Shown here: piece after piece, positions 1 through 64,000 of the stretch
Layout: each line of letters begins with the position of its first letter
Numbering within the stretch: position 1 is the stretch's first letter
Assembly (NCBI GenBank): GCA_958298945.1
Contig: OY282610.1
Coordinates: 34,293,667 to 34,357,666, forward strand
Origin: Atherix ibis
Taxonomy: Eukaryota; Arthropoda; Insecta; Diptera; Athericidae
Reading direction: 5' to 3'
Length of the DNA: 64,000 nucleotides
Made by a program: the position numbers and the translations under genes
The notes under the pieces: model-generated
Seen by the model: only the letters and a program-made list of their open reading frames with translations
What the model was told of the DNA's origin: nothing
The model's database searches: none

Positions 1-243
1 TATTTTTGTATGCCAAAAATGTTATTTTTGAAAAAAAAACCTCACTCCGATGTAGGAGTAATTTTTTTAAAAGTAAATTTAATGAACTGCTCTCATAACC
101 TCACATTAACGTACGAATTCTGTTCAAAAAGTATTGCGCATTTCCGCGGGTTACGTACATTCGATTTTTTGTGGCGTTATGTTGATACTCATGTCTCTTA
201 CTTATGCCTACAAGTTCGGCCATTTTGAATGTTCAGTTAATTT

Positions 244-911
244 TTGACAGCTGCTTTGCTTGCACGTGTTTTGGATCGTCTTCAATTTTTGCCCATTTTT
301 GACCAAAAACAGCATCGCATTAACATTGCTAAGGAGCGGTTGGACTCTGTCCGCGATGACCCAAATTTGCTCCAGACAGTCATAACTGGTGACGAATCAT
401 GGGTTTATGGTTATTATGTTAAAACCAAAGCTCAATCATCCCAATGGAAGCTGCTGCACGAGCCAAGACCGAAAAAAGCGAGCCAAGTTCGGTCGAATGT
501 GAATGTTTTGCTTACAGTTTCTTTTGATTGCAGGGGCGTGGTGCATCTTGCCACAGAGTAAAACGGTCAATTAGGAATAGTGCCTGCAAGTTATGCGCAA
601 GTTGCGCTAAGCAATCTGCCAGAAACGCCCGGATTTGTGGAAGAACAGAAATTGGCTTTTGCACCATTATAACGCCCCTATTCACGCATCGTTGCTTGTG
701 CGCGAATTTTCGGTCAAAAATAATACATTCCTCAGATCTGGCCCCCTGTGAATTTTTCTTGCTCCCGAAACTGAAGATCCCCATGAAAGGACGACGCTAC
801 GCTACGATTGAGGAGATAAAGACGGCATCGAAGGAGGAGCTGAACAAGATCACAAAAAAATGATTTTTTGAAGTGCAAGTGTATAATATCTGATGGGGAT
901 TACTTTGAATA
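244..911 (+). mobile_element. Degenerate mariner (DD34D-type) transposase relic
   Basis: Mariner transposase remnant without a usable start. The region around 380-405 reads as the first catalytic block (TGDESW). It is followed by the Q-SSQWK and PRPKKA blocks typical of mariners. The rest needs frame changes. Near 660 the second catalytic block reads HHYNAP, so Asp has become Tyr. Near 735-755 the third reads SSDLAPCEFF, so the last Asp has become Glu, and the residues normally before it are deleted. The last recognisable words are KGRRYATIEEIKTASKEELNKI (808-855), then a tail ending near 911 that matches the usual C-terminal GDYFE. I found no convincing TIRs. The copy is certainly dead; the subfamily is uncertain. 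Confidence 0.8.
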
Positions 912-1635
912 AGTTCTTTTAACCTTACATTTAGATTTTCCTAACCTCACATTTACGTTTTATTTAACCTCAAATTATCATTATTAGTTATCTTACATTA
1001 GTAAATATATCAAAGACCGTTGTAGAAAAAAAATTATATTTCTCGACTAATATTATCACTTGAGGGGGTAATCTTAGTTCCAAGTATGGGTGACATCCGT
1101 GAGGAATTTTAACAATTTTATTGTCATATTATCCAGAAATGGATTGACAATCAAGAATGTAAAAATAAATTAATAGCAAATCGATCTCGACAGAATAATC
1201 GAACTTAGTTCATAGGCCAATATGCAAATACGATCGTTTTTGCTGCATTTTCTTTAACAAAATCTCTGAATTTTCTCCACACGATAGAAGCTGTCTGTCA
1301 ACTGATTAATTCCATAGTACAATAGTTAGTAGCTGAACTAAAAATGGATATCGAAAATTCTATACAATTTCCAACTTTCCAAATAATAATAATGAGGAGT
1401 CCAAATCAGTACCGACCACCAGCAGAACAGTCGAATAACAATTAGCATAAAAACTTTGTTGATTGCGTCTTCCGAGCAGGCCTTATGGGAGTATGTAAAT
1501 TTTGCCACATAAACGGTTGGAGCATAATCTATTTGGCATTTTGTGTTTTTGAACGGCTGCTGACTTGTTTTGCATAGAATTTCCAATGCAAAAAGTAAAT
1601 AACCAAGTTTCGTTGTAATTTTCCACATCTGGTGT
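912..1635. other. AT-rich spacer, no gene seen
   Basis: Non-coding DNA between two mariner insertions. Short ORFs here are low-complexity or shadows. The stretch 920-1000 has three degenerate 'taacctca(c)att' phrases that also occur near 97-110, which might be decayed ends of the mariner relic to the left. Confidence 0.5.
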
Positions 1636-1637
1636 TA

Positions 1638-1667
1638 CGTGGGCTACTATATATATTTCTGGCCTAA
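1638..1667. repeat. Left TIR of mariner 1638-2969
   Basis: Pairs as an inverted repeat with 2940-2969 with one mismatch in the outer 27 bases. It is flanked outside by TA and would be the transposase binding site. Confidence 0.92.
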
Positions 1668-1713
1668 TAATGAAAATGCGAATATTTATCAACGAAAAAG
1701 GTTTTATTGTTTT

Positions 1714-1781
1714 ATATTCTCCATCAAGATTTATACACGAATATTTATTAAACAAAATATTCTCCATCAAGATTTATACAC
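1714..1781. repeat. 25-bp direct duplication across transposase tail
   Basis: The 25 bases at 1757-1781 encode the conserved C-terminal words CINLDGEY on the minus strand. They recur exactly at 1714-1738, 43 bp further on, inside the 3' UTR. The second copy is outside the ORF and does not affect the protein. Confidence 0.85.
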
Positions 1782-2794
1782 TTTTGCATGCGCTCAAACC
1801 AATTTTCGAAGCACTTTTTCCACTCCGATTGAGACACCTCCAAAACATGGTTTTTGAATGCTTCAACAGCATCTTCTGGCGACGAAAATCGTTGACCACG
1901 CATTTTTTTCTTGATGTGTGGGAATAAAAAGAAGTCATTGGGTGCCAAGTCAGGGCTGTACGGAGGATGACCCATCAATTCGACGTTTTGTCCGGTCAAA
2001 AAGGCGCTGGTTTGAGCCGATGTGTGAGAGCTCGCATTGTCATGGTGCACAATGATTCGACTTCTCTTGTTCGTTTTTCGAATTTCTCCGAAGACTTCAG
2101 GCAAACAAATGGTGGTGTACCACTCAGAATTGACCGTCCTACGTTGCACAAGCGGAACAGTCGCCACATGACCAGTTTTGCCAAAGAAACAAGCGACCAT
2201 TTGCTTCGAAGTGCTTCTTCCACGAACAACTTTCGTTGGATTTGACTCGTCTTGGAAGACCCACACGGTCGATTGCTGTTTTGTTTCGGGCTCATACGCA
2301 TAGATCCATGATTCGTCACCTGTGACGATCTTATAAACGTCTTTTGAAGCACCGCGATCGTATTTTTTCAGCATTTCTTTACACCAATCCACACGAGCCT
2401 TTTTTTGAGCGATTGTCAAATTGTGCGGGATCCAACGAGAACAAACCTTTTTTACGGCCAGGTGTTCATGCAATATCGAATGTATGCTGGTGGGAGAAAT
2501 GCCTAGGCATGCCTCTATCTCACGGTATGTCACATGACGGTCTTGCATTATCAGTTCACGTACGGCATCGATGTTTTCTGGAACAACGGCTGTTTTTGGA
2601 CGACCTTCACGGAATTCGTCTTTGAGCGAGCGTCGGCCACGATTGAATTCGTTGTACCAGTTTTTCACAGTGCTATAGGATGGTGCTTCATAGCCATACA
2701 AAGATTTAAGTTCATCGATGCACTCTTGTCGTGATAATCCACGTCGAAAGTTGTGAAAAATGATCGCACGAAAATGTTCACGAGTTAATTCCAT
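1748..2794 (-). CDS. Mariner transposase, full length (DD34D)
   Basis: A 348-residue transposase, the usual size for mariner, that would cut and paste its own element by binding the TIRs. The N-terminal third holds the paired helix-turn-helix region, with the linker words VKNWYNEFNRGRRSLKDEFREGRP; this is followed by WIPHNLT, corresponding to the WVPHEL motif. The catalytic triad is complete: Asp in TGDESW (about residue 160), Asp in HHDNASSHT (about 250) and Asp in SPDLAPNDFF, with 34 residues between the last two. The C-terminus reads CINLDGEYFV, a normal mariner ending. The Met chosen is the first in frame and matches the family start (MELTREHFR). No stop or frameshift is visible, so activity is plausible but unproven. 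Confidence 0.93.
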   Translation of the reverse strand: MELTREHFRAIIFHNFRRGLSRQECIDELKSLYGYEAPSYSTVKNWYNEFNRGRRSLKDEFREGRPKTAVVPENIDAVRELIMQDRHVTYREIEACLGISPTSIHSILHEHLAVKKVCSRWIPHNLTIAQKKARVDWCKEMLKKYDRGASKDVYKIVTGDESWIYAYEPETKQQSTVWVFQDESNPTKVVRGRSTSKQMVACFFGKTGHVATVPLVQRRTVNSEWYTTICLPEVFGEIRKTNKRSRIIVHHDNASSHTSAQTSAFLTGQNVELMGHPPYSPDLAPNDFFLFPHIKKKMRGQRFSSPEDAVEAFKNHVLEVSQSEWKKCFENWFERMQKCINLDGEYFV

Positions 2795-2939
2795 TTTTTT
2801 GCCAAATTGATTTTTTCAAGTCACTGTAAACAACACAAATGATAGTCGTACGTCAAAACGTTCTGAGTACGTTTATGCTAAAAAATGTCAAACTTTCCAA
2901 TGGAAATGTCAGATCGCACCTGGCAACACTTAGTGTTGC

Positions 2940-2969
2940 CTAGGCCAGAAATATATATAGTAGCCTACG
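2940..2969. repeat. Right TIR of mariner 1638-2969
   Basis: Inverted counterpart of the left end. Followed by TA at 2970-2971. It lies about 145 bp upstream of the transposase start, so the promoter and 5' UTR would be within 2795-2939. Confidence 0.92.
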
Positions 2970-2971
2970 TA

Positions 2972-4986
2972 CTTGTGCATTTCGGAATAGGTACTGGTGT
3001 CCATAAGGGATGGGATTATTGGCGCTAACATTAGCTATTTCCGGCCAAACGTGCCAACATGGACGAATGCACAAACTATTCGCACACGGATCCCTCCCTG
3101 ACCGTTGATTATTATTATTAACGTAAGAGTACATGCCTTGGTACTCGTACATCATGAATTTTAGAAAAGTTTGCCTTTTTTTTGTGATAATATGATTGGG
3201 TCGTTATGATTCCATAGTGCTGGGACGTTGATGACTTATTCTGAATATGCCCATATTTTCAGATTCAATCGACTGATGAAGATACATGATTAGTGAGTAG
3301 TGATGCTTGATTGTTACCGTCGTGATGGGTTGCTTGGTTTTCTGCTTCAGGTCAGTACTAATTGTGTCGTTTACCTTCACTATTGGTCCGAAACCCGTTC
3401 GTCAAGACTATCAACACGATGCACAAAAATTACCCATCGGCAAAAAAGAAACTTGACAAAACCAACCACAATAACCGCAATGGGAAATATACGATAGAAA
3501 CGACGAAGAAGAACACCGAATTGAATACTATCAACACACCATCTCCACCAATAAGCCTTTTGGCGACGACAAGTAATTTTTGACATTCATTTGCGACAAA
3601 CCATCGATTACCAAAGATCGATTTGCATTCTTTGCGGTTATTCCTAAGAAATTCGATAATAGTCTTTGGTAATTTTTTCTAAAAATTTCAGCTCTTTTTA
3701 TTGTGTTTATTATTACTGGAAAAATTTTATGATTTCCATTTTCACATAATTCTTTTGTATTTGAAATCCATTTTTCCCCTCAGACAATTCTAATCATGAC
3801 TTAAGTGATCATATAAAAAGATGACTACATCCTACCTAGATGGGACCTAGTTTATTTCAGATTTGAGTGGGCGCAGCTTCTTCAAAATGAATAAATTGAT
3901 TGCGGATACGTTTAATTTTATATTTATTATTGTATTATTCTTCTTTTTTTTTGTCGAATTTTTATGATTAAATATGATGCCATAAGACTTTTTAAAGTTA
4001 ATCGTATATGGTTTATGAGTATAAACTTTACAAGTTGTCGTAGATTTAGTCTCCAAGTTTTTGAATTTGAATTTTACAATAATTGATAAACTAAGAAATC
4101 AGTAATAAATTTTTTTTTTATTTTGTTTTTTTAAGAAACAATTTTTTTTAACATCTGGCAAGAAAATAGAGGTTTAAGTTTTGTAATTTCATAGAATTTT
4201 GAGGTTAGTAAAGAAAAACCGGTTTAAGCTTTTTAATTTTGATGTTTGGGAAAAAAATATTTTGGCACCTTTAACACGAAAGTAGAACTAATGTTATTGT
4301 AGGAGTTTGACGATGGGCTAATTGCGATTATAATTTTGAAAATGTTAGCTTATTCCAATAGAGCTTATACGTTTATGTGGGGTCCGAATTTGAACTGGCT
4401 ATTTTTTGGGCTCTGAAGAATATATTTTTGAGATCTTTGAATATTAAAGTTAACCGATATCGCTACATGGTTTTTAAGATCTCAATTATAAGGGTAAGAC
4501 GATATTATTATATTGACTCTATAATGTGTTATTTAACGGCCAGTCCAGATAATATTTTTTTTAAAGGACCTCAATTACTGGGGTAAGGGTATATTATATT
4601 GTTGATCTCTTTGACCATTAAATTATAGTCAATATTTATAATTTGGAGTCTCAACCCTCAATTACTAGAGAAAAACAATATCATTATGTGAACTCTAGAG
4701 TGTCTTTGTGATCTTTAGCTACTGCTTAAGCTTACCTAATATTGCTATGGGAATCTTGAGATCTAAATTACAAGGATAAAAGGATATAATTATATGTACT
4801 CTAGGATATGTTGCATTTTTCGCACAGTCGTGGAAATATATTTTTGTAGTCTTTATCTATTAAAGCTTAGCTTATATAGCTATGGAATCTTGAGACCCCC
4901 ATTAACAAAATGATACGTTATAATTATATATGCTCAAGGATATGTTTAATTTAATACGTAGGCTAGACAATAAATTTTTGAAGTCC
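2972..4986. other. Spacer; no identifiable gene
   Basis: AT-rich DNA, possibly intron or upstream region of the peptide gene at 5493. Two less AT-rich islands (about 2985-3160 and 3300-3590) hold short ORFs on both strands that match nothing I recognise. From 4260 to 4980 the text 'gaactctagagtgt / tatgtact-ctaggatatg / tatgctcaaggatatg' recurs in diverged form about every 130 bp, suggesting an old tandem repeat. No signal-peptide exon was recognised here. Confidence 0.4.
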
Positions 4987-5185
4987 TACTCTTGTGTTAT
5001 TTTAAGGTTTTCGATCATTTTGCTTTATCTGTCCTTTTTCAGTGTTCGGCCATTTTGACAATTTCTGGCAATTTTTCATGTTTCGGCCATTTTGAAGATT
5101 TCTGTCAACGTTCGATATTCGACCATTTTGACAATTTCTGTCATTTTTGTATATTTCGGCCATTTTGACGATTTCTGCCATATCA
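4987..5185. repeat. 36/37-bp minisatellite, first copy (about 4 units)
   Basis: Begins with a leader (ctcttgtgttatttt-aggttttcgatcat) and continues as about four diverged units. Each contains the core cggccattttgacaatttct. Units alternate between a 36-base form starting gttcgg and a 37-base form starting gtttcgg, so the true period is a dimer of about 73 bp. The same leader plus array is at 7213-7660. Confidence 0.85.
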
Positions 5186-5492
5186 TTACATGATGTCAAG
5201 GTTATATTTCCTAATGCATAGTCCAGAGACTATATTATTGAGGTCATTAGGACTATAAGAATATTACTTTTTAAAAAATCATATTAACAGCAAATTAAAT
5301 ACTCATTAAAAAAGTAATATTGAGAGAGAAAAATACCCATTCTTGTATAGCTAAAATTTTTTTTATAAAAAAAAAAATCTTTTTACGCGAAAGGACGAAT
5401 ATTTGTGCAATTTCGTTTTTATTAAAAATATCTAAAATTACGAAAATATAAAAATCAATTATTTTAAATTATAATTTTTTTTGTCTTTCCAG

Positions 5493-5565
5493 ATGCGGAT
5501 ATGAGCTATCCTGGCAACTACTTGGATGACGTAATGTCTGAATCAGTCGGTAGTCCAGCTGAGAA
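5493..5565 (+). CDS. Agatoxin-like peptide precursor, propeptide exon (internal)
   Basis: A 73-base internal exon. Upstream is a strong acceptor (polypyrimidine ...ttttttttgtctttccag, AG at 5491-5492); downstream is a consensus donor, gtaagt at 5566. It enters with two bases completing a codon from an unseen upstream exon, and leaves with two bases (AA) of the next codon. It encodes 23 full codons, acidic and Ser/Pro/Gly-rich (SYPGNYLDDVMSES), as expected for a propeptide. The split codon at its 3' end becomes the Lys of a Lys-Arg cleavage site when joined to the next exon. The signal-peptide exon is not recognised in this window. Confidence rests on exact phase continuity into the cysteine-rich exon. 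Confidence 0.82.
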
Positions 5566-5799
5566 GTAAGTTTATTTTTAAAAACATTTCATATTTTAAG
5601 ATAGGGTAGATTTTTTTTTTCAAAAATTTATTGAAAACAAATAGAATATTTTTATTTATACACAAACATAAATACAAATTCATATATGAGTACATTCGTT
5701 CATCTTTGCATACATAAGAATTTTTTTTATATACGAACGTATAGAATTTTTATACCATCTAATTTCTGTTAGACGGTCTTCCCTAATCTATGTTTTTAG
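5566..5799 (+). other. Intron between the two ALP exons
   Basis: A 234-bp, very AT-rich intron with donor gtaagt (5566-5571), acceptor tttttag (AG at 5798-5799) and a possible branch point near cctaatctat (5783-5792). Phase 2. Small introns of this kind are normal for insects. Confidence 0.82.
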
Positions 5800-5935
5800 G
5801 CGAGGATGCATTCATCGGGGTGGAAATTGTGATCACAGACCAAATGACTGCTGCTACAGTAGCTCTTGTCGATGCAACTTATGGGGTTCAAATTGCCGAT
5901 GTCAACGAGTTGGCCTATTCCAAAAATGGGGTTAA
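5800..5935 (+). CDS. Agatoxin-like peptide (ALP), terminal exon with eight-cysteine mature peptide
   Basis: The final exon begins with the last base of the split Lys codon, then Arg, completing a dibasic prohormone-convertase site. The predicted mature peptide follows directly, is about 43 residues long, and ends at TAA 5933-5935. It has eight cysteines spaced C-x6-C-x6-CC-x4-C-x-C-x6-C-x-C, an inhibitor-cystine-knot pattern, with HRPNDCCY and a LFQKWG ending. The last residue is Gly, which fits C-terminal amidation. From family knowledge, this pattern and ending fit the ALP family: spider-toxin-like peptides that insects express in the neuroendocrine system, secreted after disulphide formation. 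The function of insect ALP is not established; I infer a hormone-like role, not venom. The overlapping + frame ORF at 5790-6005 is a shadow. Confidence 0.88.
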
Positions 5936-7212
5936 ACATCTTTTACGTCTAATCATGAAATTTCTATTTTTATTAATATTAAATTTTTGTTTAAAATTAT
6001 TTTAATAAAAGACCTCCTTGTTTTCATTAATTTTTTTTTTTGCTTTTTTAAAAAAAAAAAAAAAAACTTTTTGGTTTGGTTTCTTTTTTTCAATTTATTT
6101 CTTTTCTTTTGATGCATTTAGAATTTTCTCTTTTAATTTCGATAATTTGTACTTTTAAGTGAGTTATTTGTTTTAAAAAGTATATTTGTATTTTTCAATG
6201 TAATTTCTTTTCAATTTTTTTATATTAATAATTATATTTAATTTAATAATAAATGGAAAACAATAATGATAAACCGGTCATATTTATCCTGGCTAACTAA
6301 CTGTTCAACCGATTCAGCGCGTTTAAACTACGAACTTTTTAAATAAACTTAATGTTAATCAAAATATATAATTATATATAAATATATTTAGAGAGAAAAA
6401 AATACCAAAAAAAAAATATAAATATATATACGTGTATATATATATCTATAAACTTTCTATATAATAAAAAAAAAAGTTATTTACATAATTCCATTGATAT
6501 TCGTTGTAATTTGTTCAGAAGAAATAATATCCAATAAAATTAACTAATATGCATACATACATACATTTATAAAAATTATTATATTTATTCATAAAATGTA
6601 AAAAAATATTCTTCCAAATATAATAAATATATTTTCAAACAAAAATAAAACAAAAATTTAATAATAAAAAATAAGTAACATAAAAATAAGGAGAAAAGTT
6701 CTTATCATAAATAATTATATCATTATATATAAAATACCAATTTAAAAAATATTCATTAAATGTTCAGTTATATATACTACATAATAAATATTATAAAATG
6801 GAAAAGAAATGCATAAATACGAGGTACACATCTATGAATGTTTCAAAGAAAAATGAAATTATAATTATAATTATAGTCAAATATTATCAGCAAATAAATA
6901 ATAATGGTGGTAATTGAATTGAAAATTGTCAGAAGAGTAATAAGTAAAATATTAACAATCTTGCATTCGATTATCGCTAAAGTTCTGGTTTTTCTAATAT
7001 TAAAAATTTATTTTCGATAATAAATACTATATATTGTGAGAATTTGCAATTAAGATAAAGAATATCATTAAAATAATATTTTTTTTAAAAATAACAAACA
7101 TATAATACAATACGTCAGAATTATAAATTTTTTTAAAATGAACTTCTTGAGAGAAAAAACAGCGAAAAGTGAAACATTTTAAATAATATGACCGCAAGAA
7201 AAATTCTAAATA
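5936..7212 (+). other. ALP 3' UTR and AT-rich downstream DNA
   Basis: No further coding sequence seen. Homopolymer runs (A18 around 6050-6066), TA-rich tracts and multiple AATAAA words. The 3' UTR end cannot be fixed from sequence alone. Confidence 0.5.
6004..6009 (+). promoter_or_regulatory. Candidate polyadenylation signal for ALP
   Basis: AATAAA lies 69 bases after the stop codon, followed by a T-rich stretch. Further AATAAA words occur downstream in this AT-rich DNA, so longer 3' UTRs are possible. Confidence 0.5.
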
Positions 7213-7660
7213 CTAACTCTTGTGTTATTTTTAGGTTTTCGATCATATTGCTTTATCTGTAATTTTCCAATGTTCGGCCATTTTGACAATTTCTGTCATT
7301 TTTTTTTGTGTTTCGGCCATCTTGCAGATTTCTGTCAACTCTCGATGTTCGGCCATTTTGATGATTTCTGTTATTTTTTAATGTTTCGGCCATTTTGCAG
7401 ATTTCTGTCAGCTTTCAATGTTCGGATATTTTGAAAATTTCTGCCAACATTACATGTTTCAGTCATTTTACAGATTTCTGTCAACTTTTGATGATCGGCC
7501 ATTTTGACGGTTTCTGGCAAGTTTTCATGTTTCGGCCATTTTGACGATTTATGTAATTTTTCCATGTTTCGGCAATTTTGTAAATTTCTGTCAGAATTCT
7601 ATGTTCGGCCATTTTGCCGATTTCTGGTAACTTTTCATGTTTCGGCCATTTTGCATATTT
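7213..7660. repeat. 36/37-bp minisatellite, second copy (about 11 units)
   Basis: Same leader as at 4987 followed by about eleven units of the cggccattttg...atttctg core, alternating 36- and 37-base versions. Together with the first copy it brackets the two ALP exons in direct orientation. The open frames through it on both strands are by-products of the repeat. Confidence 0.88.
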
Positions 7661-9612
7661 AATTTTCCTTTTTAAAAATTTTTGTCACTTACCGATTGCT
7701 TGGCTATTTTGTATTAACTGTCACATATCAATTTTATCGACTTTTCTTTAAAATAAATTTCAAATTTATTTGTTAAGAAATATTTACAAATTTAAGAACT
7801 CTTAGGAAGAATTTTATGTACAATAAAATATAATATATACGTAGGAAAAAGATTCATACTAAAAAATTTTAATATAGGAAATAAGATGCAAATGAAAAAA
7901 GAAATATTTTTTACCAAATTAGTCAGGTTTTCTTCCGAAAACATTTTCACATGTTCTTGTCGTGTTATTTAATCGAAAAGCCTTAAATAGAAAACCGCAA
8001 CATATTTAACATTGTAAAATTCAATTACGGAAATCATGATAGACTGACACCAATTTGTGGAACTTTTCATAAATATGCTGTCAATTTTATCTTGTCACCA
8101 AGCAAAACGAGTATTACCAAACTTGATAAGAATTATGTTGAATGGTATTCTCAAAATACCTCATCCGCTTGTCATCTATTCACGTACGAGAATTTGTACC
8201 CAGAAGAATTTATGCTTTTTGTCAATATTTAATCTTAAGAAAACTGTCAATTTCCCAATAAGAAAACAAAATATTTGTTTATCACGAAGTAACTGCTAAT
8301 AATATTTTAATAAAAAAATTCGCAAAAAATTTTGAAAACTTTTTAACTTTAATTTTAATTGCAATTATTTTCTAAATAATTGAAAATTCCTTAAGAATTC
8401 CCAATGACTAACGATCAATCATATTCTATGAAAAATAACGTAAATTGACGTATTTCTTATATTCTTTTTTTTTCATTTTTAATGAATAAAAGATATTTTA
8501 TAATTGCTAAATTACAACAACAACAAAAAAAAACTTTTATTATTTTTAGTGTACTTTTTAAGGACATTAATTGATATCATCAAATAATTAAAGTTTTTAC
8601 GTTTTTTTTATGAGCAAAATGAATCTTAAAAGTAAAGAATTTTGTAATTTCTTTAATATACAATATTAACTTTTAAATAATGTAAATGATTATAGATATT
8701 TTAACTTTAAGGATTTAGTCGCCATAATATGTAATGCAGACAAATTTTATTGGGTAAGAAAAAAACTCAATTGACAAAAAAATTCAATTCTTTTTCTTTT
8801 TTGCCCAAATAAATCCAGCCACAAGTTGTCTTATATAAAATGGCTTACTGAATAGCTTATATAAATAGTATTTGTTAATTGTTTTTCAGCGGAAAATTTT
8901 TGTTTGAATGCAAGATAAATTGAACATTGAAAAGAAATAATTTTTTTATCAAAGCTGAGTTATTTAAGTTAACCTTATTTTAAAATATATCCTTTTTATG
9001 ATATAAACTTAGAAATATTGATTTCTTTCAAAGCAGGTAATTCATTTTTTCATAAAAAAAATATTCTTTTTATCCTTTTTTTTTACTTAGAAAATGTTCG
9101 TCATACCACAAGATATTTGTAATAATTTCCAAAATTTTGATTAAGAATAAATATATTCAGAAAGATCCGGTAATTTTCAATAATATATTTGTCCACATTT
9201 TAAGTGCAGTTTGGTGATTTTCTTTATGAGGTGTGAAATTTTTACAATTAATTTTTTTTAATAGTTTAGTTTTGTGGAAATTTTTTGTTTTCATAAAGCA
9301 AATACTTAACTATTATTAAAAGGTTATTTCATCAATAAATATCCCCCATAAAATATATTTTAAAACCAAAATAGAAAAGGAAATTTGCAAAAAAAAAAAT
9401 ATATATATATAAAAATAATTATAATAATAATAACATTGACTTTTATTTGTTAAAGGGATATACATAAAATTATAATAATATTAAAAAATAATAAAAAAAG
9501 ATGCATAAATAACTAATAAAAAAAATTACTACATGAAATATTTATATTTATATGGAAATTTATATTCATAAATATTATATAACTATATAAATTATATACA
9601 AACATATACATG

Positions 9613-9616
<4 letters not shown>

Positions 9617-9644
<28 letters not shown>
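9617..9644. repeat. (TA)n microsatellite
   Basis: About 14 uninterrupted TA units. Confidence 0.9.
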
Positions 9645-9646
<2 letters not shown>

Positions 9647-10413
9647 TGATTAATATTTGTATATGTGTTGATGTATAAGAATAAAATATTAGCCATCTTG
9701 TATTATTGATATTACATATAAATATGCACATGTATAATATAATTAAATATATTTTTGAGGAAGAAAAATAAAAGATAATAAAACAAAGGAACACTTGGAA
9801 TAGAAACCATCAAAAATAACTATTAACAAATATATATTAATTAAAAAAAAAAATACTTTTAAATAAAAATTTTGTAATTTCTAATTATTAAAAAAATATT
9901 CATATTAAATATAAAACAATTATGAGAATTACTCTACTTATATTATTGATCCCACTTCTATATAAAAACATTTATCCATTCTAATGTAATATGTGTGACT
10001 GCATGCATTTGTGTTTAAGTCCTTTTTTTTTTTGATTTTGTCTTTATTAACTATTGACAATTATTTAAAAAAAATATTTATAAAAACTAATAAGAGTATG
10101 ACAATTATATCTATTAAATTTATAATAGAGAAGAAGGAGAAGATTTATGCAAAATAAAGGATATATTAAAAATATTTTCAATATTTATATATATATATAT
10201 TTATATAAATATATAGTAAATAATATATATATATGATTATAGTTCAAAAAAATTCAAAAAAAAAATTAAAAAAAAAAAACAAATAAAAATAAAATAAAGA
10301 TAATATATATTTATTAATATTTATATATAGATATAGATATATATTTATATATGCATATATATGGTGTGTATTTATATAAGAGAACTTATAATGAGAATAA
10401 ATAATTGAATAAC

Positions 10414-10438
10414 AATAATAATAATAATAATAATAATA
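10414..10438. repeat. (AAT)n microsatellite
   Basis: About eight AAT units. Confidence 0.85.
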
Positions 10439-12063
10439 TTAATAAATAAATAAAAATAACCTACAACATTTAACTAGAAATGAAAAGAAAAAAAAACCAA
10501 CTATTTTTGCAATATTTTCAATTAAATGTTTTTCTATAAATATTATTATTAATATTATTAAAAGTATTTGCATATATTTTGTCTTTCATTACTTTTATAT
10601 TGAGAACGATTATTTGAATAAGAAAATATGGAGAGTAAAAAAAAAAGAAATGGACAAAATTGAGGAAACATTTTTGGGTAAATAAAAAAAAAGAATGAAT
10701 AAATATCAGACTCCTATCATAATTATAATGCTCATAAATTGATAATTTGAAATAAATGCAAAAAGGATATTAAAAATGAATTATTTATCTTGACTTGGTA
10801 TAGTTAATAAAAATAGAAAGAAATTTAAAAATCTATAAACAATAAATCTTTGTGTATAATGTACAGATATGGAACACCTACAATACTGTGACAGTTAAGA
10901 GAGTAATTAATAATAAAATCACATACAGCCTCCTCACCACCTTGGAAAGAAATAAAATAAAAATTTATCAAATAAAAATAAAATATTGGAAATTATTTTG
11001 AAAAAAAAAAAAATTTAAAATTAATTACATAACAAACCAATTTATAAACCAGAAAAATCAGAAGCAAATAAAATATTATTTAAGATAGAAAAAAAATGGT
11101 GGAAAAAGGACATTTACTCAAAATGGTTGACAAAAAAAAACAACAATGGCGGAGAGAGATCTACCGAATAACAATATTAAAATGACAGATAAGTGAGTAA
11201 ATATTTTGAATAAAACGAGATAAAGTGAAGGCATGACATCTGTAAATGCAGAAAACGATTTTTATCATTTTTAACAACTATTATAAATAAAAATGATAAT
11301 AATAATTATAATAATAATAATAATCAAATTGACAAAAAAAAAAGAATTAATGCAAAAACAATAATACTAATAACAATAAAAATTGTATACATAAATATGT
11401 ATGATCAAAAATTATAAATTATATATATGCAAAAAAAAATAAAGGTAATAGAAAAACTAGTATTAAACATAAAATCCCAATGCTTATTACTAAAAACAAT
11501 AATATAAATATAAATTAATTCATTTATTATCATATAAAATGGTGACTAATAATTAATAAAAATAAAAACAAAAATGTCACGTGAATTATTTATGTTATCG
11601 ATATACAATAAAAATATTATATAATCAGAATAAATTAATTATGAAGCAAAAAAAATTTTTTCTACTTTGATTTAATCAAACCAAATATTTTTTTATTTTA
11701 TTTTTGATTAAATTTTATCAACTTTTAGGCAAAATTCTTCTAGTAATACTAGAACTTTGACTCCAAACTCAATTCATATATTTTATTATTAATAAAGAAA
11801 AAATCTGACAACAACAAAAAATAAAAATTTGTTAGAAAATTTTAAAAAAAAAATGGAGTTTTGATTAAAAAGTCAACAAAAAAAATTTCCTATTATGTCC
11901 ATAACCTCAAAGATCGGGACTCGTAATATAACCTAAAAACCTCGTGGTTATAAGCCTCAACTTAAGCACATCTAGTATTATTGAATTACAACAAATTGTG
12001 CATATTAAATATAATAAAATTGAATTTTTTACTTTGTTATCTACTATGTGTAAAAACAAAAAG

Positions 12064-12081
12064 ACAACAACAACAACAACA
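12064..12081. repeat. (CAA)n microsatellite
   Basis: About six ACA/CAA units in an A-rich context. Confidence 0.85.
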
Positions 12082-12613
12082 AAAAACTGCATAAAATAAT
12101 AAAAATAAAATTTTTTCTATTTAAAAAAAAAAACAAAAGGCTTAGGGATTTTTTTCAAAATAAACAGAAAAAAATAAAAACGCATAATCACAAAAGAAAA
12201 TTTATAAGAATTCAAGCAGAATTTACTCCTTCAAATTATTATAATAGTTTTAATGTTTTGTTTTTATAAATTTTATTTTATTTTATAGAAACAAGGAGGC
12301 AAAAAAAAAATCTATATTTTTTTTTTTTAAATTAAGAGAAAAAACTTTCAACTATTCGTATTAACATTTTTTTAAAATATTTTTTTCTAATATGAGATGT
12401 AGTAAAATTAAATAAAACTGAACATGAAGATAAAGAAAAAAAAATTTGTAAAAGAGTTAAAAATGTTCACTCTATAAAGAAGATTGTTAAACTAATATGA
12501 GAAATAATCGTGAAATAATTCAAGGAACAAAAATAAATAAATCCTTAGAAAATTAAATTACGTTTTAATCAAAAAATTAGAGAGAAAAAAATCTTACATG
12601 TAAATACATTAAC

Positions 12614-12644
<31 letters not shown>

Positions 12645-13170
12645 ATAAAACTACAACACCAGCTATAAATGTCTATCTGTCTGTCCATCAATAAACTAAA
12701 AATGGAATACATGTGTAATATTCAATGTATTATCAAAAATAAACAGCATTATGTCAATAAACAGAGTGTCAAATAAAAGATATAAAAAAAAGTATACATT
12801 TGAAGTTTTCTATTTACTATAATTTATATTAAATAAATTTATTTCTAATCAATGCGTCCGTTTTACGTATATTTGAGGTAAATATAGAAAAAAAGGTATT
12901 AATCTAATATAAGAAGAAAAATTAGACCAGTTTAGCTATAAGAGTAATGGGACAAAACAATTACAATATAATACAGGACTGCATACGTCATGTTATTGCA
13001 TCTGATTTGCTGAACTCAATAGTGCGTTATGTCAAAATCGTAGCGATCTGTCATACATTTTGCGTGGTGTATCGTCAAAAAAATCAAACTCTTATAGCTG
13101 ATAAGAGGTTGATTTTTTGGAATGGGGACCAACTCAAGCTTCATATTCCAGAGAACGCGAAAATGGTGCT

Positions 13171-13400
13171 AAGGTCAACTCTGAGAACTTCTTACCCGTG
13201 ACGAGTCTATTGATCCGCAGGTCGAAGATCAACTACAGGAAGCAGCCTCACTGACTGATGACGTTGCTATAATCAATCGCAGTGGAAAAATGGGTGGAAG
13301 AAGTTGAACAGATTTGCAATGAGGCTACTTCCTCAAGTTTGGTCTTCGACTTGCGGATCATAAGACTCGTCACGGGTAGGAAGTTCTCAGAGCTGACCTC
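13171..13400. repeat. Imperfect long inverted repeat, arms about 82 bp
   Basis: Arm 13171-13252 and the reverse complement of arm 13319-13400 share long runs such as gagaacttc-tacccgtgacgagt, with scattered differences and a spacer of about 65 bp. The sequence is less AT-rich than its surroundings and partly open in both directions, so it is probably part of a decayed mobile element. I do not recognise the encoded words. Confidence 0.8.
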
Positions 13401-14149
13401 AGAACCATCCATCGTTGATTTACCTGGAGATAAGATCATCTATTTAGGGTACAAAAAATAGCAGCGATGACAAAACAGCAATTGAAATTTTTTTCAGGCC
13501 ATCGAGTGACACAGTACTTAGCGCAATTAGTCATAGCCTACTTAGGCAATAGGAGTATCCAGTTGTAATAGGTGCCGAGGTATGTGAAAATTTTGAGCAA
13601 TAAAACTGCTGACAAGTTGACTAGACCAGTGATCACAGTCATTCCCAATCTACCTCGCCTACTAACATAATGGCACTTAAAACCGTTAGCCATCCGCAGT
13701 CATGATGACTAGACCAATAGTGACTTATTTTTGTCGACTTATTAGATAATCACCAAAAAAACTAGTTTTTTAAATATCCATACCAAAATTATGGGCGCGG
13801 AACCTCTTCAGAGCTTTTTGGGAAACAAATCGTCCCTTATGGCACCCAATTCACTATCATCCATCTTCAATATAAATGCCACACAATCAAGAATTACTTC
13901 GCGAGCAGGATTGCTCCAGTTGTGGAGCTTCTGGATCCAACAACTTCTACAACATACTATTCTGCTCCACAAAATTTAAGGAAATTCTCAATATTCTATA
14001 CAACTAACCACAGATCAGTCAGTCTCTTTCAGATAACTTCCCACACGTTCTATGTAGTTGCCGAATGGCCTCACGGTCATGGTGCTATGAAGTGACCCCA
14101 GGCACATGTCTAATGTATCTTACAAATTAATAAACATTAAGCTGCTAGG

Positions 14150-14660
14150 ATAACGATCGCACTGTCCCACCTAATGCCGAACTTTGGGAGACTCAGAAAG
14201 TAGAAGAGCCGTCATGATGGTCCGGTTGATTCTGCTGAACGCTGTACCGATTTGAGCAGATGCGCTGTATCGAGCAATCCAGATACGTAAAGTTGTATTT
14301 GCTTGCGCATTACACGCGGAGTCATAATAGGCCGAAATGACGCCGATGGTAATCCTGACGAACAAATGACGGATACTGTACTGCCGGAAAAGTCGAAGAA
14401 ATACAGTGGCGTGGTGTTATGATCACCGTCTCATTCTTTATGTCGTTACGGTGCTGTTGCCTACTACCTATCCCAATTATTGACGGGGTATACCTGCTTT
14501 CGGACCTAATGTACTCTTATCTTATTACTACACCCTCTTTGAAACAGTGACAGAGGAGCTACTAAAATACGTTGGCAGATCTTGGACGCCGGAGAACATC
14601 GTAGCTCTGATATTGGACTCGCCAACGGTTTAGGGTTCTATGCGGCAGCGGTTCCAAAAA
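14150..14660 (+). mobile_element. R1-clade non-LTR element, C-terminal relic
   Basis: Only frame-shifted fragments remain. Near 14160 one frame reads ALSHLMPNFGRLRK, which parallels ALLRIMPNIGGPRQIRR in the better-preserved element at 60837. Near 14450-14510 another reads AVAYYLSQLLTGYTCFRT, parallel to the TGHGCFRAYL block before the C-terminal zinc finger. Near 14580-14620 another reads SWTPENIVALILDSP, parallel to SPENIVECML. The order matches the C-terminal half of an R1-type ORF2. The DNA from about 12940 to 14150 may belong to the same insertion but shows no block I can assign. Confidence 0.6.
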
Positions 14661-14879
14661 CTGGTTATCCCATTTCGTGATGTCCAACCAAATAAGGTGA
14701 TTTTAGCAATTTCAAAACCCACATTTTCTCTTTTGATAATTTTCACCTTACTACGATTACGACCGGAAAAAATAACGCACACCAACAAATTAATTGAATC
14801 TCTAAAAATATTCCATAAAAAATTGATAGTTTTTCGGACATGTTCGTAATTTGAAAAATTTGCCAAAATTTCGAGTTTA

Positions 14880-15170
14880 GAAATTTTCTTTTTGGAAAGA
14901 TAAATTTTGATATCTTAAAAATAGGAAATAGGATAATCGAAAATAAAAATAGGACACTCCATTTTTAGTTGCGATATTTTAAAAAGTTTCTATGTAAATT
15001 TGGAGTAATTTTTATAATATAAGACGCTAAAAATTCGTAATTTGAAAATTTTGTAACATACAAAAATTCAGACAATCAAAACTCATGCAACTCACTCAAA
15101 AATATTATCACTCAAAAAAATTTACATCTACATTAATGTTGGTAATAAAAAATTGTAATTCTTAAAAAGT
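14880..15170. repeat. Dispersed repeat block A, first copy
   Basis: About 285 bp, beginning near 'ggaaagataaattttgatat' and running to 'acatctacattaatgttgg'. It is present again with only scattered differences at 20350-20630. Here it leads straight into the actcaaaaatt array. Confidence 0.85.
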
Positions 15171-16790
15171 GCTGCATTTAGAAACGTTTATATTCAAAAA
15201 TTGTGACAGTTAAAATTTTGAGCAATTCAAAAATTGTGATACAAAAACTTTGAGGGCACTCAAAACTATGATAACCGAAAATCCGGGCAATCCAAAAATT
15301 AGGACACACCAAAGTCATGATACTCAAAATATTTGGGCACTCAAAAATTCGAGCATTCGAAAATTATAATTGTTAAAAAAGGCCGTATTCAACAAAAAAA
15401 AACTGAATAAATTAACTCCCTCAAAAAAGAATCAAAATTAAAATTTTTTATAATTGGGACACTCAAAAACTCAGATGATCGCAAATATTTATGACAGTTG
15501 AACTCAGAAATTGTATTCATAAAAGTTGTGGCACTCGAAAATTTTTATATATTAAAAATGACAAAGCGTGAGACTAAATATTATTACTCAAAAATTCAGA
15601 CACTGAAAACTCATGCCAGTAAAAAATGTAGTAACTCAAAAAATTTACATCTGCAAAATCTTGGCAATCAAAAATTATAATTCTTAAAAAGTGCTGCATT
15701 TAAAAACGTTTATATTCAAAAATTGTGACAGTTCAAATTTTGAGCAATTCAACAATTGTGATACCCAAAACTGAGGACACTCAAAACTGTGATAAACGAA
15801 AATTCGGGTAGTCCAAAAATTAGGACACACCGAAGTTATTATAGTCAAAAAATTTGGGCACTCAAAAATTCGAGCATCCGAAAATTATAATTGTTAAAAA
15901 GGCCGTATTCAACAAACAAAACTGAATATATTAACTCCCTCAAAAAAGTACCAAAATTAAAATTTTTTATAATTGGGACACTCAAAAACTCCGATGATCG
16001 CAAATATTTATGACAGTTGAACTCAAAAGACTCAAAAATTGTGCTCGTAAAAGTTGTGGCACTCGAAAAATTTTACATTTTACACTCAAAAATTGAGACA
16101 CTGAAAAATTGTGATTCTAAAAATTTGTAATTTGAAATTTTATGATTTACAAAAATTCAGACACTCAAAACTCATGCCAGTTAAAGATGTAGTAACTCAA
16201 AAAATTTACATCTGCAAAATCTTGGCAATCGAAAATTGTAATTCTTATAAGGTGCTGCATTTAAAAACGTTCATATTCAAAAATTGTGACAGTTAAAATT
16301 TTGAGCAATTCAACAATTGTGATACCCCAAACTGAGGACACTCAAAACTGTTATAAACGAAAATTCGGGCAATCCAAAAATTAGGACCCACCAAAGTCAT
16401 GATACTCAAAAAATTTGGGCACTCAAAAATTCGAGCATTCGAAAATTATAATTATTAAAAAAGGCTGTATTCAACAAAAAAAACTGAATATATTAACTCC
16501 CTCAAAAAAGAATCAAAATTAAAATTTTTTTTAATTGGGACACTCAAAAACTCCGATGATCGCAAATATTTATGACAGTTGAACTCAAAAGACTCAAAAA
16601 TTGTGCTCGTAAAAGTTGTGGCACTCGAAAAATTTTACATTTTACACTCAAAAATTGAGTCACTGAAAAATTGTGATAGTAAAAATTGAGCATTAAAAAG
16701 TTTCACATCTGCAAAATCTTGGCAATCAAAAATTTTAATTCTTAAAAAGTTCTGCCATTTAAAAACTTTTATACGCGCATAATGGTGAAA
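15060..16790. repeat. Higher-order tandem array, unit about 520-560 bp
   Basis: About three long units plus a partial one. The landmark gg(c/t)(c/t)gtattcaac falls at 15381, 15901 and 16463, and gctgc(c)attta-aaac at about 15173, 15693, 16256 and 16744. Within each unit the phrase (g/a)cactcaaaaatt-g recurs every 12-30 bases, so the long unit is itself built of short degenerate repeats. ORFs through it are repeat artefacts. Confidence 0.88.
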
Positions 16791-18629
16791 CTTTTTTGTT
16801 TTTAAGATTTTTATTGAAAAGATTTTCAATTAGCTAAACTCTTAGCTAAAATACATTCAATAATTGTCGTCAATTTTCAGATTTTTTATTTTATATACAA
16901 TAAATGCATTATAAATTTTATAATACTAATAAATTCATTAAAATTATGATCAAAAAACAAAATATTTTCTTTTTAAATTTTTATATTCTTATAATTGAAG
17001 AGAACGTATAAGAAATACACTCTAAACTAGTTCTTCTAATATGAAAGCTCGTATTCGATAGTATTTATCTTCAGATTATCTAACTTTAAGTTAATTTTTT
17101 ACAGCAGAAAATTGGTATATATTTAAAAAACCAAAAACTGCTAACGTATATTATGTGAAAAGGGATATTTTTGAAAAAAAAAGAAAATAAAAAAAAAAAC
17201 CGACGAAAACTAATTGATTAGGTCAAGGTAATCTCAAGTTTGTGCTATATCGATTATTATTTTTGTATTTTCTGCGCTTTAAATAATTCACATTGAAATT
17301 TACTATTGTACATAAATTTACTTTTATTAATTTTTTATCAAATAACATAAATAAGGAAAAAAATGCGACTGTTATTATTATTATTTTGAATATTTGAATA
17401 AGCAATTTTCGGCAATATATATTTTTCTAACACAATACTAAGCACATCTTCCGTAACCATTATTATGGTTGATGGAAATTATTTGAATGATTTTACCACG
17501 GTTGAAAATTATATGAAGGAAAAAAAACCAATCAAATTAAAATCCGCTCTCTTATCAGTGATAAAATGCAAAGAGATAATAATCAATAGTTAATATTCAA
17601 GGTTGGATATTCATCCAGAGCTGTTGCATAAGAGATTTCTTCAATTTATACTCGTACTTTATCCAATATTACGTATCTGAATCACATATATGACCGAAAA
17701 AAAAATAAAAATATCTTTGATGTTAAGAAAATTGTATTATTATAAATTTGGAATTTTTAATTTTATGTTTTTCATTTTGTTAAAATATTTTGTAGCTCAC
17801 GTAGTCCTACTGTTACCATTTTTTGGTTAACTTGGTGTTCACCTTTACGTAAGTTATTTTGCTTTTGTCTTCCATTGCTGCAATCTATCAATTTCGAATA
17901 AATATCAATAAAAATAAAATAGAAATTAAAGTGTCATCGAAAACCGGATTGGTTTTACCGAAATCTCCTTGGTCCAAAGTCAAGGCCACTTACTCATATA
18001 AAGTTTTGAATAAAGTTCATCATCTTCTAACCAATTATGGTAGATATGTTCACATACGTTTGTAGATATATCAATATATGATATATAAAAAATTTCATCA
18101 TCTTCTAACATGCAGAAAAGAAATTTATAATCTACAATTTTAAGTTAAACTCAAAATAATATTACATCATTAATGGCTTGAGTTTTTAATATAATACAAG
18201 AGAAGAAAAAAATAACAAAATCTATACTAGAATATCATAAAACTACTGTCGAAATATAACAAGTTTTGATATTTTAATTTTTTTAACTATCGACGAATTA
18301 TTTTCTAACACAATAATTTCAACATAAAATTACCATTATTTAATATTAACACAACTATGTGAAGATCGTTTCAATATATTGTATTTTCTATAAAAATATC
18401 AAATTTTATTCAATGCAAATAATAAAATTTTACATAAAAATTATATTGTATTATAATAAAAAATACAGGTTATATATATATACACATATATGCTAAAGAA
18501 AATCTAAAGAAAATTATTATATACATTTAATTTTATATTTAAAAAAATATTGAAATAGCAAAAATTCATATATAAAATTTTTTGGAATTTTTTTTGAACT
18601 ACTACCAGCTATAAACCATTTAAGCTAGT
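16791..18629. other. AT-rich spacer, no gene seen
   Basis: No transposon or exon that I can support. The ORF at 17859-18065 has unremarkable composition and no recognisable motif. Confidence 0.5.
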
Positions 18630-19921
18630 CGAGGATCATTCAACAAGTACTTAGACTCACCGCCCGATAGAACTGCTGTCACAAAAGGAATTTACCATCG
18701 TGTAGTACATTCTTTTAATAGCCTACTGTCAAAGTTTCAGTCGATTCCCTTTATTAGTTTTGTTTTGAGAGCCTTTGAAAGCGAGCTTGTCGGTCGGTTG
18801 CACAAAAATGGAAAAAGAACAATATCGTTCGGTGATTAGATTCCTGTTTTTGGAAGGGAAAACGCGCAGTGAAATCAAAAATCGCTTGGATGCTGTGTAT
18901 GGTGACTCTTCTCCTTCGATGGCGACCGTCAAGAATTGGTTCAACGAGTTTGTTCGTGGCCGCACGTCTGTTTTTGATGAGCCACGCCCAGGTGTCCCGA
19001 AAACGGTTGCTACGGAAGAAAACGTTAAAATAGTCCACGATCTCGTGTTGGCAGACCGTCGATTGAAGGTTCACGAGATAGCTGAGACTGTGGGCATCGC
19101 AGTAGGAACGGTGCATCATATTCTACACGAAGAACTGGGCATGAGAAAGCTGTCGGCGCGATGGGTGCCGCGTTTGCTCACACCGGAAAACAAGAGCAAT
19201 CGCGAGACCACATCGGCGACGTGTTTGGCGCTGTTTAAGCGCAATCCAGCGGAGTTCTTGCGTCGTTTCGTGACCGTCAACGAAACATGGATTCACTGGT
19301 ACACACCAGAGACCAAGGAACAGTCGAAACAGTGGACTTCACCTGGCGAACGTGCTCCGAAGAAGGCGAAGACTGTTCGATCGGCCGGAGAGGTGATGGC
19401 CACCGTTTTCTGGGATTCACAAGGTGTGATCCACATCGATTACCTCGAGAAGGGTAAAACAATCACGGGGCGCTACTATGCTGACTTATTGGGCCGATTT
19501 GACGTCGAATTGAAGAAAAAGCGTCCCCGCTTTGCGAAGAAAAATGTGCTGTTCCACCACGACAACGCGCCGGCTCATACCTCCGCCGTCGCCATGGCCA
19601 AATTGGTCGAATTGCGCTACGAATTGCTGCCCCATCCACCGTACTCTCCAGATTTGGCCCCCTGTGACTACTTTTTGTTTCCAAACCTGAAAAATTCACT
19701 CGCCGGGAATAGATTTGGGTCGAATGAGGAGGTCATCGTCGCCACGGAGGCCAATTTAGCTTCCCTCGAGAAAATGTATTTTTTGGACGGGTTAAAAAAA
19801 TTAGAGCATCGCTGGGCCAAGTGTATCGAGCTTGAAGGAGATTATGTGGAAAAATAAATTGCCACCTTTCCAAAATTTTCGTTTTTCTTTTGTAGGCTAA
19901 GTACTTGTTGAATGACCCTCG
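18630..19921 (+). mobile_element. Irritans-like mariner, near-complete
   Basis: A 1292-bp element. The right end, reverse complemented, reads CGAGGGTCATTCAACAAGTA and the left end reads CGAGGATCATTCAACAAGTA, one mismatch. TA follows the right end (19922-19923); the left flanking dinucleotide is GT, so the TSD is imperfect. A close relative in opposite orientation is at 47453-48711. Confidence 0.9.
18808..19857 (+). CDS. Mariner transposase, full length but first catalytic Asp is Asn
   Basis: A 349-residue ORF of normal length. The start at MEKEQYRSVIR (18808) is preferred over the upstream in-frame Met at 18775 because irritans-group proteins start with MEK. The N-terminal HTH region and FNEFVRGR linker are followed by ARWVPRLL. 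The first catalytic block reads VTVNETWIH: codon AAC at 19279-19281 (residue 158) gives Asn where the 27100 and 47453 copies have Asp. The second (HHDNAPAHT) and third (SPDLAPCDYF) blocks are normal with 34-residue spacing. The protein should fold and bind TIRs but should not cleave. It ends GDYVEK as in its relatives. Confidence 0.92.
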   Translation: MEKEQYRSVIRFLFLEGKTRSEIKNRLDAVYGDSSPSMATVKNWFNEFVRGRTSVFDEPRPGVPKTVATEENVKIVHDLVLADRRLKVHEIAETVGIAVGTVHHILHEELGMRKLSARWVPRLLTPENKSNRETTSATCLALFKRNPAEFLRRFVTVNETWIHWYTPETKEQSKQWTSPGERAPKKAKTVRSAGEVMATVFWDSQGVIHIDYLEKGKTITGRYYADLLGRFDVELKKKRPRFAKKNVLFHHDNAPAHTSAVAMAKLVELRYELLPHPPYSPDLAPCDYFLFPNLKNSLAGNRFGSNEEVIVATEANLASLEKMYFLDGLKKLEHRWAKCIELEGDYVEK

Positions 19922-20149
19922 TATACATGATAAATGAGAATTTATTGATAGCCATCTATTGTAGTAACATTTTAAAATAAACCAAAAGTATGAGTAATAT
20001 TTTTTTGAAACTTAATCAACGATAAAAACATTTCCATGCGGATGTAAATTTGGCATAAAGTCAGGGTGAATAATTTGAAAGCGTAATTATGGCCGCTTTA
20101 ATAAAATTTTATGTCCTTTACTATTCAAATCCCATCAGTCATATCTAAA

Positions 20150-20870
20150 TTCGAAATTTATTTGCAATTAAGCTCTTTTCAAATTTGATTCGGCCATTTT
20201 TTCATTCGGCCATTTTTGAACTTTAAAGTTGGCCATTTTTTAACTAAACCATTTTTTGATTCAGATTATTTTAAATTTCGCAATTTTTGGATTCAGGCAT
20301 ATTCAAAATTGAGCCAAATTTTTACATCAGGTATTTTTCATTAGTAATTTTCTTTTGGGAAAGATAAATTTTGATATCTGAAAAATAGGAAATAGGATAA
20401 TCGAAAATAAAAATAGGACACTCCATTTTTAGTTGCGATATTTTCAAAAGTTTCTATATAAATTTGGTGTAATTTTTATAATATCAGACGCTAAAAATTC
20501 GTAATTCGAAAATGTTGTAACATACAAAAATTCAGACACTCAAAACTCATGCCACTCAAAAATATAGTCACTTAAAAAATTTACATCTACATTAATGTTG
20601 GGAATCAAAAATTATAATTCTTAAAATTCGAAATTTATTTGCAATTTAGGTCTTTTCAAATTTGATTCGGCCATTTTTTGATTCGGCCATATTTGAATTC
20701 AGCCATCTTTAAAGTTGGCCATTTTTTAACTAAACCATTTTTCGATTCAGATTATTTTAAATTTCGGAATTTTTGGATTCAGCCATATTCAAAATTGAGC
20801 CAAATTTTTACATCAGGTATTTTTTATTTAGCCATTTTTGACCTTAGCCATATTTAAACTTCTTCCTTAT
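20150..20870. repeat. Composite repeat: two direct 190-bp copies flanking block A
   Basis: Copy one (about 20150-20342) and copy two (about 20635-20828) share 'cgaaatttatttgcaatt', several ttcggccatttttga units and 'gagccaaatttttacatcag'. Between them lies block A (20350-20630), also found at 14880-15170. The ggccattttt words resemble the minisatellite beside ALP but the period is shorter (about 17-30 bp). Confidence 0.82.
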
Positions 20871-22937
20871 TTACCATTTTGAACAGCCATCAACTGTAAA
20901 GGAACAATGAAAGACTTCAAAATTGTATTTATAATCCGGCAAACTGTTTTCTATCAGATTATTTTTTAACAACAATATCATGAATATATCAGCGTGATTT
21001 ATAAAATTATTTTTATTTAAAAATATTTGGATAGAAAATATTAAATGTCATCTCATTTTTTCCATCCAAAGTTATTCTTCTGAATCAGAAATTTAAGTAA
21101 AAAAGTGCATTTGAAAAATCTTGTGTAGAAAGATAGTTTATCTTATCAAATAAATATATCTTAAATATCCTTTTCTTATATTTAATATATTTTCTTGACT
21201 AACTGCTTAGCGAACAAAAAACGGATCTCTTTAAAAATGGACACTTTTTCATTAAAAATTAAGATTTTGAATAATATTCTTTGTTTTAAAATACAGAAAA
21301 TTTAAATAAATCACTTCAGATTAGGTCAGAATTAATTTTTTTTTTTTTTTCAACAAAAGTCAGACATGCCTCTTATTATTGGCACATTATTTTTTGAATT
21401 TTTTATTTCAATTTTTTTATGTTTTTTTTTTGTGGTATTCACGAAGAAAACGAAATTTTGTTTACTAAAACAATACGAAAGAATAACCTTTAATTTTCTG
21501 TTGTTTCAAAGTTTTTTGTTTTTTTTTTTTAAATTTTTTTCATCATAATTCAAAACTTTAATAGAAAATATGTTCGGAAAAAAATCCAATGAAGCTTTTA
21601 AATCAAACAAGCTGACCTCGAATGAAAGTCATGCGGACTGGATTTTTCTACAGCCGTAATTTTTGTATCGTATGAATAAGATATCCTCAAATTGTACTGT
21701 TCAGACACAAATTAAATAAAAAATAAAAAAAACTAGCTAAAAAATCCAACAACGAAAAATATATCGAAATTTTCTCTGTTTTTTTCTATAAATAATCGAC
21801 TGACAATAATAATTCCGGTAGACATAGTCATTCGAACAGCAACCCGTTCTGTAATTAATCTATCCATTTAGTCATAGTAAAGGAAAATAAATAAATAAAT
21901 AATAAACGATTAACAGATAAAAGTTGATTTAGTATTGTACTAAAATAAGTAATCACTAATTAGTAGAAGTGGATAGCATAAGAAAATTGCTTTGCAAATT
22001 GTCGTCCTGCTTATTAATTTTGTTTCTGCTATTTATTTTTTTTAGCATGATCGTACTCTCTCTTAAACAAATCAGTTCAGTGTTCTTTTTTTTTATGTCA
22101 GTACTAGTAGAAATGTTTTTAATTTAAAATCAATTTTGATAATTATACATTTTATTATAGATTTTAACATTAATCAGTCTTCACTCTGACCCTCAAAGAA
22201 AAATTTACCTAATAGCTGATTAATTAATTGATTTACTTTTAAAGTTGATATTTTGCATTAAGAATTTCCTAAGCAGATCCGCATGGTAGGTAAGACATTT
22301 ATACGAGCACGTAAGCTTACGTAGATACAAGTATACTATACCTTCTAGTATTTATAATGATTGTAGTAAATAGTCAATTACGGATGTCTCTAGTATAAAA
22401 GAATATTTATTATTCATTTGGAAAACAATCAACTTGGAATGTACGTGCATTAATAATAGTATTTAACTGCATTTTTTGAATCCTGTTCAAGCATTTATAT
22501 TATGAGTAATATTATTGGATAAAAAAAAACATCATATTATAAACCTTAAAATGATTTTTCATACACACAAACAAAAATGTAATTTTCCTACCTTCAAAAC
22601 TATTGCATTTTATCTTCTCAAATAATCAATCGCAAACCAGTTCGATTATTTTTTGTGTTCAATAGAAAATTTTAATTTATTGCGTAAAATTTGTACTAGG
22701 AAAATAATAATAAGAAAAACTAAAATTCACTGTACACTTAGCAAAAATCAAAACTTTTGATGAGAATTGATAATTTACTTAGTATTAATTAAAAGCAAAA
22801 TAAATGCGATTACTTGAAACTGGACCAAATTGAAAATGAAAAAAAATTATTCATAAATAAAAACGCATTCAGAAAATTCAAAATCGAAATTTGTATTAAA
22901 AGTTCAAAATAGAAACTTTTTAGCGCTACAGTTATTA
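20871..22937. other. AT-rich spacer, no gene seen
   Basis: Two kilobases of AT-rich DNA with T homopolymers (for example 21335-21350 and 21520-21540). The ORF at 21366-21548 is Phe/Leu-rich low complexity. Confidence 0.5.
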
Positions 22938-23002
22938 CGAGGTTCGTTCAATAAGTCCTTAGAAAAAGATGGAAAAAATTGTTTTTAAAAAAAAATTTTT
23001 TT

Positions 23003-24536
23003 AATTTTTCAACATAATCTCCTTTTTATGTTCTATACACTTTTCCAACCTTTTTTCCAAAATTTTTATCCCCTCCAAAAAATAGGATTTCGGAAGTTCT
23101 GCAAAATACTAATCCGTTTGAGCAATGACGTCCTTGTTGGAAGTGAACCGTCGTCCGCCAAGCCATTTCTTCAGATTGGGGAAAAGAAAATAGTCACTCG
23201 GGGCCAAATCTGGTGAATAAGCGGGATGCTGCAACAATTCCATTCTCAATTCCACAATTTTGGCCATGGAAACAGCGCAGGTGTGCACACGCGCATTGTC
23301 CTGATGCAAGAGGATTTTTTCTTCTTCAGATGGGGGCGTTTCTCTTTGATTTCCTCGCTTAACCGTTGCATTAACGACGCGTAATACGCTCCTGTTATTG
23401 TTTTTCCTTTTTCCACAATTTTGGCCATGGAAACAGCGCAGGTGTGCACACGCGCATTGTCCTGATGCAAGAGGATTTTTTCTTCTTTAGATGGGGGCGT
23501 TTCTCTTTGATTTCCTCGCTTAACCGTTGCAATAACGACGCGTAATACGCTCCTGTTATTGTTTTTCCTTTTTCCACAATTTTGGCCATGGAAACAGCGC
23601 AGGTGTGCACACGCGCATTGTCCTGATGCAAGAGGATTTTTTCTTCTTCAGATGGGGGCGTTTCTCTTTGATTTCCTCGCTTAACCGTTGCAATAACGAC
23701 GCGTAATACGCTCCTGTTATTGTTTTTCCTTTTTCCACAATTTTGGCCATGGAAACAGCGCAGGTGTGCACACGCGCATTGTCCTGATGCAAGAGGATTT
23801 TTTTCTTCTTCAGATGAGGGCGTTTCTCTTTGATTTCCTCGCTCAACCGTTGCAATAACGACGCGTAATACGCTCCTGTTATTGTTTTTCCTTTTTCCAA
23901 GTAGTCGATAAAAATGATGCCCTACGAATCCCAAAAGACCGTGGCCATCACCTTGCCGGCCGATGGCACAGTTTTTGCCTTCTTCGGAGCCCGTTCACCC
24001 TTGAAAATCCACTGTGATGACTGTCTCTTTGTTTCTGGAGTGTAGTAGTGTAACCAGGTTTCGTCCACAGTGACATACCGACGAAGGAATTCGGCATGAT
24101 TGCGATGAAAGAGTGCAAACATAGCCTCAGAGTCCACTACACGATTGCGCTTATTCTCCTCTGAGAGCAAACGCGGCACCCATCTTGCCAACATTTTTTT
24201 CACAGACAATTTTTCATGCAAAATTGAAGCGACTGTACCTTGTGATATACCCGTGGCCTCAACTACTTCGCGCACTTTTATTCGCCGATCGTTCAAAATC
24301 AGATCGTGGATTTTGTCGATGATTTCAGGAGTAGACACCTCAACTGGGCGGCCTGAACGATGTGCATCTTTTGTGGATGAACGGCCACGTTTAAATTCAT
24401 TCACCCAATTGTAAACCGTCGCAAACACAGGTGCAGATGTGCCATGAACTGCATGCAACTCGGCTTTGATTTCTTTCGGGCGTAAGGCTTTCAAATGGAG
24501 ATGTTTGATGACAGCCTTAAACTCGCTTTTTTCCAT
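23003..24536 (-). pseudogene. Mariner transposase pseudogene with repeated catalytic core
   Basis: Reading starts at MEKSEFKAVIK (24536) and follows the 27237 protein closely through VTVDETWLHYY (first catalytic Asp present) to ATVFWDS. There a CAG codon has become TAG (stop around 23920). Beyond it, the stretch from KGKTITGAYYASLLQ to HQDNARVHTCAVSMAKIVE is repeated four times. Because 161 is not a multiple of three, each copy changes the reading frame. The last copy continues into ELRMELLQHPAYSPDLAPSDYF and a shifted C-terminus. A functional enzyme is impossible. Confidence 0.93.
23252..23899 (-). repeat. 161-bp tandem repeat, four copies, within transposase
   Basis: The landmark ggccatggaaacagcgcagg occurs at 23262, 23423, 23584 and 23745, exactly 161 bp apart. 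Copies differ at only a handful of bases. The repeat junction joins KIVE to KGK at the five-base word tggaa, which is found at both edges of the normal single copy. Confidence 0.95.
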
Positions 24537-24697
24537 TGTTATGCACAAATAAATGTCGTTAACTTTAATCGACGATAGAAATTGATCTACGCTATGGATC
24601 AAGCTGTCAAAAATGCTACTTACAAAAAAAAAATCTTTACCGACACTACAAGCGCAATTTCTTGGATTTTCTAAGGACTTATTGAACGACCCTCGTA

Positions 24698-27097
24698 TAT
24701 TTTTAATGCTGCGAATTTTCAATAGATGGCGCTGCATTTTGTATGATTTAAATATAAAGTTCTGTTATTTTTGGGACACACTGTGTAAATTGTCCACAAT
24801 GCATTTAATTACGAAAAATCCCCAAAAAATCATAGCGTTCAAATACGTATGATCGATAGTCCATGTGGTATATACCCACGCAAGAAAATTATCAAGAAAA
24901 TTGCAACAAAAAAATAAAATATCTCTTGTTACATAAATTGTAATTGTAAATGTCCATTAAAATTAAGAAGAAAAAAAATAATTGTTAGGAAAAATATCCG
25001 GTATTAGCATAATAATTAATAATATTTAAAATGATGGTATTTTTTTATTTTTTATCTACACAATACCACAAAAGAAAGGAACTGAAAGCTGACATAATAT
25101 ATGGTATGAGAATACTAAATGGATTACTTAAGAAGCTACATCTCCATTACATTTACTTTATGGGCATTTTATATCCATACATGTACTAACTATGTCGTAG
25201 ATAATTAATTCGATAGTATAGATAACAAAGACTATAGGTCTATGATGGTATATTGAAGTTATGGCTTTATTCATATTCGATGTGATCCAATGATGTTGCC
25301 ATCATATTGCATAATTTTTAATTAATTTTCCATTTTTCGATGACATTAATTTCTATTAACTTTTATTTATATCTTTTACCTTCATTTCAAATTGTTTATC
25401 TTTTCCAGATATCTTTAGATATTTGCTATAACCTAGAAAAAAGAGAAAAATATTTAACTTATTTTTTTTTTTTATTTAATATTCACACCATCAGAAAATG
25501 ATAATTTGTCCATAATTTCGGTTTTCAGGTTTCTTTTTTTTTTTTTTTTTATTATTCCTTATTAGAAAAAATTTCTTATTTAAATATGAATAATTTTTAA
25601 ATTTTAATTATTTTCATAAAATTTTTCCAAAATGATTCTTCTAATTGCAAAAATATCGAAAATTCAATAAAAGCTTAATTAACTAAATAACTATCTTTTA
25701 ATTATAATTCTTACTTATAGGTTATAGTTGACGACTTCCTATAATATTTTATTTAATCATCTACGAAAATAAATATTAAATGAAATTTTTCTTCTTATTA
25801 TTGTAAATATTTTATTTATTGTAATTTAGAAATTTATTCGAAGAAAAAAAATCATATTTCACTTAAGAATATTTATTATCTTAGCAAAAACCCCCAACTG
25901 GTCAGATCAAATGTGCACCGTTGAAAGCCCGCAAAAGTTAGTAAGGTTTGGTATGGTCTTTAAGTGTGGTAAGCTTAATAGAAAAAATATTAAGAAAATT
26001 TCAATTTTTGTTGGATAATATCACATAATTCTTATCCGACATGACATTTAGTTGTGGTTTCTTTTTATAATAAAAATGTTGTTTCTACACAAAACCAAAT
26101 TTGTTATTTACTATAAATTGAACTTTGTTATATTCCGAATATTTTTTTTTCTCTTAATTTTAATATCCTTTTTATTTCATTTCTATATAAAAAAACTATT
26201 TGCTTATTTATTATAATATTTGTTTGTTTGTATATTTTATTATACCACAAAATTTTTTTATACAATCTATTATTAAATTTGAGGTAGAAAAGTCCTTTTC
26301 AATATCCGTAGATGCATTCATAAACACGAGTAGTTTCAATCAAATTTCATTTGTAAGATTTCATTTTATTTTTAGAATTTTTTTATTAAATTAATAAAAT
26401 TATTCAAGGTTGAAATATTTGTTATAAATTACGGTTCAGATAAATATACATATTAGTTGGTGATTATTATTTATATTATATATCAGGAAAAACTACTGCA
26501 AGGTCCCCGGAAGATGAGTTCAAATCTAAAAGAGCAAATAATATTCTTTCTCTGTGGATTAGCTACAATTAGCATCAAATTTTGTAAATTAAATAAATTA
26601 TAATTAAAAAAATATGATAAGCTAATTAGTTGTTTTTATTTTTGCTAATAACTTTTTATGATATAATTTTTACTCTAGAATAATTAAAAAACATGTTTAG
26701 TATTATTGAAGAAGAATATATTTTGTATAAAATGAGAAAAAGTTTTAATTTTCATTATGGAAAATTCTCTATTAATTTGTTTTTCAAAATCTAAAATTAT
26801 ACAGGTTTGCATAATTTTAATTTAATATTTAAAAGTCCATTTAATGAATGAATATTTTTGTATAAATTTTCTAAATCGAAATCGACACATTTCAGTATGT
26901 ATTTTTTTTAAGAATTTCATTAATTGTTTCAGGTTTTTTTTACATGAAAATAATAAATATAAATAAAATTATCCATTTTTAATTTGGAGAATTTCCTCTA
27001 CTTAAAAGTGTATAAAATCCGTAATCGGAAAGATATTGTATCACATCGAATCAAAATATCAGCCATATAAGAAAGGTACTTTAATAAATAACGATAA
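24698..27097. other. AT-rich spacer between two sibling mariners
   Basis: No gene or transposon recognised. About 2.4 kb separates the amplified copy from the intact copy, which lie in opposite orientation. Confidence 0.5.
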
Positions 27098-27099
27098 TA

Positions 27100-28351
27100 C
27101 GAGGGTCGTTCAATAAGTCCTTCGAAAATCCAAGAAATTGCGCTCGTAATGTCGGTAAAGATTTTTTTTTTGTAAGTAGCATTATTATCAATTTCTATCG
27201 TCGATTAAAGTTAACGACATTTATTTGTGCATAACAATGGAAAAAAGCGAGTTTAGGGCTGTCATCAAACATCTCCATTTGAAAGGCTTAAGCCCGAAAG
27301 AAATCAAAGCCGAGTTGGATGCAGTTTATGGCACATCTGCACCTGTGTTTGCGATGGTTTACAATTGGGTGAATGAATTTAAACGTGGCCGTTCATCCAC
27401 AAAAGATGAACATCGTTCAGGACGCCCAGTTGAAGTGTCTACTCCTGAAATCATCGACAAAACCCACGATCTGATTTTGAACGATCGGCGAATTAAAGTG
27501 CGCGAATTAGTTGAGGCCACGGGCATATCACAAGGTACAGTCGCTTCAATTTTGCATGAAAAATTGTCTGTGAAAAAAATTTCGGCAAGATGGGTGCCAC
27601 GTTTGCTCTCAGAAGAGAATAAGCGCAATCGTGTAGTGGACTCTGAGGCTATGTTGGCACTCTTTCATCGCAATCCTGCCCAATTCCTTCGTCGATATGT
27701 CACTGTGGACGAAACCTGGATATACTACTACGCTCCAGAAACGAAGAGACAGTCATCGCAGTGGATTTTCAAGGGTGAACGGGCTCCGAAGAAGGCAAAA
27801 ACTGTGCCATCGGCCGGCAAGGTGATGGCCACGGTCTTTTGGGATTCGCAGGGCATCATTTTTATCGACTACTTGGAAAAAGGAAAAACAATAACAGGAG
27901 CGTATTACGCGTCGTTATTGCAACGGTTTAGCGAGGAAATCAAAGAGAAACGCCCCTATCTGAAGAAGAAAAAAATCCTCTTGCATCAGGACAATGCGCG
28001 TGTGCACACCTGCGCTGTTTCCATGGCCAAAATTGTGGAATTGAGAATGGAATTGTTGCAGCATCCCGCTTATTCACCAGATTTGGCCCCGAGTGACTAT
28101 TTTCTTTTCCCCAATCTGAAGAAATGGCTTGGCGGACGACGGTTCACTTCCAACGAGGACGTCATTGCTCAAACGGGTGAGTATTTTGCAGAACTTCCGA
28201 AATCCTATTTTTTGGACGGGATAAAATTTTTGGAAAATCGGTTGGGAAAGTGTATAGAGCTAAGAGGAGATTATGTTGAAAAATAAAATTTTTTTTTTTT
28301 TAAAAACAGTTTTTTTCCATCTTTTTCTAAGGACGTATTGAACGACCCTCG
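27100..28351 (+). mobile_element. Intact irritans-like mariner
   Basis: A 1252-bp element flanked by TA at 27098-27099 and 28352-28353. The left TIR is CGAGGGTCGTTCAATAAGTC; the right, reverse complemented, is CGAGGGTCGTTCAATACGTC. ORF, TIRs and TSD are all present. Confidence 0.95.
27237..28286 (+). CDS. Mariner transposase, apparently intact (DD34D)
   Basis: A 349-residue transposase. The start at MEKSEFRAVIK is preferred to the in-frame Met 12 bases upstream because the sibling and the irritans group begin with MEK. The N-terminus carries the HTH region (PKEIKAELDAVYG, YNWVNEFKRGRSS), then ARWVPRLL. The triad is complete: VTVDETWIYYY, HQDNARVHT and SPDLAPSDYF, with exactly 34 residues between the second and third Asp. 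The C-terminus is KCIELRGDYVEK. No stop or frameshift is present. It is the best candidate for an active enzyme here, and could in principle act on the broken sibling copies whose TIRs match. Confidence 0.95.
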   Translation: MEKSEFRAVIKHLHLKGLSPKEIKAELDAVYGTSAPVFAMVYNWVNEFKRGRSSTKDEHRSGRPVEVSTPEIIDKTHDLILNDRRIKVRELVEATGISQGTVASILHEKLSVKKISARWVPRLLSEENKRNRVVDSEAMLALFHRNPAQFLRRYVTVDETWIYYYAPETKRQSSQWIFKGERAPKKAKTVPSAGKVMATVFWDSQGIIFIDYLEKGKTITGAYYASLLQRFSEEIKEKRPYLKKKKILLHQDNARVHTCAVSMAKIVELRMELLQHPAYSPDLAPSDYFLFPNLKKWLGGRRFTSNEDVIAQTGEYFAELPKSYFLDGIKFLENRLGKCIELRGDYVEK

Positions 28352-28353
28352 TA

Positions 28354-28859
28354 CATCCATTTTTAGTATATTTTTTTGTCAAAATTTATAAAATATTTAA
28401 AACAAAGCATAATTTAAAAAAGCATATATTTTTTGTCATAACAACATTGGTAGTTTTATCAACCTTTTTGCGGAAAATTTCAGAGGATTTTTATGAACAA
28501 TTTGGTTTCCACTATATTTGTGATTAAAACTTATTTCATATTAAAGTACAATATAGAATTTAAAAAAAATATATTTTTAATAATACTAGAATTTTTCTTC
28601 CATTTTAAACATTAAAAAATTACTGTTTCAGTGTATTTGGTTTCCAGTATAGTTAAGGAGAAGATCATTTCAGGGAATTGGAGGTTTGAGGTTGCAGAAA
28701 TTTACTCGTAAATCTACAATAATAAATCAAGTAACGATAAATACAGTGAAACTCCAATTGAAGAAGTCAAGAACCATTTACATCAACCAAAAAATCAACA
28801 AAAAAAGGTTCGAATGCGACTTTTTTATTATGAAAGTTGACTGCGTGTCTGGCACTATA
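28354..28859. other. Spacer, no clear gene
   Basis: AT-rich. The ORF starting at 28686 is basic and may be the decayed N-terminal part of the Tc1-like relic that follows, but I cannot align it to named motifs. Confidence 0.35.
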
Positions 28860-29260
28860 AGATATAGTTGAAGGAGTATTATTGCTAATGATGGCTACAA
28901 GGACATAGCGGACATGTACGTGATTACTTCGGAATGGAGGATTTTTGGAGATAAATTTTCTCCTTCAGAAAGCCAATGACACCAAAAAAACTTCTTCTCG
29001 CTTGCTTTGGTCAATAATGCAAAAATAACGGCTTTGAATAAAAAAATATGGCGACTATAGTTACTAGATCATTATCCTATGAAATTTTTGTAGAGGTAGT
29101 TGGACCGCGAGGCTAAGACGAGGAATCCAATGGGCTATCAAGATCTCTGGAAAATGGTTTCTTGAACTTTTAAATGAAATTAATCCACAAACTCGGAAAA
29201 AGTTACTTGAGAGAGTGCCAAGAGTTTGTAGAGCAGTTAATCGGGCAAAGGTTAGTGTAC
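28860..29260 (+). mobile_element. Tc1-like transposase C-terminal relic
   Basis: Frame-shifted words around 29080-29260 read LDREAKTRNP-GYQDLWKMVS and later ESAKSL-like text, continuing to ...RAKG. They follow the order of the C-terminal part of Tc1 transposases after the DPN/E block (W..LDR.V..R.P...QDL......RC.AVI.AKG). Upstream 28960-29060 may hold the QQDNDPKH-type block, badly decayed. Identification rests on word order, not on an intact catalytic residue. Confidence 0.5.
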
Positions 29261-29844
29261 CTGCAATTATATAATATGGACTCCTGTATCAATATTCGTT
29301 TAACAGGAAGAATATAATTAGTAGCAACACTCTGCTCTATTTTTATGACCTTCGTAAATTTTCGAAAATATTTATATGAATTTCCGTAAACATTAAATAT
29401 TTCAAATGGAAAGCTTATTATTGTTAGTTAAGCTACTTTTGGAGTACTTCAAATATATTCGGAATAAAATAAATTTCGAATACCTTTTTTTTTGGAATCG
29501 CTAATATCATTTTTAGTTATTTACAAATATTAAGAAAAAGTTTCTAGCCAGACAAATATTGTATTTCAAATTCATTTTATTCAACTATAAATTGTGAAAA
29601 ATATTGAAAGTAATTTTATACTTGCGTTTTCTATACATTTATCATTCAATTTGTACGCGGAAAATGGTTATTCTGCCAAAAATAGTTTTGATTTATTATC
29701 ATCGAATTAACCATAAGTATATTATAAATTTAATAAAATTATATTCTATCCAAAATAAGAAAAGGCATCAATTCCCATCCTTGTACCTGATGTATAAGCT
29801 TAAATCCGCTGTTTTTTAGTCAAAAAAACACGTTTTTTTTTCAT
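29261..29844. other. AT-rich spacer, no gene seen
   Basis: Nothing recognisable. The ORF at 29604-29819 is low complexity. Confidence 0.45.
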
Positions 29845-30245
29845 AGAAGGCAAAAACAAATTTATTCAAACTACTTGCCCTCGCTAGCTACACATTTTTC
29901 CCATCTCTCGAGGCAAACCACTCATCAAGCCATTTTCGAACGTTTTAGTAAGAATCGAAGTGCTGCTCAGCGAGCGCGTGGCCCATCGACGAAAACAGGT
30001 GGTAGTCAGAAGGGTACATTCCGACTACCACCTGTCTTGGAGAAGATGTTGATGGTTGGCCGGGATCAACCCATCATTTCTTGCATTTAGAATTCTCGAA
30101 ATTTATCCACTTTTCATCGCCTGTCACAATCCGATGCAGGAACGACTTTCTTTTTTGTCTGGCGAGCAAGATTTCGCATGTGTTTTGGCGTCGCTCAAAA
30201 TTGCTGTATTTGAACCGATGAAACCAACTTCGGGACGTTGTTTCC
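29845..30245 (-). mobile_element. Mauritiana-like mariner relic with central deletion
   Basis: On the minus strand the text runs RKSFLHRIVTGDEKWI (about 30150-30100), so the first catalytic block is present. It jumps directly to PSDYHLFSSMGHALAEQHFDSY (about 30015-29950) and ends WLDEWFAS-RDGKNV near 29900. The second catalytic Asp and everything around it are missing. SDYHLF plus this C-terminus is typical of mauritiana-type (Mos1-like) mariners. The right side abuts a LINE fragment. Confidence 0.8.
29995..30035. repeat. Hairpin at the deletion junction
   Basis: acaggtggtagtc (29995-30007) and gactaccacctgt (30023-30035) are perfect 13-base inverted arms with a 15-base loop. The left arm is the coding sequence of SDYHL; the right arm is an inverted copy of it at the deletion breakpoint. 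Confidence 0.9.
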
Positions 30246-32470
30246 GATAAAGCACTGTCACGTTGTTGCGAACATAAAAGGGGGCATCAACAATCTTACG
30301 GAGGATTTTGGATTGTAAGGAATTGGAATGTTTCGTTGAACCCCAACCAAAGTTCAATTCCATATGTCCAAATATGTTTTATAATTGTTAGTTTCGAACA
30401 TTTGTACAGTAGTCTAAGAAGTTGTTGGTAACGTCTAGTAGCTCAAAGTTTTTTAGTCGTAGTGTATGGGTTCCATGTTTATCTGTTGTCCAGATAAAGT
30501 CTCAAATAAGTCCTTTATCATATTGTGGAGTCATGTTCCTATTAAGGTATAAAGGGTAGGTTTTCCAAGAATAAAACAGTAAAAATAATGTGAGCACTCC
30601 CCATCTCTTAAACCAGGATTGAAGGTTGTGGATATGGAATTGCAAATTGTTGAAAGCTATGTCAGGATTTGTATGGATATCTTCTAGACTATTTTTGATG
30701 GGCCTACGTAAAATCACTTGTTTATGCCAATAAACTAGCGTCACTTACACTCTTGGAAGACAATATTACACGTGTTATTATCGAGATACCAGCCGAGGTA
30801 GCTCGAGGAAGTGGTTTAACCAAACACTTAAAAAATCAATAATAACACATTTTGCTCGATAATTGTTTGCCATCTTTCGGCGAAAAACTGAACAAGATAC
30901 TTATTTACAATCTCATTTCAATGGAACGATTTACAATGCAATATGCACAACTCCTTAACGATTAACGAGCCCTGGACACTTTACTTTATCATATTATGGT
31001 ATTTAGGTATAAAGAGGAAGGTTTTCCTTGATAAAGTGTGAAAGTAATGTGAGCACTTTTCTGTCCATTTACCCTCACTCCCCATCTCTTAAACCAAAAT
31101 TGAAGGTTGTGGATATGGAATTGTAAGTTGTTGGAAGCTACGTCAGAATTTGTATGGGTAGCAAGTATGGCCGTATCATCTTCATAAGTAGCAGTGATAG
31201 TACTAGGATCAGAGGGGGTGTTTTAGGTATAAATATTATATAAAATGGGACCAAAGATATTACCTTGATTCTGAGTTGATTGCAACTTGGAAAAAATATT
31301 GGGAGAGATTTGAATTTATGGTAAGAGAGTATGTTAAAGGAAGAAAGCTTTTAAGTTTCCAGAGGAGTCCAGGATGCCACACACGATCAAAAGCTTGGGA
31401 GATATCTAAAAATACTCCTGGGCAATACTCTTTTCTCTAAACAGAGGAGGCAATGTGATCAATCATGGATAGTGAGGGGAGTGTTCAGATCGGAACCCAA
31501 ACTGGTGATCAGGAATATTTTTTTCTTTAACTAAGACTGGGAAGAGTCGTTTTAATAGAAGTTTTTCAAAAATCTTACCAAAGATTAGTAAGAGGCTGAT
31601 AGGTCTATAGGAAAAAGGAGAATTAAGGGGGGTTTATTAAGTTAAGTAATAATTTTAGTGACAGAAAATTTCTAGAGTAAGGGAAAGAGTTTCAATACTA
31701 AAATTTATGGTAATTGAAAGAGTGCTAATAAAGTAACCGAGGATATCGGGTCGTTTTGAACTGGAAGTTGGCCAGGATGTTGGATTTGGAAGGGAAGTTA
31801 TTTCGTATGATGTATGAGATAGAGCTTCTTGAATAATATTTCCTCGAAAGTTAGCAACGCGGCAACCCCATTGAAGGTGTTTAGCATTGTAATCACCACC
31901 CGCGAGGAACCAGGCTCTAAGTGAGTGTAAGAATGATAAAAAGTCGGAACCAGTTATGATTGTGTTGGAATGCTACATTAAGATTAAATGAGGAGGTATC
32001 AATAGTAACAACTGTGGATTGCAGAGATTCGGAGGCGAAATTGGAGTGAATGTAACGTTTGATGGATTTTCTTACAAGAATAGTTGTTCCAACATGCGCC
32101 GTATTATCAGGGTGAATAGAATAATGTCAATGAGTCTGTTATGAAGAAGAATGTCGTATTCTTGTCGATGGAGATTCAATCCATTTGCGTGCTATAAAAG
32201 GACGGAGAGCGATTTTGCGGTGCACGATGACAATTATTTTTGAACAGTGACACATTGGACATCAAAGCATTTACAATTGGTGTTAGTATTTGCTTTAATT
32301 GCTCTATAAGTGAATTGGTTAATTGGGAGAAAATTGAGGATATATCAAGGGATAACAATGATAGAGCTGATGTTGCTGTTGATGAAGTTCTTGTTATTTT
32401 TGTTGTTGCTGTTCAATGTTGGTGACTCCTGCCACGACCGCAGCAAATGATAAACCTTGCTGTACTGGCT
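30246..32470 (-). mobile_element. Degenerate Jockey-like non-LTR retrotransposon
   Basis: Read on the minus strand from right to left. The tail of ORF1 is at 32176-32460 (LTNSLIEQLKQILTPIVNALM). The endonuclease start follows near 32195-32140 (ANGLNLHRQEYDILLHNRLIDI), with more endonuclease near 31920-31830 (FLAGGDYNAKHLQWGCR). RT motif A lies near 31430-31370 (FLDIS-AFDRVWHPGLLWKL-type), motif C near 31195 (ATYEDDTAILA, so YADD has become YEDD), then WFKRWGV near 31110. The C-terminal words STKHSNSLQSKILRKIVDAPFYVRN occur at about 30335-30260. Several frameshifts and stops. Not autonomous. Confidence 0.88.
30518..31160 (-). repeat. Direct duplication of about 130-150 bp inside the LINE relic
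   Basis: The stretch 30518-30677 (RT text NNLQFHIHNLQSWFKRWGV) is repeated at about 30985-31160 with around 85-90 percent identity by eye. The second copy has an extra 25 bases (ttttctgtccatttaccctc...) that fit the undisturbed gene, so the first is a deleted duplicate or the end of a second, nested relic. Confidence 0.75.
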
Positions 32471-35400
32471 GACTATGTATAATGGTTGGTTGTCTGGTTT
32501 TTTTTTTTGTTGTTCGGATTGATTTTCTCCTGCTGCTTTTTATAAATAGAGCATCCCTTATAATTTACGGGATTATTTCAATTTAGTCCAAGAAAATCGG
32601 TAATTTAGTTGGCCAAATAGGTTTTATAATTGATATACATTTCCTATGGTTATTCTGTTATCGAAATCGTCTGTTAGATTTAAATATTTTCGGTTTAATC
32701 AAGTTTATTTATAAAACATGGGCATACCCAACAGTTACTCAGAAAATCTAAAATTATACTTAACTTTATGATAAAATAAATAGAAAAGGAAAAAAGGAAA
32801 AAACAAATAAAAAATACTCACACACAAAAAAAAAAACGAAAACAGAATACAAAAAAAAAATTTCTTTGAATGCATAAATTACTAAAAATTGAATGGAATA
32901 GATTAAAGAATCAAAGGAGAGTCTTTTAATATTCTTTGATGATAACCTAAGGAGGGTATATAAAACTTTCAAAGAAATTAGCATTTTATTATCGAAATTT
33001 GTCCGATAAAGATTAATCCTGTTGCTCCTCCTATGGTAGGCTAATTTTATGTATATTGATTTGGACTCCCTTTTTTGTACTTGTGCATGTACAGTCCCAA
33101 AAAGGATCTCAGCCTATAATAATCGTATTCATATTTTATACTATCTTGTATTAGTTTTTAGATTTTTATCAATTTATGCCGGGCTTCGGTTTTTTTTAAT
33201 TTGAAATGGTTTTTTTTCATTGCAGTTTTTTTTTAAAATACTTTGTTTTCTAGCAATTGTATTGGCGTAAAAAAATAATTTTTTTTTTTTTAAAATAACC
33301 AACAAACAAAATTAGTAAAAAATGCGAAATCTTTATTTTTGGCATAAATTTATTGGTGTATACCTGAACAAGTGTAGCTATACTACTAAGTTTTTTATTT
33401 CAAAGCGCACGTAAATTTATTTAATATAAATTTGGATATAATTAACATATTCTTGTAATAATGTTGCCGCTTTTGAATGAAATATTTTATATTTAATTCT
33501 GTCAGATTATAAAAAATTTTGCTCAATTGTCAGCAAAATTAAATTTGTTTCAATTCATTTGTGTTAACATACAATTCTTTTTTTTTGATATTGATTTATT
33601 TTAAATATTGTGCTAATAATTATAACTATATTTTTTGTCTGTTTTTTTTTTAAGAAAAAAACTTGCTTTATCTTCAGTATTTTCCAGTGAAAATGATTTA
33701 ATCAACTTTCGAAAAGATAAAATTCAAAATTTGACTCTTCTATGATTTTTTTGGGTGTACGAAGATCTCAAATTTTTTATCAAATTTTGTAAATAAATAA
33801 ATAAAAATATTTTCGATTAAATCTTGTAATTTTTTTTATTAACGGAACCATAAAGTCATGATAATATTAAATAAATAGCAAAGACACAACCCGGCGCCGC
33901 CATTACAGCACGGCTCAAAGTGGTACTAAATTGATAAAATATTGATCGTTGATTTTAAGGAAAAGGGTTCTTTTTAGAACTGAATGGGAGAGATTTTATA
34001 AAAATAGTAAATGATTTTAAAGAAATTATATGAAAGTTGTTATGGGGTCAGTTTATTTAAAAGAATTTTTAAGAGAAATGAGAAATTTCACCACCCACAT
34101 AAAAAGACTGTTCCAACTCATAAGGTGCGATTAGTTTAGAAAATTTATATGGGAAAATTCGGTTATTCTTTTTGGTGTAATAAAACTTTTAATATAATAA
34201 GCAGACAAACTAACAGTTATTTGTCAAAGTTTATTAATGGTTCTTATTAATTTACACTTGAACATTAATTCCAAATTATCCAAACTTATTTTTTTTCGAA
34301 ATTTATGAATTTTTTGGTCAGAAAATTGTATTTTGTGATGAGGCTCATATCAGGTTAATTGGTTTTGTTTGATGAGAGTCAATTTGGGTTTAAATACTCA
34401 CGAGATATCGTCAGTCTACACCCCTTCCGAAATGAGTCCTGATCTGGTGTTAGGCTCAATGGACAGCAACCAATGATTACTTCCCTAATGTTATTGAAAG
34501 CATAAACTCAGCTGATATGTTATTATGGCACAAGAATCATAGATTTCTTGAAAACACGATGTGGCATCGCCAAGAATCAATTGGTTTCGAAAAACGCGAT
34601 TGCTAATTTTTGGTAGGGGAATATGTGAAATTACTATAAAACCAGCAACAATACATGCCTTAGGGGTGAACATTGAGCAAAAAGGACTTTTTTAGGAATT
34701 GCCACGCTGGCCATATGTCCATAATTTTTTTTAAACATTAATGATTTAAAATTGTCTTTTGAATAAAAAAATACCTTTACCAAAATTTCAATTTGCATCC
34801 TTAATGCACTTTAGTTCTTTGTTCTACCATATTTTCTATGATTTGCTCGCAAAATTTCAACCCTAAATAATTCAGCGCTAATGCAGTTTAAAGGATATTT
34901 TGCAAAAAAAAATCTTCACAATATTTAAAGTTTATACATATGATAAATAAAAGAAAATTCAATAAAAATTTCTTGTTTTTATAAAAATATCGACTGAAAA
35001 AAAAAAATCTCTGAATTATGAAAAGATAAATTTTCTAAGATAAATTATTTTCCATTCTCAGAGAATCTCTAACAGATAAACGTAATTGATTATACCAAAT
35101 CCCTGAACTATTGTCAGAGAATGATAGGTAGCATATTAGTTTTGAAGGTTGCTTTATGAAAAGGACATTTAATATTTTGTTCAAGGCATAATCAAGCAGC
35201 AGCATTACCAATACAAACATATAAGGTTGTCCAGTCAGAATGATTGATGCTAAGATTTTTCTCAATTTTTTTTCTTCTTTTGTATAATTAAAGTTATCTC
35301 AATGTTGGTTTCGACTAATATAAATTACAATTGATTTTATAATTAAATTCATTTATTCCACAATCTATTTGGTAATACTTTCATTCTAACTGAATGATTA

Positions 35401-36599
35401 AATCGAAATTCTAATTGTATAATTAATTAACGATGATATTATGAAGTGGACTAATTATTAAGTATTCGTAACTGAAAAAATATTGAGTGTTAAAGTAGTA
35501 AAACTAAGAGTTTCCATCTAAGTGATAGCACTAGTTGATAGTTTAAGTAATTATTTTAAAAAAATAGTACTGAGCAATTGCCTAGATAATATTGCAAGTA
35601 GCCGTAAGTGATAGTTTAATGGACGATTGCTGTGACCACTTCATGGTCTCGGAACACTTCCTTATAGGTAAAATGATTGTCACCAATCTATTCACATCAA
35701 TCCATATGTAAACATCCAAGTAAAAAATTCCAAAGTTTGCTATTATTTTTTTCATATTTGGCAAAGACAAATTGTAGGCCTTCCCTACCCTTGTATGAAT
35801 TTAATTTAGTTACCTTTGTCTTAATGCATTTATTCACTTTTACAGATCAAAAATGGGCGTGCAATTATTGATAATCGAACAAACAAAAAAAACTATTCGT
35901 TAGAACTCAAAGTCTTGACATTTAATAAAAATACTAAAAAAAAATTGAACAAAAAATTCCATTTGTAATACAACATTTGATGAGATTAGTTCATACTTTA
36001 TTGTCTTATTTTTTTTTTTAAGAAACACCTTATATGATTGGAAAGTATTTAATATCCAATAAAATTCTAAGCCCATAAAAGGAGATCTATTTTTCTAGTT
36101 AAATAATACTAAATTTTGATATGAAAAATAATATATTGTATTGAAAAATAATTCAAAAAAGCCTATTAACAAATATATCATAATAACGAAAGAATCTTAC
36201 TGATTTGTTCAAGGATCAAATGGCATTAGTTTGAGTAGATTTTGAACATACCAATTTTGATTTAATTTTTAAAAATTGTAGAAGATAAAAATACATTGAA
36301 AAAAGTCAATTTTAAAAATCTTTAGTAAATTATCTTTAAGAAAAATATTAGCTGTGGCAAAAATCGTCGTTATCTTTTTTAAAATACTATTTTTAACAAT
36401 TTTAATAGATATCAACAAATACATACTCGTTTTTAACAAAGTTTTTAACAGAAACACATTTTGAGCAGTGTTATGCACAATTCGTGTACATATGAATATT
36501 TAAATCATGGATTTTACGTTTCTAAGTATTATCCAATTTGCTTCAAAAATATAATTTGCGCGATCCTTTTGATGAAATTTTTTTAAAATTTCTCATATT
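32471..36599. other. AT-rich spacer, no gene seen
   Basis: More than 4 kb. The only hint of coding DNA is 34315-34370 (+), where one frame reads KIVFCDEAHIRLIGFV, similar to the first catalytic block of DD41D transposases (SDEAHFWLNGYV), with no supporting context afterwards. A short GC-rich island at 33890-33925 (cccggcgccgccattacagc) is unexplained. Confidence 0.4.
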
Positions 36600-37160
36600 T
36601 CGGTCTGTAATTTGGCCAATTACTTGACAGATGTTAGATTTTAAATGGTCTTAAGTTGAAAAAAAATTTCGACGTAAATAAGATATTTTGTGCAGTTCTA
36701 GCAGCGAAAATCTGATAGTGTCAAATCGCACGATCTTGGAGGTCAATTGGCATCATCAAATCTCGTAATCACGCGTCCTAAAAACTTTTCCAAAAAAATA
36801 TGTCGTCTTATATGGTTTATGGCATTGTCTTGTTAAAACCACATATGATCTAGATTACAATCTTTTAATTTAGGCTAAAAATACCTAGGTTCTTATACGA
36901 CCATAGTACGGAGAATTGACGGTATAGATCTCTCCTTCTTCATTTTTGAATAAATATGTGTTCAGACCAAAATATATACCAGACAGTCATTTTTCATAAA
37001 CACAGTGGCTTCTTTACAATTATTTTTAGGTTTTTAGAGCTACATATTTAGAAAATTTGGTTATTAACGTATCCACCGAGTCACAAATAGACCTCATCAC
37101 TGAAGAAAATTTACTCTAAAACCAGCATCTTAAGCTTGTCGTTCCAGCGCACAATGTGGA
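36600..37160 (-). mobile_element. DD41D (rosa-like) transposase relic
   Basis: On the minus strand, a decayed first catalytic block reads FSSDEVYL-LGGYVNNQ (about 37105-37060). FKNEEGEIYTVNSPYYGR (about 36950-36900) follows, then MWF-QDNAINHIRRHI (about 36850), FLGRVITRFDDANWPPRSCDLTLSDF (about 36800-36715). NWPPRSCDLTPLDYF is the signature before the third Asp in this family. Many stops and frameshifts. Confidence 0.75.
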
Positions 37161-37368
37161 AAATGTAAATTTTTGTATAAATAGGAAGATGTTCGAAAAA
37201 AAAACTTTAAAATAAAAATTGAACTAAAAACGTTTCTTTTGAATTCTCAAAAAATATTAAAATATTACAAGCACTGGCAAAGACTATAAATAAAATATTA
37301 AAACTTAACCTGAGTATGGGTTGAGTGGTGAATGCTAATGAAAATATTCAAACTCTTTTATTGATTTT

Positions 37369-38614
37369 GGTGTATAACTTAAAAATGCGGGATTTTTGGC
37401 AAAGTTTGAGTGTTTATTTTGAAAAATTGTTACAATATATTTTATTCAAAGTATTGTCCATCGGAAGCCACTACTTTTTCCCATCTTTCTGGCAACATAT
37501 GGATTCCACGCCAAAAAAAACTGCTCCGGTTTTGAGGCCAAGAATGAATCGAGCCAATTTTTGATGCTCTGTTCTGAAGTGAAGCGTATTCAGGTGAGGG
37601 CGTTTTGCATGGATCTAAACAAATGGTAGTCGGACGGGGCAAGGTCTGGGCTATAAAGCGGGTGAGGCAAAACTTCCCAGCCACTGTTTTCTAAATAATT
37701 TTTTTCCGGTCTTGCAACATGAGGGCGAGCGTTGTCATGATGGAAAATTATGGCTTCGTGTCTGGTCGTATATTCCGGGCGTTTTTCGGCCAATGCTCGC
37801 TTCAAATGGATTATTTGTGTTCGGTAGAGGTTGCCTGTGATCGTCTGGCCCGATTTCAATAGCTCATAATAGATCACACCCTTCTGATCCCACCAAATAC
37901 AGAGCATTACCTTGGCGCCATGGATATTTGGCTTTGGCGTTGAATTGGCTGGTCGGCGGGCTTCACATACGATTTTTTGCGCTTTGGGTTGTCGTAATGA
38001 ATCCATTTTTCGTCGCCAGTAATGATTCGATTCAAAAATGACTTCTTTTTCTGCCGTTCAAGCAGCAGTTCGGACATGCAAAATCGCCTTTCAACGTCTC
38101 TCGGCTTCAATTCATATGGGACCCAATTTCCTTGCTTTTGGATAAATCCTGCTGCTTTCAAACGTTTTGAAATGGCTGATTGAGTGACTCTCAATGATTT
38201 TGCAATTTCTTCTTGAGTTCGACAACAGTCTTCATCGAGTAATGCTTCCAAATCTTCATCTTAAAACTTTTTTGGCTGACCTGGTCACCGCACAAACCAT
38301 CTCTCCCACGTTGAAATCGATGGAACATATTCAGGATAAGCTTCGGTGAGCAATCAATGTGCTTCAGCGGCACTTTTTTTTTCAAATTGAAGAAGTAAAT
38401 CAACACTTCCCGCAAATGGGACTTTTTTGGTACGAAATTCGACATTTTTAAAGCAAAAAAAAACTTTGTTGTTTACACTATTTCGTTCAATGACTAATCG
38501 AGAATGAATGACAGATATTTAACCTCCAAAATGCCATATGAGTTATTATTAACACAAACCATGTGTAAAAGTTATGCCATCTGTTGTCAATCCCGCATTT
38601 TTAAGTTATACACC
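37369..38614 (-). mobile_element. Mauritiana-like mariner, nearly complete but broken
   Basis: About 1246 bp. Inverted ends share ggtgtataacttaaaaatgc and continue to gcgggatt at both edges (left from about 37369, right to about 38614). I could not identify the TA duplication with certainty because the outermost bases differ. Confidence 0.88.
37442..38445 (-). pseudogene. Mauritiana-like mariner transposase pseudogene
   Basis: Starts MSNFVPKKSHLREVLIYFFNLKKK (38445), the Mos1-type start. The HTH region is then scrambled by deletion near 38370-38250. The middle reads ALLDEDCCRTQEEIAKSL, KQGNWVPYELKPRDVERR, FLNRIITGDEKWIHYDNPKRKKSYV (first Asp). In another frame follow KVMLCIWWDQKGVIYYELL, IFHHDNARPHVA and SPDLAPSDYHLF, giving all three Asp with 34 residues between the last two. 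The C-terminus RWEKVVASDGQYFE is at about 37440-37480. At least three frameshifts separate these parts. Confidence 0.9.
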
Positions 38615-38859
38615 CACTGAAGTCCGTACACTCAAATTGGCTTTGTTATTATATTGTAAAAAAAACAATTTTCTGCCACGTGTTATACACCTGATCTTGT
38701 AATATGAACACTCTTAGGATAAAAATTTCTATCAAATAGAATTTTTTTGTATTTGAGGTTTTAAAAGAATATTTCTGGATAATACTATCTCCCATCAAGA
38801 GAACATGCAATGGCATTACTAGATTATGGAATATTCATATTAGAGGGCAATTTCTTGAT
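38615..38859. other. Spacer, nothing recognised
   Basis: AT-rich DNA between the mauritiana-like mariner and a LINE fragment. The outer right end of the mariner could extend slightly into this stretch. Confidence 0.4.
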
Positions 38860-39130
38860 CAGAAAAATATTTTCTTCATCATCTACGCATGAAAAGAGTT
38901 GTTTTAATTAAAGTCTTTCTAAAATTTTATCAAGAACTGGTAGAAAACTAATAGATCTAAAGGAAGATGAAGAATTCGTTGGTTTATGTAGCTTAGGAAT
39001 TATTTTTAAAGCTGACATTTTCTGAATAAGATAAAGTAGGTTGCACACAGGATGGAAAAGAGAACCCTGCGAAAAATGTCTTTCACGATAAGAGCTTTTA
39101 TTGGGTCGTAACGAGGAGCTTTTTTATTGG
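38860..39130 (-). mobile_element. Short Jockey-like RT fragment
   Basis: On the minus strand one frame reads LFHPVCNLLYLIQKMSALKI, then IPKLHKPTN and RSISFLPVLDKILERL. This parallels the RT stretch at 40720-40810 (MIPKPNKPKNLPTSYRPISLLPMLSKILQKL) in the next LINE. Only this piece is recognisable. Confidence 0.65.
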
Positions 39131-39733
39131 AAGGACAAAGAAGAGAATTTCATTTCAGAAGGTTTAAAATGTTTAAGAAGAAGACTCAGAATTATAGTGA
39201 ATATTAGTTCTTTGCTTATTTTATTAGAACAATAGTTACCATCGTTAAAAATATTTAAAAATAATATTTTATATTTGACAAAATGTCATGTTTATTCCAT
39301 TTTTACTATGTAGTCTGATTGTCATATTTTTCATACCATGCGTATGTCATATACCACATTCCTTTTTGCTCTATGCGACATGAACACGCTTAAGTTTGGC
39401 TGCCATGTGAAATTGAGACATCCGAAAGGAAATGACAGCAACTTTACGCATAGCAAAGCACGAAAAACTTAATTGTCATGCATGAAGACGCTGTCATGTG
39501 CTATCAAGTGCACATATAAAAATGAGTAATAATATCTTGCACGTAGTCGTATAACATAGTGTCTTTCCATATGAAAATATGTCAACTTTACTATATATTG
39601 TACATACATTTGTACGATAGGTAATGCTAGCTTGAGACCTCATCTACCCAACAAAAAAACACAAATCAAATGACATGACTAGCAGATAAAAACTAATATC
39701 AGAAATTTCTTTTGGAGACTCGAAAATTATTTC

Positions 39734-39745
39734 AAAAATCGTGCG
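39734..39745. repeat. Left target-site duplication of LINE
   Basis: aaaaatcgtgcg, repeated at 42035-42046. Confidence 0.85.
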
Positions 39746-42034
39746 AGGTCCTATCTCCTTCCACGCCCACATATTGGCCGACCAGTGCCACAAACCTTCC
39801 CGATATTCTAGACTATTTCATAACCACACCCATACATTCCATTAATACTTCCATAGATACACTCCTTGACCTGAATTCCGACCATTCCCCTGTTCTCCTA
39901 ATACTAGACACTTTTCCTTCCTTAAAATCCTATCCTGGCAAACTTGTAAATGGGAAAGTTGATTGGGACATTTTTAGACAGAACTTAGACCAACAGATTC
40001 ATTTATAACAAAGCCTTAAGAACGTACAAGAAATAGACGATGCCGTAAACGACTTGACTGTTTGCATACAGAACTCAATCACTAACGCCCACATAACTCA
40101 TAACAAACCAACCATACGAGAACATGACTATAATCTTCCGCAAAAAATTCGCAGCTTGATAAGCGAGAAACGTCGAGCCAGGGCCCAGTGGCAACGTTCA
40201 AGAATGCCAAATGAGAAGAAAAAACTGAACCAACTACAACGAGAACTGAAACAAGAAATAATTAATTATAACAACGAACGATTTACTGAATACACAGAAT
40301 CACTGACAACTAATAAGTCACTCTGGACAGCTACCCGACGAATTCTCAAATACAAAACAGCTACACACCAGCTCCGGAATACCGACGGAACCTGGGCAAA
40401 AACGGATAAACAGAAAGCCAACGTCTTCGGCAAACACTTAGAAAACATCTTTAAACCTCACGAAGATGTCCAAGACATTCTGCATGATGAACAAATATTC
40501 CGACAAATATCAACTCAGTTGCCCATAAGTCCACCTCCTAAGTTTTTCACTCCTTCCGAAGTGGACCTTTCCAATAAAAAAGCCCCAGGATATGACCTAA
40601 TAACTTCAGAAATCCTGAAGCAAATTTCCAAAAAAAACCCTCGTCCTTATAACCTATATTTATAATAGTATCCTCCGCACATCATTTTTTCCTTCCCTGT
40701 GGAAGTTCTCCTTAATCAAGATGATCCCAAAACCCAATAAGCCCAAAAACCTTCCTACCTCATATAGACCTATAAGCCTCCTTCCCATGTTATCAAAAAT
40801 CCTACAAAAATTAATCCTAAAACGCCTTTATCCCATTTTTGAAACCGAGGGTGTCATTCCTCAGCATCAGTTTGGATTTCGACCTGAGCATTCCACTATC
40901 CAGCAGTGTCATCGCGTAGTCGACTACATAGCGTGTTCGCTAGAGCGAAAGGAATACTGCCCAGGCGTGTTTCTTGACATTTCGCATGCTTTCGACCGTG
41001 TATGGCACCCTGGATTGCTTTGGAAGTTGCAGCGAGTCCTACCCTCGGGTTATTTCTACATCCTCAAATTTTATCTCTCAGACCGATATTTTCAGGTAGC
41101 TGAAAATATGGAGTACTCTGACATTTATCCAATTTCCGCCGGTGTCCCTCAAGGAAGTATCCTAGATCCTATATAACATTTGACATTCCTTGCAACAACA
41201 ACATCCTAACCGCAACATATGCTGATGATACAGCCATCCTGACACATCACAAAGATCCTTCCACAGCCATTAGTATCCACTCCTTAGAAACTTGGTTCAA
41301 AAGGTGGAGAGTGAAGGTAAATGAGCAAAAATCTGCTCATGTAACTTTCACACTCTGCCGAGAACAAATTCACGACATAACCCTAAACGGCAGCATTATT
41401 CAACAAAAAATAGCGTACGTTACCTTGGACTTATATTCGACAAACGGTTAACCTGGAACCTTCATACGAAAACTACAAGACGTGAACTTAACGGACGTTA
41501 CAAACAATTATTACGTCTCCTAGACAGTAAATCAAAACTTACAACAATAAGTAAACTATTACTATACAATACGGTTCTGAAACCAATATGGACATATGGT
41601 CTAGAACTTTGGGGTTCGACTAAGCATTCCAACTCCCCTCCAATCCAATCCCTACAATCCTGAATCCTTCGTAAAATTGTCAATGCCCCTTTTTATGTAC
41701 GAAACACTGTTATCCACCGTGACCCAAATGTTCCATTTGTTCGTGAACTATGCATCTGCCGATATAAAAAATTCCATTTGCATCTATCCTTCCACCCTTA
41801 TCCTTTAGGAAGGGAACTTTTCATTCCCACCCTTCCAGTATACACCCATCGACGTTTAAAACGGCGATGGCCGAGAGATTCTCTAAAATTATAAAATAAA
41901 ATTACCCTGTTCTAGAGGTAACATCGATGGGTGTTTTCCTCCACATGTCCTCATGTCCATGTATATTACCGTAAAAAATCTGTTTGTTACTAGCATAAGT
42001 ATTTGTAGATAACATTTAAAATAAAAAAAAAATA
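39746..42034 (+). mobile_element. 5'-truncated Jockey-like non-LTR retrotransposon
   Basis: Flanked by a 12-bp target duplication and ending in an A-rich tail (42019-42039). The 5' truncation falls inside the endonuclease: 39746-40008 gives STPTYWPTSATNLPDILDYF and LNSDHSPVLL, with the SDH catalytic block. RT follows: MIPKPNKPKNLPTSYRPISLLP (40721), FGFRPEHST, FLDISHAFDRVWHPGLLWKL (motif A, about 40970), GVPQGSILDP (about 41140) and TYADDTAIL (motif C, about 41216). The C-terminal part continues to RRWPRDSLKL (end about 41895), then a 3' UTR. Frame breaks near 40650 and 41175 and a stop near 41662 make it non-functional. Confidence 0.93.
40054..41176 (+). pseudogene. Jockey-like ORF2, thumb/linker and RT part
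   Basis: 40054-40665 is an uninterrupted linker (KIRSLISEKRRARAQWQR, then ATRRILKYKTATHQLRNTDG and FTPSEVDLSNKKAPGYDLIT, the conserved KAPG-D entry to RT). A one-base shift near 40650 separates it from 40721-41176, which holds RT blocks 2-5 including FLDISHAFDRVW. Joined, they are colinear with known Jockey ORF2 order. The catalytic ADD lies downstream in a third frame at about 41222. Confidence 0.88.
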
Positions 42035-42046
42035 AAAAATCGTGCG
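42035..42046. repeat. Right target-site duplication of LINE
   Basis: aaaaatcgtgcg directly after the A-rich tail, identical to 39734-39745. Confidence 0.85.
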
Positions 42047-43070
42047 TTTATTTCTCCATCTATAAAATCTATCATAAATAAGGCTCTTAAAGTTATTGTA
42101 CATAAGTATAATTTTAAAGATCCGTGAATGAAAATTGATACATTTTATATTAGGATCTTTTATAAATGAGAGCTTTTCTTTTGGTATGGTAAAGCGTCCC
42201 CGTATTTTTTTAATGAATTTAATTGGAGAAAGTTTATTATCATATTTAAAAGAAAAATGCCCAAAGTGCTTATACTCGTAATAAAAATATTAATTCTAGT
42301 TATTCAAACGACGATGCATATAATTCTGAGCCACCTATCGGCAATTTAAAAAAAAAAAATCTGTAATTTAATCGACGACATCTTTTGTCAATTTGATTAA
42401 GCATTCCAACCTACCCATTAGGAGCAAACGCTATCATTTAATAGGGTCCCAATGAGCTAGAATTGACCAATAATTATTTTTAGCCTATTATACAATGGCG
42501 TAATATTATCATAGAAATTATTTTAAAAACACTAACACTTTAACCTTTATACAATCGAATAAAATAACAGTGCACCAACATAGACTGGTTCGGATAAAGG
42601 AAATTCCAAAATGTCAAAGTCTGTCAAAAATGACATTTCGGAAGCGAGCACAAAAATACCAATTCCTCACTCCTCTCTCATGTTTGATAGAGAACAATGA
42701 AAGATAGCAACAACAACAACAACAACAAAATTCAAAACGCAATAAATTCGATAAAATATTTTTAATTTATTTTTTATGCAAAAATAAATGCTAATAAAAA
42801 ATCGACAAGGTCTACAGCTAATATTCGTTTTTATATGAAAATAAATTAAAAATTATAAAATATCGTAAATTGTGCAATTGCTGCAAAAAGAGAAGAATAG
42901 TAAATTGTGTCTTTTCAGATTTGAGAGTATCTTTTTTGTAGTTGTTTTTATTTTTCGCTTCCATTTCTATAATTGACTATTGCTAGACGTTTTGCTACTC
43001 CAAATCCAACTGACATGTTTCTACTTCAGTTCGTTATTGTCTTATTTCCTCTTCGGTAATATTTACCTTG
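42047..43070. other. Spacer with (CAA)n tract
   Basis: No gene seen. A (CAA)n microsatellite lies at about 42708-42728. The stretch 42560-42700, ending in this tract, is less AT-rich and may be the decayed 5' end of a LINE, but it holds no identifiable ORF. Confidence 0.4.
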
Positions 43071-43484
43071 TCACAAGATATTTTTCTTAAAGAAACATAA
43101 ACAAAATAAAAAAATTTTGTTTTGCAATTGTTTTGTTGAAAATAAAAATTGATTAATGACACCTGTTGGCTCATGGCAATAGTAATTGTTTTTGATGATT
43201 CCTTTTGACAATTTCCCAAATTCGATCGATCCAAATGCCACTTTACTCTTATACAACAACAAGCCTGAGTAGAGTTCCTTGGTTGGATATATGTGAGCCC
43301 CAAAAAAGTTTAGTCGTATCGATGGCATTTTCCAAGGCAGCAGGATATCTAATGTTCGATAGTCGACTGTCAATTTGAGCATATCACGGAAATTGGTTTT
43401 GAAAACGTATTGAAAATCAAGTAATTTCCTATTTATAGTAACATACAATATATTTCTCATACGATGATGGATTTTTTGAAACAT
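43071..43484 (-). CDS. Unidentified 137-codon ORF, possible exon or exon relic
   Basis: I do not recognise this. The middle part (roughly residues 30-110) has balanced, protein-like composition unlike the flanking low-complexity frames: DMLKLTVDYRTLDILLPW, LNFFGAHIYPTKELYSGLLL, AFGSIEFGKLSKGIIKNN. A candidate splice donor (caacag|gtgtca on the minus strand, about 43160) follows CHEPTG, after which the frame becomes Phe/Lys-rich, as an intron would. I see no strong acceptor upstream. It could be an exon of a host gene, a pseudogene or a mobile-element piece. Confidence 0.3.
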   Translation of the reverse strand: MFQKIHHRMRNILYVTINRKLLDFQYVFKTNFRDMLKLTVDYRTLDILLPWKMPSIRLNFFGAHIYPTKELYSGLLLYKSKVAFGSIEFGKLSKGIIKNNYYCHEPTGVINQFLFSTKQLQNKIFLFCLCFFKKNIL

Positions 43485-43654
43485 TTAATTTTCATTTTTT
43501 ATTTTTTTTATTGAAATATAATTTTCTTTTTTTTAAATTTGAATTTTTCAAAAGTAGTACGAGAACAAATAATAAAATTTCTTGACTTTGTTTGAGTTCT
43601 CATTCCATTAAGTAAAAATATTTTTCTACACATTTGGAATTGAACATTTCACAA

Positions 43655-45105
43655 TTCAACAGCGTCATCGTATTGTAGACTATAAAGTATATTTTTTTGA
43701 GCAGAAAGAGTATTGCCAGGATGTATTCTGACAAAATCCCCCCTTCGCACGATATTCTTTCAAACGACAACATTTTAAACGGCTACATACGAGGTTTGAC
43801 AGAAAAGTAATGGGCAGTGCTAAAAGGCATCCGTCATAATTTACGATACCTAATATGTTGCTTATTGAAAAAGAGATGCACCCAAACCGAACACAATCGA
43901 ACTCTCTTTATAGAATGTACTTAAAAAAAATTAATCTATAAACATATTTATAAGTAATAAATTGTATTATGGAAATTATCATATTATAAAAGAATGGAAT
44001 TTTCCCAATTATCTGGAAATTCTCAAAGATAAAAACGATCCCTAAACCGAATAAACCAATAAACTGTCTAACTTTCTACAGACCAATAAGTCTCTTTCCA
44101 AGTCTTTTAAAATTCATTGATAAAGTACTCCTTTACCCTTACTCGAATCCTAACCACCAAATTGGTTTCTGGTCCAAACACCAGTCCAAATCGTCGATTT
44201 CATTACACCCTCTCCAGAAAGAATATAGTACTGTAACGATAAAATTCTTGATATAAAACCAACTTTTAATAGTGTCTGGAAAATGGGCTTACTCTGGAAA
44301 CTCAAGAGGATCCTTCCTTCGATCTATTTCCTAGATCATTTCTTTTCAATCGACACTTCCAAATAAACAAATCCATCAAACTCTCCAATATATCTTCGAT
44401 CATGGCTGGTGTTCCACAGGGAAGAACACATGGACCTATCCTCTACAATATTTACACATACGACATCCAAATCTATCCCAATACCTTCTTTGTTCCATAC
44501 GCTGATGATACGCCCTGTCTTGCATCTAACGAAAATTCCCAACATGCTTCCGATCTGCCCACATAACTTTTGCTCTCTACAAGGATTGGTAGAGCCCCAG
44601 AAATCTAGTCCGTAAGTCCATATAGGTTTCAGGAAGACATTATATAGAAGTACTCTGCTATCTATAATAAGTTTTGAATATAGGCCTAGAAGTCAAAGTA
44701 ATTTATGCAAGTTCCATGTCGAGCATTTCTCTAAGTTCAGTATTAGATACCGAACTTCAGTAAGTTATGATATGACACTTCTATTAAGGTGCATGGAAGG
44801 ATATGGTTCACGAACTAGAGTTCTGGAGTTCTATCAAGCTTTGCAATTTCCGTCAAATCCATTCCCTTCAATTAAATATACTTTATAAAATTAACGGGGC
44901 TTTTTCTTTTTACACGTATATTCGTAATTGTCTTATTGATCGTGATCTTGAAGTCTTTTACTTGCATGTCAGTGATGTGGCTGTGCTTCATTATAAAAAG
45001 TCCCATTCCCGTATCTCCAATCATACTAATCCTCTTGTTCCTGAACCATCCTCCACTTTCTTTTCTAGAAACACCCATTGACGATTTGAGCATCACTGGT
45101 CGCGT
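43655..45105 (+). mobile_element. Heavily decayed Jockey-like LINE
   Basis: Scattered RT words in + frames: QQRHRIVDY...EQKEYCQDVF (about 43655-43730), RT entry text with RPISLFPSLLKFIDK (about 44075-44125), WKMGLLWKLKRI (about 44280), GVPQGRTHGPILYNIYTYDIQ (about 44410-44470) and FVPYADDTPCLAS (about 44490-44530, motif C). The C-terminal words NCLIDRDLEVFYLHVSD lie at about 44930-44980. The order is that of a Jockey ORF2 with many indels. The segment 43740-43960 looks rearranged. Confidence 0.78.
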
Positions 45106-45314
45106 GATTAACTAATATACTGAGGCTTAACATAAGCACCCGCTAGCAGGAGAAGCTTCAATAGATGTTTACTCCCCATTACCCGTTACGTCCATTCATA
45201 CTATTAGGTAATTTTCTGATGTTTAGTTTTTCATATTTTTACTTTTGACAGATACCACGTGACACGTGATATGTGTCAAAGTTAAAAGTGCTCAGTTAGC
45301 ATTACCATTTTATC

Positions 45315-46320
45315 ATGGAAAGACTTACACCCGAACAACGTTTACAAATTATTGAATTTTATCATAAAAATTCCTGCTGCATGAAAAATGTGTTTCGCGC
45401 ACGTTTTGCGGTCGTCATAATCGATCTACTGAGCAAGAAATTGAAGTCATAGTGAGAAAATTTCGCAGCAATTTTTCGCTATTGGACATCAAACCACTAA
45501 CCCGTGTGCATAGTCTGTGTATAGAGGAAAATATTCCTGCCTTAGCGTCTAGTGTTGGTGATGAGGGCGATTTCTCCATCCATCACTGTTCACAGTAATT
45601 GGGATTGTGTTACTCGACTATGTGGAAGATTTAACGCAAGCATCTTAGTTTGAAAGTGTATAAAATTGAGCTCGTGCAAGGACTAAAGCCAAAGGTCCTA
45701 GAAACGCATCGAATTTTCGTTTAATGGGCCTTAGAACAACTTGAGGGAAATCCCTATAAGCAAAATTGACGCAGTTGGTCTGATGGACAAACACAGGCAA
45801 AACAATAACTACCATTGAACCCAGAAAAATTCACTATTTTGTCATCTTTAATGATAATGTTGGCGGCAACGTTAGCGTCAATGACGCCCGCTATCGCTCG
45901 ATGATTTTGAAATTATTTTTGCCCAAAACATAAGAACTGCATCTGGTCGACATGTGGTTTCAAGAAACTTATGCTATACGCGAAACCACTGATATATTGA
46001 GCAATGAGTTCGATGAGCAATTAATTTCACGTTTCGGACGGATAATTTGCTCGCTTAGATCGTGCGATATGACGACTCTAGACTACGTGAAGATCATGCG
46101 ATTTGACGACAATAGACTACATTTCGGACCAGTGAGTTGGCCGTCTAGATCGTGCGATTTGACGACCCTAGACTATCGTATATAAAAAATATGCGACTAC
46201 GTGAAGTCGCTCGTCTATGCCGGATAAACCAAAGTCACTTGCAGCCTTAGAAGACAACATAACAAAAATGGTTCAAAATTGGACAACGTAGTTGTGGCCA
46301 CCATTAATATAAAATTATCT
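45315..46320 (+). mobile_element. DD41D (rosa-like) transposase relic with duplicated third-Asp block
   Basis: Starts MERLTPEQRLQIIEFYHKN (45315), the family N-terminus. It continues with FRSNFSLLDIKPLTR-type text and later KVYKIELVQGLKPK (about 45653-45694). The second catalytic block is lost: after WFQ (45956) the text goes straight to ETYAIRETTDIL. The third block appears twice: SLRSCDMTTLDYVK (about 46053-46095) and WPSRSCDLTTLDY (about 46138-46176). YVKSLVYAG follows near 46205. No functional enzyme possible. Confidence 0.85.
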
Positions 46321-47450
46321 TTAAAAAATAAATGTCAAGCAACGGTTAATTAATTTGTTTAAAAATTTTATATAGTTTTGATTTTTGTTTGGTATTTTTT
46401 TTGATAATTTTAAAACCAAACATTTAAAGAAAACAATTGATTACATTTACTCGATTATTTTTTTTGGTAAAAACTGTATTGTTTCATAGAAAAGATATGG
46501 AGAAATTGGAAAGACAACGTAATTTTTTTTCAGTGGGGCATATAAATATGAGAGGTAATTAATAACTCCTTCGAATTGTTCAAAACCAATACAATAAATA
46601 AATAGTCGATTTTTTGAATATTTCTAATCAGCGTCTCATAAAGTTGAAGATACTTTAAAATTTATTACATTATATAAAATAGAAATTTTCAAAATAGATT
46701 TCCAATCGAAACGAGTAACTATAAAATAAATATTATTTAATGCCACATTCAGCTTTATTGAATAATAATGATTTTTTTCCTTCTTCCAAATAACTGTTAG
46801 GAAATCCATTATCGTCTTAAAAATAGTACTTTGCAAAAATGTTGTCATATTTCTTTTATTGTACTTTTTTTTTTACTTTTATCAAATATGCTCGCAAAGC
46901 ACGATTGTAAATATTTACCAATTATGATGGAATTGTGGTGAACATTACACAGAAGAAATATCAAATTTTTCTGCACCTTTTAAATTGACCTCTTAATATA
47001 CTTACTTTACTATTAATACACTAATATTTATAGTCAACTCATACGTGTAACTGCATTATCGATACTATCAATTGTGTTTGCACTTATTTCAAGTGTGAAA
47101 AAACCCGAAAATTATTTTTTTATTACAATATATTTGATTATTTCGCAAAATGTTTCTTAAATTTTTATTAATCTCACATTAATGATTGTGTTTCTTTCTA
47201 AATATTTATAAAAGATTGTATTCGAATTTTTGTCTTTCATATTTATTTCGAATTTTCAAAGCATTTTCCATAAAAAGTAACACAAAAGCAAATAAAATTC
47301 ATTTTAACAAATTTTAACCTGATTCAACGAATACGAGTAATTCGAAATTGCACCTTTTTTCGCTCCAATAAAATTCGGATATTTTCAATATTGAATTTAA
47401 AAAAAAAACGTTCTTCCAAATTATGCATCTTTCTATAAATTTTTATTATT
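46321..47450. other. AT-rich spacer, no gene seen
   Basis: Nothing recognised apart from homopolymers. Confidence 0.5.
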
Positions 47451-47452
47451 TA

Positions 47453-48711
47453 CGAGGGTCATTCAACAAGTATTTAGCCTACAAAAGAAAAACGAAAATT
47501 TTGGAAAGGTGGCAATTTATTTTTCCATATAATCTCCTTCAAGCTCGATACACTTGGCTCAGCGATGCTCTAACTTTTTTAACCCGTCCAAAAAATACAT
47601 TTTCTTGAGGGAAGCAAAATAGGCCTCCGTGGCGACGATGACCTCTTCACTCGACCTAAATCTATTCCCGGCGAGTGATTTTTTTAGGTTTGGAAACAAA
47701 AAGTAGTCACAGAGGGCCAAATCTGGAGAGTACGGTGGATGGGGCAGCAATTCGTAGCGCAATTCGACCAATTTGGCCATGACGACGGCGGAGGTGTGAG
47801 CCGGCGCGTTGTCGTGGTGGAACAGCACTTTTTTCTTCGCAAAGCGGGGCCGCTATTTCTTTAATTCGACGTCAAATCGGCCCAATAAGTCAGCATAGTA
47901 GCGCCCCGTGATTGTTTTACCCTTCTCGAGGTAATCGATGTGGATCACACCTTGTGAATCCCAGAAAACGGTGGCCATCACCTTTCCGGCCGATCGAACA
48001 GTCTTCGCCTTCTTCGGAGCACGTTCTCCGGGTGAAGTCCACTGTTTTGACTGTTCTTTGGTCTCTGTTGTGTACCAGTGAATCCATGTTTCGTCGACGG
48101 TCACGAAACGACGCAAGAACTCCGCTGGATTGCGCTGAAACAGCGCCAAACACGTCGCCGATATGGTCTCACGGTTGCGCTTGTTTTCCGGTCGCGCCGA
48201 CAGCTTTCTCATGCCCAGTTCTTCGTGTAGAATATGATGCACCGTTCCTACTGCACCGTTCCTACTGACGGTCTGCCAATACGAGATCGTGGACTTTTTT
48301 AACGTTTTCCTCCGTAGCAGCCGTTTTCGGGGCACCTGAGCGTTGCTCATCAAAAAACGACGTACGGCCACGAACAAACTCGTTGAACCAATTCTTGACG
48401 GTCGCCATCGAAGGAGAAGAGTCACCATACACATCATCCAAGCGATCTTTGATTTCGCTGCGCGTTTTCCCTTCCAAAAACGAGAATCTAATCACCGAAC
48501 GATATTGTTCTTTTTCCATTTTTGTGCAACCGACCGACACGCTCGCTTTCAAAGGCTCTCAAAACAAAACTAATGAAGGCTCTCAAAACAAAACTAATGA
48601 CTGAAAATTTCACAATAGGCTACTAAAAGAATGTACTGCACGATGGTAAATTTCTTTTGTGACAGCAGTTCCATCGGGCGGTGAGGCTAAGTACTTGTTG
48701 AATAACCCTCG
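47453..48711 (-). mobile_element. Irritans-like mariner, broken sibling of 18630-19921
   Basis: 1259 bp with TA on both sides (47451-47452, 48712-48713). TIRs begin CGAGGGTCATTCAACAAGTA (left) and CGAGGGTTATTCAACAAGTA (right, reverse complement). Opposite orientation to the 18630 copy. A 24-bp segment of the 5' UTR (ggctctcaaaacaaaactaa...) is tandemly duplicated around 48553-48600. Confidence 0.93.
47517..48519 (-). pseudogene. Mariner transposase pseudogene
   Basis: Start MEKEQYRSVIRFSFLEG (48519). The N-terminal frame runs to DLVLADRQ (about 48262). There a 15-base duplication (gcaccgttcctactg) replaces the end of the HTH region and changes frame. It resumes as GTVHHILHEELGMRKLSAR and lacks the WVPRLLT words. 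The first catalytic block VTVDETWIHWY is intact (about 48080-48105), unlike the Asn in the 18808 copy. A further break near 47850 separates LLGRFDVELKK from LFHHDNAPAHTS; SPDLALCDYF follows, so all three Asp survive in different frames. The tail ends GDYMEK at 47517. Confidence 0.92.
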
Positions 48712-48713
48712 TA

Positions 48714-51700
48714 TATTAATTAAAAATTCGATTTTTTTCAATATTACATCTCAAAAAATTAATTCGAAATTTTCATAACCTTTAACAGAAATTCACAAAT
48801 TAACAATTAATTTGAGTTCTAATGTAGGGGTTTCTGTCTACTGTTTCTGATCATTTAGTTTTTCGAAATTAAAGCACTTTTTTTTCTAGATTTTCCAATA
48901 ATAACAATAAAGAACAAAATACATAATACTTAAAGTTTCATTCGAAATTAGAGAAATTTCACTTGATTTGTCCAAATTGGCTATTTTTTTTCGTCACTTA
49001 ATTAATTTAAAGAAAAAAAAACAATTAATTTAAAGAAAAAAAAACAATTATTAAAGTAAAAAATTCAAGTTAAAAATAAAAATGTGAAACTTTTAAAAAG
49101 TAATAAAATCAAAAGAAAAATAATTCCAGTAAACGATGGCAGGTTTTTCTTATAAAATATGTTCAAATTGAAATATTTCATAAAAAAATTTACTCCCTCC
49201 TCATCTTATAGGAAAAAATGGCTTATTACAATAACAAAAAAAAAAAAAGAAAAGATATTTTTTCCAACTATTTAAGATCTTATTTTTTTCAAGTATTTTT
49301 TACTATTTCGTATTTTTTTATGGAATGCTTTAATTAAAAGTAATCAAAATAAATTCAGTGAAATATTTTCCTAATCATAAAAAAAAAACACTACACTTAA
49401 CCAAACTACAAGGAAATTTACAAAAATTGCAGTATTTTTTTTTTAATAGTCAAACTTAAGAGAAATTATAAATTTTTTATATGAATTTTTTTCTGAACAG
49501 GAGGTGGGGGGAAGGGATTGTTTGTAAAGAAGTTGGCGAACCTTTATTTTGTCGGAGGATAGATGAAAATCTCCAAATAAATTTCGGGGACTCCTCTTAT
49601 TAGTGTAAATCTCAGTGAACCCACCTTCCTACTACAATGAGCCTTACAAAAGTGAATTGCCTTTGCTGGTTAATTCTCTGCTAATTCGTGAGGCTTGGTC
49701 CTTTTAAGATGACGTACATAGATGATCACATCAAATAACCCTTTTTTAATTTCAAAGTTTTCATGTGAATGCAGACGTTGATCATATTTAGTTACTTTCT
49801 CTCTTATTTTGTCACAAACAGAAATTTACGGAAAATACAATTTTTTTTTTTTTAAATGAGGAAAAATTGATTATTTTCTCTTCGAGGACCTTTGGAAGAT
49901 TTGTAATTTTTACCGGTAATTAACCTTTCAATATTTTTGTATCGTTTGCATTCCAACAGTTCATTTTCATTAGAAAAATGAATTTTTCCATTCAATTAAA
50001 TAAATTTCGAAAAAGTCCTTTCAAACTCACTAATATAGTTAAACAATTTGTTAGATATTATATACATTCAATGTATAATAACATAATCTTTGAAACGTGT
50101 TTTAACATCAATTATGAATAAGCATTAGTTATGAGAATATTTATTCGCCTGTCTAACTGCTGACATGGTTTAAAATTTTCCATTCTATGCTAGTGAATAG
50201 CGAACATCCCCTATTTAGTCCCACATCTCATTACATGAGTAGATATAATAACATGAATCTGGGGAAAAGTCCTTGCTGCATAATGGAAATATTATCCTTT
50301 TCATCTATTAAGTGTGAAATTAAACGCATTCAAGAATAAAATACTCCAACAAACACAAAACATAAAACAGAAACTGTCAATTTTAAATGGGGTTCCTTTC
50401 TGTTTGGATTTTGATTTAAATCAATCCAATCAATTCAGTTTGACTTACTAAATATAATAGACTAAAATGGGGCAAATTTATTTACCATAAATCATACGTA
50501 AATGACTGTTAGGTATACGAACATACTTTCAAAGACTCTGTTTTCTTGCCTGCGTAGGTGTGGTTTACCTGTGTACGTATCCGGTATATTTGTTTATCAA
50601 AATGTCGAACTTATTCAAAGCCAATTCATGGCTAATTCATTCCGATTTGGATGCTCAGTATCGCCTAGCATTGGCAAAGATCAACATTAACTACAATAAT
50701 TCAAATGGGATTTATGTGAACATTTTTACTCGCTAATTTAAACGAAAACATTTACTTCAAAGTCGACCTTTTCACAGATGAACCTCTTCAATTTTGATCG
50801 AAATTAATTGAACACAAAATCAAATCGATATTAAAATAATCTTAATCATAAATAAACCGAAAATATAAAATTTTTAAAGTGACTTTAACTTATTTTTTTT
50901 TTTTTTTAAAGAAAATTTTTCTTATAATTTTTCCGCATTTTTCTTCTTTTTTTTTGGTTTTACAATTTTAAAATTCGTATCGGATTATTTTCGTGCTGCA
51001 TTTAAAAAATATCGTCTTCATTTCGATTTTACGATTTCTTAATAAAATTGTTTAAATTTTTTTCGCTTTTTCATATTGGAAAATATTTCCTATTAGATAA
51101 GAGCTATTATGATTTTGATACCCGCAAGCAATAAACCTAGTCTGATTGAAGATTACATCAACCACAATTTTCCTACTGACCAACAATTTAGCTCACAGTA
51201 CCTACCTTTATGGGAGGGGTGGGGGGGGGGGGGTGGAATGCCTTCTCCAAAGCTGTAATATAGCAAAAAGATGCTATCGTCTCTGGTCTATTAGCGAAAA
51301 ATTGAATAATTAAGACTGCACGCTATCGTTAAAATGAGGTACCAATAATTGTCCGTTTGTTGCTGCACCTGTACTATACGGTCACGCTACTATCAAATGA
51401 GTAGTAGATGAGAAGCAATAACAAAACATGCTTTGAAAAGAAAAAAAAAAAACAGGTAAGAAACCATTGTTACCATGATAGTTAAAAAAAAATTTCAATT
51501 TTTACGCCTGCCTATATATACTGTTTATTTTATTAAAATCTTTCTGTCGTATTTTCTGATATTCATACAACAACAAAATTATTTAAATAAGTTTTTAAAA
51601 TATTGTTCACCTCTTTTGATCATTTTTAATGCAATTGCCTTGCAGGAATTTCCCCAATTTATCAAAATACCTCCAGGCTAATATGGACTTAAGACACGAG

Positions 51701-53729
51701 TAAATGCAATTCAATTTACTCAATTTTTATAGAAAAAATTTCTATTTTTTATCGAATTTTATTATTAAAAATGATATAAAAAAAATTTTCATTATTTTTT
51801 TTATATGTTTTTTTTTTTGAAGATTGTAATTTTTTTTATTAGGTAATTTTAATTATATTTTTGTTATTTTTTTCTTCACAAAAGTAAAATATTTAATAAA
51901 AATATAAACTATTTATTTATTGTAGAATAACATTTAATGAAAAATTATTACTCTAAAAATCTTTTAACAAATATATTTCCAAATTTCAAAATAATAATAT
52001 GCGGATACCGATAAATTATTATTAATAACAAAAATATAGAAAAATATCAAAAATTTCTCAATTTGAAGTTGTAATAAATTACAGAAAATACCTTCAAAAT
52101 ATTGTATTTAATTCATATTAAATTTACTGTATGCATTGACGTTGGAACAAATTAGAATTAGGGTTGCCCCATAATTTCTAATGCAAATTGACCTAAAGTT
52201 AACGAAAATATTTTTTATAATCAAACGTTTTGTTTATTGGGTTATTTTTAGTTTATTCTTCAGAGTTTTAACATTTCGCTCCCCTTAACAAGGGCCTCCA
52301 CCACATTCCAGCCTAGAGGCCCCACACGCTCTAATCGGGCCCTGATATGAAGTACACAGTATTTCTAAATCACTGAAATTATATGCCATTCACATGACTT
52401 TTCTCTCACATTTGGTTTCTTTAATTACACTAATGCCATCTGTTGGAGTAAAATAAATTTATAACATGAAAATAAAACATTTAATTCTTTTCCTATTTTA
52501 TTTTAAATTGTAATATGGTATTTAAAAAAATTTTCTTTTACTTTTATAATTACAGAAATTTTCTTCAATTTTATACAACGTTTTTTTTCTCTATTGAAAA
52601 TGTATTTATTTTTCATTTCAAAATGCTAATATTAGTTAATATTATTAAAATTTAGTTAATAATTATATCTGTTCAAATAAATTAAAATATTTATTACATT
52701 TGAATAATGAATACTTTTCACAATAAAGACGATCAATTTCAATTGCTTTTAAATATTGACTTTTGCTAAATTGAATAGTTTAACCGGAAATTATTCTTAC
52801 CGGAAAATAATGCATTTTTTTTTAAATTGAACTCATTTTATTATTTTATTAGATAATATTTTCATTTAGCCAAAAATAAATTACAAAAAGGTATATGAAA
52901 AGATTTTTTATTTTGGTTTTATTTTTCTGTGTATAAATAAATTTGTTAAGTAAAAAATAAAAATTCAATAATAAATAAGTACGTACAAGCATACACAATT
53001 TATAATCAATTCGATTTAGTAGAAATTTTTTTTCCTACTAATTATGCTTGTTTTTTTATTGGCAAATGATTTTCTTTACATTTAGTTTTTATTGATTTTT
53101 AATCGAAAATAAACATTTTTTCCGATTAAATAAATCAATTTGAATTGTTATTTTTTTGTATACGATATTTTCAATATTTATTTTTATATCAAATCAATGA
53201 AAAGATCTTTTTTAATATTATATAGATCAATAAATGTATAGAAAATAAGCAGGAATTTTATTTTATGAATAAACGTTACATTTTTAATAGAAACTTTATA
53301 ATTAACCGGTTAAATAGTATTTTTTGATCAAAGAAATTTTTTCAATAGTAAAAAAAAAACGTTTGTGATGCCTAATTAAGTTGAGGTCATATTGAATGAA
53401 TGCAATTGTAAGCGATAATCTTTCAAGAATTTTTCTTATTTTTAAATAAGCCAATATTAAAAGATAACAAAAACTTATAAACAATTAATAACTAAGTCAA
53501 TGCACATTGATTTGAAAATAGTTTTTTTCTTGTATTGTAATCGGCTGTGAATCATTAATTTTTGTTTATATTCGGATGTGGTTTTAAAAATGTTGACAGA
53601 TGGCAGCATCCATATTAGATTTTTTTATACAATCCAATCTGAATTATTCTATTGTATTTACCTGAGATTTTATTATATTATTTGGGATTATTTTTCTTTT
53701 AAATAGCTTGCAAAAATAATGAAAAGCGG
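48714..53729. other. Long AT-rich spacer, no gene seen
   Basis: About 5 kb. A 13-base G run lies at 51221-51233 in an otherwise AT-rich context. The less AT-rich parts 49500-49730, 51110-51420 and 52260-52345 (tccagcctagaggccccaca) do not read as any protein I know. No splice-bounded exon is convincing. Confidence 0.5.
51221..51233. repeat. Poly-G tract
   Basis: Thirteen consecutive G, preceded by tgggaggggt, so G-rich over about 24 bases. Confidence 0.95.
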
Positions 53730-55745
53730 CAACTAAACAACAAGGTCGCGCAGAACGCCGGCAAGACATCCAACGCCTGCAGAATCCAGAGACAGCCGAG
53801 ATATTTGCGAACAAGCTGGAAGAAGTTAGCCACAATGCCGAAAGGCTGACATGGCCTTCTCTACTGCGCAAACTAAAGTCCGCTCAGAGGAAGCAACGGA
53901 CTTCCGCAACTACAAGAGGAAAGAGTGGATCCACGAGTCAACCTGGACTCAAATAGAAGAACGAAGTAAAGGTCTACTCCAAACTGCTCAAACCCGCGAG
54001 GAAAGGTACCATCTACAGACGAGGTACAACCTTGCTCAAAAGATGGTCAAACGCATGGCAAGGGATGACAAGAGGAACTACTTCAACGGAATAGCCAGCG
54101 AAGCAGAAGCCGCTGCACACCGGAGCGACATCCGCAGTGTCTATGCATCAATTCGCAAACTATCCGGAAAAAGAACACCCTCACTGCCACCACTTAAGGA
54201 CAAAGACGGTCAAGGTCTCTCCGCGGATGAAGAACAACTCGACCGCTGGAAGGAATTCTTCTCAGAATTCCTTCCAGTAACTCCGGAATTCCATCCTCCT
54301 CCTCCAGTGATGCGCAGAAACCCACGAAGATCCATCCCAACAACACCGCCCACGATTATGGAGATCACAACAGCAGTCAACAAGCTTCAGAACAGCAAAG
54401 CACCCGGACCTGACAACCTTGCCCCAGAGATTCTGCTGGAAAGAAGGAGTAATTGTCACCATCCCGAAGAAAGGTGACCTTGGCGATTGCAAAAACTGAA
54501 GGGGAATCACTCTGCTGAACACCATCCAGAAACTAATCGCCTCAATCATCCTGACTCGCATCACTCCAACAGTGGAAAGTGCCCTCCGCAACGAGCAGTG
54601 TGGCTTTAGACCAAACCGCTCCTGTCCCGCTCTATATTCTCTTCGTTGACTTCGAAAGAGCCTTCGACATGATTTTTCGCGACGCCATATGGAGTGCTCT
54701 GGCTGAACTAGGCATCCCACAGGCCATCATCGATCTCATCCGAGAACTATACCGTGAGGCCCCGTGTAGAGTGTGCTTCAGAGGACGAAACAGCGATCCA
54801 TTCAACATCTCGAGAGGAGTCAGGCAGGGTTGCGGAATCTCGCCTATTCTCTTCATAAGCGCCCTACACCTAGTCCTTCAACGCACTAACAATACAGCCA
54901 GCAACGGTATCTAGTGGACACTGCGTGAGAAGCTCCACGACCTGGATTACGCCGATGACATATGCCTCATGTCCCACACCTTCAACAGCATTCAGGAGAA
55001 ACTGAATGCTTTGGCCTCCAATGCCGAAGAAGTGGGGATGAGAATCAACATCAAGAAGACCACCTGCGAGAGGCCCTTGATGCTACACGGTACCCAAGTT
55101 GAAGATGTCGAAAAGTTCTGTTACCTTGGCAGCATGCTCAGCAAGGATGGTGGAACTGAAACAGACATCCAAACGCGCATCAACAAGGCGCGACAAGCGT
55201 ACACCTCACTTGGGAACGTGTGGCGTTCAAATCACCTCTCCATAGCACTCAAACTTCGAATATTCAGTTCAAACGTCAAGCCAGTCCTGCTGTACGGCTG
55301 CGAAACGTGGAGAGTAACAGACAGCACGACTCGTAAGCCTTAAACATTTGTGAACATATGCTTGAGGCGTATAAGCAAGATCTTCTGGTCGAACTGGATA
55401 ACGAACGATGAGCTGCTTCTTCTCACAAAGCAACTACCCCTGCTAGCTGACATCAAACGCAGGAAATGGAGTTGGATTGGCCACACCTTGCAAAAACCAC
55501 CTTCGGACATAGCAAGGATGGCACTAGATTGGAACCCACAGGGCAATCGCAGCAGAGGACGACCAAAGACCATTTGGAGAAGATCAGTCGAGCACGAAAC
55601 CAACAAATTGGCAAGTCATGGTCGGAAGTGAAAAGGCTGGCCCAAGACAGAAGCAGATGGAGAGAGTTCAGAGAGTCCCTAGTGCCGCTATATGCTCCAT
55701 AGGAGCGACTGTGTCTCATGTCTATGTGTTAACGTAAAAATTAAA
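53730..55745 (+). mobile_element. 5'-truncated non-LTR retrotransposon (RTE/Proto2-like)
   Basis: Much less AT-rich than its surroundings. Linker: LEEVSHNAERLTWPSLLRKL (about 53805-53865), then 53851-54477 with SIRKLSGKRTPSLPPLKDKDG and KLQNSKAPGPDNLAPEIL (RT entry). RT motif A: LFVDFERAFDMIF (about 54640); B: GVRQGCGISPILF (about 54815); C: LDYADDICLMSH (about 54940). A C-terminal domain has CYLGSMLSKDGGTETDIQTR, LLYGCETWRVT and RKWSWIGHTLQKPPSDIA, then RGRPKTIWRRSVEHE. Breaks: frameshift near 54445, TGG to TGA near 54498, loss of about 45 bases after CGFRPNRSC near 54625, stops near 54914 and 55341. Clade assignment is tentative. Confidence 0.87.
54969..55343 (+). pseudogene. RT C-terminal segment of the 53730 LINE
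   Basis: One of the longest intact parts: SHTFNSIQEKLNALASNAEEVGMR directly after the ADD motif, then CYLGSMLSKDGG and LLYGCETWRVT. It ends at TAA 55341-55343. The reading continues in frame past that stop (NICLRRISKIFWSNWITNDELL) to about 55740, showing it is a nonsense mutation within one ORF. Confidence 0.85.
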
Positions 55746-56022
55746 AACCTGTCAAATAAAAATATAAAAAAATATAATCAAAAAATAGAAAGATAAGTAT
55801 TTTGAGCACATTGTTCGCTAACACTTTGAATTATCTTTCATTATTAGAACTCCAATTAAATTTTATTATATAATAAAATAAGGGCATATTAATTTTGGTC
55901 TGTAAAAGGTAGTTTGATCACATAAGAAATTTAACATTGAGTTACAGAGTACAACAATTCAAATAATTATAAATAAGAAATAATTTCTCTTTAGAGCTGA
56001 TAGAACGTAAATTAAAAATATA

Positions 56023-57308
56023 TTGTGGTCCATCTAGCGCTTCCATTTTGTACTACTATTTATTTGAAGTACTAGAGTGTTAAATGTCAACACGAATTGA
56101 CAGATTATTAGTTGAAAGTCAGAATTTTACGAAGTGGTAATCAATACGCTTAAAGAAAAATGGGAAATATTGAGAACTTACTTCCAAAGTGGTGAGTCTT
56201 CAACCCAAACTGTGAGAAATTTAAAAAAAAATGAGTAAAGATCGAATGCCATCACGTGAAATGAAGCTAATTCGCGAAACTGGTTTTTTGGTTGCCAAAG
56301 CAACTCGTTCCCGCTCCAACACAGTGCGTACGACCGAGAATATTGCCGCCGTTGCTGAAAATGTCAGGGATCATCCATCAACATCAACTCGTCGCCGTTC
56401 TCAGCAATTGAACATTTCTCGCACTTCTCTGTTGAGAATTTTGCACAAAGACCTCGGTATGAAAGCTTACAAAGTTCAATTAGTCCAACAGCTAAAGCCG
56501 CATGACCATCCGATGCGTTTTCGGTTTGCCCAATGGGCTCAAGATCAATTGGCCGAAGATGAGCATTTTTAACGAAAAATCATCTTTTCGGATGAGGCCA
56601 ATTTCCGCCTCGGTGGATATGTCAGCAAACAAAATTGTCGCATCTGGGGCTCAGAAAATCCATACGTCACCATGGAAATGCCGATGCATCCACAACGAGT
56701 CACGGTTTGGTGCAGATTTTGGAGTGGAGGCATCATTGGCCCGTTTTTCTTCGAAAACGATGAAGAAGCCGCCGTTACGGTCAATGGTGAGCGCTATCGT
56801 GGCATGCTCAACGAATTTTTGTTTCCAAAAGTTGAAGAGAATGGCATGGACGACATGTGGTTTCAACAGGACGGGGCCACTTGCCACACAGCCAACGTAA
56901 CATACCAACTGTTGGGCACTGCTTTCGAAAACCGAATAATCAGCCGATATTCTGTTGTCAATTGGTCGCCTCGAAGCTGTGATTTGAGCCCGTTGGATTA
57001 TTTTCTGTGGGGGCCGTTAAGGATAAATGTTATGCAAGCCATCCAGAGACAATTGAGGCCTTGAAACACGAAATCAAAATTGCCATTGAGGAGATACAGG
57101 CCCGGACAATCGAAAATGTACTGAAAAATTGGGTTGAGCGAATGTCGTACTGTGACGCCAGCCGTGGCAGTCATTTCAAAGATGTTGTGTTTTATTCTTA
57201 AATTTCAACGTTCAATCTTTTTAATTAAACCAGAAATTTGAAAAAAAACATACACTGGTTTTTTTTTTGTATTTACTTTTTAAAATGGAACTTCTAAATG
57301 GTCCACCC
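56023..57308 (+). mobile_element. DD41D (rosa-like) element with TIRs
   Basis: 1286 bp between TA at 56021-56022 and TA at 57309-57310. The inverted ends are imperfect: left TTGTGGTCCATCTAGCGCTT, right (reverse complement) GGGTGGACCATTTAGAAGTT, both continuing CCATTTT. Best preserved of the four DD41D copies here. Confidence 0.88.
56136..57201 (+). pseudogene. DD41D transposase pseudogene
   Basis: The N-terminal text (KEKWEILRTYFQSGESSTQTVRNL, about 56152-56225) meets a stop. 56231-56572 carries ATRSRSNTVRTTENIAAVAENV, RRRSQQLNISRTSLLRILHKDLGMK and VQQLKPHDHP. A one-base shift near 56572 leads to IIFSDEANFRLGGYVSKQN (first Asp), GGIIGPFFFEND, MWFQQDGATCHTAN (second Asp) and NWSPRSCDLSPLDYFLWG (third Asp). 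Exactly 41 residues separate the last two Asp, which defines DD41D. Another shift near 57010 precedes VKDKCYASHPETIEALKHEI and the end at 57201. Few lesions, so a fairly young loss. Confidence 0.92.
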
Positions 57309-57310
57309 TA

Positions 57311-58449
57311 TTTTATACAATTTTTTAAGCAGTTTTAGTCAGTATTTCATAGCATATGTGGTATTTTTTTTGCCTTAAACTATAGTATAAATTTTGTAGT
57401 GGACACAATCCTCAATAGATGGCAGTAGTTGCGAAAGCATGCTATGTCACTCACCATCCAATGTTGTTTCCAACTCCATATTTATCTATTCTCAAAGGAA
57501 TCTCGACCATGGTTACTTGTCATTTCGTCATAACACTTTGAAAGTTCTACTCAATTAGATCATGAGGTGTTATTTACCGGTTAAAATATAATTCCGAACT
57601 ATCACCAAAATTCACTTTCAGTTAGACTAAGAAATGGTCAAAGTAGAGTTTATATCGGTTTTTTTTAAGGGGAGTGTCCGTGAGACTTTGAATTATTACA
57701 GAAAGAATAATTCAACGACCACCACCTGGCGTTAATTTTGTCCTATTTTCAGCTAAGTGTCTATGTTAATAAGCAAAATTATGATTTTCGAAGTGATTCA
57801 AAGCATAATTAACATTAACTTTTTGCAAATTCTGACCGGAGCGCATGTTGTGGCTTCAAAAGACACATGATTTCAATATCTTTTGAAAATTGTTTGAAAG
57901 AAAAACGAAAATTAATTTAGTTCAAGAAATTATTCTATCAATTGAATATGAAAGTCACAAGTATATTTTTATAAGTCACTTACCATTGCAAGCAGTTAAA
58001 AGACAACCTTACCCGTACTATCAATGCAATATCATCCAATTTGGTAAAACGAAATTATTTTCCGACCAATTTAAAATCACTGTATTCCTACCCCAAACAA
58101 CAATATAAAATCATCGCTAATAAACATAGTAATTGTGTTATCCTGTCAGACCAATTTAAAATCACTGTAAATTCATAAATATTTTCAGTTGCTTTTAATT
58201 TCAACAAGATGGCACTGTTTATTTGGAATTCTTTATGACCCTTAACTTAAGACACATTTTCCAGAGAATATTTTCACAGAGTGATTTTTATCTTCCACGT
58301 CGACTTTTTTTGGCAGCCATTTTGGTTTCGATGACATTTGTCTATTGGAATTTGACTTTGACAGTTCTAGAGAGTGTGTCAATAATAATTTATTATAGAG
58401 CATCTAACGCTGCAATAACGTGTTGATATTATTAAAACATTTTATTTAA
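57311..58449. other. Spacer, no clear gene
   Basis: No gene recognised. 58223-58426 is open and hydrophobic in part (LFLAAILVSMTFVYWNLTLTVLES) but lacks any family signature or flanking splice sites I trust. The repeated phrase 'gaccaatttaaaatcactgta' occurs at about 58065 and 58149. Confidence 0.4.
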
Positions 58450-59470
58450 ATAATTGTTAAATTATGAACACGCGGAGAAAATTACGTGACTTTTTTTGTG
58501 TCAATCTTATGCCGAGCAAGTCAATCATTCAGCGTGTAATGAATATTTTTGAAAATATGCATACACTGGGAGATAAAGCGAAGAGTGGGCGATAATTGAG
58601 CCAACGCACACCTGAAAAGATTGAGCGGTGAGGCAGAGTGTTGTAAAATGTCCGGGTACCTCTCATCGACGTCGTGCACAAGAATTGGGAATATCTCCAT
58701 CATGTTCGTTAAAAATTCTCAAAGAAGATTTGCTTCTTCGTTAAAAATTCTCAAAAAAGTATTGACATAACAGCTGCATGCAAATGAACATGTATCGCGG
58801 CGACACTGGAGTACTCTAGTTTTACAGCTTCATATAGACGACCACCATTTTTGTCGAAAAATTATTATGAGCGACGAAGCACATTTCGACTTGGGGCTCT
58901 GAAAACCCTCAACTGATACATCAAAGACCACGTGTATCAGTTGAGGGAGCCGCTATTGGGGCTCTGAAAACCCTCAACTGATACATCAAAGACCACGTGT
59001 ATCAGTTGAGGGTTTTCAGGCCGGCGGCATCATTGGGCCATATTTCTTTGAGGATTCTGAAGGTAATGCTATAACAGTTACTGGTGACTGCTATTGGGAT
59101 ATATTGGAAAACTTTATTTTATCCAAATTAGATCAATTAGGCCTCAGGAACATGTGGTTCCAACAAGACGGTGCCACATCACAGACAGCTTGTGCTAAGA
59201 TGCAAATTTTGAGAGAAATTTTTCCCAGCCAAATAATGTCAAAAAGTGGTGATATTGACTGGTTCCCACGGTCCCCTGATTTGAACCCTTCCGATTTTTT
59301 CGTATGGGATGCTTGAAGAAAAAGATGTACACTAATAAACCAATCATAACGTCAATGGTTAAGGACAACAATCGAAACGAAATTGCTCAATAAACATCAG
59401 AAGTCTGTGAAAATATTATGAAAAATGTGCTTAAAAGCACCCACCTTTGCGCTATAATCAGAGACGGGCA
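58450..59470 (+). mobile_element. DD41D (rosa-like) transposase relic
   Basis: N-terminal text near 58660-58730 reads STSHRRRAQELGISPSCSLKIL. IIMSDEAHFDLGL (first Asp, about 58861-58900) follows, then a rearranged hairpin region, then GGIIGPYFFEDSEGNAITVTGDCYWDIL (about 59026-59105). The longest clean part, 59104-59316, holds MWFQQDGATSQTAC (second Asp) and RSPDLNPSDFFVWDA (third Asp), 41 residues apart. The third block differs from the RSCDL(T/S)PLDYF of the other copies, so this is a separate lineage. Broken by stops. Confidence 0.85.
58899..59019. repeat. Tandemly duplicated perfect hairpin in DD41D relic
   Basis: Arms at 58964-58985 and 58998-59019 are a perfect 22-base inverted repeat (ctgaaaaccctcaactgata...) with a 12-base loop. 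The same unit precedes it at 58899-58947, offset 65 bp, with the second arm cut short at ttgaggg. It falls where the GSENP(Q) coding block should be. Confidence 0.93.
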
Positions 59471-59734
59471 TTTGATCAATATTATATTTTATATACACGT
59501 ATAATGCTAAAAACTATATAATCAATGAGGTAAATATAAATTTAAAAAATTGTATTACGTTTAAAAGTTATTAAAAAAAAGACCTGGAATATAAAACGCA
59601 CTCTGTACTTACGTGTATGATCTATATTCGTGTGTATTTTATAATGATTTTCCTTAAAACGATAATATTTAAAAAGCTCATTTCTCTAATATCAAGGATA
59701 AAGAGCTCACCTATCCGCAACAACACCAACCTGT
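59471..59734. other. AT-rich spacer
   Basis: Nothing recognised between the DD41D relic and the truncated start of the R1-like element. Confidence 0.5.
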
Positions 59735-61806
59735 CCTGAAATGCTGCACCGAATAGTATAACATCTGTTCCCGGAGAAACCAGAACTCCCCGACTACCAA
59801 CCGGAGGATGAAGAAGTGGAAATTACTGGAGTGACCATGGAAGAGCTCATGAGGGCCTGCAATAGACTGCAGAATGGCAAGGCACCAGGACCAAGCGGCA
59901 TATCAAACATTGTACTGAAGAGTGCAATTGCTGCCAGACCAGACATGTTTATTAGCATGTATGAAGCTTGCCTGCGGCAAGGTGTATTTCCGACTCGATG
60001 GAAGCAACAAAGATTGGTTCTTATCCCAAAAGGGAAGAAACCACCGGACGAACCAGCATCCTATCGTCCACTTTGCATGCTAGATTCGGACGGGAAGAAC
60101 TTGGAGAGGATAGTGGCCGACAGATTGTAGCAATACATCGATCCTCAACTTTCCGAATTCCAATTCGGATTCAGGAAGGGGAGATCGACCATCGATGCGT
60201 TGGCACTCGCCACGAACATCGCAAAGGAAGCCATCTCAGGAAAGAGATGGGAAGGCGGTTCCAAAAAGTATTGTCTCATTGTCACCCTGGACATCAAAAA
60301 TGCTTTTAACTCGGCCCGCTGGGATCGAGTCCTGGAGGCTCTTAAGAACATGGGGGTGCCCTACTACCTACGGAGGATGGTCAGATCATACTTCAGTGAT
60401 CGACTACTACACTACGAAACGGAGGATGGACAAGCGGAGTATGGGGTCACGGGTAGGGTACCTCAGGGCTCTGTCCTGGCGCCACTCTTGCGGAACGTCA
60501 TGTACGATGGCCTACTCCATCTGGAATTACCGCCTTCGTGGACGACGTAGCGGTTGTCCTTGTAGCCAAACACCTGAAAGATCTGGAAGCCGCATTTTCC
60601 ACCACCATCCGTAGGACAAGACAGTGGATGACATCGGCAGACCTGTTATTGGCGGAACATAAGACCTAAGCACTCCTTGTGAGTAGCCGGAAGAAAATGG
60701 AGACCATTACCATAAGAGTAGGCGACCACGACATCCAGTCGCTACCCTACATAAGGTATCTAGGAGTGGTTTTGGATGCCAGACTCAACTACAAGAAGCA
60801 TATCGCCAGCGCCAGGAAGAAGGCATCAGCAGTACAGGCCGCACTTTTGCGGATAATGCCCAATATCGGAGGCCCCAGGCAAATTCGAAGACGACTACTG
60901 GCAACTGTAGTTACCTCCGTCCTGCTATACGGAGCACCAGTGTGGGCGAAATCGCTAGAGCTAACAACATACCGCAAGACAATGTCATCAGTCCAGCGGC
61001 TCTCAGCGATCAGAGTGGCGTCAGCATACCGAACGGTATCACACGATGCGGTCAACGTTGTGGCATCATGCCCACCCATCGACATCCTAGCAGGAGAGCG
61101 AGAACGCCAATATCGTAGGAAGAAATAAGAGCGGCAAAAGAGGAGAGACCCGAGAGTCTTCGCCTCTGGCAAGAAAGATGGGACAGCTCGACGAAGGGTC
61201 GGTGGACCCATCGACTGATCCCAGATGTCACCAAATGGGTCGGGTATTACATCACCTAACTCTTGACTGGACATGGATGCTTTCGGGCATACTTGCACAG
61301 ATTCAAGAGAACAGACTCCCCAAACTGTCATCGTTGCTACGATATGCTGGAAAATGCAGAACACGTGTTCTTCCAATGCCCGTTTTACGAGGGGGCACGG
61401 GCAGAACTGGAGAAAAATCTGGACCGTTCCATCAGTCCAGAAAACATAGTGGAGTGCATGCTGAAGAACCAATCGGCTTGGAACAAAGTTGTAGAGTACG
61501 CGGAATCTATCATCAAGGATCTTCACACCACGTACGAAAAATAGGCGGCGAGGCATCATTACATCGGGACAGCAGTAAAATATAATAAATAGTAAAATAT
61601 TATAAGAACGCCCCGGCGAAGTAGTATTTACAAAGAGTGCCAACGGGGAACCATCGTTTCGGGAGCAAGGGTAGAGGTACAGGTTAGGTTTTTAGCGGAG
61701 GTAAAAATCCAGCATAACTCGTCTGACAGGTAGAAGGCCTCCCAGTCAAATACCTTTTGAAGGTTTCCCCGTGTACCTCAATAATCTAAAAAAAAAAAAA
61801 AAAAGC
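59735..61806 (+). mobile_element. 5'-truncated R1-clade non-LTR retrotransposon
   Basis: Begins just before the RT and ends in an A18 tail at about 61789-61806 after a roughly 240-bp 3' UTR. RT entry: NRLQNGKAPGPSGISNIVLK (about 59860). Motif A: VTLDIKNAFNSARWDRVLEAL (about 60280), where NAFNSA is characteristic of R1 relatives. Then GRVPQGSVLAPLL (about 60455) and FVDDVAVVLVA (motif C, about 60539). The C-terminus has MPNIGGPRQIRRRLLATVV, LLYGAPVWAKSLE and SYLxSxY-like text, then the TGHGCFRAYLHRFKRTDSPNCHRCYDMLENAEHVFFQCPFY zinc-finger block with C-x2-C...H...C spacing. No target duplication found. Confidence 0.9.
59816..61544 (+). pseudogene. R1-like ORF2 remnant (RT and zinc finger)
   Basis: Segments in order: 59816-60130 (ends at TAG where the frame should continue into QYIDPQLSEFQFGFRKGRST), 60200-60550 (RT blocks 3-5), 60560-60675 in a shifted frame, 60679-61128 (post-RT), and 61263-61544 (zinc finger and C-terminus ending HTTYEK). 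Lesions: nonsense at 60128, frameshift near 60530, nonsense near 60668, frame break near 61128, short deletion near 61215 and nonsense near 61258. Motif C reads FVDD rather than the common F/YADD. Confidence 0.88.
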
Positions 61807-62997
61807 GAACTCTAATAGATAACTTTCTTTTTGTTGAGAAAAATTTTGAATTTATTTTTGTCGAATTTCTTTAAATTTTCATAAAGATGGCACTGTAAAC
61901 TGTAAATCATATACGAAAAGTTTATTTGTTTGTAAATATTCTAAAAAGTTTTATTAAGAAGTCAATTATAATATTGTAATATAATGTTTCTTTTGAATTT
62001 CAATTATCAGTAATTGTGATCAAAAATTTCAGATGGAATATCCAGAACGATATTTTTTAACCCAAGGCAATATTGAATTTATTATAAATCTTATAATTGG
62101 CGTACGGATCATCTCTGTTTCTCGCATATACCAATTTTAGCAAATATGTATACCATAAGTCGGCCAATTAAGTTGTAAAATTGTAAAATGCAAAATCGCT
62201 TGAACTCATCATCATTTTAATAATATTTTCTCACGAATACCTACTTTTAAAAAAAAAAAAAAAACATATTTATTTTTCAATTAATGGATTTTTTCTTAAG
62301 ATTTTTCTCATCAACAGTATAGTGTGTAAATTTAGCATTAAACTTTGAATATTTTGATTGCAACTCATTACAAATACCAGATCGCGAAGCAATTTCCCTC
62401 AATCAACCCATACCATAAGTATACTTCTAAATGCCAGTATATCTCATATAATAATTTTTTCCATTTAAAATAAATATTTTTTATAACCACCTCTGATAAT
62501 TGATCTTATAATCATGTAGGCAGCAAAAATATTGTAAAACAAAAACTTTTACTATTAAAAGAATTTGATAACTTTTACGAAATAAAATAAAGGCAAAAAA
62601 AAAAGAAACCCAAATAAAAACCAAACGAATTGATTAGAAAAAAAAACCTCCTAGTTTGAAGTGAAAATTAACATTTTGTAATAGTGCGATTTATGTTTCA
62701 GTAATCTCGAATAAAGAGCATATATCCATTTATGTGTTGCTATATGGAGAATAATGGCGTATTAGCTGATGAAGGATCATCTACAGTCCAATCAGTTGGA
62801 TTTCATGCTGATAAATATAAATTGATTGACAAGTGCGAAATGCCAGTTGCCATAAGTTGGAAGTTTCACTATTCACTGCCATTTATCCAATTTGATTAGC
62901 AGCATTAATAATTATTATTATTTCAGTGTTCAACTGTGAATTGCTTTCAGTTACTATTTTGGTTTAAGCTATTCAACTGGGATTTAATAGAAATCCA
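61807..62997. other. AT-rich spacer, no gene seen
   Basis: No gene or element recognised. The left end of the next mariner probably falls within about 62950-62998, but I could not define its TIR because the other end is outside the window. Confidence 0.5.
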
Positions 62998-64000
62998 TTA
63001 TTTTTGCATTAAATTGAAGGTTTTATTTAGCATAGATAGAATGATACGATTTAGGTCAAATATGCACCGTTTTGTTCGATAACTTGTTGCCATTTTGGAG
63101 GTAATTTTATAATGCCTCTCTTCCCTATTGGCAAAAAACTGGAACAGTCGATTTTCACAATCTTCTCGTGAGGCGAATTTTTCACCTGCAAAATCATTCG
63201 TCATAGACAGGAAGAGGTGGTAATCACTTGGTGCCATTTCCAAACTATAAGGTGGATGCATAAGAACATCCCAAACAAGGTCCCGGAACTCCTGGCGAGT
63301 CACTATCGATGTATGTGGCCTGGTGTTGTCCTGATGGAACACAATTCCTCTCCTATTGACCAAAGCTGGCCGCTTCTGGGCGATTGCTTCTTTCAGACGG
63401 TCCAATTGTTGACAGTATAGGTCCGAATTAATAGTTCGGCCGTAGGGGAGCAGCTCATAGTAGATGATTCCCTGCCAGTCCCACCAAACACATAGCAAAA
63501 CCTTCCTGGCTGTCAATCTTGGCTTGATCACCATTTGCGCCGGGTGACCGCGATTTGACCACGACCGTTGGCGTAAGTGACCCACTTTTCATCACCAGTA
63601 ACCATCCGCTTCAGAAATGGATCAATATTGTTGCGATTCAGCAGCGATTCGCAGATGGAAATTCGGTCCATGAGGTTTTTTTTGCGACAACTCGTGTGTC
63701 ACCCATACATCGAGCTTCTTTTTGTATCCAGCCTTATTTGAGTGGTTCCAAACGGTTTTTTGTGCAATGTTAAGCTCCTGGGCAATCGAAACAGTGCTTA
63801 CGTGACGATCGGACATGACGATTTCCATTATTTTATCGACATTTTCGACAATTGGCCTTCCAGAGCGTGGTGCATCTTTGACATCAAAATTACCGGAACG
63901 GAATCGACGAAATCAAAATTGCGCGTGGTTGGCTATTATTTTTTCAGCTGCATGGCTTGCGTTTTCGCCTTTATCGAAGAAAATCTGTAAAATATGGCGT
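62998..64000 (-). mobile_element. Mariner relic (DD34D, SDYH type), cut by window edge
   Basis: On the minus strand the N-terminal part at 64000-63840 reads RHILQIFFDKGENASHAAEKI and FRSGNFDVKDAPRSGRPIVENVDKI. MSDRHVSTVSIAQELNIAQKTVW follows (63810-63740), then WVTHELSQKK. Later MGHLRQRSWSN has replaced the first catalytic block (TGDEKWVTY expected; the DNA around 63600-63570 fits it in another frame). Intact text follows: VLLCVWWDWQGIIYYELL, VFHQDNTRPHTS (second Asp) and YSLEMAPSDYHLF (third Asp, with SPDL altered to SLEM). The C-terminus FANREERHYKITSKMATSY is followed by a divergent end. Subfamily uncertain: mauritiana or cecropia. Confidence 0.85.

Follow-up and report, generated by a model that had tools for sequence, protein, structure and literature searches.

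Does the short interval between positions 5493 and 5935 of a transposon-rich fly sequence belong to a working neuropeptide gene, and if so, where does the rest of that gene lie? The window examined here (the whole stretch of DNA analysed, 64,000 nucleotides) had been described in an earlier note as containing two exons with consensus splice sites that join in phase, the split codon completing a Lys-Arg site, and our reading of the sequence confirmed each of these points. On sequence grounds, an agatoxin-like peptide (ALP) gene has its final two coding exons at positions 5493-5565 and 5800-5935. The locus as a whole is very probably an insect ALP neuropeptide gene, apparently intact and probably single-copy, in which three coding exons supply the signal peptide, a propeptide that is short and acidic, and the eight-cysteine peptide. 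The sequence itself shows the exons with their consensus splice sites in matching phases, the two acceptors, the dibasic sites and the Gly at the C-terminus, and the features within the window are as follows.

1..5492, plus strand: 3' end of intron 1, with an ORF for a mariner-type transposase on the minus strand (1748-2794); from sequence and Pfam.
5493..5565, plus strand: second coding exon, for the propeptide, entered in phase 1 and left in phase 2, containing GNYLDD and ending with PAE plus the AA of a split Lys codon; from sequence reading and a profile.
5566..5799, plus strand: intron 2, 234 nt long (207 nt in the long isoform), with a gtaagt donor, interrupting the cleavage-site Lys codon; from sequence, its position being as in published ALP genes (PMC8557429).
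5773..5799, plus strand: 27 nt by which exon 3 would be lengthened at its 5' end if the alternative upstream acceptor, with its AG at 5771-5772, is used; in frame, nine codons, with an insert profile.
5800..5935, plus strand: coding exon 3, opening with the final base of the split Lys codon and with Arg, followed by the mature eight-cysteine ALP ending FQKW-Gly and the stop; from sequence reading, Pfam and alignments.
6004..6009, plus strand: AATAAA polyadenylation-type signal, starting 69 nt 3' of the stop; motif only.

Exon 3, whose acceptor (...tatgtttttag) ends at 5799, supplies the G that completes the Lys codon AAG and then reads RGCIHRGGNCDHRPNDCCYSSSCRCNLWGSNCRCQRVGLFQKWG up to the stop codon. 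The spacing C-x6-C-x6-CC-x4-C-x-C-x6-C-x-C and the terminal Gly are exactly as had been claimed; an aromatic Trp lies between Cys 6 and Cys 7 (CNLWGSNC), and in the C-terminal FQKWG an aromatic residue precedes the Gly, the predicted amidation donor. The peptide matches Pfam Toxin_9 over the gathering score (E = 1.4e-5), and a search of 5.8 billion sequences gave one protein of suitable length, from the ant Harpegnathos saltator, which is 89% identical to it (E = 5.4e-20). Relatives were then collected with the Harpegnathos saltator protein as query (171 at E <= 0.1, the best 120 of 171 listed) and with the Hermetia protein (271 at E <= 0.01, the best 120 of 271 listed). Among the matches listed, all relatives with a species name are arthropods, including bees, ants, wasps, beetles, moths, flies, cockroaches, crustaceans, spiders and ticks. 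The mature part of exon 3 was aligned with 126 of the listed relatives, to which it is 77-95% identical, so that the earlier assignment to the ALP family is upheld by both Pfam and protein comparison. The alignment contains 19 invariant columns, which are confined to the mature part because the query sequence spans the mature exon only. The unrelated ORF that had been said to overlap the last exon is indeed present, as an out-of-frame 71-aa ORF at 5790-6005.

The insect ALPs, which bear names such as 'U8-agatoxin-Ao1a-like', 'xibalbin-1' and 'toxin Tbo-IT2-like' (some as isoforms X1 and X2), have the same cysteine pattern, the same FQKWG end and a propeptide ending in KR. The peptide differs from them in detail: its fourth residue is His where most relatives inspected have Arg or Lys, and it contains QRVG in place of the commoner QRMG, a variant also found in Nasonia and some bees.

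Exon 2 (73 nt) follows an acceptor (...tctttccag) that ends at 5492 and, entered in phase 1, reads ADMSYPGNYLDDVMSESVGSPAE, then AA, before the gtaagt donor that begins at 5566. With a profile of eight fly propeptides, it ranked first among 11,708 six-frame segments with an E-value of 1.9e-5 (next, 2.3). These exons are thus no chance resemblance, judging by the Toxin_9 match, the match to the ant protein and the top rank of exon 2 with the propeptide profile. The NYLDD of exon 2 fits the pattern NYL[DE], which is present in 7 of the 126 aligned relatives, all seven Diptera (flies or midges) by name; 18 rows of the alignment are dipteran, and the other 11 (mosquitoes, a hoverfly and others) are without the pattern. 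On this single motif, confined to Diptera within the alignment, the host is taken to be a dipteran, and an ant, to which the first protein match had pointed, was rejected. The ALPs of Hermetia, Diamesa, Clunio, Chironomus, Polypedilum and Culicoides share this propeptide motif and end their signal region in an NPYLD- or NSYMD-like sequence, whereas the stretch between NYLDD and PAEKR is longer here than in these flies. In the hoverfly Eupeodes corollae, the 155-aa precursor has an additional cysteine-rich module ahead of a normal ALP, apparently the result of duplication within the precursor.

The signal peptide appears to be encoded by a separate first exon. An upstream signal-peptide exon in the phase required by exon 2 had been anticipated in the earlier note, and a candidate with weak profile E-values was found at C6:34105050-34105137, outside the window and 194,021 bp upstream of exon 2. 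It reads MRFFVFAFILSVICLLSLSPANGNPYLDP, then G before a gtaagt donor, and this G completes an Asp codon with the AT of exon 2. Filtering 205 kb of upstream sequence by hydrophobicity at the start, quality of the donor and the phase needed retained four entries in three separate places, of which only this one has the family motif by eye. Two N-terminal profiles (first 32 residues), one built from 26 relatives and one from eight flies, were compared with the 11,708 six-frame segments of at least 15 aa in 264 kb. The candidate ranked first of 11,708 with both, at weak E-values of 0.01 with the 26-relative profile (15.4 bits; runner-up 0.42, 10.3 bits) and 0.035 with the fly profile (13.6 bits; runner-up 0.18, 11.3 bits). 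As these E-values alone are weak, the candidate was accepted on the combination of rank, exact start, phase, donor and PYLD-type motif. Within the window before 5490, ten hydrophobic stretches beginning with ATG were inspected by eye, and none combined the family motif with an in-phase consensus donor. A search of the genome with the full Hermetia precursor returned the mature exon and, at E <= 10, neither the signal nor the propeptide exon. A 301-bp piece around the candidate has its sole full match in the genome at this place, with one 45-bp partial match elsewhere to its intron part.

Acceptance of this exon implies an intron 1 of 194,021 bp, an interval without any N. This distance, together with N-terminal profile E-values of just 0.01 and 0.035, could mean that, with genuine mature and propeptide exons, the distant signal exon is part of another gene, the true first exon lying elsewhere. 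We consider such an arrangement quite unlikely, given that the candidate has the correct strand, phase and gtaagt donor, that it ends in NPYLDP-D, close to the ANPYLD and ANSYMD of relatives, and that it alone has the family motif by eye among the four entries (three places) filtered from 205 kb. The three-exon model is retained, with its first exon as a candidate. According to Thiel et al. 2021 (PMC8557429), ALP and CCWamide genes usually comprise three exons, the first encoding the signal peptide and the last the mature peptide, and an intron interrupts the basic cleavage codon after its second base. The gene model agrees with that description in its three-exon layout (with a candidate first exon), in the mature peptide coming last and in the intron that splits the basic codon. 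In the same source, spiralian CCWamide is treated as the ALP orthologue by precursor and gene structure. The ALP family, its three-exon layout and the intron within the cleavage codon are already published, and the gene here is of a known, conserved type.

Besides the distant signal-peptide exon, the analysis added a second feature to the earlier note, an acceptor ending at 5772. Its use would add KR-SSLIYVF-RR ahead of the mature peptide, corresponding to the insert of insect isoform X1. An equivalent insert is carried by 57 of the 126 aligned relatives and absent in 68, one falling in neither class, and the residues KRSSLIYVFRR are identical in six moth or butterfly rows of the alignment. 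A profile of 54 such inserts was scored against the 421 stop-free blocks of the form AG-27nt-AG on both strands of 264 kb; the block at 5773..5799 scored 29.3 and the next 7.1. A cassette micro-exon within intron 2 was also considered, but the 27 nt adjoin exon 3, which makes an alternative acceptor the simpler reading. The database proteins of the ant Harpegnathos saltator and of a midge seem to run from intron through insert into mature part, which suggests the same layout there. ALP splice forms have been reported from decapods, beetles and a cockroach (PMC4888303, PMC9552230, PMC12604039), and a limited literature search on splice acceptors gave, among the papers it listed, no account of a tandem-acceptor mechanism for ALP isoforms.

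The second acceptor makes alternative splicing plausible at this locus, with acceptor usage being predicted. The predicted precursors are 98 aa (29+1+23+1+44) and, with the nine additional residues, 107 aa, sizes that are common among relatives. Two isoforms nine residues apart likewise occur among insect ALPs, at 98-100 and 107-109 aa in bees and ants, whereas other relatives differ, for example Polistes with 105 and 114 aa. It had been proposed earlier that an intron over the cleavage site would allow splicing to alter processing. The acceptor 27 nt upstream makes that proposal plausible, though both predicted isoforms retain a dibasic site immediately ahead of the mature peptide.

Protein searches, which score only the best candidates, located the mature exon once in the 670-Mb genome (144 contigs), and it is because of this property of the searches that single-copy status is called probable. 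Searches for ALP relatives in viral and prokaryote contigs gave 12 and 32 pattern matches, none of which was confirmed, and Rfam and tRNA searches within the window gave no matches. Several relatives bear toxin names, and the best sequence match among solved structures is Tbo-IT2 (PDB 7ay8, E 4.1e-4), which we take to be a spider toxin, as the names of relatives also indicate. The eight cysteines align over query residues 3-40 with a one-residue gap, and of FQKWG only the first residue is included. A fold model of moderate confidence was obtained (pLDDT 83, pTM 0.54; the other four models 62-68), and its top seven matches in the PDB are spider-toxin chains, with query TM-scores of 0.65-0.73 (up to 0.73 for psalmotoxin 1) and a best E-value of only 0.16. 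These toxin names and the Tbo-IT2 match, along with the presence among the relatives of xibalbin 1, a peptide of the remipede venom gland (PMC5577568), would fit a peptide of the venom or salivary gland in this fly, like its homologues in spiders and remipedes, instead of a neurohormone. That role is highly improbable here, because a single copy was found in the protein searches, the mature sequence is 77-95% identical to the 126 relatives with no venom-like divergence apparent, and venom use is taken by Thiel et al. as a secondary recruitment of the neuropeptide (PMC8557429). A neuropeptide gene remains the preferred reading.

The surroundings of the gene are rich in transposons. The window holds 32 ORFs of at least 100 aa, and the 10 that were run against Pfam (E 0.001) comprise four mariner-type transposases, one reverse transcriptase, one DUF6451 and four unmatched; many long ORFs in intron 1 also resemble mariner transposases by eye, Pfam having covered the window ORFs only. 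The statement in the earlier note that this is the only functional host gene visible here goes too far, as 10 of the 32 ORFs were run against Pfam and four of those are unmatched. Three mariner-type transposase ORFs of 348-360 aa, differing in sequence, are uninterrupted (1748-2794, minus strand; 18775-19857 and 27225-28286, plus strand). At 23250-23899, four tandem copies of 161 bp, 98% alike, overlap minus-strand ORFs with mariner-like sequence, an array that we read as an internally amplified transposon copy beside the transposase ORF 23922-24737. Arrays of a 37-bp repeat with TTCGGCCATTTTG lie at 5028-5177 and 7256-7660, on either side of the ALP exons, and a 16-bp unit containing TTCGGCCATTT is present again at both 20184 and 20661. 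That the exons are a relic pseudogene stranded among these transposons, as the transposon-rich setting and the 194-kb intron 1 might suggest, is hardly tenable, since all three exons are open, the splice sites, phases, dibasic sites, eight cysteines and terminal Gly are intact, the optional nine-codon insert is conserved too, and this is the only copy found in the genome by protein searches.

For the ALP gene model, the tandem acceptors would choose between the 98-aa and 107-aa precursors, and the signal peptide would direct secretion of a knotted peptide from neuroendocrine cells. In the short form, a prohormone convertase would cut after Lys-Arg. In the long form, cuts after both Lys-Arg and Arg-Arg would also release SSLIYVF, and a cut at the first site only could leave an N-terminally extended peptide. 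Fully cleaved, both precursors would yield the same mature peptide, with the C-terminal Gly giving an amidated Trp. The eight-cysteine peptide is expected to adopt an inhibitor cystine knot held by the predicted disulfides, and to act on a receptor in presumed neuroendocrine signalling. ALP masses have been reported from the neurohemal corpora cardiaca of a cockroach (PMC12604039); ALP transcripts also occur in the decapod intestine (PMC4888303), which makes the tissue of action uncertain. A bolder proposal, that the tandem acceptors 27 nt apart act as an ancient, regulated switch whose long form frees SSLIYVF as a second signal while the 194-kb intron 1 delays or gates transcription, strikes us as speculative and unlikely.

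No ALP receptor had been identified as of Thiel et al. 2021 (PMC8557429), which makes a clean gene model useful, the receptor question being one that a model alone does not settle. The result is a near-complete model of an ALP orthologue gene in a fly, whose first exon local annotation would miss. Distinctive at this locus are the transposon-bearing 194-kb intron 1 and the clear tandem-acceptor arrangement, and competing 3' splice sites 27 nt apart may be one genomic source of the two ALP isoforms.
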